Under the pieces are notes generated by a model that was not told the origin of the DNA, made no database searches, and saw nothing but the letters and a program-made list of their open reading frames with translations. From the NCBI GenBank assembly GCA_916610825.1, contig OU744447.1, forward strand, positions 19,871,563-19,935,562: DNA of 64,000 bases, read 5' to 3'. Shown one piece after another: positions 1-64,000 of the stretch. The first letter of the stretch is position 1. Each line of letters opens with the position of its first letter. The position numbers and the translations under genes are program-made. This stretch comes from Haliclystus octoradiatus (Eukaryota > Cnidaria > Staurozoa > Stauromedusae > Haliclystidae).

Positions 1-2
1 CA

Positions 3-1746
3 CAATCAGCATCAGATTCACGACGACCGGCATCTGCAAATTATCTGAGAGCGCATTCCATATCAGGTCCATCTGTTGATATAAAGAATCGCCCTGGATC
101 TGCACCTCCGCCAGAAATTAGAACTGAAAAATTGACAATTCCAACAACTGCAGAATGCAAAGATGTAAGTCAATTGTCAACAATTTATTAATATTTTTTA
201 TCTAAGCAGCAGGGTCACGAGAAGGGAAATGTTTTATCTTATATGACCATGAACTGTAGGCTAGAAAGACTCGTAAATGTGCCTCCGCATGGGTTTTCAA
301 GCATGGTAGGCTAGTATGAGCTGCCTTTTAGGAAGCTTCCTAATGTGGGAAGCATAAAACCAAAATTGCCTACTTGTCAAAATCTGGGTATCCCCAACAG
401 GGGGCATTGGATATCGTATTTATTTATAATCTGATGTTCACGTTTCTGGATTTTTTTACTGTCTCAACAGCGCCTTCCTAGATCACAATTAAAGCCAAAG
501 AACCACATAAAAACAAACATTCAAAAATCAACTGGTTCAAAACTTAGAAGATCTCCATCTTTGTCTGCTCTTGATGATTTGAAACAAAAACACGAAGAGA
601 ATTTGAAGAAACACAAACGAGGTGCAATACCACAATAGTAAGTGAAATGAAGAATGAAAATTAGCTTGTAGTAGCCTCTGAGTAGTCATCTGTTTTGGAC
701 CTGCATGCCTATTTAGATATCAGCATAGCCTGCAAAAAGATCACTATTGTTAGCAGCTCAAGGATATGGTATTTATATATCATCCCAATTTGATAACAGA
801 ATCTCAAACCAAAGCAAGTTATGACAATCTGGGTGTTTCTGCTGCTAATAAAGCTACTGCCTCATCTCTTAAGTGGCCTTTCCTTTGATTGAGAAATATT
901 GCTTATTGCATTGAGAATTTTGTTCCTGTAATTGTAGTTTGTCGAAGCGTAGAGAAGAATGGCAAAAGGCAGAAGAGGACCGCATTGCGAATACACCTGA
1001 CCCAACCATACCACATGGTCATACTTTGATGCCTGAGAAGGAGAAAACAGAAACATTGGATAAACTGAAGACTTGTAAGTTGTTTTAAACCAAATGCTTT
1101 TGTTCGCTCAGATGACTACCATAAAAACTGATTAATCGACTGGTGGGTAGCTGACTTACCTATCTAGAACAATCAGGGTGTCACAAAGGTTTTAGTCTTC
1201 CAGGAACCACGCTTCCAAATTGAAAACCTTCCGGATAAAATTTAAAATGCTTCGTAAATCTTGAGAAATGGTACCAACATTTGACTTACTTTGAAGCATG
1301 ATGACATGAAATCCAAAAATTATAATTTTAAATAAAAAAACACAAAAGAAAATAATTCGAAACCTTCTAATTTCCTGTTGGCCTTCCGGGAACCAGGATC
1401 CCAGGATCCCGCACTTTGTGACAGCCTGAGAACGATCTAAGTGTAGCCTAAATGACTGCTCAACTACTTGTGGCTAACGGATTCATTATTTATGTATCGA
1501 TATTCCCAAAATCGAATTGTAAAAGAACATGAATAATAATTGAATGATTAATTAGAAGTTGATGCGTTTTTATTCGATTTCATTTTAGCTCAATCCACAA
1601 TGCTGACAGAGTTGCGAGGTTTACCGCTAAGTAAAGATACTGTTAGAGTGAAACAACGCAAGGAACTTTTGGAACGTAAATTGAAAGAAGTTGAACTCGC
1701 CCTCAAAGTATTTTCTAGACCGAAAGTGTATGTAAAAGAAGATTAA
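3..1746 (+). CDS. ENKD1: Enkurin domain-containing protein 1 (ENKD1-like), 3' four exons
   Basis: Exons read at 3-164, 471-637, 938-1074 and 1589-1746 (stop TAA 1744-1746). Every junction is GT-AG and the phases agree (0, 2, 1). The joined product keeps the ENKD1 landmarks in order: NYLRAHS near the start, a coiled-coil-like stretch ending HKRGAIPQYL, then PHGHTLMPE, then a C-terminal enkurin-type block rich in Lys/Glu ending FSRPKVYVKED. In the known family this C-terminal helix associates with microtubules, and ENKD1 is a centriole and cilium protein; that role is inferred from homology. The N-terminal part lies off the left edge, so the gene is partial. ENKD1 is preferred over enkurin itself because of the GHT-MPE and FSRPKV motifs. 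Confidence 0.88.
1174..1428. mobile_element. hAT-type MITE in an ENKD1 intron
   Basis: The ends are CAGGGTGTCACAAAG and CTTTGTGACAGCCTG, an inverted terminal repeat of about 15 bp. The flanks are AGAACAAT (1166-1173) and AGAACGAT (1429-1436), an 8-bp target duplication with one mismatch. There is no coding capacity in 255 bp. The ends resemble those of the CAGGGTCCGACAAAAG MITEs at 20525 and 40387, so it is probably a related, older subfamily. It sits between the exons ending at 1074 and starting at 1589. Confidence 0.75.
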
Positions 1747-2059
1747 TGCATATTCAATTGGCTGACACGCTGTTGAGCTACAGGCCTTTGAACTGTCATC
1801 AACATGTATATATCTTGATGTGAGACTTAATTCAATGGAGCCGTATCAATTTGGCGGTTATAGGGTTAAATATATGCTATACGAGTTAAACTCAAGGATT
1901 ATACCAATATCTAAAGATTGGATCGTCTAACCGATTAACAGGACTCGCTCTCCAGCATCCATATCTCATCATTAGGTTCCCTCTCGCTGTCTGTAAATTG
2001 TGAATTGTAGATTGTAATAAGAAAAATCCTTTCTTTATGACAAAATTTTGGATCAAAGT

Positions 2060-2065
2060 AATAAA
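2060..2065 (+). promoter_or_regulatory. Possible polyadenylation signal of ENKD1
   Basis: AATAAA lies 314 bases after the ENKD1 stop codon, in AT-rich sequence. It is a plausible canonical signal, but no cleavage site can be verified here. Confidence 0.4.
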
Positions 2066-2298
2066 TTATTACATTGGATTATTTTAACAATATTGTAAAT
2101 AATATGCAGTTATATAAACAGATCTTCTACATATTGACTTCTAAGACTTATTGTAATTTTGATCATTCATAATTAGTATATAGTTTTCTACTTTTTGAAA
2201 GTGAAAGTTGTTTATATCAAAGATGTAATATTATGTGAGATTAAGTATTAGAAGACATGCCTTGTATAGCATTTGTTTCTCGAATCGTCGATTAAGAT

Positions 2299-2319
2299 AT
2301 ATATATATCAGCAGATTCT

Positions 2320-2350
<31 letters not shown>
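2299..2350. repeat. (TA)n microsatellite
   Basis: Two runs of alternating TA, separated by a short TCAGCAGATTCTCAA interruption, immediately before the first copy of the direct repeat at 2358. Confidence 0.8.
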
Positions 2351-2351
<1 letters not shown>

Positions 2352-2357
2352 CTCATT

Positions 2358-2717
2358 TATAACTCATCTTGAATTAGGTGTATACTGAAGTCAGTTCCTT
2401 GTTCGCTCACTGAGCAGTACTGATGAAGGCTAATGGCCAGAAACATGTACTTGTCTGCTGCTATGGATGTCTCAATTGCGCATGCGCAATTTTGAGCACT
2501 ATCGACTCGGGATGTGTCTATACTATTTGTATTATGCATTGCCCACTACTTCGGTAGTTTGAGCACTCTGGTATGGCACAGATGTTTTTTCATGTGATGA
2601 ATTTTTTCACCACATGTATAACTCATCTTGACTAAGGTGTATACTGAAGTCAGTTCCTTGTTCGCTCACTGAGCAGTACTGATGAAGGCTAGTGGCCAGA
2701 AACATGTACTTGTCTGC
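2358..2717 (+). repeat. Pair of ~100-bp direct repeats
   Basis: Copies at about 2358-2458 and 2617-2717 are nearly identical. Each runs from TATAACTCATCTTGA to GGCCAGAAACATGTACTTG. They are separated by about 160 bp that includes the palindrome TTGCGCATGCGCAA. A partial third end (CACTTGCCTGCCGGTCC) follows near 2770. The closing GATGAAGGCTAATGGCCAGAAAC resembles in style the tail of the Penelope-like element at 57.5 kb (repeated dinucleotide spacing, then GAAAC). That link is speculative. No gene is seen here. Confidence 0.55.
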
Positions 2718-2719
2718 CG

Positions 2720-5700
2720 GTATATATATAAGAATAATTAGACATATATAGTTTCGTCAGCCATGGTTCATGCACTTGCCTGCCGGTCCAGTCTATCCCC
2801 AATTTTAACCTTGAATTAATTTACTGAATTTTTCATTGACAGCGTCTTATAACGTTGATATACGCAAATTAATTCCAATCACCTTCAACCCGGTTGGGAC
2901 GCCTGAATCTTTATATTATCATGCCTATATGACTTCACGCATACATAAGCTCGTTTGGGAATGGCCTATTAAGTTATTGAGTAATTTTTAAAGCCAATTT
3001 TCTGTAAGACATAAGACATATCCACGACTCTAGACGATAGCACCTCTTCATGAATCATATATTTTGTGGAATTGTTTCTTTTCAAGATCAAATAAAATAA
3101 TCTATACATAGTAGATATAATAGTAGTACAATTTGCTTTATGTATGGTCTCTGATCTTCACGGTAATTATAGAGCAATTAAAAGTTGTTCTCGATTTGAG
3201 GAATTTTTCAAATAAATACAAACAATGCAATTTCGGTGGCCCCAAACTCTCCAAGAATGTGCAGACGGAATTTATTCTAATTCTAGTTTGAACATTTAAT
3301 AAAGGAGAATGGTTTCACAGCGGGAAAAAGTATCAATTCACAAAATGAAATAAGATTTGGGCAATCCAGCTCAGAAAGAAATTCAAAATACTCCCCTTCC
3401 CTTTTTAGTCAGAGAGCCACAGGTTTGAAATTTCTTATATATTTTCTGTGATATTTTCTGTTCTGAAAAAGTAAGAATGGACATTAGATAGCATTTTTTG
3501 AGATGTGATAACCAATGTCAAATCTTTGCATTAAATATCTAAAAGACCAGAATAAAACACAGAATAAACTGAAATTCAGTTTTGAATATACAATATCATT
3601 TCCTATTACAATAGCAGTCTCTTCATTCCAGGACATATAAACGGTATCTTTTGTCGAAAAAGGGATAAATATCATTAAGCTAGCTCACTGCGGTTAGAGT
3701 GATCTGAACATCGTATGTTAAAACCTTAACATCTTATAGAAACAAATCTGAAAGTAGTGAAAATTACTTTAACCTTTCAATACATTTTCATGAGATACTT
3801 TTGAGATTAAATATGATAGTATGAGAGCATCCATTGAAGTATTAAAAAAGCGAAGGTGTATGGTGTAGTGTAGTAAATAGAAATAATTATATACTGGTGT
3901 TGATTGAAACACCAATTTGATTGTTTAGGCATAATTTTGTTGCATTCTAGACACCATGCAATCTCGGTCGATAATTAAAGTGGTGGAAGTTTATCTCTCA
4001 TTCATTTCATAGCAATTTCAAGGATATTCCCAACTTATTGACCTATAGCTAGCACCTCCAACCGTCTTCTGTAATTTTACCTAGCGGAGCGGGTACCTTC
4101 ACCATACAGTCTTAGATATACCGATAATATTATCAGCAATGTTATCAACATATATGCTTAAAAATTTACTGAAACAATTTTGTATTCGAATCCCTTTTAA
4201 TATAGCAATTGATAGTCAACTGTTTACACATCAAAGCTTTACACATCAAATGTATCTTTCATCTCCTGTACTGTAGATGGAATAATTATGTAGGTTCACT
4301 GCAAATCTAATCTGCGTATTGCATGATCGTAAAATATGCTCAATGTAATGTCCAACCCCGACATCTCTGTATGTCTCTTCTCACTTTAGAGATGAATGAT
4401 TACCAATAAGCAGAAAAGTTTTATCTGTGTAAATTGTCCCATTCATAATTCAAACTTATGGCCTTGTTAAGGAAAGTAATGAAGTGGATTTCATCTCCTT
4501 CTAGAAATATTATATGCATCACTTCAAATACTATACCAAGAGCATTATTAGATACTTGTTTCTCAATTGAATAAGGGTGTACAGGATGGCGGCAGCCAAC
4601 GCCCATATAATCGAAGTCTTCAATATTCTCAATGAAAACATATTATATATTCTCGCTGTGCCTCCAGATTTGAAATGGAAATCATACACTCAGTTTGAAT
4701 CGGTATAAATAAATGTCCTTTCAATTCTATAGGGATTATTTGAACGAAAATAAGATTGTACTGTAATATAGTATTTACTATACTGCTATATATTGTAAAA
4801 TAGTTACTCACAGTTGTTTTACCTGGAAATTTTCTCTTTCAAATGTATGTTGTTTATTGGCATTAACTATAAATGAATTTGTTTATGCAAAATATGCACT
4901 AATATTATGATACGGTGGGCAATTTGCCATTCATAGCGCAAGGGTTAACTTTTTAGACTCACGTAGCTTTTGATTGCATAATGTTCCTACAAAGATGCAG
5001 TGATCCGTACTACTAAATGTGAATTTGAGAGGAAAGTGTACAACATAGAATTCAAGTTACAATTTTCGTTCATGATTTTCTGATAACGCAATGACTTAGA
5101 ATACAGTTCCTATGCCATTCTAGCTTAAATTATACAAGTACTATGTTGTTAACAGTACTCAAATTTGACCGCCCGTCAAGTTTCCAAACCAAATTATTTA
5201 TGTCTCTCATTCATGATTTCGATGAAACCAAATTGACTCGAAAATGAGGCCTTCTAGCTAAAAATGGTAACCAAATATGATACCTTACACATAACATTTA
5301 GAATTTTGATACTTATTCTTGGGAGTATTCCCGTTATATTCTACTGAGTTCTCTGAAATGTAATAAAGCATAATGTAAACATAGCGAAAGCAGACCAACA
5401 ACACTCTAAAATGATCCCATGTGGGCGTGGCACGTCCCTCTTTTGGCCCAGGTGCCCTCATTGGCTCCACGTTGTAAAAGATTTCAATCTTACACATTTT
5501 CATATCAAAAGTCAAAATAACATGTGCTCTTTTGTTTCACAAATTTCCATAAATCATTATTAATACTTTTGGAATGAATGGGGAGATTTTCGTGCGAAAA
5601 ATGATGTGATTTTTTCTACAGGGTCCCAAAAGCTGATAACCTAGATTTTACATCAAGATAAGAATACAGACATATCAGATTCTATTTTATATGATACTAT

Positions 5701-8700
5701 ATAATATAATTAACCAGATTTATGTACTTTACACAAAATAAACAACTTATTTGTTAGTTTAATCAGTCGTTGAAATTGAAGGACTATTACGACACCGTGG
5801 TTTGTTACAATAAAACGATGACGTCAAAATATGCTTGCATTGTTTTGGTCATTGCATGGTTTATATTAACCCCTGCTGTCGCACATGCTGTAGCAGTTGA
5901 TCTTAAGAATAAACATTGATGATTTCTTATAAATAGCATAATGAAACAATTGCTAATATGTTCTGTCATATCTAGCAAACAAAATACTATCGAGATATCG
6001 ATTATTTTCTTGGAGATTAATATTCAAATTATCTTGCACCTCGTGGAATAGTTTCTTTTGCAGGGAAAATAATCTAACATGAGGTCTAAACTATTGAACA
6101 TTTAATTTACGAAAATAAAATAACAACAATGTTGACTAATTTTTCAAACAATGAATGTAATTATGATTAATTAAGAGTGATTGACCTAAAATCATGTGAA
6201 ATATCTAGGATTCTATTCCATCCATTTCAAAATCTGTTACTGGGAGTTTAAACTTATAGTTTGCAATATTCCTATTGTTTGAAAATGCTAATTATACTCA
6301 AGGGTACTATACAGTGATCCAAAGACTTGTGTATGAGTGAACTGCAGTTAGCCACGTGCATAATACCTCTAATATTGACATATTTAACACGTTTCTACAA
6401 CTACTACTTAAAATCTCATCATCATCAACGTAATCACACCAAGACATAATATATAAAAAAGTTACATATTGATGACTTAATTTGTGACAATGAACAATTA
6501 AAATAAAACTATCCATTTGATATTCAAAATAGGTTAAAGTGAGGTCAAACCATTTGATGGTAATCTAGCATTTAAACTTGTTGTCATGGTTACATTAAAA
6601 CGACTATAAAGTTGACAAGAAAATCGGGTCTGAGCTGAGATCAGTTTTAGATATCATCTAAATCAAGGTCAAACGTGTATGTTAATGTGTGAGCGCTGTG
6701 GGCACTTGATCTACACAAGCTGGAATCAACTGCAATTATTCGATATACATAAGGTAAGTTCTTAATATTTTTGTTGTAATCCTCTTTCTGTACCTTTACT
6801 ATAAGGCCAATATAGTAATGTAAGCATAAATAGTGTATCCTCTATTTCTTTCTAGCTATAGCTCTCATTCTTCTGGAAAGTAGTATAATGTATCATTTAT
6901 ATGTTATACCATAAGGTCAATGTGATATCTCTGCTATATGATATAATATGTAGCAAGGTAGGAACTGGCATAGGTGAGATAGTGAGATACTCAATATGTG
7001 TAGCAATTTAAGTTAATTACCAACACCTGCGTGAATGAGTATCAATGATAACTCTAGCAATTTCGAGCATCCCTGTTGGTAATCATCAAGCTCGTATATT
7101 TTGGCTGACATTATGATTGAAAAGTTACATCATTAAACAATTAAAACCTTTGTGTATAATATATAAATATAATAACTTATAACACTCTTTACTTTACAAA
7201 ATTATGATAAGCTATACATATAGAAGAAATAGGAATTATGCACCCTCTTATAAAAATATCAACTGATACAGAATAGTTCGGCATTGCTCGTTGAAGTTGA
7301 AATCAAGTTCATATCAATAACTATAAAAATGACAAGTATTTTTCTATGAACTTTTGATCCAGTTTCTATTAAGTCTCAATCGTAAAGTATTTAAGCACAG
7401 TTACTAATAACTCAAAATTTATGGATTAATTTGCAAATCTATGAGCTTATCCAGCCGATGCCGAACTTTCAATATACTAACATATAATAACAGATTAAGT
7501 CAGATTTGTTTAAGTACCATTTGTAAAGAAAATAAATAATTTCTTTCATTTGAAAGTACAACAGAGCCCAAGCGTAGATTCTATAATTATACGTTTGATA
7601 CACACTACACACATATGCATGGGCGTTGGTCATCGAAACGTAAAACTTTTCCAGAGGCTATGCAAAAATTTTGAAGACCTTCAACTGAACTTTTCCATTA
7701 ATTTTTTCAAAATTATTACACCGTTTATTGTTGAAAAAACGTACCAGTTTCTCTATGCAGTGAAATGCACGAAAAAACCTTAATGTCTAATGCAACTGTT
7801 ACAAAATGTCAATTTCTTACAATTATCCAAAAGCCCCTTATTATTTAATTTCTAATGAATGAATGCTTGATCTTTCTGCTTGATTGTATATGAAATAATA
7901 GTCAAGGTTGAATTCTTACAATATAATATAGATAACAATCGATCGTAATCTTTACTCGCTAAACATGATTTACTCGAATAGTTTTACATCGCGGGGTCTC
8001 TCTCTATTATGTTCAGGTTTTATAAAGCTTACTTGATAAATTTTTTTTTTTGTATATTTAAATAATCCAGACAAATCACTCAATTGACGGTTATACTTCA
8101 ATCGCATCGGTTACATATCAGTGGAATAATTTGCCCTGTACTATCCTAATACCTAAAAATCCTCAATGGGGTGCTTATCTGTGAAAATAAGTTTATGGTC
8201 TATACATAGCACAGTATAATTATTGTACTCCGTTCGTATTAAATAATACACATAAATCAGAAAAAAGAACCAGAATTTACTGAATTGGATTCGTTCTGAA
8301 TCTTCATGAAATCTGAATATGATAGCATAACAAAATGTTATCGCTGGATATGTAGAGCAAAGTTATGAATATGAAGTGAGGCATGAGGACTTTCTCAAAC
8401 ACCATCGGAGCTATAACGGTGTTGAAACAACAATTTGTAACCATGTTCGTTCGTGGTAATGCTCGAAAGAATGAAATACTTACTTGAAATACATTCTTTT
8501 CATAAGAACAATCCTGGAAAATTTAAGAATAAATTTTAAGGATATCCCGAGGCTTATATTATTGAGAATATTCATTTCTAGAAATTCAAGAACATTTTCG
8601 GTTCAACTTTACTTTTCATACTCTACAAAAGAGGTATAATTAATTACAATTATAATTATTAATGACTTTTACAGTATCATATGTAGAATTCTATGGAAAA

Positions 8701-8984
8701 ATTTGTAAAGTATCTCCTCACAGTCAAATTTAAATAAATTCAGCTTTCGAAAATGGTCTGAGCGTAATAACCATAATATTTTTGTAATACATGTAGCGTA
8801 TACTTTTCTTTTATTAATGTTGTTCCCAAAAGCAAAAGTCGAATATATGGAGTCACACAGTATAAAACTTCAATTCTGGACTTATGATGCGCAGTTGTGT
8901 ATTTACCAGTAAAACAGAGACTGGGCATGCTGGTACAGTACACGAGTCACATACATGCCATACAGTACAGTATTTCTTATATAG
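2720..8984. other. Intergenic AT-rich stretch, no gene recognised
   Basis: All six frames hold only short ORFs (up to 77 codons) with no recognisable domain and no convincing splice chain. A short GC-richer patch at 5420-5475 stands out from its surroundings but I cannot assign it. Regulatory DNA for the flanking genes may lie here; none can be pinned down from sequence alone. Confidence 0.5.
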
Positions 8985-8989
8985 AAAAA
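8985..8989 (-). terminator. Pol III terminator of tRNA-Trp
   Basis: A run of five T on the minus strand begins 6 nt after the tRNA 3' end, the usual Pol III stop. It suggests the tRNA locus is, or recently was, transcribable. Confidence 0.65.
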
Positions 8990-8994
8990 GAATT

Positions 8995-9072
8995 GACCCC
9001 GACGTGATTTGAACACGCAACACGCAGCCTTCTGATCTGGAGTCAGACGCGCTACCATTGCGCCACGGAGTC
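8995..9072 (-). tRNA. tRNA-Trp (anticodon CCA) with a 7-nt T-arm duplication
   Basis: Read on the minus strand, this matches eukaryotic tRNA-Trp almost base for base: acceptor GACTCCG, A box TGGCGCAATGG, anticodon loop CTCCAGA between TCTGA and TCAGA, and a TTCAAAT T-loop with CACGT and CGGGGTC closing. The span is 78 nt where about 71 is expected. The surplus is a tandem copy of GCGTGTT at the variable loop/T-stem border, so the T-stem 5' half occurs twice. A and B boxes are intact and a T-run follows. It could still fold with an enlarged variable loop, or it may be a recent pseudogene. Confidence 0.85.
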
Positions 9073-9958
9073 CCATGTTCTTTGAAACTTGAATAATACC
9101 ACACTTTCCGTCCATTTTCCAACACATTTACATATATATCAATTGTATCATTTTCCCCTTTCCGCAAACCAGTATTTATCGTTTTAGTATCGTATGCCAT
9201 TGACTATCTTCGTTGAGTTACGACATGTTTACGACTAAAACTCGATAGATCAGCTTTCATATTCTATTTATATAGATTGAGTAGTACTAGCTACGCCGAG
9301 TAATATATACTCTTGAAACTATAACCGGGAGACGGATCAGTACGGAACATTAAACTTAGGATTTTCGGTAATTCACGATGGGGTGAGACTGGGTTTATAA
9401 TTAATGCATTTAAATACACGCGGTGAGCAATTATGATATAATGAATTTTCCCATGAAATTGAGACTTATAGTTATAGAGTTATTGTTTTTATAGCCTCGT
9501 TGTTTTTATATAGACACGTTGAAATCAAACCGTTTTGATTGTTATAGACTAATCACTATCATATGTAGATATGATAAATTCCATTACATATTTATAAGAT
9601 CAAATGATCGCTCCCAGCTTATCGTATTTATATCCAACACTAATGGATTGAATTATAACAAATTGAGTACAGATTTGGTAAGTTGGCGAATTAATTAAGA
9701 TAAAGTCAAATCTAGAATATCGAACATCCAACTTTTTTATGTTCACAAAAATATATTTTCTAACGTTAAACTATCTGTTTTATGTAGATTTCTATATACA
9801 AATAAATTGAGATATTTTTCTAAAATGATAAATATCGCTGTCAGCATATATTTTTCGCCTTGCATACTTGTAATTGTGCATACTTGTAGTTTCATTATTT
9901 TGTTCACCAAATTGTATATATTTTGTTCTTTCGTTTAGAGTATTACGCATATTCAAAG

Positions 9959-10363
9959 ATGACGTCAAGCAGCGATTTTCTTGAGACTTCAGACTTTTTC
10001 ACCAATTCGCTATTTCAAACTACTTTGCTACGAAATGTTCAAGAAAATTCTTCTGCAAGAAAGTATCAAGGAAATAGACAAAATATAAAAGCCATGCATA
10101 AATATTGTGAAAAGCGTAAAGACATTGGAGTTTGTAAAATTGAGAAACAAGCACGTCGGAATGAAAGAGAGAGAAATAGGAAAGCACGAATTCAAACTGC
10201 ATTTAACATTTTAAGGAATACAATTCCAAAATTTGATGACAATTTTCACAAAGATCAGTTAACACAATTACAAATATTGAAGTTAGCATCAGAATATATT
10301 TCATCGTTATCAGAACTACTATTTGATAATCAAAATGGGGACTCAGATTCTTCAATGGATTAA
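9959..10363 (+). CDS. Class A basic helix-loop-helix transcription factor
   Basis: A 134-residue protein starting at the first in-frame ATG (9959). An acceptor-like tract ending TTCGTTTAG (9938) lies just upstream, and a GTAAGT-like donor near 9679 suggests a 5'UTR intron. The bHLH domain occupies about residues 65-121. The basic region is ARRNERERNR, with the E-box-reading Glu at 69 and arginines 70, 72 and 74. Helix 1 follows, then a loop KFDDNFHKDQ, then helix 2 around LQILKLASEYISSLSELL. The basic region looks like Achaete-scute, while helix 2 is closer to Ptf1a/Fer/Twist-like group A factors, so I leave the subfamily open. No HLH partner motifs (PAS, Orange, zipper) are present. The N-terminus is Ser/Phe/Thr-rich and low in similarity. 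Expected role: nuclear DNA-binding heterodimer with an E protein in cell-fate control (family knowledge). Confidence 0.85.
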   Translation: MTSSSDFLETSDFFTNSLFQTTLLRNVQENSSARKYQGNRQNIKAMHKYCEKRKDIGVCKIEKQARRNERERNRKARIQTAFNILRNTIPKFDDNFHKDQLTQLQILKLASEYISSLSELLFDNQNGDSDSSMD

Positions 10364-11773
10364 TTAAGTTAATGATAATAATTGTACTTTGACAGCAGAT
10401 AATACCAATACTTTATTCTCGTTGTTGTTCGCCCTATATAGATTACATATATGCTTAAGTTCAAACTCAGATATTCCAATGCGTATAAAGTTTATAACAT
10501 ACAATTTTTCGCAATTAACAGTTGATATCATCATTGGAAAACAAATATATATCCGTGCCTATAGTAGTACAATTAACGGAAAGATAATTTGGAGAGTACG
10601 ATATTTATTATATAAAAGCTATAAAATATATTAATGATTATATATATATATATAGAAAGAGAATTTTGATATTAGTGTACAATTGTATATACTGCATTAA
10701 TAGAGCCCAGAAAGACGTACTTATGCATGAACATGATACAATATTTCATGAACAGTATATATGTATCCTGTATAAAAATTAATAATTAAGATGATTGTTA
10801 ACTTACTAAAGTATAAGTTGAAATAATTAAATATGTGTGTATATAATATATATAATATGAAGATGTATCGATGTGATTTATATTAAATTAAAAAAGAAAG
10901 GGAATGCAAATCAGATATATTATATACTGTATACAGTGTATAGTCATTACTATTTTGATATTGGACAAAAATTTCAATCGAAATCAATAGAAAACGGATT
11001 CCACAGTAAATCTGAAGTTGGTATATATACCACGGATACTTGCAATGCGGAACGTCTCATGAACATTATTCGGTCTAGTCACAGTTTATATATTTTAGGC
11101 AATCATTGTGGAGTGTGTGAACTCTATGGAACCATCATAAATCGAAGAGAAGAACCATACATGTTGAAAACATGTATTGTCATTTCTATTTTGCGGTTTA
11201 ACTTCATATTGTGCAATGAAACAAAAACAAGACCATGAACATCGCACGGCAGAGGTTATCGGAGTTGACAGCAGCTGGTAGCGCATACATAGAAATGATG
11301 GAATTACGTTGTCAACCATTATCTTGCAATGAACTAGAAAAATAGACAACTTTATTTATTGTACAGAAACAAGGGTATATTGATGTTAGCTATATGAATC
11401 ATTGAAAGTTTAGATTTTGTTCATCAATATGCTCCACACAGGACGGACGCATTAACTTAAAAATCAAGCTCGGAGGCGATGAACACGAATTATTCCTAAC
11501 ATTCTACTCTGCGTCATGTGACAAGGCAGAGATTTTGTATATTCAATTCTGTATAGCTCCCCATCCTCAAGACATGAAGGAGGGAAGACATTTCAACTGA
11601 CCTGAGAATTAGGCTCCAGCTTAAGTTACCAAAACGGTCGACTACATTAACTTCTTTTTGGAACATAAACGAAGTGACTATGCCGCTAATATTGATTATA
11701 GAACTGCTGATCGCTCGCAGAGTATGCTAACATGTCGGGTTCTAGAATCCTTTAATAAATATAGATTTCTGAA
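10364..11773. other. AT-rich stretch after the bHLH gene; no further gene
   Basis: Long runs of TA and A/T follow the bHLH stop codon, consistent with a 3'UTR and intergenic DNA. Open frames at 10389-10634 and 10873-11238 have the composition of chance ORFs in AT-rich DNA and no domain I recognise. Confidence 0.5.
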
Positions 11774-12135
11774 GGGAGGATTATGGCAGAGCAACCGAAC
11801 TTCAGATCGGCAAATCTGATCGACTGTGGTTCAAATCCCCGAATGTCAACTCAGCCTTGACTTTATCTAAGTCTTTGACTTAAAACTTCAAATGAGTACC
11901 ATCTGAGGATGGCGGATGGAATGGTCCAGAGGGAATTGCATTGTGAGTAGCTGCGACGCATCGTTGCGAATTGACAATCGAGACATGTCTGCCATGAAAT
12001 CTGTTGAAATTGATCTGCAGTGTCGCGGTTGAAATCAATAAAGAGTGTTTAAAATCATTGCTCTCAGCGAAAAAAGCGGGTACGCGTACGGGTGAGTTCA
12101 GTAGGGCGACACCGTCTACACTACTATATTTTTTT
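11774..12135 (+). mobile_element. tRNA-derived SINE, copy 1 (A box damaged)
   Basis: The 5' part is tRNA-like, with the B box GTGGTTCAAATCCCC. The body is shared with the copies at 16608 and 33688: GGCGGATGGAATGGTCC, ATTGCATTGTGAGTAGCTGC, CCATGAAATCTGTTGAAAT, and an end block GTAGGGCGACACCGTC. Compared with the other two, this copy lacks about 7 nt inside the A box (GATTATGGCAGAG instead of GATTAGCTCAGATGGCAGAG), so its internal promoter is probably dead. No clear target duplication is seen. Confidence 0.8.
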
Positions 12136-14020
12136 ATTGAAAGAGAAAATTAGGAAGAAAATTGATATTTTTCTGATTCATGTAGGAAAACCTCCAACAA
12201 AAATCAAGAAGAAAAAAACATTTTTGGATTCCGTGAGGCTAACAAGACATTAGTTAGACACTGTCTGTTAGTTCTATCCATCTGACTGATAGCTAGCCAG
12301 TGTAAAACTTTTGCTTGGATTTATTTAAGGCGGAATAAATGTGCATGTTTACTTTGAAATAACATAAGAGCAGCATTAGCTATAGAATCGTTTGCATTGG
12401 GCGAATACATTCCAATGTCAGACTTCGCTAATATTTGCTTGAGCTTAACGGCCTCACTTCTAGTGACATGCTTTATTGTGACCCTGTTCTTGATATTGCT
12501 CTTGATAAACTTACATAAAATTGAGAGGTCTAAGATTTAGATCTCTTAATTTTCTCTGAAGATAGACATTAAACCGGAAGATTTTTGTTAAAGTATGATG
12601 ATTGACTTTCGATAAGGACGATCGAGTCATATGTGCTTGTATATTTCGCTGCTCTAAAACCGCCGAGTTGAAGTTGAAGATGCAGCCAAGGATGCTGAAC
12701 GTTGGGGCAACCTTGTACATACATATGTATTCGTAATTTTAAATAAATATCAAATTTCACCACCCGTTTCATCATCTCAATTTTTAACAAATATTTGGAT
12801 TTTGTAGTAAATTATGTGTTCCAACTAGAACATATCTTTATCCTTTAGCATATCCTAATTCAACACAGAAAGTAAAGTTTCTTAATGTAAAAGTAGTTCA
12901 ATACTATATATATATGTATGTGCCGCTATCTATATCAATTATACAATTGGTTCAATCCACAGCTCACTGTCCATATCATAGGTCATTAATCACTGATAGA
13001 CAGCATGGTACGTCAAACTATTATACGTCATATATTCTGATATTCATGTCTTGGAATTTATCATTGAAGCGTTGTCCGGGTGTGTTGCAGCTTTGTATTT
13101 TTTTCGCAGTTATTGCAACTTAAAACTTCTAGCCTGACATATAATCCACGGACAAAATCCACGGTTTTAAATTATGTTGACTAAATGTGCGTCTATTGGA
13201 TGTTTACCTGATTTACATCTCTTTGATGCCCTCGTAGAACTCGTAGAATTTGGTTCAGCTTTAGTTCCGTGAAGCAAGAATTCGACATCATTAAAACGTC
13301 GGAAAATGTTTGTATTATTTTTCACCTATGTTTGTCCCGATGATCAGAGAATTGCACTCCTTAAGAACCGGGAGTAGGGACCATTCTTTAATAATTTAAT
13401 AACAAAGAGAGTGTAAGCCTACCTGTGGAAATAAAATGCTGGATATTGTCAGTTAGCATAAACGTATCATAAACATAACAATAATTATTGTTTTGATGCA
13501 TATTTATATTACATTAGCTAATAACTAATTGATTGATTATTTAAAAAAATTACAAACTCCGACAACCATTGTTATTGACAATTATGTTTCCGTGAACAGA
13601 TTTCTGTATTTTACTAGTTTGAAATTTTTTTGGATGCCATCATTATAAGCATTTTTGATAGGGACATTGTCTATCATTTAACATATATCAATGTTCCTTC
13701 CTTTTAACATGATATGGTTATTAATTAAAGATAATTGTAGAGTTTAAGGCGTTCAGCTCTATTTAATAGAGACAAATCTCTGCAGAAATAGACTCTTATG
13801 GTGCGAATGTATAATCTGATGTACTTATTTTATATTAAAAATGCAGCATGAGAGATAAGCTGATAACAGTACAGTATATACATTATCTTTAGTTGTAATC
13901 CATCAAATCATTAATTGATTATTAGCTCATTGGTAGCTTGACCAAATAAGCAAGCACATCACTTGAAGAAGCACAACTGGATCAATGATTTATCAGAATA
14001 ATAAGCTAATGCTTGAAATA
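12136..14020. other. Intergenic stretch, nothing recognised
   Basis: Only short ORFs (12511-12790 minus, 12914-13123 plus), without domains or usable splice chains. No tRNA or clear transposon ends were found. Confidence 0.45.
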
Positions 14021-14026
14021 TTTATT
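14021..14026 (-). promoter_or_regulatory. Polyadenylation signal of AAGAB
   Basis: AATAAA on the minus strand, 21 bases beyond the AAGAB stop codon. The close spacing implies a very short 3'UTR. Confidence 0.6.
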
Positions 14027-14047
14027 CAAGCTGTTATAAATGTAATT

Positions 14048-14947
14048 TCATAATCCATCTATTTCATCTTCATCCCCCTCCATTGCTTTCCAAAATGCTA
14101 AAGCAACTTTCTCGGCGTATGCTTTACGGTCATCAGGTGCCAATGACTCTGCATTTTCTTTCATTGTTCGCATATTTTCAAATAAAGTACCAAACGTTTC
14201 ATCATCTATTCCCTCATTTGTTTTAGCATCAATAGTGTGGTCTATTAGCTCCATATAAGGTATTGAATGATCGCTAGAAGTATCATCATCATCTACGTAT
14301 GGTTCTTCGTAATTATTTTTTACTTGAATATCAACATTTACATCATGGTTCGCTAACAATGGAATCAATGGATTAGGATTTGATAATTGTTTCATATTCA
14401 TTTTTGGCCATACATGAGCACTTAACGCTTGGTGAATTCTTTTGAAACCACTAACTTCATAATCATCATCGTCATCATTAGATATTGAATCAATAAGTTC
14501 AACTTCATTGTCGACACACCAATTTAAAATATTTTGTTTTCTTGCATCGTGATCATTATTTTCTATTGTTGTACATATATCTAATATCAAACGTGTTGAT
14601 GGAGGTATTTCTAGCTTATCAACAAATCCAAACCATGATTTAACTGATTCGAATGATTTTTCGAAAGTAGAATCAAATGATAGAACACATGCTTCAAATT
14701 TATCTGATGTACTCCGCGTTGGTATATCAGTTCTTGATATCAAACATATTTGGGCTGAATAATATTTATTACATATTTCAAATCTTCTACTGGCTTCACA
14801 GATTGAGGTACAAGTCTGTGAATCGACGTCTTCTTGCTCTTTGGATATGTAATTCGTTTCTGAACATATACCATTTAAAAATGAAATTAACTCTCCTTCG
14901 ACACAGCTGACAACCAGGACGCTATTACAAATGGCTTCATCAGACAT
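14048..14947 (-). CDS. AAGAB: Alpha- and gamma-adaptin-binding protein p34 (AAGAB), intronless
   Basis: One uninterrupted frame of 299 codons from ATG at 14947 to TGA at 14048-14050. The Rab-like N-terminal half keeps NKYYSAQICL and the SFDST strand. The middle has an acidic run (DDDDDY) before GFKRIHQALSAHVWPKM, matching the conserved VKRI-QAL-A-VW signature. The C-terminal helix contains YAEKVALAFWKAMEGDEDE, the most conserved part of the p34 family. Length is close to human AAGAB (315). In the known family this cytosolic protein chaperones assembly of AP-1 and AP-2 adaptor complexes. Vertebrate AAGAB genes have many introns and this one has none. It may be a functional retrocopy or reflect intron loss. 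It is divergent from UBR5, with which it probably shares a promoter region. Confidence 0.93.
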   Translation of the reverse strand: MSDEAICNSVLVVSCVEGELISFLNGICSETNYISKEQEDVDSQTCTSICEASRRFEICNKYYSAQICLISRTDIPTRSTSDKFEACVLSFDSTFEKSFESVKSWFGFVDKLEIPPSTRLILDICTTIENNDHDARKQNILNWCVDNEVELIDSISNDDDDDYEVSGFKRIHQALSAHVWPKMNMKQLSNPNPLIPLLANHDVNVDIQVKNNYEEPYVDDDDTSSDHSIPYMELIDHTIDAKTNEGIDDETFGTLFENMRTMKENAESLAPDDRKAYAEKVALAFWKAMEGDEDEIDGL

Positions 14948-15510
14948 AATTGCCAAAATGCAAGATAAAAGTGAAGGTCAAGAAGTTGTATGTTTTGGGG
15001 AGAGGAAATGAGGACATAAACCAATACAAAAATTACCAAAAAATGATGACAGCTGACTGTATAGAGACAAAATAGCACCCATCAAACAAGTCATCGTCAT
15101 TGCTGAAACTGTAATCGTCTATATCATCGCTGATCCAAAACAGTTTGCCTTGAAGTCCAAGTATCAAATATGCGCGAATCAAAATAATCATCAACAACGA
15201 TCAAAATTTTCTGAAACAGGTGCATAGTTATTATAGTAGATAAAATTTGGGGTAGTTAATTTTAAGCGGACATTCAAAAATACAATCTGCTTTTGACGGG
15301 TGATATAAAAATTAAACTATAATTAACGGTCCTTTTAATATGACCTCTATCTGATAAAATGTGCATGCGCTTTACAAAACTTCAAAACTACAATGAAAAG
15401 TCTTCATGGACGAATAAACGACTGGACCAGACCTGTTTATGATAAAGCTCGGTATTTTCATATTGTAACTTATTTATTCACCTGAATGTCTTCTATTTTA
15501 TTCTCAGTAC
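14948..15510. promoter_or_regulatory. Head-to-head AAGAB/UBR5 promoter region
   Basis: AAGAB is read leftwards from 14947 and the first UBR5-like coding signal read rightwards is near 15393-15548, leaving about 0.45-0.55 kb between divergent genes. No TATA box at a convincing position was identified. That this is one bidirectional promoter is inference from spacing. Confidence 0.45.
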
Positions 15511-15548
15511 ATTCTTTGAAGTCGTCTACTGAATTTTTACATGAAAGG
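15511..15548 (+). CDS. UBR5: Possible UBR5 5' coding exon
   Basis: A short candidate exon between a pyrimidine-rich acceptor (ATTCTCAG) and a GTAAGT donor. Read into the certain exon at 17945 it gives [20 protein letters not shown] with correct phase (2 nt carried over), aligning with the region before the conserved PPLNVLEQ-IKQ of human UBR5. The acceptor phase needs a preceding exon ending in phase 1, which I could not find. An upstream ATG at 15393 (MKSLHGRINDW...) ends at donors of other phases unless the acceptor after TTTGAAG (15517) is used. The N-terminus is therefore unresolved. Confidence 0.4.
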
Positions 15549-16510
15549 TAAGTTTTTTTGAGCGTTAAAATTCTGAAATGATGGGGAAAACTTTTGGTTT
15601 GCTAAATCTTATGTTGACATGACATGTTTGGACACTCTGACAAGCCAAGCTTGAAGCCTTGGCTTAATAGATATTTGAATTGCAAATCGTAACAGTAAGA
15701 AGCTAGTAGCTTTTAATGGAGAGTAATTTAGCTAATTCGAATATCTAGGATGATAACATGGAAACCATGCTCAACAACGTAAACTTACGAAATTTCATAA
15801 CTGCCTATTTCGTAAGCCTATGTAGGCTATTGTACAATTAACCATGGGGTAGGCCTAACTGATGCTTGAGCATTTCGATAGCCTCAGAATAACACAATCC
15901 TGTCATGTGTATATCCGTTTAAAGCACAAGCTTGCATGTTGTTATTGCAAAGGTCTATGTGTCATTGAACTCATGTCACTCAAATTATCACTTAGTCAAT
16001 TGATGATGAAATGAATTTGGATGACTGGCATATCCCAGCACTACACATAACTAAGCCATGCTTTAGAACTTATGATTGATAGAGTGACTCGAAATATTGA
16101 ACTGATTGGTTGAATAGATGAGGCGACTCATTTGAATGCTACAATAAACTAGATCCGCTTTATTTTTTTTAAAAAATCTATCTATGATATGCCTATATCA
16201 CTTCATAGCGTTTAAGCAACATAATCTTGCTTGGACGTATTTCTGTTATTTGTTTAGCTGCAATTGAAAAAGTTTTGATTGTTTTACTCGAATTAGATTG
16301 AAAGAATTTTCCAACCCATCATGTAGCTGGTCCTGGTATGTAACTTTTTTTTCAACTTCTTTAGCTGTTTTCCCATTTCTATCCTTTTAGTTACATTTTG
16401 AAGTATGTCAACGTAAAAATTGATTTGTAAAAGTTTAAAGCTGATCCTATAAGAAATGATGGGGATATCAATGTTTTAATGCGTCTATTCAGTCGCTCAT
16501 TTATTTTTTT

Positions 16511-16582
16511 GACATCAATATTCAAATTTTTCTCGGACAAATTTAAAGGTATTGAATATAGAAAAATTTGAATATTGACGTC
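16511..16582. repeat. Short perfect-armed palindrome
   Basis: GACATCAATATTCAAATTTTT and its near-exact reverse complement (AAAAATTTGAATATTGACGTC) flank a 26-bp spacer. It lies directly next to SINE copy 2 in the first large UBR5 intron. It may be a MITE remnant; no target duplication was seen. Confidence 0.6.
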
Positions 16583-16607
16583 ACAAAAATAAACATATGA
16601 CAGAATA

Positions 16608-16946
16608 ATAATAATGTAGACGGTGTCACCCCACCGAAGGCACCCGTACCACTCCTCTGTTTTTAGATGAGTGGCTTTTTTCGCTGAGAGCAATGATTTT
16701 TTTAAACGCTCTTTGTTGATCTCAGCCGCAACACTGCAGATCAAATTCAACAGATTTCATGGCAGAAAGGTCTCTATTGTCAATGCGCAACGATGCGCCG
16801 CAGCTACTCACAATGCAATTCCCTCTGGACCATTCCATCCGCCAAGTCAAGGCTGAGTTGACCTTTGGGGGATTTGAACCACAGTCGATCAGATATGATC
16901 CGATCTTAAGTTCAGTTGCTCTGCCATCTGAGCTAATCCTCCTTGG
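16608..16946 (-). mobile_element. tRNA-derived SINE, copy 2
   Basis: Minus-strand copy of the same SINE, flanked by CAGAATA on both sides (16601-16607 and 16947-16953). The 5' end reads GGAGGATTAGCTCAGATGGC, an intact A box; the B box is GTGGTTCAAATCC. The 3' end closes with GGTGTGACACCGTC and a short ATT-repeat tail. Relative to copy 3 it lacks a ~35-nt stretch after CAGCCTTGACTT. Open frames here (16722-16958, 16759-17130) are SINE artefacts. Confidence 0.85.
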
Positions 16947-17402
16947 CAGAATAGTCACATTGAAACATCGATTACTCCTTCATTTCTTATCGGATCTGCT
17001 TCCAACTTTTAGCGAACAATTTTTCAGTAAAAATACATCAGAATCAACCTTTGCTTTGAAATTGTTTTTTTCAGTAGAAACCCCTACAGATAGAACCAGT
17101 AGCTCATTAGGAGTATTTCTTAATCTGTAATACAAGTTGTATATGTATGAGATAAGCAATGTATATAAGCAAAATGTATGAGATATAGGCATATCTATTT
17201 CATAAATCAAATATTAATCACTTTCTTGTGTAATATGGGCTAAATATAAACACTCAGGTTGCTATGATGCAATCAAAAGACTTCATTCGCCGCGGCTCTT
17301 GGTTTTGTTATGCCTTCCTCGTCCCTCATGATGCAACACATGTAATATATAACCCATATTGCACAGAAAGTGTTCAATTTTTATAATATCCATCTATCAT
17401 TA

Positions 17403-17860
17403 TGCAGGTATCAGCGGCATTCCCAGGGGGATTGGTTGAGATTTGCTAGGGAACATGTGCCCCTGGGGAGGGGATTTTCTCCGTTTTGCAAAAGCAGGTA
17501 ATCACTCAGGGGAATAACCCACAGGATTTGTAATGCTAGTAAGCGGCGGTTTTTACAAATGTCTACCATTTTTATCTGAATTCTTCTCGTTTATTCATTC
17601 GTATTTCTCGTGTAAAGCTGTTGTTTGTTGAGAATAATAGCATTTTTGTACTATAGTGTAATTCTCTGCGTATTGTTGTTGAATCCTTTGTATGAAAGTC
17701 AAGAAATTAATCATTTTCAATACTTTTTCCGCACCAGAGGGAAGGGACTATTGAAAAATATTGCCCCCATACCCCATGGGGTTAAATGACTTTTGCACAG
17801 TTTTTTTTTGCAAATCCCGGGGTCACCCCCTGGGAAAGCCGCTGATACCTGCATTAGAAG
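17403..17860. mobile_element. Non-autonomous inverted-repeat element
   Basis: The ends TGCAGGTATCAGCGGCATTC and its complement at 17830-17860 (AAGCCGCTGATACCTGCA) form terminal inverted repeats that continue as CCCAGGGGG/CCCCCTGGG. The interior is GC-richer than its surroundings and non-coding. I could not fix a target duplication, so the superfamily is open. Confidence 0.65.
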
Positions 17861-17944
17861 TTGTTAGAAGTGTTAAGTTAGGAGTATGACAGAGATTCTG
17901 TAAGATAACAGAAACTATTTTTTGGAATATTTTGTGTTTTGTAG

Positions 17945-20900
17945 TCCACCTGCTCTTTTACCTCTCACTGAAGCTAATATCAAGCAAACAACTCTTGGTC
18001 CAGGATATGTTGCATTTCTTTTAGAGGTATGTTGCAAGCTTTGAAATGCGTGTATCGCTGAATGAGGGATGGTCTGTTGTTGTTAATATCCTTCTAAGTT
18101 CAACTCAGACTAAAGAATATATGTTTGAGCAATTAAATAGGTATTGTTATAAATATAATATTGTACCTTTGTAGGCTTGAGAAATTCCATTGTAAAACTT
18201 GAGAAATTCTCAGTGTTGTAAATACTCCTTACTTGTTACTTTTAGAGTAATTTTAGGAGTATTAGATACTTTTTTGAGAAAAGTAATCAGTAATCTAATT
18301 GATTACTTTTTGAATATCGATTATTATGTGAGAGATAATAATTGACTTTACTTTCCAAATTCCTTTTCCGGTTATAATTTATTTGCTTTGTTGTCTGTCT
18401 TGTGATAATTCTCAAAGGCGTTGCCATCACTAAATTCCATTTTTTATTGTTCTGTCCGCGTTGCAATCTCACATTATTTTCAGCTTTTACAAGAGCTAAT
18501 CAAACCATTCAAACCAGGTAAATTGTGTGATACATGACCAATAAACCCTATCCCCTATCCTATTCTTCTCTGCTCTGACATTGTTCTGTTGATCAATAGT
18601 TTGTCATTTATTATTTGAGTGAGTTGCGAATATTAAAAAGATGTGAAATTTATGGCTATTATGAATATATTGATCCGACAAAAATAAACCATTTTGATAA
18701 ATCAAATGAAACCATTTCTTTGACAACTTTATTTATACTGTCAATAATGTGCTGCTGCAGTCATCACTATTAAATCAATATTATTAAATCGATCGTTCTT
18801 CGTTCTCCTTCATAAGAAAACAAGATGGCCGCCATCTATTGTCAAAACTAGACATGTCATTATGGAAAGGGAGGCAATATCTTTCTTTGCACAAGTTAAA
18901 GTGATTATGGAGTAATTAGTAATTAATTAATTTTTGGGGAAAGTAATTATTAATCTGTAATCAATTCGCAATTAGCACATTCTAATCTCATTTAAGACTT
19001 CGCTGAAAGTCCAATTCGTATTTTGAGAATGGAATTGTGATATATAAAAATGCAGACATCATACAGCAATTTTGTAATCTTTTCCCCGTTTCTATGACCA
19101 TTTTATATGTATTTTAGCTAAGAAGGGTTTGACCGTAAAGTTACTGTCCTTGTCCATACTGTCCTGCTGTGATTCTATTGTTTGATCGGTTCAGCATCTC
19201 CACTGCACCTTGCGAATTACTTTTTCAGCGAAAGTCTCTAACATCATTAATTTTGAGGATAAGTTATTTGTAATGTAATTTAATACTTTTCTAAAGTAAT
19301 TCTCACATTATTGGAAATTCTCGAATGCTGCTCTAGTGACTTGATTGGCCGACTCCCGCGTTTGGATTACAGAACTTTGTAATCATGTTTAGAGACAGAC
19401 TCACCCACAATTTCCAAATTATTTCAAATAAACTTTTTAATCCTAACATCTTGATAATATAATATCCAAAATTAGAATTCAAATCTTTTTTCTTCTCTGT
19501 GTAACCATTTGATCATAGACTAAAGCGGTTACAAAACATATTTCTAAACAGTAGAAATTATGCTCTGAAGATCATAGCATTCGAACTCTTGCATATGTGA
19601 TTTGAAGAAAGATAAAATAAAGGTGTGAAGATATAAATGAGGAATGGTTATAATCAGTACCGGTAATAGTGTTGAACTTTAAAATTTGTCTCAAAATAGT
19701 AAAATTATGTTTGTTTCACAAAAGTGTTACTGTTTCGCCTAGTTGTATTGAGGACTGTAATTTTATAATGCTATTCTAAAATTGATGGATTTGTATATGC
19801 AACTTCTGATAAGAATACAATTGATGCCTTTGAACTTCACAATGAGAATGTTTTTATCAAACTCAACTATTTCATATCGGTTAATAATATCACAACCCAC
19901 TTATTATCACAATTTTCCACTGCACCAAGGCTGATCATAATAGTCAAATCTTTTAACGCCATTTTAAATTTTTGATTTTGAATATATTTTATATGAAAAT
20001 GATGCAGAATTTTTGTTCTTTATAATAGTGTAAGTCAATCTCGAAAGAAAAAATATTGAAAATGCTACACTGGAGCTAGTGGCAGGTCCTTTTTGTCCAA
20101 ATAATATTGGTCATCTTCAAAAGGTCGTGTGTAAAATTTCTTTGCATAAATCTTAATATTTTTAGCTGATTAATTGATTATTGTTTTTTGCCTTCGGCGA
20201 ACCAACCTTCAATCACATGTAACCTTCGGATTTTTTTTCGATAACTGTACTCCATTTCCAATGTCCACAATCAGTTTCTGCATAGGAATTAATTTTAGGA
20301 AAAAGTTCAAAGTAACAATCAGAATAGTCATTCAAACAAAACTTAAGTGTAATTTCTAAAACTATATAAATAAACTAAATCAAATGGCATATGCTTGATG
20401 TATGGGCTGTAATTATTGCTATAAAACTTTCATTCTTACAAGCAGAGCATCTCCGAAGCTGAATGCATTTTCGTAAGCTGAAATATATTTCTCAAAAAAG
20501 AATGCTTTGTAATCAAAGTAAGAGCAGGGTCCGACAAAAGGTTCAGCCTTCTAGAATCCTAGGGGCATTTCAACATTTTCTTCTGAATTTTTTTGTTGAT
20601 GTTTGACCAACAATCATTGAAAACATCCGTTTTCTTTTCAGCCTTCCGGGATCTAGGATACCAGGATCTCCACTTTTGTCGGACCCTGAGTAAGAGAGTT
20701 TGATTGAAAGCAGAAATTGAAATAAAACCCAATCATTTTCTCTGTGTCCTCGATTAAATTGGTCTATTCCAACCAGAAAGTGTAGGCCATTTAATGATCA
20801 CTAGTTTCTGATTGGATTCAAAAAATGAGGATGATAAAATTAGCTTTCTTCGAATTGTAGAAGAAATAAATGAAAGTAAACTTCGGAAAACTTCGGAATT

Positions 20901-23900
20901 TTGCCCTAGCTTCGGCGAACTACGTTCGCAGGTTCGGACTGTTTGTGCCACCCTGAACAAGTTCCGTCTGCATTCTAACCAGTAACAGTTTCGAAGTTAA
21001 ATTCCTTTAAAAATATTAGTTCCTGAATCAAATGAAATCTTGCATGAAAGCATTCATAAAAATGGAGTGGCACCATTATATATAGTCCACATGAAATTGT
21101 ATTGTAATTGTGAAATGTAAGTGTAGTTAGTATTTGTTGTACGATGACCGTGTAATAACGTGAAACTTGGCGTTACAACCAAAGAATGTGTCTTTCTTGA
21201 CCTTCTCATTATAAATAGTCCACATTATACATTCCTATGATTTCCAAAATTAAATGTTTTTCTCTAGTATTCTCAATTTTTATTGTAGTAAACTGAACAA
21301 TTTATCTTATATTTCAGAATGGTACCATCTGTAAGGCTGCTTTGAAGGTCGAAGACAGTAAGCAAGCAGCAAAAGAAACATCAAGCAGGTACTTTTTAAA
21401 AATATATTCCAGATGAAAGTAGAAACTGTTTATAATGTCATTTTTTACAAAGGATTATTGTTTATATGCTATAGTGTACAAATATGTTGTTCCTCTTCAT
21501 ATTTTAGTAGGTATTCTCTTAATAATTATTGGTTATAGAGTCATTGTTTATGACGGATTATCTCTCATAACATCACACTCTTTTCTTCCTGTGAAGTGGT
21601 AAAATTGTTTATAATGTCTCATTTACAAGCAAGTTAATAAACAACAAAAGAAATGAAAACCCATCATTCACCATCATGAATGAAAGCCATAAACATACGT
21701 CGAGTCAAGAGTAAATTGAAGACTGATAATCCTGTTTAACAGCAGCCCTTTTAAGTAATATTTCACTTTGTTAGTGAACTCGTTTTATTCAAATGTATAC
21801 CAAACCAGACTAGGAAGATAAATTGTTCATGTTTAAATTGAAACATTTTGTTGTTTTTTCGATCTCACTTCTTTGCAAATGGTTGAAAAGTAATCGCAAG
21901 CTTTTAGTTGTGTTACTGCGCATGCTTGATCAGAACGAGAAATGAGGCTGAAGTCATTTTCTATTATTCTATTGTTATGATGTAATATCGGCTATAACTG
22001 CACATCACCTATAACATATTATTTTTAGATTTCCTAGGGGTGCCGTTATTAACAGTTTATACTGGACTGTTTTTACAAAGGTACATGGTGATCACCTCCC
22101 TATTGGTTTAATATATAATAATATGTTTACTCTCTTTCAATCATTGTCCAACAAAAGTAGGGATCCTGCAATCCTAAATTCCCGGAAGGCTAGAGCAAAT
22201 TCAGAAGATATTTTTATGATTTATTGGTCAAACCTCAGCAAAAAATTCAGAAGAAAATGTTAAAAGGCTGCTAAGATTCCAGAAGTCTGAAACTTTTGTC
22301 GGACCCTGCTGCTGCTTTTAACCGGATAAATCAATACAACAGCCGAGTCTGAATAACAAAACAAAAGTAGACCCTGTTGACAGTTGATTTGACTGGTCCG
22401 AAAACTCAAATTTGAAAATGTGGATGAGATAGATGATGAATATAACGGTCTGCAGCCTACTATTGATATCATTGTCAATGCTCCATTCGGTTTAGACATG
22501 CACTCCCAAAGTAATTTTTCCAGAGTCTTTGATGTAAACGTGAACAAAACTGATCAACCATTTATGAATGTACAGATATGTACAGATAAGCTTCAGACAT
22601 CTAAAGGTAATAATGTTATCTTAATATTTAGTAGAAATTTTGTCAAGATATTTCAATTGACTGTAATCTAGGTCATTTTTGATCAGGTTTAAAGGGTAAT
22701 AGAAGCATGTATATTGTAATACTAGCTATATCTATATTTGATCTGTTTTTGTAGCTTAGATGATATACCTGGACCTTCTGCCTCAAAAATTCCAACATCA
22801 TCATCAAGACCTTCAGGTGACTTTCAAAACTTTAATGGTTTAATTTTCAAAGACCGCACTTGTGTTTTTTTTAAAAGTTTCTTTTTGTATGAAGAATATA
22901 CAATATTTGGGTGCATATTTCAAACACTACTACTGAAACTGAAACAGGCTACCGCACAGTGCCGGATTAATATTATCAGTGGCCTTAGGCGATTGATTAA
23001 TGTGGGACCTAAAAAAATTTTTCCGGAAATATTGTGAAAATAACATAATTATACTGTTTGTTGGTCCCCCCTTTATTCTGACAAGCGCGAATTTTCAATA
23101 GAAAAATTCCCTGTTTGAGAACAGCTACAATAAAGTTATAAAAAAGGATTGAAAACAAACGCGAAGAGCATTGATTAAGTCTAAAGCTAGGGCCAAACGG
23201 AAGAACATTTTTTACAGAACATTTGTGGAGAACATTTACACAAATATTCTGTGTTCTGTTGCCCAACATCAACGGGGTGCCAAATGATAGAACATTTGAA
23301 ATTGATTCTTGAACAATTGCTTTATCCTTGCTTTCAATTTATTGAGATGGATCCTATATTTGATGACCCTTTTTTCTGGTAATGTTTGCTGTCAATGCCA
23401 TCAAAAATTTGAACGTCAGAAAATTTATGATTGTAATATAAAAAGCGATATTTAATTGAAATGTTCTCCTCAGCAAGGGACCTAAATACAGTTTTAGCAG
23501 TTTATTCGAGAAAGCTTTAAGCTGAAATATACTACGATTGCCATCATTGTGGAAGAGAAAGGATGTAAATAACATCTGTGTCAGAATTAGCTTGAAAAAT
23601 CTCCAGGGTATGCATTAGAAAACATTGCTATAGCTTCCAATAGTTTTATGTGAGTTTAATCCATGTGGTTAACATAAATGTCTACATTTAAGAGCTTTAA
23701 TCTGCTACTAGGCAACAACCAATCACAGAGCAGAGCCGATAATAGGATGAGACGCAATGGTCATTCCACTGCTTCCGCAGAACATCCAACTAGGAATCGA
23801 AGAAAACTTTTTCCAACGAACATTGGACAGAACAGAATGCTCTGTTCGGTAAACCTGCCAAACAAACTAGGGCATCGTAATGAGTCCCGGGAAAGCATTT

Positions 23901-26900
23901 CGTGAAAATTTTCCCGGAAATTTACATAAATTTTTTTAACTTTCTATATATATGAAATCATTATTTTCGATTTGATTTATATTTCATTGATGTTGAAAGT
24001 ATTTTATATCACTGATTGCTGCTTTAATTTAAGTGATAATATTTCTCCAATTAGTTGGTATAGAATTGATCCAAGTTGAATTGAAAATTTAAATCTGACA
24101 GACAATCTCCGTGTTATAAAGACCATGTGGTTTTCCTAACGTTGAATAACACAGGAATATAGGAATATATTGTAAATTTGCCGGGCTGAAACCACTTTAA
24201 CTCAAAATAATATATAATGAAACATATTTAAACAAGCAGCAGTGTATAATGATATCAATAGATTATTGATGGTTGAAGTTTTCTCGCTTTCTTCATGTCT
24301 TTTCCACTCAACATAATACAAAATTTCATTTGACTGGCAACTTGAAATTTGATCGTGTTGTTATGGGAGCACATCCGCTATTGTTTTCAAATAATAGAAT
24401 TCGAATGGGGTTAATCAAATGGAATGATGTTGTTTACAGATAGTAGAATTCAAATGGTGTTAATGAAATGGAATGATGTTGTTTACAATTTATGTCGCTT
24501 ACGTTTTTTCATCGCTTTTTGTCTATTTTAAACTTTTTGAACATCAATATAAATAATATATTCGCAAAAAAGACTTTCAGAAACAACTTTTTAATGAAAT
24601 ATAATGTGTCCTGAAAAAAATATTTGATAAAACAATTTTAGAAAAATTTTAGGAAAATTCTGGGACCCAAACGGGTCCAGGTATTTAGTCTTGGACAGGG
24701 TGGCACAAAATTTTTGCCTTCGGCGAACCAACCTTCAATCACATGTAACCTTCGGATTTTTTTTCGATAACTGTAGTCTGTACTCCATTTCCAATATCCA
24801 AAATCAGTTTGTGCATAGGAATTTATTTTAGGAAAGGTTCAAATTAACAATCAGAATAGTTATTCAAACAAAAATTAAGTGTAATTTCCAAAACTATATA
24901 AATAAACTAAACCAAATGGCATATACTTGATGTATGGACTGTAATTATTGCTATAAAACTTTCATTCTTTTACAAGCAAAATATCTACTAAGCTGAATGC
25001 ATTTTTGTGAGCTGAAAGTTCTCAAAAAACAATGCTTTGTAATCAAAGTAAGAGAGTTTGATTAAAAGCAGAAATTGAAATTAAACCCAATCATTTTCTC
25101 TGTATGCTCAATTAAATTGTTCTATTCCAACCAGAAAGTATAGGCCATTTAATGATCACTAGTTTCTGATTCTTGAGATCGTGTTTTGTGTTGAGCAGCC
25201 ATCTTGATCAGCTTTCATTTGTCATTTTTCATCTCTTTGTTATGCTAATTAGAAAAAAAAGGAAGCCGTGGAGGCATTTCTTGATCAAGCTTCAGTTAGC
25301 ACGTGGAAATGAAGCGGGAAAATGGCCAAAACAATAACTTTTCTCGCTGTTTAATATCATTTTATGAGTCGAAATCCAAAATTTTTTGAGATTATTGTTC
25401 AGTTTTAACATTTCCGAAGGCAAGATCTTTGGATTCAAAAAATGAAGATGATAAAATTAGTTTTCTTCGAATTGCAGAAGAAATAAATGAAAGTAAACTT
25501 CGGAATTTTTCCTTAACTTCGGCGAACTACGTTCGCAGGTTCGGACTGTTTGTGCCACCCTGGTCTTGGAACCAGGTTAGTTATTTCCCGCCATTGCGAT
25601 GCCCTAAACAACGACAACGAACACATGACATGACACATGACAACGAACATTCATGTTTGTTGATTGTTGGATGTGCTATGAAAATGTTTGTCCGTTTGGT
25701 CCTAGCTTTTAAACATTATTTAAAAACATTATTTATAGGCTATATAGAAGATTTAGAGTAAAGATATAAGTGCATAATGTAAATATTCATATCAAGCGTC
25801 AAGGTGACCGTTGTTGTTGGACCCTTATTTATGCCTTGATTCTGATTTGGATTAATCATGTTATCATTGTTACTATCTTGATTTTCACTTTTTTATTTCT
25901 CATTCTAAAGGTTCTAGTGCAGGATCTGTGGTTGCTAGGTCAGAGCGGCCATTTTCGTTAACAGGAGAATCCTTATCATCTCTGTCTGGTCGTTTGGCGT
26001 AAGTTCCCTGATTGAATTTTAATAATTTGCATTATCTTGCAGAGAAACACATATTTTGTTAATTTAGAAAAAAATCAATGTTCATATCTAACAATCATTG
26101 GAGCCCTTGTATCACTGCAACTCAGTAATCTCACAGGAGTAATTCAAACCTATCCAAGTTTTTAAATAATGTAGATTTAAAGTGTATATCCCGAATATTG
26201 GGAGATTTCTTTTTTAGATAGAGAAAAATTTTCTATTCGTACATGATGTTCTTGTGTTTTTACTTTGCGCGATCATTTCTCCTTCAAAAATGCAGTCAAA
26301 CAGACAATTTTGGGTTAATTTTGTGTCTCACTTTTTTTCCTCCAATAGGAACTCGTTTATTTTCAACAAGAGAGTTTACACCGGAAAAAACACTAAACAT
26401 TTTACTTATTTGTCTCTAAATAATAAACGGCTGAACCAAATGACAATCTGCTTTCGGAATGAGGTTTTCAATGTTCAGCTGAAGATTTTAAGCTATATTT
26501 GATCAATATTTAAGATCCAGGTAAAGAGATATAAGCCTCTAAAAATAGTTTTTAGTTTAGTATTTTTCACTCAAGTGCTCACGCGATTTTTATTTTTGTT
26601 AACTAAAACCTCATATTGTATCACCTCTTTATGACTTCGTCTAAGCATATCATAGTTGAACCGTATTAAAAATAGTCACACACCTTCAATAGCCTCCAGC
26701 GATAACCTGTTTAGACGAAGTCGTAAAGAGGTGTTAATCTTGTGAGTACTTGAGTGAGAAAAATCAAAAACTAAAAACTTTTGACTTTTCTTTTTCTGTA
26801 TCCCGTATATTGGTCAAATATAGCTCAAAATCTTGAGCTGAACGTTGAAAACATCATTCCGAAAGCAGATTGCCATTTGGATCAGCTGTTTTTTATTTAG

Positions 26901-29900
26901 AGACAATTAAGTAAAATGTTTAGTGGTTTTTCTGGTGTAAGCCCTCTTGTGGAAAATAAGTGGGCTCCTGTTGGAGGAAATAAGAGTGAAACACAAAATC
27001 CTAACTTTGATTGCATTTTTGAGGGGGAAATGCTTGCGCAAATTAAAATACAAGAAGAACATGTATCGGTGCTAATAGTAAATTTTTCTCTATCTAATGA
27101 AGCCATCTCCCAATATCCGGGATATACACTTTAAATTTTATCAGATTATTTTTAATTTACATAATTATATTTTCATAGCATAAGTCTGAATGTCTAACCA
27201 AACCTATTTTTATTTTTGTTAACTAAAACCTCATATTGTTTTCCAAGTTCATGTATCACTTAATGATGTAAAGAAATGAACTCAATTGTATTTGTTTTAA
27301 TTTTAGGGAAATCAGGGAATGGAATAGCAGTTCCAGATTGCTTGAAAATGCCAGTGTAACCTCATCTTCTCGTCAGCCAGCTGCTAGAGGCAGGGGAAGG
27401 TTGGCACGAGCGTATGGAAGAACAGGTTCAAACTGGAGTGGCGTGAGACCTGTCCTACCTGCCTCTGCTATTCCTGATGGCTTGATTGCACAGGTAATGC
27501 CAATGAATTTGTATAGCTCAGAATTTTGAGAATTTGCTCTTGCTCAGTAGAGATATGCTTCATGTTTAAACTATCCTATATTATTGAATATATGTTAATT
27601 TTATCGATTTGACTCAGATGTGATGATTCTTATGAAGTATTGATAAAATGCCCTCCAATAACGCAATAACATTTTAGAGCAAATTCAATCCCCAAAAGGT
27701 TATCTGACGACCGAATTCCTGTCATTCTCATTTAGAAGAAAAAGAAAAAAAATGAAAAAGACAAATTTATCATATCAAGTCAAATTATTTATAACTTTTA
27801 AGGTCACTCTCTAGTCTAATTTTGGGAAAAAATAAAATTTTGTTGAGTTTGAGCTTTTCTTGTTTTTAGTAAGTATAATTATTAAGGAACATGATTCTGA
27901 ATTTTTTTTACTACAAAACGAACGAAAAACTACAAAATAATACATTTTCAAAGATCATACCTAGCATTTCTTGTTGTTTTCATGCTTTTTTGGTCCATTT
28001 CGTGCAAAACATTGCAAATTTGGAAAAAAATGGTAAATTTTGGTCATTTTTAAGCATAAGACATTCATTTTGTTGGTAATTTATCGCTGTTTCCAATTTT
28101 TCAGGCCATTTTGTTGTAGCCTCTGCCATTCAATCGATATTGGCTTCTAAATGAGACCTTGACCAACACCCTATCAGACAATGGAATTTCTAAACATCAA
28201 GTCGCTCCAATATTCCAAACAAAAGGTTTTTTTTATATTGTCCAATAGAAGTGCTGTATTGAAGCTACTTCCACACTGCATTCAAAAGGGTTCAAAAGTG
28301 ATAGTTTTTCACGAATGTAATCGTTTTGAAGTAGTTTTTATTGCTTTCAACTGTGTATCCGAAGCCTTGAAATATTTATTGATTTCTTTTTCGTGTTTAT
28401 AATGTCTTCTGGTGATTCATCAAATGTTAGAAGGAAATTTTCTGTCAAAAGGAGGTGTAAAAGGAAGTTATTTCCAGCTAAAAAATCCCTCAACGAAAAA
28501 CAACAGGAATCAGCTGATTTTGATGAGCAACCTGGAGCAAGCTCGAAAAAACTGAAGTTATCAGAAAAAGATATTATAGTTGAGGATAAATGTCATGGAT
28601 TCAGGCTTGTCAATTTAAAACTACTTGAATTATTGATCAATGAAGCTTCGATTTGTAAATCATGCAAACAAGGGAGACTATGTCTACAAGAAGACTCATC
28701 AAGAAAAATGGGTTTGTCTTCCATGATTATGCTAACCTGTGAATCATGTTCAGCTATCACTGAATCATACACCTCCCCTATAGCTGAAGGATCTAGAGGT
28801 TATGAGATCAACAGAAGAGCTGTATTTGGAATGTCAGAAATTGGTGGTGGCAAAACTTCACTCGAAAAGTTATGTGCAATTCTGAATATGCCCGAAGCAA
28901 TGACTGAAACCTCCTACATAGACAATTTGAACATTGTGAAAGAGTCTCTTGAAAAATGCGCATCATCCAGTATGCTAAATGCAGCTAAAGAGGAGCATAA
29001 CTTGCAGGATGTACAGCAAAGAAAAATTGCTGACTGTAAAGCTATGTTCGATGGGTCATGGCGCAAACGGGGCTTCTCCTCCCTGCAAGGAGTTGTCACA
29101 GCTATATCGGTTGAATCAGGCAAAGTTCTAGACTACGAAAGCATGAACAAATTGTGCCCTTCTTGTTCACGTTGGGGCTCAAAACCTGAAAGTTTAAAAA
29201 AACAATCCTGGAATGCAAATCATATATGCCCAGTAAACTATGATGGGTCTGCCCCTTCCATGGAGCCGGAAGGTATAAAGCGAATGTATGAAAGATCGGT
29301 AAAGGATAAGAAACTCAGATATACGGGATATATTGGTGATGGAGATAGTAAGTCGTTCTCCACTATAAAAGAAAGTATGCCTTATGGGAATAAAATTGAC
29401 ATTAAAAAACATGAATGCGTCGGACATGTTCAAAAGCGCATGGGCAACGCTTTGCGAAAATTGAAAACACAATGGGGGAAGAAGAAATTGCCTGATGGTA
29501 AAACTATTGGTGGACGTGGTAGGCTGACAAAAGACCTTATAGGTAAGCTGCAAATATATTATGGTCTGGCTATTAGAAGAAATAAAAATAACTTAGAAGC
29601 AATGAGAAAAGAGGTTTGGGCTGGTCTATATCACACAGCTTCGACAAATGATAAACCACAGCACCAGAACTGTCCAACTGGGAAAGAATCATGGTGCAAA
29701 TACCAAAAAGCTGTTGCCAATAAAGAAACGTACTCCCATGTTAAAACTATACCTGAGTCCATTGTAGCTGTCCTGAAACCTACATATGAAAGATTGGGCA
29801 AAGACGAAATACTTGAAGGATGTCTTGGTGGCTATACGCAAAATTCTTGTGAGGCGCTGAATCATCTTATCTGGTCTAGATGTCCTAAAGGTGTGTCATC

Positions 29901-32900
29901 TGGGAGAGCTCACCTCGATGCTGCTTGTGCTAGTGCAGTTACTGTATTCAATGATGGAACCTCAGCCTTAAATAATGTGTTAGTGGCCATGGGAGTAGCA
30001 CCAGGACAATTCATGTTGGCGCAAACACGTAAGATTGACCAGAAAAGAATTCGTGAAAGTGATAGAAATGCATCAACCATCCAAAAAAAAATCAGACAAG
30101 CACAGAGACAGTCGAAAAAAGCAGTAGAGGATGAGGTATTAGAGGAAGAAGGAGTTGCTTATGAAGCAGGTGGTTTTTAATCCAATTACAACTAGAATAT
30201 AGACAGATAAACATAAACTTTGACTTTGACCGCGATTTTCTCAATTTATGATTTAGAGCGATTTTCAATGACCTTGACGGATGTAGCAAACTCATTTGTA
30301 AAGCTATTGCTTTCAAATTTGGATTATTTATTTATTACTGTATTATCCATGCAACTATAGTAACAGAATTTTTATAACATATCTAAATATTTTTTAATAA
30401 ATTTTTTTTGAAACAATCGAGTTACAAATTTCGTGACGTCAAGTTACAAATCTGTTTTTTTTTTTATAACTTGCTAATTAAAAAATCTAATTCTATAGTT
30501 GCATAATGCAACTCTTAAGGAATACTTGTACTGAATTTGGGGTCCAAAGCTATTTCCCCTGAACCTGGATCGTTGTCAGGCCAAAGGCTATATTTCGTGC
30601 GTTTTACACCAGAGAAGCTATTTTTAGACCAAAATTTTTAGATCCAGCTCAATTTTGATGGGACACAAACTGATTTGCCACAAAATAACAATTTTAGTGA
30701 GTTTGGAAATGGTAGAAAAATGTTAGACTAGAGAGTGACCTTAAGAGAATCCCATGTGATTTACCAGTATGCATAAAAATATCTCATGGTAATCAATCTT
30801 TGTGTCCTAATTATATAAATGGAATTGCTTATTTAAGGCTCAAGTCGTACTTCAAGGAAAATCAAGAGAAGTTATCATCAGAGAATTGCAAAGAACTGTA
30901 AGTCTTTGTATGCAGCTTACTCACACATTAATTCAATTCCAACCTACTGAAGTCTAATCAAATAATTTACAAATTTACGCTTAGAGTCTGGATGTCAACT
31001 TAGCTGTCAATAACCTGTTAAGCCGGGATGATGACGAACCTGAAGATGCTGACGATAGCTCAGATGCGTATCTTGCTGCTGGTAAGTTAAATACCACTTA
31101 TAATATTCAGTGGGAGGGGTATATGAGGAAGTTAAGACATATTTTTGTTTCTTGATCCGGAAGAAAAAGGATTGAAAATATTTAACCTTCTGGAATCCTA
31201 AAACCCCTCTAAAACATTTTTTTTTCTAAATTTCTGGTTGTGGTTTGGCCTTTTAATCAATTTTTCCAAATTTTTTCGAATCGATTTTTTTTTTGAGTTT
31301 TCATTTGATTTAGTTGTTTGAAGTTAAAATTTTACTTGACTAATATGCCTCTATCAACTACATATACTGTAGTCTAGAATCCGATCCATTTCGGATTGGA
31401 TCTTAATTGACATTTGTCTGTCTGATTAATCTGATTTTGAAAGTATTTTTTTCATTGCTCTTGCAGTTTTGATTTTTTTCAACAACATTTGTCACTAGAT
31501 TTAATCAAAGAATGTCATTGTCATTCTGATGGTTAAGAAACTGTAGTGTCAATATTAGTAACTAGTGTAGTGAACCTGCTCCGCTGGGTGATACTTTCAA
31601 ATGATTTGAAAATAAAAAAAATAGAATATTTAATTGCTAGAAGTTAGCCCAAGTGATAAATAAACAATAGAACTGAAGGTCAGTCGGGTGTGAAAGATAT
31701 TGCGTGACGAACATGAGAATGTAATTCGTTCTTTCTATTGAGCCGCAAGAGAAATCCTACAAAAAAATATGCTTCGGGCCGTCAATTGAAGGAATATAAA
31801 GATATAAACATAAAACATGGCCTATGTTGCCGCAAAAAATTATAAGATACCCAACGGAAAGTATGGATTTGATACGTTTACTATGAGAAGCGTGAATCTC
31901 GAATACAGTAGATACAGATAGACATACATCGACGTTTATATACGTAGTAGATAGTCACTGTCAATAACAGTCAAATTGCAACAGAATTTGGATCGAATTC
32001 GGATTTTAGATACTTCTTACCTGTGGTCAATTATATTCTTACGTCTCAAACACACACCTCTAGTCTAGATGTTAAATTGGGTGGTGACAGGATTGCTAGC
32101 TGGTCTAACGCAAATATTTATTATATCACTCCCACCGTCCAAGCACCTCACGCCAAAACGCATTGAAATATGGTAGTTTTTAACTGAGTTTTACTCGATT
32201 CCGCCGTAGGTTCTTGATGATGACTTATGCGTTTAATTAAATGATTTGTTTTTGTTTTATAGATGAACTGATATCAATATTTGAATCAGAAATACCGGAT
32301 GCTGAGTCGTCACTAGTGTTAGACCCTGAGCATATTTTCTCAGACGATATCCTCGATGTAGCTGATACTAGCGTAACTCAACATAATTCCACTGCTGCTC
32401 CAGCTATTGCTGGGAGGTATGTTGATCGATACTTATTTTTCTACTATGAAGAGGCCGTTTTTTGAATTCAAAATTTCAGAATAAAGGAATGATGTCCGTA
32501 ATTGATGTTTTCATTGTGTTTAAGAAAGCTACATTTGAACTTGTTAATATATGGTTGGTGCTTCAAATATGCTGCACCCACCTTGTGGAATAACCTTCTC
32601 TCTACTTTACGTGACACCACAACTCTGTGTGCTTAATAATAATAAAACATATTTCTAGATTTGTTTCAGTTAGTTTTTAATTTTATTTTTAACTATAAAA
32701 CTATTTTTTAACATTAATACATTGGTAAAAGCATTCTCAACATATTTTAACTTTGTACATTACATTTATTCATAAATCATTTTGATCTCAAACCTAATGT
32801 AAAAAGTGTATATAAAATTTTAAATTATTGGCACATGGTTTCAAAAGAAAAATCATTGGTCTATCCTATGATGCTAGAAACACGTTGCTTTTTTTCAGAA

Positions 32901-35900
32901 ATATATATTATTTTTGCATAATGCTTTGCGGGTAAACAAACGAGGCACAAGGTACAATAAATTTCAACAGTGTAAATTCCAACTTGAACAGTTTGTCATG
33001 GTCCATAGATAAATTAAGAAGCAGAAGAACCACCAATGTTTAATTTGTGTAGCTTTTTTTTTTAAAATTTTTCTCAAAAACTTCATAGTAACATTTTTAT
33101 TCTATACGCAATTTCAACTGATTTGTCCATATTGGAAACCTCAAGCTAAGGAACACAAATTTGCCATAATAGTTCAAATTGTATTTATTTTTGAGACGAC
33201 TTGAATAACACTTGGTTGGGTTCGTAAACAAAGCTGTGAGCCTGTGCTGTGTTATAAGTTATTGATAATCGTACCTTTATTATATAGAGATTCTGATCAA
33301 GACGATGACCAAGGTGTTGATGATGCACCACCTCCTTACCGTGATTGTTGGTGGAGTATGTTGACCTCTGAACCAAATACCCAAGTTACAAAAGCTAGAC
33401 AAAACCAAAAAACAACGGCAACAACACCAGGAAATGTCCGCAATTGTGATCCTATCGATGTTGATGGAGAACTTTTGTGGTGGATTGCTTCAGTAAGTTG
33501 TAAACAATCTTTCCGTAACCTCCGTGTAATGATTATCAAGGGTTATTAGGCTCATGTCATGTCTGTGAAATGTAGGCTACTCCCAAATATTCAGAATGTG
33601 GATGAGGTATCTTGAAAGAGTTGCTGTAGTTTAATTCCAGAATTTCTGTGGCCTACAACTAACTCTACTAACTATCCTCTTTTAATGAGGGGTGATTAGC
33701 TCAGTTGGCAGAGTGACCGAACTTCAGATCGTATCATATCTCATCGACTGTGGTTCAAATCCCCCTCAGGTCAACTCAGCCTTGACTTTATCTGAAACAT
33801 CAAATGAGTACCATCTAAGGATGGCGGATGGAATGGTTCAGAAGGAATTGCATTGTGAGTAGCTGCGGCGCATCGTTGCGCATTGACAATCAAGGCCTAT
33901 CTGCCATGAAATCTGTTGAAATTGTTCTGCAGTGTCGCGGCTGAGATCTAAGGAGCATTTAACATCAGACCCACTCTTCTAGAAATAGAGAAGTGGTACG
34001 GGTGCCTTCGGTAGGGCGACACCGTCCACATTACTTTTTTTTAATGTACTGATACTCAAATAATATGTTTCCATTCTCCTTACAAACGCTACCCTCCCAT
34101 TCTCACCTCTTTTAAAGTCCCACTTTCACTATAATATAATGCATATTTTGATTATTTTCTTATTCTTCATTTGTCTTTCTATTCCAGGAAGATAACAGTA
34201 TTGTCTTTACTGAGATAGCTGGGATGAATTCTGAATTATTAGCTATTACTAACGATGGAAAATTACATTCCTGGTCTTGGATTGATTCAAAATCACCTTC
34301 AATAATCAAGGGATCCCACAGTCATTGTCGTGCTAAAGAATTAAAATTAGACGATGAATGTATTGCTCATCTTGCTGCTCATAACGTCAGAGCATCTGTT
34401 ATGACTGTATCAGGAAAGGTATGCATCTTTTTATTGTTACAGAATTTGTGCTGCATAATGACGAATATATTATGAGAGGCCTGTAACTTGGAGGAAACAA
34501 GAAGCTTTTAGAAGATCACGAGCCGCCACAGCGAGTGATTTTCACCTTGGAGTTTTCTTCTGAAGTGACTTGAGCGCGCCAAATATCAATAGCTCATTGT
34601 AAATTGTGTGCCAATTGCTTAAAATCTAAGTTAACTTTGAACACTGTTATAAACTTTTACATGACTTTCTTTTTCATTGATTTCTTAAAAGTTAATGTTT
34701 TTGAGAACTCCTGACTGAAATTCTTAATCGTGATATCAAGTTTAAAACTGCAAGATGGTTTGCGTTTTCTAACCTGATTTTTTTCTCTGTTGATATGCAT
34801 TTTAAACCCTTCACCTTAATATTACCATATATTTGGCCTAGGTGCTTGGTTGGTGTGACGTGACAATAGTTACATGCAAAACACTAGCAGTTTCATCTGC
34901 ATACCTGACACCACCAACCAGCTCCAGTCACACTGCTAAGACAGTGGAATTCCTAACCTCCTAATTATACATACCAATTCTTTTCATTTGATATGGAATA
35001 TGGGTGGGAAATCAAGAACAAGTATTCTCGTAGAGCCTCAATCAACTAAGCATCTCACATCTTTCAAGCATGGCAGCTAGCAGCAAACGAGCATGGCAAA
35101 TATAAGTAACTTCAAGCATTGCAGCTTGAACAGTTAAGCATCTCACAACTTTCAAGCGTGGTGGATGGCAGCATTTGTAGAGCATCTCATAACTTTCAAG
35201 TATGGCAACTCAGACATTTAAGCATCTTACTGCTTTCGTACAATGCAATCTACAATCTAGCTTCAAGAGAATATGTACAGTAATAATAAAACAGTTAACA
35301 GTTAATAACAGGATCAATCAATAGGCAATGCTAGTGATAAATTCAAATGATTCAAGCAAGTCGGATTCACAACTGAAGCAGCAAGCTGGCAATCAAGGAA
35401 TGACGTTAATCGCCCTATTCTATTAGGGATCTAAAAACAAGCAGAGTCAAAGGTCATTTTATGAATCATGCCATTTCATGCCTATCTCTTGCAATGAGCA
35501 TGTACCTTGATTTGTACTCAATCCCTTACTGAATAAAATAATGTCTCTAGCCATGCCTCCACACTGCGTCCACGCGGGGCCCCTTTATAAGGATGATGGT
35601 TTAACAAAAATGTAAATACACCTAACCTCATGATGATAATATGGTAGTTTGACGTCATAACTCTAAACCAATCAGATTAATGGAATCAATTTCATTGTTT
35701 TTGTCCATGCCTAACAATGTTTTTGATTTGCAAAAAACCTGATTACACTGATTACACTTTGTATTCATAATTCAACTTTTGTAACTCTATTGTAAAATGT
35801 AAATCTATGTGGTTTGTCAGTGTTTTTACTTAATTTCTGTGTATATTTTTATATTGTTCTCATGGCATTAAAATGGGCAATTTAATTAAGTTGTATATTG

Positions 35901-38900
35901 GTGTTCAAATGTCTTTTTAAATTGTTCAAATTTTATTTCTGTATCTGATTGGTCAAAAACTTTCTCTTAAAATTCAACAAAACACACAGAAAATGACCTT
36001 TCCACAGATTTGCACACATTTCCAATTCTGGGAGTTCAACTTCACATTCAAATTCCTTTGAAATATGTTCAAATAAGTTTGAGATATTCTTGATGTTGAA
36101 TATTTTATGAAGCAGAATAATATGTCATACAATTAAGGAATATGCACTTAATCCAGATCTAATAATAAACTCGGTAATTTAGACAAGAAGATAATATAGT
36201 GGTTGTTTTGTTTTATAAACATATTATGAAATGCTTCTCTGATCTTAGTTTGAGTTTAATGACTGAATATGCATTGAAACGCTCAGAATGCTAGAATCAC
36301 CCGCCATGGTAGTCTATGATTTCTGATGACTTTCTTTGTTCTGGTGCATCTCTTATGCATTAAATACCATTCCAAATCAAAATGGCAGGCATTTCATAAT
36401 TGCTTAGTGCAAGTTGCTATTCCCAGACTTGAATGTTCATTTTTTTACTTAGATTGCCACCTGGTTAGATCATGCTTTAAGTTCACATGCCCACAAATTA
36501 GAACATAATGCTACATTATTTTCTGAGTTGAAAGGGCAAGCAGTGAAATGTTTGAAAGTCTGTGATTTGTATTCTTGTGTTCATCTGGTAAATGGTGGAA
36601 TATGGTGGTGGTAAGTTAAAGTTTCATACTATATGTCATGACTCATGACTTTCGAAAGATACTTTAAATAAAATAATTTCTCTGTGATTAGTTAGTCTGG
36701 TATTCAGCCTTGTTAGTGCTGGGGTGTGTAGCAGGAGAGCCTGTGGAATTCATAGTAATATTATTTTTTTATTTTTGTCTGAATTAATTGAGTGGTGGGA
36801 GGGAAAGCAATTGATTTCGAATAGAACAGAAATTGTACTTTTTGGTTTCTGAATGACCTGGGGCCATATGCTCACAGTGGCACTAGGGTGTTGTTCGTTG
36901 TGTGGGCCTCCTGCACTGTGGCTGATGTGAACATCACTCAAAATTTTTATTTCTTTAAGATTTAAGGATTGAAGATGAAGAAAATTTGATACCTTTTGAA
37001 CTTGAATCATCACAAATGATTTTAACAAATGTACAAAACATGTGGAATTTCAATGCATAAAAACTAAAAAGTTAAAGATGTCATTCAATGTCATTCGTCC
37101 ACAAATTTTAACACAGTTTCGGATAGCTGATGTTAAATGAGAGGAAGAATGTCAATTCAATTATGAAAATTATTTTTCAATTTGGACATATGAGCTGAGA
37201 TATTTAATGTCCAAAGTACACTATTTAACACGTTAAAAGGTACACATTGATCATTTCACTTTTCAAAACTTAGAATGACAGTCAGACTGACAAGAGGGCT
37301 TGGTATAGGAACAAGTTATATAGGCCTACTGTATTATAAAACATATTTCCTTTTGAGAGAACGTAAGTTTCTATCAACCAAGTCAGACATATTTACACTT
37401 TTGTGGCACCTTATTTTGCTTGAAGTGAATCAAATGTATTAATAAAGACATGGGATACAAGGGTTTCAGGCCTGGTTCATACGCCATTCTGTAGATGTGC
37501 CGATCGCAACTTCATTATGCTCCAATATAAAAAATCAAAGATTGTCTTCAGAAGTTTCAATGAAACAGAATAAGAGCACCTTCAGTAATCGGATCGTTCG
37601 GAACGACTCTATTAGGTGTGAATTCATGTATATAATTCTTAGAATGGCGTCTGAAACCAAATTATTCATTTAGTCGATCTGAAGGCGTTCTCAACAGGAA
37701 TAGAGTTGGCACATGTACATTACAGCGTATGAACCAGGCCTTAAGTACCGTGGTTGGAAAAATCGTTTATCTGTCAAAAAGGCTCTAACACCTGACACCG
37801 CCTCATCGCCTGTCATAAATTGAGATGATATGTACCTAAAACAGTGGGTATCAGACCGTACGTTGTGGACAATGATTGACATACTTTTTTATAGAAAAAC
37901 GAAATTCCAACAACTAAAAAGCCTTGTATTACCCTTTTACTAGCTTTTATTTGATTTGTCTTCCAGGGGAGTATTCCCATTTGAGCAGAGAAAGAAGCTT
38001 CTAGAAAAAGTCAAACAGAGGGCAAAGAAGAGTGCTATATCATCAAGCAGTAACATTCAAATTGGAACACAAGTATGTTGTGCTATATTGTATTTTGCAT
38101 TTGAATGACATTCTTGTAAACATTCGCAGTGTTTAAAACTTGATATATCAAATAGAAATATTTAATATGTTTTCAAAAAATCCTTGCCCGTGCATGTATG
38201 ATCACGCGTATATCGTTCAATATAGCCGTAAATTATCACACGTATCGTTCAATCTTGGTTGTGGATTATCACGCGTATAAATATTTTGAGAAAAGCTTGA
38301 ATCGTTGAACCATGATTCAAAACAATGTTGTTGTTTACCCGAGTTCCTGTTTGTTATCGCCGAAGCATAAACATTCAAATTCTTTTTAAATCACAAATTG
38401 AAGCGTGTTTGTGTGGTGATTTATTGACAGTGTCTTCAATCTTGAATTTCGATATTAGGGTTTCATGAAAGTTTCACTTGCTCTATTTTAATTATTCATA
38501 GAATTTGGTTTGTGTATTAGCCTTTTATGCAATGACGTTCAATATAGGATAAGCCGTTGCAATGTTTAATTTTAAAGGTGCAAGAGCCACATCGGAACAA
38601 TTCAAACATATCATTATGGACACAAAACTGAGTTATCGGTATATCCAGATACAAGTTATGTTCCACAGCAGGATAAGATTCAACATTTGTGTATAAATTT
38701 CTGCATTTCTGCATCTTTTGATGGTTAAATCTCATTTTTTTGCTTAAAGCTATGTTTTATTTGATTTGACAAAGATTGAGTTACTACTTTAATAACATCT
38801 AAACCATGGTCTCCGGTATTGCTCACAACTATGTTTAAGTCACAGATTACCAAGCAATTTGCTTTTCTAGGTATGCTTGCGTAGTTGTCCATTGTACTAT

Positions 38901-41900
38901 CCTGGTGCAATTGGTTTCAGTACTGTCAACGGTGAACCAAAGGTCGGAGAATTGCTAGAACAAGCATGGACTATAACAGAAAAGTGTCGCTTTAAAGTTT
39001 TGAATAAAGAGAGGGAAATGAAAAAAGGATCTAGTGATTCCAGTACAAAACCATCAGAAGAACCCAAACATCCATCACAATCAAGTAAGTTGCAACTTTA
39101 ATCCCATATTTTTCAACCGGAGTCAAACCAGTATGATCCCCACAACAGCCGGACACAATAACCAGCGTCAGGACAGATGAAAGTATGTGCAATAAAAAAG
39201 TGTTCAAATATCAACAAATTGGATCATGTGGGAAACGCGTAAAATTTTGTTTTCAGGTTGTAGCAAGGAAATTATCTCTAAATATATCAACATGGGTAAA
39301 ACACAAGGATCCACTGTGATCTAGTGTTAAGCTTTGTTTTGTTATATAACATCTGATGTCCTTGAGCTACCCCTGCTCAATTCCTAACCTTTTATAGAAA
39401 TAGATTATTTATAGTATATGAACATTACTGCTTGACATAATGTATCCATGTTTCACAATGACGTTGGAGTTCTACATGGATTATTTAATTTAAATTGATA
39501 ACATAAGGAATGGCTCTCTAGGGTTGTAGCTTTGATGTTTCTATTTCTATTAGAACTCAAAAGATCAAAGCCAAGCAGTGACAATAAACCCAATAACGAG
39601 GAACAATGGAATTTGAGCAGTGTAATATTTGTTGAAGATGTAAGAAATGTTACAGTGGGAAAGGTACTCAAGGTAATTGCAGCATTAGTATAATAAATTT
39701 AAAAAGTAAATTGATGTTTTGTTGTGACCTTGGTCTGTATGGTATTTGGTTTATTACTAATCTCATTACTTGGTTTTCTGGGGGAAAATAATTACTGTAA
39801 ATTACTAGGCGTATAGTGATATCATCCATCATAAATAGATATGATCTTAAAACATTTGAGATTGATTTTAATTGTATTCATTTGTCCTAACATTTTAACC
39901 TACGAAAGCTAATAAATCAGAGCCATATGAGCTTCATGTCAAAATGTATACCTTCCAGTACATTTACAAATTGTAAATTAAAGTTTACAATAAATGCAAT
40001 GAGCCAATAAATGGAAACTGATCTCTAGTGCAGCTTGTAAGAAAACTGTGTCATGAAGATTTTTAAATGTGGGTTTGTTGATATTTTACAACCACAGCCC
40101 TGCTATATTAGTTAGTACTTAATACATTATTTTTTACTTTTGTTGTGTGTACCTGGTCAGGTAACTCCTTTAAGATGCTCTACATGCATTATTATTGTGA
40201 ATTTTAGGTTGATGGTGCCTTTGCCCTTGTTAATTTCAATCGACTGCCAAATGATGAGCCATGTACTGATTTAACTGAACTCTTAAAAGATTGCCGTCTT
40301 GTACGAAAAGATGAGTTACAGGTAAAATTAATTTGTTACTATTGTCTGATTTAATTAGTTACAAATAGTGTCCATAATGCTCCTAGCAGGGTCCAACAAA
40401 AGTAGGACTCCTGGAATCCTAAATCCTGGACAGGTTAGAGGAAATTCAGAAGAAAATTGATTTAGAAGTAAATGGTGAAATACCTCTAGGATTCCAGAAG
40501 GCTGGACTTTTTGTCCGACCCTGGCTCCTAGATATCGTTGGATTTAATATCATCACTGAGAGATTGCACTTTTCTCTCTTTACTAGATTGTGAAATGGAC
40601 AACACCACCAAAGATGCCAGACTGCTTTCAAAAGACACCCAAGCAGCTTTCCATGCCCAACAGTAGCAAAGTATTATCTTTTGGTTTGGATTCTAAAGGT
40701 ACATGAAGCTTTTATTTTGTACGATTGTAGATGAACTACAAGCTATATATGAAACCCAAAATAAAATGTTGATGCTAACAACATGGGAAATCTATCTGTA
40801 ACATCAATATAATCAAGCTTGAATGAAAGTTCTGAAATTATCTTGAATGTCTTATTGAACTCTGAAATTCACTTTGAAAAATTCTCAAAACATTTTCAAT
40901 AGCAATATATTTTTTCCTCAAGGAAGCACTCCGGTAGCAGAAAAGCTACACATGTTCGACATACAATCCATGTGTTAACTGAATTGTCCCCCGATTTTTT
41001 CTTTTTGGGACTGGTTTGCTTTTTTTAACTGGTACAATGTGTTTTTCTACAGGGGTCCATACCATTCTCAAAACTTCATCAAATGTTCGGTATACTGTTT
41101 TCAACTTAGCAACAGGCCGTGCTGATCAAGGTGGTGTTATCCCACCAGAGCCTGCATCTTTCTTATCATCAGCTGGTCTTGGTGTTATGTCTGTTGCATC
41201 ACCTAATCAGGTAGTTAGAGTCCTATAAACTGTTGTCATGACTATTGAAATTTGCTACGGGGAAATTTTAATAATCAGTTGATTAATCGGCAAACCGATT
41301 ATTTTCCAATAAAACATTTTTTTCAAATATAAAATAGAGTGTACTGTATTTAAAAGAACATCATATTGATGTGTTTTGGCGTTTGGTGCTTGGATGGTGG
41401 GAGGGTAGGCCCTATAATTAAGATTTACGTTAGACCAGCTATCGAACCTGTCACTGCCCAAAGCAACCAGTCACACTTAGGGATGCACCGAAATTCCGTT
41501 TCGGCATAAAATTCCGGCATACCGACCGTTTTGCCGGCATTTCGGTTTGGCCGAAATTTGACCTTCAGTTTCGGCCGTTTCGGTTATTTCGGCCATATTT
41601 TATAAACACATAAAATGTAACATTTAATCATATTTGATAACATAAATCAAAATAATAATTGATTCCATTGAGTTTTCAATGCATCATAAAGCCTTTACTG
41701 TCTTTCATAAGTCTTGAAAGGTCGTGGCTAGATCAGGGGTAACTCAAGGACATTTTATGATTTTTTATGGATTCTTTTATTTGTATTAAATTTGGTTTTC
41801 AACCGATTTTTCAAATTCTTTTTGCATTTGATACCTTTGTATATTTATCAAAAATCTACCATGTATAATTGAAAAATAAAAAGTTACTCAACTTTTAAAC

Positions 41901-44900
41901 TAAGCTTCGTGATAAAACTTTTTGGCTGATTTGTTGCAAGAATTTTTTCATTTTTTTTATTTTAGACAAGACAGATTTATAGTAAATATATTAAGGTACC
42001 AAATGCAAAAAGAACTTTGAAAATCGACTGAAAACAGATTTTAATACAATTAAAAGAAGCAATAAAAATTCATAAAAATGTCCTTGAGTTACCCCTGATC
42101 TAGCCACGACCGTCTTGAAATGGAATCGTACAAAGTTTTCCACCGATCGCAGCCATTTTATTGTTTTGCCTCATTTTCAAAAAAAGCTCGCTTTCAAATA
42201 AATCATCAGACCATGTGCTCAACTAAATTGGACGGACATGTTTGTTGCGTGAAAGTTATGTTTCCTTCATCAAAACATATACTTTAAACAATGTTAATAT
42301 ACAACTATGGAGGTTTCCAATAAAATTCCATTAAATGATCCTAATAAACAATGTTGGATTAATTTAATCGTTTATTTTATCCTAAATGAACAAAAATATT
42401 GTTCTTTTCAACCTTAGATTTATTTTACGAAGTAGTACTACTGGAGTGGAGAAGAGATAAATTGATTGCCTTGTATGATTAAACAAGAAATCAAATGGTA
42501 GCAATCACTTGTATTGATGGTCAATTTGTTTTAAAAAAGTTTCTATATTCCAAAGTAAACAATTTCAACTCGGTTTTAGCGATCAAATGTCGTATAAGAA
42601 CTTCAAACAAAAGAAAAAATTTGCCGAAACAAAACCGAAGTTCGGCCGAATTCCGGCCGATCATACCGGCATTTTCAGTATTTCGGCCACAGCCGGAATA
42701 GCGTTCCGGTGCATCCCTAGTCACACTGATAATCAATGGAAAATTACAAAATGATAAACTAAAAATAAAATAACTAAATTAGAAATATAGATTAAGTAGG
42801 GCCTGGGTGGGAGGGGAAGTTAAGGCTTACATCTTGATTATTTCTAGTTAACTGAGGTGTATAAGCTTTGCGATAATAATAAGCGTAATTGCGAAATAAT
42901 AAGCGTACTAGCAAAACAGTGTAAGGTAGCTAGCGCTTACAAACCAGAATGAAATCAATATTTCCTTGCCTTCAATAGTGGCATCGCTGTACCCACGCAG
43001 TGTTTGGTACCCAGGCCACTTCCTAACTGCTATAAACAATAAGACCTTTTTTAACTTCAACTAAATAAAATGTATTCTCCAATAGTGTTGAATGACAAGC
43101 ATAGGATGCAATTTTAATACTGTTATTGAGTAAAGTATAAAATTAAAACACAGACAAGTTTCATTTCTCAATTTGTACCTAACACTCCAATGTTGTTTAG
43201 CACTTTGACAATGAAGTTAAAGGTAAAAAAATTCATTATAGTAGATCCAGTTATTATGATTGATAATATCCAAAGAATATCGCAAAATAGTATGCCAAAA
43301 GCGTAGAAAACAACTACAAACTTTTTCATAGACCGTTGAAAATAATGAAATTTGATTCCAATATATGGATTTTTGGTTTGAACTGTGATTGGCTATGCCT
43401 TATTGTATGTGACTCCCAGTCATGTTTAACCACTCTTTCTTTAATCAACAAGGTATTCAAACACATTCAAATGCAAAAGAGAATATTGATAAGAAAAAAA
43501 ATTCCAGAGTAAAGTGATCCAAATTTGAAAAAATGATTGATTGCAAATTTATCACGGCTCTTCAAACTCAGAAAATTTGTGTAAAGAGCCACATACATTC
43601 GATGAATTAATGAAATCATTTTATGAAATATTATCTGCAATGTAATTGTAAATTTTATTTACCGAAAACTTCTTGAATTTATAATTTATATTCAGTTTTC
43701 TCTCCAGTAAAATGAATGATTTTGTTCAACTTTCATAAGTCAATAAAATATTGTCTTCCAGTACACACTATACGATTATTAAGCGACCACCTTAAAATAG
43801 ATGATATACTTTCCTGTTATTTTCCTTTAGCATGAAAATTGGGCGCAAAAGAAACAGTTAATTTGCCTATAAAATATCTGCAATTTATAGTGTTTTTCCA
43901 TTGCGATTTTAGAGCATAACTGCAGCCAGGTCATCGTGGGGCAACATACATAATGGCGGCCGAGAACAATTGAATTTCAAAATACAATTAATTTGACTTT
44001 CAGTGCCGTATCTGGTTATTAAACCCTTTATCTCAGATCCTTAACATCTCAATAATTTGGCCTAGGTGCTTGGTTGGTGGGAGGTTGGCAGCAAAACACA
44101 ATAGCTAGTTGACCAATAGCAGACCTGACACCACCAACCAAGCTCCAGTCACACTGCTACGTCAGTGGAATTCCTAGTTATACTTACCTTTGTCAACCAA
44201 CAAGGGATGGGAAGGAAGGGGGAAAAGTAAATAATAAACAGCGTAAAATATCAGCAGCAAATAAATATAACCACATCAACAAATAACAATAGCAACAGCA
44301 TTAAAATTGTGCCAATATACAAACGAGACATCATTTATTGAGATGAATGGCTTTGACATAACAGATCATAGGATAAATACAGTCAGAGATCAAACAAAAC
44401 CACCCGACAAGCATAAACTCCTCATTAACTTTCCTAAACCATTCAGCAGCGCGTTGAAGCAACGAAAGAACTATATAGTCCCGAACTGCACTGATAAGTG
44501 GCTTAATCTAGGTTCCTAGGAAGTAGGAACTAACAGGGTCATGCTGTTACATGTGCTCAATTCATCAGCAAGGCAGATTGCTTGTCTACAAGTAAACTTT
44601 GTGCCAGTTAACAAGAGAGCTAAGCAGCGGGATTCAAAGATAGTGTTTAACCTCAGTAAATTTTCATTTAACTACAATTATAATCTGTGACCACCAAGCT
44701 CACTCCATGATTAGGCTACAATTCGTGGATTTTGATTCTTATGATGTGTTTAGTTTATTCGTTATTTTGATAACATAATTACGTTTATTCCATAAGCTAC
44801 ACAACAATAACATGTCATCACAGCCACCAGGTTAATTATTATTATTATTATTATTATTATTTTATTTTTTAATATAGGCCACACAAGATTCAACAGTCTT

Positions 44901-47900
44901 ACTTCAAGATGGCAATGGTTGTTTGTTTCCATTAGTTAAAGACTGCCAAGGCGGTGTCAAAGAACCCACTTGGCTGGTAAATTACTTTTTATGCATACTT
45001 CAGTTGTAATCTTGCATGGAGGGGTCTACATAATATGTTTGTGACATTATCCAAGTTTTTCTTTTCAAACATGCATGCAAATCAACTGAATTAGGAAGGG
45101 TCATCATTTTTAGTGAGTTTAATGATTATAACATTGATTGGAATATGTTTTGAAATTACAACAGATTATTATTTCAGATTATGAGAATCTCAACTAACCA
45201 TTCCAAATGCTGAAATGTGTGAAATTTTTCAACTTGTGCATGCATTACTTGTACCCTACGACCGATGATCCCAGTGGTTCCCATTTTTTCCAGCTTTGAT
45301 CCTGTCTAAGGTCCAGATAAACAACATTTGATTATGATCCTTGCGAGTAATTAATTCAAATTTCTCTTTGCAGGATTTGCCAGCTATTACTTGTCTAAGT
45401 TTTGGTACACAGACATTAGGTTCTTCTAGTAACAAACGGGAGCAAGTTTTATTAACTTTACTTGTTATCAAGGTAAAACATCTATTTCATGTTGTGATAT
45501 TATTCATGTCTGTACTGTATAATAATATATATCTTACTGCAGTTGTGTTAGTGAATACCATGGAATTCAAAATTGTTCAGATGAGATTTGATCTACATCA
45601 ATTATTCGATTGGATTAATCACTAAAGTTTTGGTGTAATCATATCTGACATATACCTCTATTATATTGACGATGTATAACATACATTGATTAACTAAAAA
45701 ATCAAGTATGTTGTGGGCAATGTGCTAAAGTATTCCTTTATCTGATTCCCTGTCTCCCATTAAACAGTTGATAGTTGTTGCACAATTGCAATAGCCTTGT
45801 TTCAATCAGACTGCAAATTGTGCCAACAAAGTATCAAGATATTGAGCAGCATGGACAGTTCAGTTTATGTCCACCAATGCATGCAGGTTATATAATGCAG
45901 CTTGCTTTTTTTCTTGAATTATTATTTTCAGAATCCATTACTTGTCACTCCTATCCTTCGACGCAAGGTTGATGTTGTTAGCAATTGCCTGCATGCAATT
46001 GAAGGAAACAAAGGTAGGTTACTATATTGATATTGAATATTTTGCAAGTAGAGTTAGGTATTTTTAGGCATTGCATCACACTTGTCACCACACCCACATT
46101 CACACAGTCACCGTGGAAAATGTAGCAACTGATGACAATTCAAAACCCCACACTTATGAAATAACAAATTAGCAGAGCAGAAGCCACATTTAAAAATGTA
46201 TCATGATTAGTTCATAATTTTGATAGGAATCATCAAGATTCAAACAACCTTACAATATAAAAGAGAGTTCATTCAAACGTATGTACCAAATAACTCTCAG
46301 AATTGTCCATTAAAGTGTTTGAAAGTAGTATCATTGGAATATCTGTGTTTTGTTTTTGTTTCTATTTGGCTTACTGGTTTATTTTAGTTTTGTACTCTTT
46401 ATACTGAAAGAACTGCATGTTTTCACTTTGCACCTTTACACAATAACTGCTATTGTTTATGAGAGATCTCCTCATTGATTGTGCATGTTCTTTGTCTAAT
46501 TGTCTTCGCAAAATTCACAACGAAAATCAAAGGTTAATGCAACTCAGCAACGCGGGTATCTCATTGCTAGTTTTCAATATTTTATTGAGATTATTCAGTT
46601 TATTGGCTCTAGAGGCATACAAGAACACCTGAGAACATTCACAGTAAATGTAGAAGTACCTGTGCTCTTCCCATGATCTTGGCATATTATTCCTGGGAGC
46701 TGTTATGTGACTCCAGATCCCAATAATAATTTACGCTACATTTACGTTATGGGACACTCTTTTCAAATATTACAGTGAAAATCAACCAGCACTATGCTAT
46801 GCATACCAGCAATCATTGAATATGCCAGGACTTACCTTGTTTTCCTGCTGCAATCTGTTTTTCCATTTAAACCTTTCAGCAGGGTCCGACAAAACTCGAC
46901 AACCTGGCAACTAGGTTTCCTGAAAGCTGTCAAAAATTCAGGAGAAAATCTTTTGTTTTTTTTATTTGTCCGTACATCAGAACATTGAAAATATCCTAGG
47001 ACCTTTTTACTTATAAAGTTTTCTAAATGTTTTGGATTAAAATGCAGGTGTCTCTGGAAGGAGAAAACATTTGTTGGAAAGTGCCTCTCAGCCATAACAT
47101 TGCCAAGACAGATATACGTAAATTATCGAGACTACTGTTTGTCCCGTTTGGAGCATTGAATAAAATATAATTCTCTCCAACAGGCTGAAATTATGAAAAC
47201 AAAATCACATATAATTCCACATTTGAACAAAAGCAACTCGCAAAAAGCTTGTTGAGAAATTAATTCAAAAGTTCCTCTGCACACCTAACAGAAATGTGCA
47301 CATTTTGAAAGATTTCCAACATTTTTTCTTGTAAACTTGATCATATGCCATTTTCCATTGAAATTGTACATAAATAATCATAAGTTTTTACATTTTTGTT
47401 TGAAATTACTGTTATGTCATCAGAGTTATTGTGATAATTGACCTTGTTGTGTTGTCTGCTCTACTGATAGACCTCATCTCTGTTGCTGTCACTGAACAAT
47501 GCGATGGAAATAGGAACATAATCCATGCAGCTGTAACAGTATGTTGCCCAGCATCGTCAAAGCATAAATGTGCAAAACCACCGAGTGGACCAACAGATTC
47601 TGCAAATGACAGTGAAGGTAATTACTATGATCAAGTTGGTTCAACATTCCTACTTATAGCTCTGCAACTACAAATAATTGTGGCATGGCATTCAGCAATC
47701 AGTTAGGTCACTCCATGTCAACTTGCAAACAACACATTACTTTCATAATTTGTTTGCACCTAGATATTGAATTAACGTTTGACCAATGCTTTGAAATCGT
47801 CAAGGTGGGTTTTCATATTGATGGAATATTCCACCTACACAATATTTTGATGTATACATGTGGAATGTTCTGCCAAGTGGAAATCAACCTTTAATGTTGC

Positions 47901-50900
47901 TGTTTTCAAACAACCGGATATCTCACAATTTGTTCTGACTAATTTTTGTGTATGCAAGGTTGAGATTGTCAGACTTATCTTTGTTTAAGCATTGTGTCCC
48001 TATTCATGACAATATTGTGATAATCTAGTATTACTGCTTTTAATGGATGCTTAGCCTAGGCATTTCTGTAAATGTTCCAAGCTTAACCATATCATGTTCA
48101 ATTTTTTAGTTTTCTTTTTTACTTCCTAGCCATCATCTCATGCCTGTTCTTGCTTATTCTAAGCACCATTCCTATTTTTCTTGTTAGCTGTAGTGGCACC
48201 TTTCTATAGGGTACATAGTTGATGCTTTCTGGAATATATCTGGGATACAGTTAATTATTTGATAATTTGCCAAACATTTCTGTTCTGCTTTGAAATGTTG
48301 TTCACCATCAGGATACCGTAGAGTTAATCCAATGATGTAATTTTATTTTACACTGAATAGCATCATCATCAATGGCACGCGTATTTGAAATGATTGGTCG
48401 CCCTTTGATTCACACTTATGAAGATCTTTGTCGTCAAGATTATGCTATTCCAACATCAACATGGCCACCAGAGAATGACAATAATAGGAGTAAGCTGTCT
48501 TATTTGTGTGAATTAGTTTTTATGTTTAAATACAGTTCACCATGATCATATTTATACACTAGCATCACAGGCATTGAAGTATTATGATGTTATTTGGAGA
48601 TGGTAACAGTAAAAGTTGTATTCAGGGAACACATATGTAAAAATTGACATGTGCGGTGTTGCTTGTTTGAGCTGTAGAAGTAATGTATGATTCAAAACGT
48701 GTGCATGTATAACAATTCAACTTTTGCTTTGCTTGCAATTATTTTCCACTGATCTTTGAATGTGTTTGTTTCAACAGGAGAAAATTTCAATATGAGTATA
48801 ATCAGTTCAACATCCTCCACTGCAATTTTTTTTGTTCATTTGGAAATGACTAATAATATCTACTGTTGTTGTACCTTTAAACCCCATTTGTGTCTCCCTT
48901 TTGTTAAATTCAATAAACACATAAAGAACTACGCCATTTGTTTACAATACCATCCGCTATATATTGCAACTGCTACTTGCCCACATATTTGTAATGTACA
49001 ATTAATTTTTTTTAGATACTAGTACATCTTCTACTTGCGATACACAAACAACATTAACCCAATCAATAAAATTATCTACGGAAGAAAAAATTGATGTTGG
49101 ATTTGCCATTATGAAAGCCTTGTTGACATCATCTAGTTTGAAAGAGCATTTGCCAATGCTATTAAAAGAAAGGTATTTTTTTATGTACACAAATTATTTG
49201 GAAATGCACAACTTTATTATGACCTAGAGACAAAGAATGATATTGATCCTGGTTACAATGAAAATATTGCAAGGTCATTCTTTCTTGCATTATCGAGTTT
49301 TTACAACTTATCTCCAATTAAGTGTAGTTTAACCAATACCTTGATTTGTGAACTTTTGTGTTGTGTTTTCGCTTTGCAGAGATTGCTATGGATGCACGCC
49401 ATTTATGGCTGCTGTCCGATGTCGTGCCTATCCTGCTGCAGTAGAAATCCTTGAAGCAGCCAAAAAAATCAGCAAATTGACTGGCTCGTTAAATAATGAA
49501 GAGTTTATGCTAATGGTCTGTCCACCTGCATCACAATCTACATTATCACCATTACAAATTATATGCAGTAATGATACATGCTCATTTACGTGGACGGGTA
49601 CGAAACATATCAACCAAGATATATTTGAATGCAAGACATGCGGACTGGTTCGATCACTTTGTTGTTGTTCGGAATGTGCTAGAGTTTGTCATGCTGGACA
49701 TGACTGCAAGTGAGTATGAAACCAAACTGAAGTACTGCAGCCACCTCAAGATTCAATAATCTCACTGCTTTAAGTCCCTGGGAAAAAAATCCATGAATTT
49801 ATTAACAGTTCATGAGCAGCCACAAACAGTTTATGGACGTGAATTTACTCAACAATTCATGAACACTACATGAACTTTTTTTCTGGGGGTGAATAGAATC
49901 AAAATGCGTTCAGATTGAATGTATATAACATGTCCTGTGTATCTATGTTTTTTTCTTCACTCTGTAGATTGAAAAGAACTTCACCAACTGCTTACTGTGA
50001 TTGTTGGGAAAAGTGTGCATGTAAATCTTTGATTCCTGGTGATCAAAGAGCAAGAATGAAGCTACTAGAACAACTAGTAGAGGACACAGAATTAGTCACT
50101 TTACCAAATTACAAGTAAGTACAATAATATACAATCAGTTCAGTTGCAAATTCAAGATGTTGAAGATCAGGATAAAGACAATTGATCACAGCTGAAGAAA
50201 ATCTTCCAAGAATTTTACCTTTTGTATAGGACTATTGATGCGCATAGAAGTTGACTCCCATATTTGTTGAAAATCCTGAAAACATGTTGGCTGTTTGTGT
50301 AAAAGTAGATGCCAATTTTTAATCAATTTGCAAATGTTAAATCTTGATTTATTTGCTCACCAATACGAACCCATGAACAAAATCCTTACCCGTAAGTATA
50401 TACATTATTCATCAAAGTCACACAAGTTCATAGGATTTCTCCGTATTCCATTTGATTGCAGCTACAATTCGGTCTTTGTGTTGGTTATCTTCAATGTAGA
50501 CACATGACAAATTGATATTCATTTATTTTTGAACAGAGGTGACCATCTTTTACTTTTCCTAACGCAAACATTGGCACGCCAAACTGTTGAACAAGAACAA
50601 TATGATCCAAGTAAACCCAATGATGTCACACAGCATTCTTCATCCAAAGTTGCTACTGGTCCATCAACTCCACCACTACCAGATCATGATCTTGAACCAC
50701 CAAAGTTTGCTAAATTAGCATTAGAGTATCTGTTACGAGATTGGAAAGCTGTGAAATCAATGATTCTGTGTGGCAAAGGAGACAATGGGAGCACAATCAG
50801 GTAAACTTCTATGCCCTACCATACTTGGATATTTATATTTTTGAAGTATATATTGATATTGAAAGCTTCGCTTTTTAGATCGAGAATTGTTTTCTGTATA

Positions 50901-53900
50901 CATGTTCTTTCTTGTGATTTTAATGACCAGGTGGCTGTTTTTAGGATTCTATGTGTCTCACTCTTTGATCTCTTTTTAATATAATCAATGATCTGCTTAG
51001 TTTCGATTTCGGACGTCACTTCGGAAAAACACCAAATGTCTGATAAAAATTAGGTGAATAAAACCATAATTTTTTTGTTGTTGGAAGAACTGTTCCATAA
51101 CTTCCATGTCAAAATGTAGATATGCGTTTTGTATTGTTTGGATTTAACTTCCGAGAACAGAGATACAAGTGTCATTGGTTGATACCTCTTTAAAAAGGGA
51201 ATAAATCCCCAGACTATCTTAACGTATGTGGCAGAACCCGACATGAAAAAACAATGGCGTAATTTATGTTTCGATCTGAAAACTTTTTTCTTTGTAAAAA
51301 ACGTCTTCAATGCGGTGTTTTGACCCAAATATCGCTTAGAAAAAAGGGATTGGATCTAGCTTTATGACGACAAAGTCACAAGTTGTGCGGTTTGTCTAAC
51401 AGACTTAAGAGTGGGCTGATCACGCGATGTTATCTTTGAGGTGACGTAGCTCCGAAAAGTCACACAAAAAATTTCTGATAAAGCTGAGCCATGAAAAAAC
51501 ATTTAAAGTGGGAATAAACCCCCAGACTATCTTTACATATATAGTAGAACCCGACGTGAAAAAAACAATGGCGTAATTTTTTTTTCGATCTGGAAATTAT
51601 TTCTTGGTGAAAAATGCCTTCAAAGTGGTGTTTTGGCCCAAATGTCGCTGAGGGAAAAAAAGGGATTGGATCTAGCTTTATGACGACAAAGTCACAAGTC
51701 GTGTGGTTTTTCTAATAGACTTTAGATCGGATTAATCACGCGATGTTACGTTTGAGATGGCGTAGCTCTGTAACGGCAATCTATTTTTCTCTCCCACAAA
51801 ACTGAGGTAAGGAAGAACATATAAACTCAAGAGTAGCAAAATTCCAGATGATTTAATGATTTTAAAGTTCACGAATTTGAAGAAAATAAAAATCAGAAAA
51901 TATTTCATTCGTAGCGCGCGTTATACAGATTATATTTTGACATATCATTCTCACACATATTTAACACATATCAAAAGATTCTCTGGTGACCACAAAAGCT
52001 AGCTAAGTAGAATTTATTGTTGTAAGCATATGTCTGCACTGAAAATGGAGTGTTCTTTTGAGGGTAAAAATCATAATGTATGGTGGGAAACGCTATTAAG
52101 AACACCATAGCCGTCGGTTTTATAGTCCTCTTTTCACAGAAGCGAAATCCGTCCATCTGATTTCGCGTCTCTGTAGAAAGGTATTTTGTGCAAAGTAACT
52201 TCTGCACTGTATTACTAATCCTATAAATTACAGATTGTGACGACATGATGCTAACATGTTCTACTTTATAGCCGAAGGAATGAATACTAGACTGGTAAAA
52301 TAATTTTGTGGCGTATGTAAAATAAGGAACGAGACTTCACACTGCAAAACCCTAATTTTGTTAATCATATAACTTTGATAGAGAGGATAAAAATTTATGC
52401 AATGAAGATATACCGCAAAACCGACAAATGATAGAATCTGCATTACTGTAGTTCTAGTGGCTCTAGTATACGGCTGTAAACTTGAATAAGAACGTCCGAG
52501 CCCTCTATCATGTTTGTACTATTTTCCGATATTTTATAGAATTTTATAGTGTAATGTACTGAAGAATTCTCAATGGTTTTTTAAATATTGAATGCTTGGT
52601 GAATTAATGATGAACACTTTGTTAGACTATTGAGTATAATATATCTATCTATACAGTCGTATAAACTATACGATTACATGTTTTAAGTTTTACTAGACGA
52701 ACATCAATTTCAAACTTAAACGTTGAAATGATATTTGAAAAATGTCTATTTAATAATTTAGTAATACCGATAGTTAAATAAATCCGAAAAAGTACAATTA
52801 ATACTTTGCAGTACCAACTCCAGTACAATTAATACTTTGCAGTACCATACTCCAGGAAAAGTCGTCTGTGCATGCCCGTGAAAATCAAATCAGTTTACAT
52901 TCACATTTAGATCATGAAAAGGATATCTTGTAGAAATGTTTACTCAAGAACGACTTGCAGATCATAGAGTTAAAAATAGTTAAAACTTATATAGCGTAAG
53001 ATCAAGCTATTTTGAAGGGTACGTGTCTACTAATTAAGATTTGAGAAGTACTGCGGTCACACAGAATACGTAACTAATATGTGTCACTAGACTAGTCACA
53101 AAGGAACAGTCGCACCGCCTGACATTTGTATTAATCCGCAATCTATATCAGATTCATCGCGCTTAATGACGCTACAAGAAATTATTTCGACCGAGCGTTT
53201 CAATAGATTTTATTCTGCTCCTGAAATCACAAATTGCATCTTTTTTACGTAATTCGCCAGTTTATATGTTTGTTCATGGCTCAGGCTTGTCAGAATTTTT
53301 TTTTGCGTGACTTCTCGGAGCTAGGTCACCTCAAAGATTACGTCGCGTGATCAGCCCACTCTTGAGTCTGTTAGACAAACCGCACGACTTGTGACTTTGT
53401 CGTCATAAAGCTAGATCCAATCCCTTTTTTTTCTCAGCGACATTTGGGTCAAAACACCACTTTGAAGGCGCTTTTCACCAAGAAATAATTTCCAGATCGA
53501 AAAAAAAATTACGCCATTGTTTTTTTCACGTCGGGTTCTACTACATATGTAAAGATAGTCTGGGGGTTTATTCCCACTTTAAACTCGCGAATTACGTAAA
53601 CATGTAATTTGGGATTTCAGGAGCAGAATAAACTCTATTGAAGGGCTCAGTTGAAATAATTTCTCGTAGCGTCGTTAAGCACGAGGAATCTGATATACAT
53701 TGCGGATTAACACTAATATCAGGCGGTACGACTGTTCCTTTGTGACTAGTCTAGTGACACATATTAGTTACGTATTCTGTGTGACCGCAGTACTTCTCAA
53801 ATCTTAATAAGTAGACACGTGCCCTTCAAATCTTAATAAGTAGATAAGTTATAACTATTTTTAACTTTATCTGCTAGTTGTTCGTGAGTAAATATTTCTA

Positions 53901-56900
53901 CAAGATATCCTTTTCATTATCTAAATGTGAATGTAAACTGACTCGATTTGCACAGGCATGCACAGACGACTTTTCCTTAAGATAGTTGGTACTGCAAAAT
54001 ATTTATTGTACTTTTTCGGATTTATTTAAGTATTACTAAATTATTAAATAGACATTTTTCAATTATCATTTCAAAGTTCAAGTTTGAAATTGATGTTTGT
54101 CTAGTAAAACTTAAACCATGTAATCGTAATAGTTTATACGACTGTAGATAGATATATTATGCTCTATAATCTAACAAAGTGTTCATCTGTTGGGATTGTT
54201 TTGCAATCCAAGCATTCAATTATTATAAAACCATTGAAATTCCTGCAGTATATTACACTGTAAAATTCTATAAAATATCGGAAAATGATACAAAAATGAT
54301 AGAGTGCTTGGACGTTCTTGTTCAAGTTTACAGCCGTATCTACTTTGAAATTTACGCTATTTCCATTTTATGTAAGGCAGGGATTCACAATGCCACTTTT
54401 GATGCAATTGACTTGAAACACATATCAATGGATTCGTTATTAACCAGAGGCGTACATGGCCGGCTTCATTTCTTAAATAAACACATCGAAGTTGATAAAA
54501 ACCAATGAAAACTGTTTTCATTTTCAACAACAATGCTTTCTCAGACTGAAGCGCTAACTAAGCAGTTTTGCACTTGAATGACTTTCTATTGTCTCTGAGC
54601 AACAGTGCAGATCGATCTTTTGTTTTCTGTATGGTCATGCGTCAGAATGGAAATTATATAATCAATGTTTTTTGAAAATTGTTTATAAACTGTTCGGATA
54701 GGAACGATATCACATTTGTAAACAAACCCATGCTGGGGAAATTCTTATTTATTCAACATAATCTCACATGTCTACTGATAATGATAGCCGGCAATTTTAC
54801 TGCAATGAAAAGACATTAATATAGAAAACAATATACATACAAACTTCCTCTTCATCATCGACAACAAATTATTATTATTATTATATATGAGCTATCACAT
54901 ATAGATTTAACGAGGATTCAAATGCGATGAAACTCGATTGAACAGTTTGATGGGACAGTGTATTTAACTAAAAAATGTAAACAATAATAAATAGTTTTTC
55001 TTTCGGGAAAGTGGATTGAATCAATTATTGAATAATCAAATCGATGGATTTATAAATGTTGCCATGATGTGAGTGTTGTTTTACATTGTTTAGTGATGAA
55101 GCTAAATAAAATGCAGACAAACCCGGGAGTTGTAATAATGACCCTATTTATATAATCAATTCAAATGAGAATATTGCTTCACTTTCGAGAGTCGACGAGT
55201 CGTTTATACATGACTATGTAATAATCTACTTTTAAATAAAACCAGTAATCATGCTATTAAAGATAGGACTGTTTCATGCGTATGAAGCTGAATTAGGGTC
55301 AAACTCGATTCACACGGCGATGACATATTTCACATGGTGATGATGTGTTTTCACATGGCGATGATTTATCCTGAATCAGTGTAGTGTTCAAGCAAAATCA
55401 CCCCCTTCGTACTGTGGCAACGAAATGGCATTATTTGGCACGTTGTTTAGTGTTTTAAAAGTAGATAAAATTGGAAAAGTATTTAGCTAGCATGATTATC
55501 GACACCACCTTGCCTATATGACTTGGAATATGTAGAAAGTACTGTTCATGGCTGAAAATAATTGATGAAATAAGATAAATAGTTTAAATAGTTTAAAGTA
55601 ATAAATAGTTTTCCCATTCTATATACTTATTCAAAAGTCACTTGAATCAAATGTTGAATAAACACGTTATGAGTAGTGAACAATTATTGGTATTTCTCCG
55701 GGCTATGCCGGTGTTGTATAGGTGAAACACAATTTAATTTAGAAAAGCCCCCGACAAATTGTTACCTTGCAACTTGAACTTTATGACATTCAGTATGATA
55801 CTCGGGTTTGTGATGTTTCTTGGTTTTTTTTAGGGGGCTATGGCTACTACTTCCACGTGCTTTGGGATAAACTAGATAGTACTAAATTTTGTAAATTTCT
55901 CAATTAAATTGCGGCTTCGATCGGCTTTTCTACATAGATTTGTTCATGCATTTATTTTGAGCCAGTTAAACCAGATGATTCACAACTCAATATAAGCATG
56001 CATTTGCATGCAACTCGAAGTCTAGTACCAGAAAAACTACAGTAGTGCAGTTTTGGATTTTGCGGTATATCTTCATTGCATAAATTATTATCGTCTCTAT
56101 CAACGTTATCTGATTACCAGAACTAGGGTTTTGCAATGTGAAGTCTAGTTCCTGACTGTGGATTAGGATTATTGGATTATACATACGCCACCAATTTTTG
56201 TTATAAGTGTAGTATGTATTCCTTTGGCTAGAAAGTAGAACGTGTTAGCATCATGTCACAATCTGTAGTTTATAGGATGCAGAAATACAATGCAAAAGTT
56301 ACTTTGCATAAAATACCTTTCTACAGAGACGATAAATCAGATGGACAGATTTCATTTCTGCGAAAAGAGGACTATAAAATCGACGGTTATGGTGTCCTTA
56401 TAGCGTTTCCCAACATACATTATGATTTTTACCCTCAAGAGAATACTCCATTGTCAGTTCAGACATATGCTTACAACTATAAATTCTACTTAGCTAGCTA
56501 TTTTGGTCACCAGAGAATCTTTTGATATGTGTGAGAATGATATGTCAAAATATAATTTGTATAACATGCGCTACGAATGAAACATTTTCTGATTTTTATG
56601 TTCTTTAAATTCGTGAACTTTAAAATCATTAAATCATCTGGAATTTTGCTACTCTTGAGTTTATATGTTCTTCCTTACCTCAGTTTTGTGGGATAGAAAA
56701 ATAGATTGCCGTTACAGAGCTACGCCATCTCAAACGTAACATTGCGTGATTAATCCGATCTTTAGTGTATTAGAAAAACCACACGACTTGTGACTTTGTC
56801 ATCATAAAGCTAGATCCAATCCTTTTCTTTTCCTCAGCGACATTTGGGTCAAAACACCACTTTGAAGGCATTTTCACCAAGAATTAATTTCCAGGTCGAA

Positions 56901-59900
56901 AAAAATATTGCGCCCATTGTTTTTTTACATCGGCTTCTACTACATATGTAAAGATAGTCCGGGGGTTTATTTCCACCTTAATCAATGAGTTCGGAATTAA
57001 CTAGCGTTTGATCAGCTTGCTTGTTTCTTTCCTGCTATTTCAATTGTCCATAAACTTACTTTTGCAGATCCGTTCCTATGGTTGATAATCAAGGCAATCC
57101 AATCAATGAATCAATGTTGACAATTGAAGAACAACAGAAATATCTTGATAGTCAAGCTGGTACATCAAGACTTGACAATTTTATACATTGTTTATTGGTC
57201 AAATGCAGTTCAGAATTCCTTGAAGCTATTTTACGCACACTCCGAAAAGCTATGACTAGTGACGATGAAACAGAAAAGTCGGAATCCTTAGATATTTCTA
57301 CTCGATTTGTACGCTCTGTAATTCGTGTCTTTGTTGTGTTGTCAGCATGTATGGCACCAGCTACGGGAAAAAGACGAAGGTTAGTGCTTCTTCAATCATT
57401 GATCATATACGTAATACACTTGGTGTTTGCACTCAATCGGAAATGCCTTTACTTGAATGTTTCAGTTGTAAATATGAGAATCTGTAACAAATGGCAGCGA
57501 TAAAAAACACGGGATTTCACAACGTTTCGTCATATCATATCATCATGGCATCATTAGGTATATAAATACAAATTAAAAATTTGCAAATATATAGAGTTTT
57601 GGTTTACAAAGGAAGTTATCAAATACAATTACACGGAAATTAAACAAACAACTGGGATTTTATAGAATCCGATTGCGTATTGAGTGTTGGCTTGATGCGC
57701 CTGATTGCAAAAATTTCATAAACAAGACAATCAGTTTTGTTTTTGCATTTATTCAAAACATGGAAAGTGTGGTGACTGTTCCGGCCAGTTAAACCGTGAG
57801 AGTGACGAAGGTGTGCGCCAACAGCTGAACCGGTGTGTCCGTCAATACGTTGATGAAGGTGTTGGCATGTATAGCCAACATAACTAGCTTCACACAAGTC
57901 CCATTGAAAACAATACACAACGGATTGACGGGAAATCATCAATAAGTTTTTTACTGCTAAAAACTGGTTTGATAATTTGACCGATATTTGTACTAAGTTT
58001 TGATAATTGCCTTTTCAAGTTATTTGCCGAAATTTGATCCTCAAAAGGTAATACAGCATTAACGTCATTCTTAGTTTTGCTTGCAATAGGCAAATCAAGC
58101 AAACACTCAGTACGCCGTTTCTTAAACTTACTAATATTAAATTCTATTAGTTATATGGGATATTTTAAATCTAAAAATATTGACTTTAAATTACTACATT
58201 CATTATTAAAATTAGTATCTGATGATGATAAGCGATTTGCTCGATCAAGCATAGTATTTAATAATGCCTTCTTATAGCTTTGATCTATGTGGCCTTGGAT
58301 AATGCAATAGCATACCATTGTCGGTCTTTTTGTGAAAATTAATTTATTTATTAAATCAACACAACCATTGTCTAATTCCAATAATACGCCAAGGAACGGT
58401 AGTTTATTATTTTCTGCAATTACCATTATTGCAGGACGAGAAGTATTAAGTTGTTGCAAAAAATTATTAGCATCATTAAAATTGTTCATAATCGTTAGAG
58501 TGTCGTCCACATAACGATAGTAATGTCCACAGCACCACACTAAAGAACAGTCACTACACTTTCCGTGTTTTGAATAAATGCAAAATCAAAACTTATCGGA
58601 TTCTATAAAATCCCGGTTGTTTGTTTAATTTCCGTGTAATTGTATTTGATAACTTCCTTTGTAAACTAAAACTCTATATATTTGTAATTTTTTAATTTGT
58701 ACTTATATACCTGATGATATGATATAGCGAAACATTGTGAAAGCCTGTGTTTTTATCGCTGTCATTTGTTACAAATTTAATAAGCAAGAATTTATTAATT
58801 AATATGAGAATCATCATTTTTAATGTGTTTCACTGTCGATCTACCCCCAGATGCAGGTTAGCTCAATATCTTTGATTTTCAAACATAAATATTGCATCTT
58901 GCATTAGGCACTTGTCAATTCTCTACATTTTCATATGGGTGTTTGTTTGGGACCGTTGGGACATAGGACCATCAGCACCGATTTTAGGAATTCAAGGATT
59001 TAGGTCTTCCTCAAATTCAAATCCGGACGTCTGCTCTTTGAACTTCAAATTACCTTTCCAATAACACTTCTAAATGTCAAATATTGTTGTGTAGTTTGAG
59101 TGAGTTGTATTGATCAAGTGATGATGACATCAGTTTGCTGAAAGTTTCATGATGAAATCTAATCAACAGTCCGACTGAGCTTGATGGTTAGTAGAAATAG
59201 TCTGCACAAGGGAATAAAACAACTGTTGAAGCATTTGGTCTCTATCCTATTGTCTTTGGCAGTTAAGACCATCAGAGGCATTTTTAGGAATTGAAGAGGC
59301 ATAGGCAACTCTAGAAACAATCTCCTTGTCCCATGCAACACAAGCACACTCCAAATGTAGTTCATTCAAGAGGTATTCAGAAATCCCTGTATTGATTTCT
59401 TGTAATGATTTTTCCAGTGTGTTCTTCATTCCATTACTGAAATGTCGTCGTGTATTCGCCTCTTTGAACTCTGTGACTGTCAAAGAGCTAGCACTTGCTG
59501 CTGATGCTATTTTTACACCAGTACGTTTTGGTGTTGTTTGTCCATCTCTACCATTTCCAATGGCAACTACAACAACAGATACATCCCAGGCTAGTGATGA
59601 TCTCTTTACTGTTAGTACGTTCTTAACAAAGGCAGCAAATGATACCAGTAGAAAATCAAGAGGTCAAAGTAGTAGCCACAGGAATAGGCAGAATGCAAGA
59701 AGGCGGTCAAGACCAGAGAGTATGCAAGATGACGGAGAAGAAGATGTAAGCATTTTATTGTAATTTTGTTGTATTTTATTGTAATAAGTTTATTTAGGTT
59801 TATCTGCAAAATTGTTTTGAATCATTTTGAGTTGTTTTGAATTGTTTTGAATCATTCAAAACTATTTTATGGTAACATTTTCTGATTATTACAAATGTTG

Positions 59901-62900
59901 ATAAATTTAATAAAAATCTTTCCAATTTTGAGCTATACTTAACTGAATATATGATGATCAACATGTCTGTAGGCCAACGTGAAGTTGAATTTACACATAA
60001 TGTGTCTTAAATTATGCTTCTAAAGAGGAATATGGAGGCTAAAACCTTTGTGTTGTCTTTTGTTTGTATTGGTTGAACAAGCGATGATGACATCAGATTG
60101 CTGAATGTTTCATGACGAAATCTAATCAACAGTCCCACTGAGCTTGATGATCTATTGAAACAGACCGGCACATACAAATACACATTTTTGCGAGGCTTCA
60201 TTAAAGGTATAAAACTCATCATCATTCATCATCAAAATCCAGCGCCTTATGTTCTCAAAGTTGAAAGATGTGGTGTCTCTCAAGCCACAAGTAGTGTGCA
60301 TCACACACCATATTAGGGAGGTTTAGATTTAGTACAGGTACAGCTACTAGTATAGCTTTCTTGTTGCGCATCACTTCTGCGCATTGGGGAAAGCCCCTAT
60401 GCTCTGAAATCTGTGCTGACCTCCTCGTTTCGGGACGCCTTTCGGCGCGAAACATGGACCACGGAGTACATGTTTTGATTTCGTTGTTTTGCTTTGTTTT
60501 GGTTTTACTTTAGCTTTTTTGAATGAAATTTTATTGTCGCTATAAAATTTATACATAAAATCAAAATGAATCCTGAACAAATTGTCAGAAATTTTGTTTT
60601 TACCTGGAAAACAGAAACGGAGGTTTTATGCTATTGAATCTAAACGTCTTGTTTTGAAAGAACGAGTACAGGTATAACCCAGTCTTCTTGTTGACTAAAC
60701 ATGAACTTGAACCAGTACCGGTACTAAATCTAAACCTCCCTATTGGAAGACCAATCGCATACACTGCTGGTCAATTTTATACCTTTAAGTAATTCTGAAG
60801 GTGATGTCCACTTGAAGGATATGGGTTGAAATGTCCCTGATTGATTTTAAATGAAGTCTCAAACCTGTGAAAACACCTTAACTTCAAGATGGCACCTGTA
60901 TTGATTTGCTATATCTCTTTATCTTTGCAGCAGGTGGATGATCTAGCTGCACATACCAATACACAATCAGCTGATCATGGCGATAATGAAAACGAAGATA
61001 TGAATCTTGGTGAATCTGATATGGATTTAGATATCTTAGCCAGTGAAAGTGATTCTGATGAAAGTCAAACTGGAAATCTTGATGATTCATCTCGTAGCGT
61101 TGCACCTTCACGTCGATCAAACCGACCAGAAACATCCCTGGGTTCAAGAAATGGACCCCACGATGATTTAATTTTTTTTTCACCGCCTCGTTCTGTTACG
61201 GGAGATGAAAATCCGTATGTAGATGACGATGAAGATGATGACGAGGAAGAAGATGACGACGACGACGACGATGAAACAGATGGTACTCGTCATTTGGAAG
61301 GCATTGAAAGTCGGCAAACTATAGGTACCGGTATGCTCATTATACTTTGTTATATGCGACCATCCTTCTAATTTGGAAGAGGGTTCAGACTTCTTTCGCA
61401 TTAAGATCTGGGTCTCACATGGCACATGAGTCTTTTTTGCTATGAGAAAATCAGCAAAAAGAAAGGGAAGCTTATTATTCTTACTGGAATGCAACGACGC
61501 ATTATATTTGTTTATTTCTAATAATGTTGAATTGGTCTTTTGCAAATTCCTGCTCTTCAGACAAAGAGGTACAACATCCAAAATTGATGATAATGATGGT
61601 GTAACGCATGTTGGGTTGGTCAGCAGTTGTATGTCCACCAAATTTTGCTGTTTTTGCACCAATGTAGCATAATGTAATATAATGTAATATAAATGACACG
61701 TTGAAAACTCTCTATCTTTGATTGTCATCTTGTTCTGATGATAATAGCAGATTGCTGAATGTTTTATGACGATGCCTAATCAACAGTCCCACTGAGCTTG
61801 ATAATATATTGAAGACAGCACAGATTTTCCAGGACTCATATTAATTATTCAAAATGCAAATATCCTGTGGAAAGTGATGTTGCTGTAAATGTTGAATAAG
61901 ATATATGATGCAGCATGCAAAGGAACTCTCCAGCTTACCTGCAATCTTGTTTGAGCTCGAAATGCAATAAAAGTCAGGATAAATGCAACGAGTGATTGGA
62001 TCTTTGGCTTTTTCTTAATCGAAAATTTCAATCATAATAGTTTATTTGTCAACATTTCAAGTCGAATGTTTTTCATGTTTTATACATTCCAAGCAATCTT
62101 ATTATCACATGTATTTGTGAACATGTTTCTGTTAATTGGCAATGTTTTCTTTCAGAAGCTACACCCGCCCCATCGTCATTACAATGGGCAATAAGAAACA
62201 GTGATCGTCGCAATCCAACATCATCTTCGCATGCCTCTGGATCCGGTTTAATTTATATTGATACAGTGAATTTAAGACGATCTGGTACAGGGGCCAGCGC
62301 TGTCAGTACTGATTCACAATCATCAGGGACGTTGTATTGTACGCAAAGTGCATTGGCTAGGACATTCAGTATCATTGTTAGAGAGGTAAATGGAGTTAGG
62401 TGTTAGAGTATTTTTAATTTTATCTAGCTAGAGTGTAACTTATGTCTACTCTCTCTTATTTTAAATGTTATTTAAAGAAAAGCAATACAATTTATTATGT
62501 ATAATGCTACTGTACATTAGATCACATAAAATTGGAACAGCCTATTTCGTAGCATGTAGGAGATTGGTGTATCAGGTTCAATAAGGGCCACGGAATGTTG
62601 GTCATTCACATTTGCATACCTTTGTTCTTCAACAAAGCTTTTTCACAATCTCAATTATCATATAACCATTGAGTTTAATCCTATTATTATGACAAAGCGC
62701 CATCAAATTGACTTGCATGACCGAAATAGAATGAGGTGCATATATCAAGCGATGATGATAACAGATTGACGAAAGTTTCATGATGAAATCTAATCAACAG
62801 TCCCACTGAGCTTGATTTCCCAATGACCTAATCTATCTGCTAAATGAATTAAACCTTTCCCAGATCATGTGGAAATGGATGCAATCATCGATTGCTCTGA

Positions 62901-63205
62901 CGTGGATCTCATATGTTACAGCAACGGCTAGATTATCTACACATTCAAAAATATTACACCACCAACGTCTTGTTTCATCATTTTCCCCAACAACACAACC
63001 AATTCTTGATGATTTTAATTTATGTTTCACGTTTTTAGTTGACTGACACACTGGCTCTTTCTGCGTCTGATACCTCAGTTACTTGTTATTGTGTGCCTCT
63101 TGCCAATGAATCAATGCAACAAGCAAGAGATTTCACGTGTGATGTATTGGAACCAACATGGCAATGGTTATGGAGAGTCATGGAAACCGCTGAAGCACAG
63201 TTAGG
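17945..63205 (+). CDS. UBR5: E3 ubiquitin-protein ligase UBR5 (EDD/hyd), partial: 31 exons
   Basis: Exons: 17945-18026, 21318-21388, 22755-22816, 25911-25998, 27307-27493, 30838-30897, 30985-31081, 32263-32416, 33288-33492, 34188-34418, 36453-36610, 37967-38072, 38871-39084, 39554-39672, 40208-40321, 40587-40698, 41053-41210, 44878-44976, 45374-45472, 45932-46013, 47471-47617, 48361-48489, 49016-49172, 49380-49709, 49968-50114, 50537-50800, 57068-57379, 59418-59745, 60931-61324, 62156-62385, 63039-63205. All use GT-AG and every phase carries over without a stop, giving about 1,700 codons. Collinear with human UBR5 from the AFLLE region to TEAQL, with shorter linkers. The known family is a nuclear/cytoplasmic HECT ligase that binds N-degrons and builds K48/branched chains. 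UBA, RCC1-like, UBR box and acidic region are present; MLLE and the catalytic HECT domain lie beyond the window. Confidence 0.95.
18178..19330. repeat. AT-rich intronic repeat with GTAAT-rich blocks
   Basis: Repeated variants of AAGTAATCAGTAATCTAATTG and AGTAATTAGTAATTAATTAA occur in both orientations, and GAGAAATTCTC-like sequences sit near each end. This resembles degenerate transposon ends, but boundaries are uncertain. A short exon-like piece at 18482-18516 does not fit UBR5 phase. Confidence 0.35.
20183..20955 (+). mobile_element. hAT-type element, copy 1 (5'-truncated, carries a MITE)
   Basis: About 770 bp homologous to the complete copy at 24696-25562, ending in the same TGTTTGTGCCACCCTG terminus. 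The left terminal repeat is missing; homology starts at TTTTTGCCTTCGGCGAACC. It also lacks a ~240-bp internal block present in the other copy, and a 164-bp MITE is inserted at 20525. Confidence 0.75.
20525..20688. mobile_element. hAT-type MITE nested in a hAT copy
   Basis: Ends CAGGGTCCGACAAAAG and CTTTTGTCGGACCCTG are a perfect 16-bp inverted repeat. The 8-bp duplication AGTAAGAG flanks it (20517-20524 and 20689-20696). The paralogous host sequence at about 25040-25060 contains one AGTAAGAG and no MITE, which is the empty site. Confidence 0.92.
21389..22145. other. UBR5 intron, no further feature
   Basis: Non-coding intron sequence between the [11 protein letters not shown] exon and the MITE at 22146; nothing else recognised. 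Confidence 0.5.
22146..22308. mobile_element. CAGGGTCC-type MITE, older copy
   Basis: The right end CTTTTGTCGGACCCTG is intact. The left end has decayed to TTGTCCAACAAAAG. The interior has the same TCCTGCAATCCTAAATTCCCGG and TTCAGAAGA motifs as the 40387 copy. No clear target duplication. Confidence 0.7.
22411..22605 (+). other. Orphan exon-like ORF inside a UBR5 intron
   Basis: An open frame reading [19 protein letters not shown] and on to TDKLQTSK, ending at a GTAATA donor-like site. Codon composition looks protein-like and unlike the surrounding intron, but its phase cannot join the UBR5 exons at 21388 and 22755. It may be an alternative exon, a captured gene fragment or a chance ORF. No family recognised. 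Confidence 0.3.
24696..25562. mobile_element. hAT-type non-autonomous element, complete copy
   Basis: Terminal repeats CAGGGTGGCACAAA and TTTGTGCCACCCTG, with an 8-bp duplication GTCTTGGA at 24688-24695 and 25563-25570. Sub-terminal CTTCGGCGAACC/GGCGAACTACGTTCGCAGG adds a palindrome. It is 867 bp with no transposase. The frame at 25429-25761 spans the right end and is not a gene. Confidence 0.9.
26181..27130. mobile_element. 950-bp TTAA foldback element
   Basis: Almost the whole element is one inverted repeat centred near 26665. The ends are AGTGTATATCCCG and CGGGATATACACT, directly bounded by TTAA on both sides (26177-26180, 27131-27134). TTAA targets are used by piggyBac and Kolobok superfamilies. 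Open frames in the arms (26254-26502 plus, 26897-27106 minus) are mirror images and look non-functional. The left arm carries an extra 34-bp block copied from, or shared with, the right flank. Confidence 0.88.
27802..30740 (+). mobile_element. Kolobok-type DNA transposon, apparently complete
   Basis: A perfect 18-bp terminal inverted repeat GGTCACTCTCTAGTCTAA (27802-27819; complement 30723-30740) is bounded by TTAA on each side (27798-27801, 30741-30744). It is 2,939 bp long, encloses one long transposase gene, and lies wholly within a UBR5 intron in the same orientation as UBR5. The intact ORF and identical terminal repeats suggest a young insertion. Confidence 0.9.
28402..30180 (+). CDS. 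Kolobok-type (DDE) transposase
   Basis: 592 residues from ATG 28402; an in-frame GTG 9 bp upstream is not needed. The N-terminus is basic and Lys/Arg-rich, like a nuclear localisation signal. A zinc-binding cluster [10 protein letters not shown] starts at residue 85, with a further CESC pair. The catalytic-type core has DGSW (Asp 217), a Cys/His cluster (LCPSC...HICP), [10 protein letters not shown] (Asp 313/315), [11 protein letters not shown], and a late [17 protein letters not shown] (Glu 484), giving a plausible D-D-E triad. Databases often label this protein family 'Mutator-like transposase', but TTAA target duplication is the hallmark of Kolobok. The C-terminus is a Lys/Arg/Gln-rich coiled coil. 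No stop or frameshift is seen, so it may be active. Confidence 0.9.
   Translation: MSSGDSSNVRRKFSVKRRCKRKLFPAKKSLNEKQQESADFDEQPGASSKKLKLSEKDIIVEDKCHGFRLVNLKLLELLINEASICKSCKQGRLCLQEDSSRKMGLSSMIMLTCESCSAITESYTSPIAEGSRGYEINRRAVFGMSEIGGGKTSLEKLCAILNMPEAMTETSYIDNLNIVKESLEKCASSSMLNAAKEEHNLQDVQQRKIADCKAMFDGSWRKRGFSSLQGVVTAISVESGKVLDYESMNKLCPSCSRWGSKPESLKKQSWNANHICPVNYDGSAPSMEPEGIKRMYERSVKDKKLRYTGYIGDGDSKSFSTIKESMPYGNKIDIKKHECVGHVQKRMGNALRKLKTQWGKKKLPDGKTIGGRGRLTKDLIGKLQIYYGLAIRRNKNNLEAMRKEVWAGLYHTASTNDKPQHQNCPTGKESWCKYQKAVANKETYSHVKTIPESIVAVLKPTYERLGKDEILEGCLGGYTQNSCEALNHLIWSRCPKGVSSGRAHLDAACASAVTVFNDGTSALNNVLVAMGVAPGQFMLAQTRKIDQKRIRESDRNASTIQKKIRQAQRQSKKAVEDEVLEEEGVAYEAGGF
30838..31081 (+). other. 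UBR5: UBR5 UBA domain (two exons)
   Basis: Exons 30838-30897 and 30985-31081 encode [20 protein letters not shown] followed by [18 protein letters not shown], nearly identical to the ubiquitin-binding UBA domain of human UBR5. The acidic tail (EPEDADD) after the domain is also conserved. The intron separating the two halves is only 87 bp, the shortest in the gene, although a 2.9-kb Kolobok element sits in the intron just before. Confidence 0.92.
32075..32165 (-). repeat. R1 repeat fragment
   Basis: Minus-strand relative of the repeat at 41385: GGCGTGAGGTGCTTGGACGG, TGGGAG, then GTTAGACCAGCTAGCAATCC and GTCACCACCCAA. It is part of a dispersed family seen at five sites in this window. Confidence 0.55.
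33688..34038 (+). mobile_element. tRNA-derived SINE, copy 3
   Basis: The best-preserved copy, with 8-bp target duplication TTTTAATG (33680-33687, 34039-34046). Head GGGGTGATTAGCTCAGTTGG (A box) and GTGGTTCAAATCCCC (B box); body as in the other copies; tail GGTAGGGCGACACCGTCC then a T-rich end. It lies 195 bp after a UBR5 exon. Confidence 0.9.
34838..35570 (+). repeat. R1 repeat with minisatellite tail
   Basis: Starts with a ~110-bp hairpin-forming unit (AGGTGCTTGGTTGGTG ... CACCACCAACCAGCTCC) and CAGTCACACTGCTAAGACAG. It continues into diverged tandem units containing AGCATCTCACAACTTTCAAGC and CATGGCAGC, and ends near CAGCAAGCTGGCAATCAAGG. The copies at 44063 and 63404 have the same order. 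No coding capacity. Confidence 0.6.
37468..37741. mobile_element. 274-bp MITE
   Basis: Terminal repeats AGGCCTGGTTCATACGC and GCGTATGAACCAGGCCT, extended by imperfect ATGTGCC/GGCACAT pairing. No unambiguous target duplication (flanks TTTC and TAAG), so the superfamily is open. Confidence 0.75.
40387..40523. mobile_element. hAT-type MITE (CAGGGTCC family)
   Basis: 137 bp, ends CAGGGTCCAACAAAAG and the near-complement CTTTTTGTCCGACCCTG, target duplication GCTCCTAG at 40379-40386 and 40524-40531. It is inserted in a 265-bp UBR5 intron, so half the intron is this element. Confidence 0.92.
41385..41477 (+). repeat. R1 repeat, interrupted by a hAT element
   Basis: GTTTGGTGCTTGGATGGTGGG, ACGTTAGACCAGCTATCG and GAACCTGTCACTGCCCAAAG precede CCAGTCACACT, where the 1.24-kb hAT element begins. 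The repeat resumes at 42720 with GTCACACTGATAA. Other R1 copies show the uninterrupted CCAGTCACACTG. Confidence 0.6.
41478..42719. mobile_element. Non-autonomous hAT element, 1.24 kb
   Basis: Terminal repeats TAGGGATGCACCGAAATTCCG and CGGTGCATCCCTA, a hAT-style terminus, with the 8-bp duplication GTCACACT (41470-41477, 42720-42727). Subterminal sequence is rich in CCGAAA/TTTCGG units in both orientations. It has no transposase and contains a second, 392-bp element. Confidence 0.92.
41720..42111. mobile_element. 392-bp foldback element nested in the hAT copy
   Basis: Ends GGTCGTGGCTAGATCAGGGG and its exact complement; the arms continue almost to the centre. Both sides carry the 9-bp sequence GTCTTGAAA (41711-41719, 42112-42120). 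A 9-bp duplication with long terminal repeats suggests a Mutator-like (MULE) derivative. The superfamily is inferred from duplication length only. Confidence 0.85.
42728..44062. other. UBR5 intron, remainder of R1 then unique sequence
   Basis: After the hAT element the intron shows a short R1-like GGGCCTGGGTGGGAGG patch near 42798, then AT-rich sequence without genes or clear transposon ends. Confidence 0.45.
44063..44650 (+). repeat. R1 repeat, full-type copy
   Basis: CTAGGTGCTTGGTTGGTGGG ... GACCTGACACCACCAACCAA, then CCAGTCACACTGCTACGTCA and a CA/AAC-rich tail. It is the same order as 34838 and 63404. Confidence 0.6.
44834..44863. repeat. (ATT)n microsatellite
   Basis: About nine ATT units just before the acceptor of the UBR5 exon at 44878; length variation here could affect the polypyrimidine/branch region. 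Confidence 0.85.
46880..46951. mobile_element. CAGGGTCC-type MITE fragment
   Basis: Left end CAGGGTCCGACAAAACTCG and the following ACCTGGCAACTAGGTTTCC, CAAAAATTCAGGAGAAAA match the family. The right terminal repeat is not recognisable, so this is a decayed or truncated copy. Confidence 0.55.
49380..50114 (+). other. UBR5: UBR5 UBR-box zinc finger (N-degron binding)
   Basis: Exons 49380-49709 and 49968-50114. After [20 protein letters not shown] (the pre-UBR helical repeat) comes [18 protein letters not shown], then [40 protein letters not shown]. All zinc-ligand cysteines and histidines of the UBR box are present, and the exon boundary falls in the Lys codon of HDCK. In the family this domain recognises basic N-terminal residues of degradation substrates. 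Confidence 0.96.
51194..51502 (+). mobile_element. Solo arm of the TTAA foldback family (type A)
   Basis: Follows a TTAA (51190-51193) and begins AAAGGGAATAAATCCCCAGAC. It shares with the copy at 53270-53578 the diagnostic GTGGGCTGATCACGCGA and TTTGAGGTGACGTAGCTCC. It abuts the TTAA at 51503-51506 where the large composite element starts. Confidence 0.7.
51971..52246 (-). pseudogene. Mirrored ORF in left foldback arm, frameshifted
   Basis: Reads outwards from the element. Its last ~45 codons match the plus-strand ORF at 56253-56525 ([39 protein letters not shown] and a shared stop). The middle is in a shifted frame relative to that copy, with a second indel restoring the frame. Unknown protein. 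Confidence 0.45.
54179..54508 (+). other. Unrecognised ORF in the composite element
   Basis: About 109 codons, the first half paired with the left inner arm (where it is interrupted) and the second half in the unpaired region ([36 protein letters not shown]). It looks protein-like but matches no family I know, and the natural start is unclear (TTG in the frame as read). Possibly a captured gene fragment. Confidence 0.3.
56253..56525 (+). CDS. Unrecognised 90-residue ORF in right foldback arm
   Basis: Starts [20 protein letters not shown] and continues with charged then aromatic residues ([31 protein letters not shown]) to a stop after GHQRIF. It is the mirror image of the minus-strand ORF at 51971-52246 and better preserved. 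No catalytic motif, signal peptide or membrane segment. It may be an element-encoded protein or part of a captured exon; function unknown. Confidence 0.35.
   Translation: MSQSVVYRMQKYNAKVTLHKIPFYRDDKSDGQISFLRKEDYKIDGYGVLIAFPNIHYDFYPQENTPLSVQTYAYNYKFYLASYFGHQRIF
57483..58778 (-). mobile_element. Penelope-like retroelement, decayed, with inverted partial copy
   Basis: On the minus strand, 58540-58151 encodes a reverse transcriptase fragment with the [11 protein letters not shown] catalytic motif, [11 protein letters not shown] and a C-terminal [16 protein letters not shown] stretch. After frameshifts come [19 protein letters not shown] (58102-57890) and a GIY-YIG-type endonuclease segment [18 protein letters not shown] with a late IKPTLN (57942-57640). 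This RT plus GIY-YIG order is typical of Penelope-like elements. The 3' end (57483-57675) recurs inverted at 58549-58778. It is 5'-truncated and inactive. Confidence 0.85.
59113..59185 (+). ncRNA. Box C/D snoRNA, UBR5-intron family copy 1
   Basis: Closing stem ATCAAG/CTTGAT brackets box C ATGATGA (59121-59127), D' CTGA, C' ATGATGA and box D CTGA (59175-59178). The antisense stretch TCTAATCAACAGTCCGA lies immediately 5' of box D. It is in the UBR5 intron before exon 59418, on the sense strand, as expected for splicing-dependent snoRNA release. The guide differs from the other copies at one base (G for C). Confidence 0.75.
60078..60146 (+). ncRNA. Box C/D snoRNA, UBR5-intron family copy 2
   Basis: Stem CAAGC/GCTTG, box C ATGATGA (60084-60090), D' CTGA, C' ATGACGA (one change), guide TCTAATCAACAGTCCCA and box D CTGA (60138-60141). 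It is in the intron between exons 59418-59745 and 60931-61324. All boxes are usable, so it is probably functional. Confidence 0.75.
60316..60740. mobile_element. 425-bp inverted-repeat element
   Basis: Ends GGGAGGTTTAGATTTAGTAC and its exact complement, with TA on both sides (60314-60315, 60741-60742). A TA duplication would fit Tc1/mariner, but ATT is also possible. The interior includes a GC-rich hairpin-like TTCGGGACGCCTTTCGGCGC. Confidence 0.7.
60931..61324 (+). other. UBR5: UBR5 acidic, low-complexity exon
   Basis: This exon encodes [23 protein letters not shown], matching the SDMELDLLAAAETESDSES block of human UBR5, then Ser/Arg-rich sequence and an almost pure Asp/Glu tract. The start has a NAGNAG acceptor (GCAGCAG), so an alternative one-codon difference at residue 1 is possible. 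The C-terminal acidic run replaces the longer Ser/Asp linker of vertebrates. Confidence 0.85.
61731..61802 (+). ncRNA. Box C/D snoRNA-like copy 3, degenerate
   Basis: D' CTGA, C' ATGACGA, guide CTAATCAACAGTCCCA and box D CTGA (61792-61795) are kept. The 5' stem strand is lost and box C is CTGATGA. Probably a failing copy. It is in the intron before exon 62156. Confidence 0.5.
62744..62816 (+). ncRNA. Box C/D snoRNA, UBR5-intron family copy 4
   Basis: The best stem of the set, ATCAAGC/GCTTGAT (7 bp), with box C ATGATGA (62752-62758), C' ATGATGA, guide TCTAATCAACAGTCCCA and box D CTGA (62806-62809). The D' position reads GACGA rather than CTGA. It lies in the intron between exons 62156-62385 and 63039-63205. 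Confidence 0.75.
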
Positions 63206-63293
63206 GTGAGTTGGAACAGTGTTTGTAAGTCATTTTAGGACTGTGGACGAGCCTGTATATGTGGTGAAATGTGACCAATGGGGATCTTCTATA

Positions 63294-63318
63294 AATCAAC
63301 AGTCCCACTGAGCTTGAT
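63294..63318 (+). ncRNA. snoRNA family copy 5, 3' half only
   Basis: AATCAACAGTCCCA, box D CTGA (63308-63311) and the 3' stem strand GCTTGAT are exact. Sequence to the left no longer matches, so boxes C, D' and C' are gone. It is a truncated relic in the intron after exon 63039-63205. Confidence 0.55.
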
Positions 63319-63403
63319 AATATATTGCATTGTTTCACTCTGCTTGGCAATTGCATGTACGCTTGGATAATTAGATATAATGCAGTAGAGAAGGCCAGAA
63401 CAA

Positions 63404-64000
63404 AGGCAGACCTGACACCACCACCCAAACTCCAGTCACATTGCTAAGTCAGTTGAATTCTTAATTATACTTACCAACCATAACTATGACTGGGAGGAGG
63501 ATGGGAGAAATAAATGTTCCACATTTAACCAGCCATTCAGAATCAGCCACATTTAACCAACCCAAACTCAATCATTCATTAGCATAGCCTAGCATAGCAA
63601 CAACAACAACATCAATGAAAGCAGCATGGCCCAAAGCATTAGCATTTCATAGCATAGCAACAACAAAAATATCAATGATAGCAGCATTGTTGCTATGCCA
63701 TGCTAATCATAAAGCATTAGCATGGCATAGCAACAACAACAACACTAGTGATAGCCCAGTGTATGGCATAGCCCAATGTATTAGTATAGCATAGCAACAA
63801 CACAAATGCTAAAAACATCTAAAGTGGCAGGTTGAAAAATTATCAACAGCCAAAGCCTCAACCTTCATTAGCATAGCATTACAACAAGTAAATATGACCT
63901 CAATTAACACGCTCATCAAAAATAGATTTACAACTTGCGGAAGTTGGCTGAAATGAACCAAGCAGCAAGCTGGCAAAGCAAGGAATGAATTAAAATCATT
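63404..64000 (+). repeat. R1 repeat with GCATAGCAACAAC minisatellite
   Basis: Begins GGCAGACCTGACACCACC and CCAGTCACATTGCTAAGTCA, then many diverged units of CATAGCAACAACAACA with TTAGCAT, and AAGCAGCAAGCTGGCAAAGC near the edge, as in the 34838 copy. It fills the visible part of the next UBR5 intron and continues out of the window. Confidence 0.6.

Follow-up and report, generated by a model that had tools for sequence, protein, structure and literature searches.

Repeated elements in successive UBR5 introns

The window, a 64,000-nt stretch of the Haliclystus octoradiatus assembly jrHalOcto1.1, carries part of a UBR5 gene. Exons lying between the elements described here match UBR5 (E 5.4e-36, chain 8ewi residues 1455–1853), other UBR5 exons are found upstream, and the next two downstream exons resume at residue 1855. 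A search of one frame upstream of copy 1 did not find the exon directly 5′ of it. Consecutive introns of this gene contain four copies of a box C/D snoRNA-like element, followed by a 3′ relic of 25 nt, all in the sense orientation (Table 1). The pattern AATCAACAGTCCNACTGAGCTTGAT matches the window five times, each time on the + strand with 0 mismatches, and 0.00 times in 100 shuffles, which confirms the positions and strand originally given for five units. The covariance model of the family scores copies 1–5 at 97.0, 96.6, 93.5, 77.8 and 21.5 bits, with copies 1–4 belonging to the model's own alignment.

Table 1. Positions in the window of the snoRNA-like copies, their parts and the intervening UBR5 exons
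Feature	Position	Strand	Remarks
Copy 1, complete C/D unit	59113..59185	+	pattern match, alignment, covariance model
Copy 1 closing stem	59113-59118/59180-59185	+	
Copy 1 box C	59121-59127	+	ATGATGA; overlapping GTGATGA at 59118-59124
Copy 1 D′; C′	59138-59141; 59149-59155	+	
Copy 1 guide; box D	59162-59173; 59175-59178	+	
UBR5 exon, copies 1/2	59418..59745	+	UBR5 match; splice sites by eye, approximate
Copy 2, C/D unit	60076..60148	+	box D 60138-60141; C′ = ATGACGA; closing stem with one mismatch
UBR5 exon, copies 2/3	60931..61324	+	UBR5 match; splice sites by eye, approximate
Copy 3, degenerate	61730..61802	+	guide and box D (61792-61795) intact
UBR5 exon, copies 3/4	62156..62385	+	UBR5 match; splice sites by eye, approximate
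Copy 4, C/D unit	62744..62816	+	7-bp stem 62744-62750/62810-62816; D box 62806-62809
Copy 4 guide, -2 to -13	62793-62804	+	D′ degenerate (ACGA)
UBR5 exon, copy 4/relic 5	63039..63205	+	UBR5 match; splice sites by eye, approximate
Copy 5, 3′ relic	63294..63318	+	keeps only guide, box D and the 3′ strand of the stem; 21.5 bits (E 0.11 over 124 kb)

The family extends beyond these five units. A sixth, decayed UBR5 copy lies ∼3.1 kb beyond the window end (L008:7123-7195), and outside UBR5 an ankyrin gene carries three intronic copies and PRPF19 one more. Membership is thus at least 10 copies (six in UBR5, three in the ankyrin gene and one in PRPF19), and the intronic sense placement proposed for the first five extends to every copy found. 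Splice sites were read by eye, as were the exons flanking ankyrin copy 3. One more exact match to the guide 15-mer occurs in the genome (C1:4397392), where no C/D boxes were seen by eye.

Box C/D architecture and conservation

Alignment of the copies highlights the hallmarks of box C/D snoRNAs, in keeping with the architecture originally predicted. With the relic set aside, box C (RUGAUGA or UGAUGA) occurs in seven of the nine near-full-length copies, the exceptions being UBR5 copy 6 and ankyrin copy 3; box D (CUGA) is found in all nine, and the relic also has one. UBR5 copy 6 has two CTGA sequences, and the script scored the second, with the homologous one standing before it. In the closing stem, 83.6% of 55 cells pair, compared with 18.8–39.6% when the strands are slid by 1–3 columns. 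The copies also preserve an inner stem, AGATT/AATCT, with pairing in 85.7% of its cells. Covariation did not rise above the shuffle control in the closing stem (186 of 500 shuffles reach it) or the inner stem (174 of 500), and the folding energies of five copies were no better than those of shuffles (z -0.53 to 0.74). An Rfam search of the window gave no snoRNA family at its gathering score; the best match at a relaxed threshold, 22.2 bits against a gathering score of 45, was rejected as a known C/D family for these loci.

The internal boxes are more variable. Both C′ and D′ are present in UBR5 copy 1, and one of the two is degenerate in each of UBR5 copies 2–4; in the ankyrin and PRPF19 copies the inner stem occupies the C′/D′ region and C′ is degenerate. 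The original prediction credited three window copies with a stem and all four boxes. Copies 1, 2 and 4 do have the stem, C and D, but standard D′ and C′ boxes occur in copy 1 alone, so that the count was slightly generous given the ATGACGA of copy 2 and the ACGA of copy 4. The remaining two units are as described there: copy 3 is degenerate, having lost the closing stem (its 5′ strand is missing) and acquired changes immediately 5′ of the guide, and copy 5 is a 3′ relic.

Conservation is concentrated in the guide and box D. Mean pairwise identity is 94.6% in this segment versus 70.6% in the rest, and 18 of its 23 columns are invariant versus 18 of the 52 other columns (p 0.0009, Fisher test), a count that left out relic 5 and UBR5 copy 6 (whose guide is changed) and that is partly ascertained, ankyrin copy 3 having been recruited via the guide 15-mer. 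These values bear out the selective conservation first suggested for the guide–D unit. Within it, copy 1 has G in place of C at guide position -2. We consider it highly improbable that the D′ element is instead the working guide, with position C40 of U2 snRNA, a known methylated site, as its target. The D′ guide of UBR5 copy 4 can pair with U2 AUCUGUU over 7 bp, placing position 40 opposite -5; however, the D′ guide differs between copies, that of copy 2 pairs with another U2 stretch (also 7 bp), the D′ box of copy 4 is itself degenerate, and the conserved element is the one upstream of D.

The snoRNA assignment is based on the architecture, the intronic sense placement, the conservation of guide and box D, and the spread over three host genes. 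Judged on these sequence features, the loci are very probably copies of one box C/D guide snoRNA, most likely rRNA-methylating, and would form a new family of a well-known kind of RNA.

A candidate target in 18S rRNA

The guide, which reads AUCAACAGUCCC-A-CUGA, was originally left as possibly orphan or lineage-specific. Partly on the basis of an assumed cnidarian 18S sequence, we propose that it probably targets GGGA*CUGUUGGU in 18S rRNA, where the methylated base would be the A that corresponds to A1452 of human 18S. The best target is 18S GGGACUGUUGGU, with which the guide forms 12 bp (one G-U) at canonical D spacing, in a cnidarian segment whose sequence is assumed. This duplex has an energy of -21.5 kcal/mol and a score of 11.5, for which the chance expectation is 0.0028 in 5.6 kb of random sequence. 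The 18S hairpin at the proposed site presumably has guide-matching sequence in cnidarians and not in humans. This reading predicts GGGACUGUUG at the proposed site of H. octoradiatus 18S.

In the one diverged 18S fragment of the assembly that covers the proposed site, this is again the best site, but over 8 bp only, no better than chance would give (in 462 nt, 367 of 5000 shuffled guides equal it; 0.59 expected in 5.6 kb); the variable D′ guides reach 6.5–7.5 in the same fragment. The 3′ strand of the site in this fragment, ACCAAAGTCAGGAAGG, agrees with a Porites 18S primer, TCCAACCAAAGTCAGGAAGG, given in PMC3202587, so that by pairing the 5′ strand would read GACU-n-UUGGU. An intact 28S was not found in the assembly by a 28S 23-mer search, nor an intact 18S by a search with an 18S segment, which gave two diverged fragments only. 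Likewise, 18S 19-mers with 2 and 1 mismatches detected no intact rDNA in the assembly, a gapped pattern over the proposed site returned the known diverged fragment alone, and cnidarian 18S was not found in the viral contigs (one unrelated coding match) and genome contigs searched. The 12-bp duplex therefore depends on the assumed sequence and on the pairing argument.

It is rather unlikely, though well worth weighing, that these are true C/D snoRNAs with another target (28S rRNA, another snRNA or an mRNA) or orphans without a modification target. The target comparison covered 18S, U1 and U2, the 8-bp match in the genome's own 18S fragment is not above chance, and with U1 the guide forms 7 bp (GGGACUG) in that spacing, as judged from a scan of 4 of the 17 over-cut-off U1 copies. 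However, U1 scores 7.0 and U2 5.5 (4 of 46 scored copies scanned) compared with 11.5 for the assumed cnidarian-type 18S, and the exact 15-nt complement has a single match elsewhere in the assembly, on C1 and without C/D boxes.

The proposed 18S site has close neighbours. The A1452 equivalent is not known to be among the vertebrate 18S methylation sites. SNORD61 and its neighbour guide human 18S U1442 and G1447, which fall in the same short 18S stretch at 5–10 nt to the 5′ side of the proposed site; they differ from the present family in the methylated base and in the guide. The chicken counterparts are U1397 and G1402 (PMC2653536 Table 1), and that text contains no site starting with ‘18S-A-14’, the range of the chicken equivalent of the proposed A. 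The literature matches listed gave no relevant account of 18S A1576 or A1452; PMC12533644 was dismissed as an account of the site, its passage being a catalogue number.

Duplication among host introns

Expression and protein binding would be expected of such units from established C/D biology. Each copy would leave the transcript in its spliced host intron; after debranching, trimming would proceed as far as the closing stem, and the trimmed RNA would be bound by 15.5K, NOP56, NOP58 and fibrillarin, with the element upstream of box D guiding 2′-O-methylation of the putative target. The family very probably grew by cis-duplication within UBR5 (across six successive introns) and the ankyrin gene (three introns), and by trans-duplication between UBR5, the ankyrin gene and PRPF19. 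Duplication of snoRNAs in cis and in trans is a known process. More tentatively, and with somewhat less than even confidence, we conjecture a lineage-specific guide family that methylates the 18S A1452 equivalent, in a hairpin that presumably matches the guide in cnidarians and not in humans. By its later spread over six successive UBR5 introns, the family would couple the amount of a ribosome modification to a gene for a ubiquitin ligase. If true, this would provide a snoRNA family in a cnidarian whose methylation site is concrete and can be tested, and a compact series, from complete through degenerate to truncated copies within a single gene, in which the duplication and decay of guide snoRNAs could be followed. 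What is generally understood of snoRNA biology would be unchanged.

Similar expansions occur in other animals. According to PMC2653536, intragenic duplication might be the major driving force for snoRNA paralogs in chicken, and PMC3412847 describes snoRNAs duplicated in neighbouring introns of ribosomal protein genes in the sponge Suberites. The Haliclystus family resembles both in occupying neighbouring introns of one host with further copies in other hosts. It differs in its staurozoan UBR5 host, its run of six successive introns, its several decaying copies and a guide that could be matched to no known family. No report of snoRNAs in UBR5 introns appeared in the titles and abstract openings of the literature matches listed.

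Retroposed snoRNAs, cited for platypus and nematode in PMC3412847, are likewise units of snoRNA size whose copies reached new introns and another chromosome, and one 3′-only relic occurs here; unlike them, the Haliclystus family yielded no target duplications. It is improbable that the loci are a short interspersed repeat, or a retroposon derived from a snoRNA, that serves no function today. Such an origin would fit the several decayed copies (UBR5 copies 3, 5 and 6; ankyrin copy 3), the relic, which keeps the 3′ end alone as 5′-truncated retroposition would leave it, the 9 nt of 3′ flank common to UBR5 copies 3 and 5 (repeat family D2), and the transfer between chromosomes, which did occur. 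The contrary outcome named in the original prediction was a transposable repeat dispersed outside introns, but the copies found number just 10 (a lower bound) and all are intronic and sense. The 400-nt flanks of the copies have no blastn match to each other at E 0.01. Since flank homology is limited to the ∼10 nt of 3′ flank that some UBR5 copies share, the family is no ordinary dispersed repeat. In 3 of 10 copies the 5′ flank shares words with the 3′ flank, none longer than a 7-mer and none positioned as a target duplication would be. Nor would a functionless repeat be expected to hold its guide and box D while the rest dropped to ∼71% mean identity.

Distribution of the copies within UBR5 and across the genome

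The guide–D–stem core (the antisense element upstream of box D, with box D itself and the stem) has five sense-strand matches in the 64 kb window and none in 100 shuffles, in agreement with the original prediction of five homologous, sense-oriented intronic units in UBR5. Copies 1, 2 and 4 are whole or almost whole, copy 3 lacks the 5′ stem strand, and copy 5 is a 3′ relic. A covariance model built from eight family copies recovered a decayed sixth copy (63.5 bits) in the next UBR5 intron after the relic. When the exons flanking the copies are joined by hand, they align with residues 1455–1853 of UBR5 (chain 8ewi); exons further upstream match residues 1108–1285, with a weak additional piece at 898–938, and the two exons next downstream match from residue 1855 on. 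The residue order of these matches places copies 2 to 5 in consecutive introns and copy 1 one intron earlier; the exon immediately 5′ of copy 1 was not found in a search of one upstream frame.

The genome sequence searched, Haliclystus octoradiatus assembly jrHalOcto1.1, to which the window belongs, comprised 261,861,806 bases; for this assembly, the genome report gives 33 scaffolds, 262 Mb and a longest chromosome of 39,977,743 bases, with a size of 261,898,343 in a figure legend (PMC9975415). BLAST with UBR5 copy 4, UBR5 copy 6 and the PRPF19 copy returned seven, four and nine places, respectively, each count including the query. The exact 15-mer complement of the guide occurs at seven places: six family copies and one site on contig C1 that lacks C/D boxes. 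The genome searches yield at least ten family places (UBR5, 6; ankyrin, 3; PRPF19, 1), and all ten found are intronic and in sense orientation.

The 400-nt flanks on both sides of the ten copies have no common blastn match at E 0.01. Words common to 5′ and 3′ flanks are 7-mers, seen in three of the ten copies and not positioned as target duplications would be. A repeat dispersed outside introns with target duplications, the competing account considered from the outset, is thus at odds with both the flanks and the uniform intronic, sense placement. Nine nucleotides beyond the unit’s 3′ side are common to UBR5 copies 3 and 5, and copy 2 has part of them. Since flank homology is otherwise absent, the unit moved or kept is the snoRNA plus at most ~10 nt.

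Anatomy and identity of the family

In an alignment of eight copies (UBR5 1–4, ankyrin 1–3 and PRPF19; relic 5 and copy 6 excluded), mean identity is 94.6% in the guide and box D versus 70.6% in the remainder, and invariant columns number 18/23 versus 18/52; the guide–D block is thus the most conserved part, as first proposed. The closing and inner stems pair in 83.6% and 85.7% of cells, respectively, both exceeding slid controls, and covariation in the two stems is no greater than in shuffles. The inner stem may explain the retention of AAUCU directly 5′ of the guide, in which case the antisense element proper would be AUCAACAGUCCC (positions −2 to −13, counted upstream from box D). The guide of copy 1 carries a G at −2, so that one terminal pair would be lost; that of copy 6 is altered internally.

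The copies very probably form a C/D guide snoRNA family, presumably expressed, protein-bound and directing methylation. In Rfam searches no named family scored them at or above its gathering threshold, and among the papers listed in literature searches, no title or abstract opening mentions the family. Papers on chicken (PMC2653536) and sponge (PMC3412847) snoRNAs describe families that grew in this way, duplicating in cis into adjacent introns and in trans into further host genes.

Candidate rRNA target

Probing the assembly for intact 18S and 28S found none, and a single diverged 18S fragment, L021 (SSU_rRNA_eukarya, 370 bits over 513 nt; 462 nt scanned), spans the candidate site. Its 3′ helix strand, ACCAAAGTCAGGAAGG, together with a coral 18S primer (PMC3202587), implies a 5′ strand GACU-n-UUGGU. 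The best guide site within L021, GGGACTGT (8 bp starting at −2), is at chance level, being equalled by 367 of 5000 shuffled guides with 0.59 expected per 5.6 kb; the variable D′ guides score 6.5–7.5 against L021 as well. Cnidarian 18S at the site, which we take to be GAGGGACUGUUGGUG, agrees with the implied 5′ strand, and the guide pairs with this assumed sequence over 12 bp (0.0028 expected per 5.6 kb of random sequence). The base opposite −5 falls in GGGA*CUG and corresponds to A1452 in human numbering. Against the human 18S sequence assumed here, the top score anywhere is 6.5, so the guide would not fit it; U1 and U2 give 7.0 and 5.5 (four copies scanned of each). On the 18S, U1 and U2 sequences scanned, this 18S site is somewhat more likely than not to be the target.

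Other features of the window and genome

Locations of family copies and other features
Feature	Location	Strand
UBR5 copy 1	window 59113	+
UBR5 copy 2	window 60076	+
UBR5 copy 3	window 61730	+
UBR5 copy 4	window 62744	+
UBR5 relic (copy 5)	window 63294–63318	+
Direct repeat flanking copy 1	window 58956–58996 and 59256–59296	
Inverted-repeat element	window 57479–58777	
Degenerate repeats of unit TAGCATAGCAACAACAA	window 63577–63887	
tRNA gene	window 8994–9072	−
U2 snRNA gene array	C2:14580862–14831406	one strand
Diverged 18S fragment L021	C5:18947400	
Diverged 18S fragment L022	C5:22859101	

Upstream of copy 1 within UBR5 lies a structure resembling a Penelope-type element: broken minus-strand ORFs similar to reverse transcriptase, enclosed by inverted repeats with arms of 124 nt (95% complementary) and further, shorter ones. 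The direct repeat around copy 1 is 41 nt long and 76% identical, and the degenerate repeats lie in the relic-bearing intron. In the tRNA gene the anticodon arm is followed by an insertion, which is likely to be either an intron or a long variable arm. The U2 array holds at least 46 copies in ~250 kb, each at 188.2 bits (46 scored among 18411 first-look candidates).
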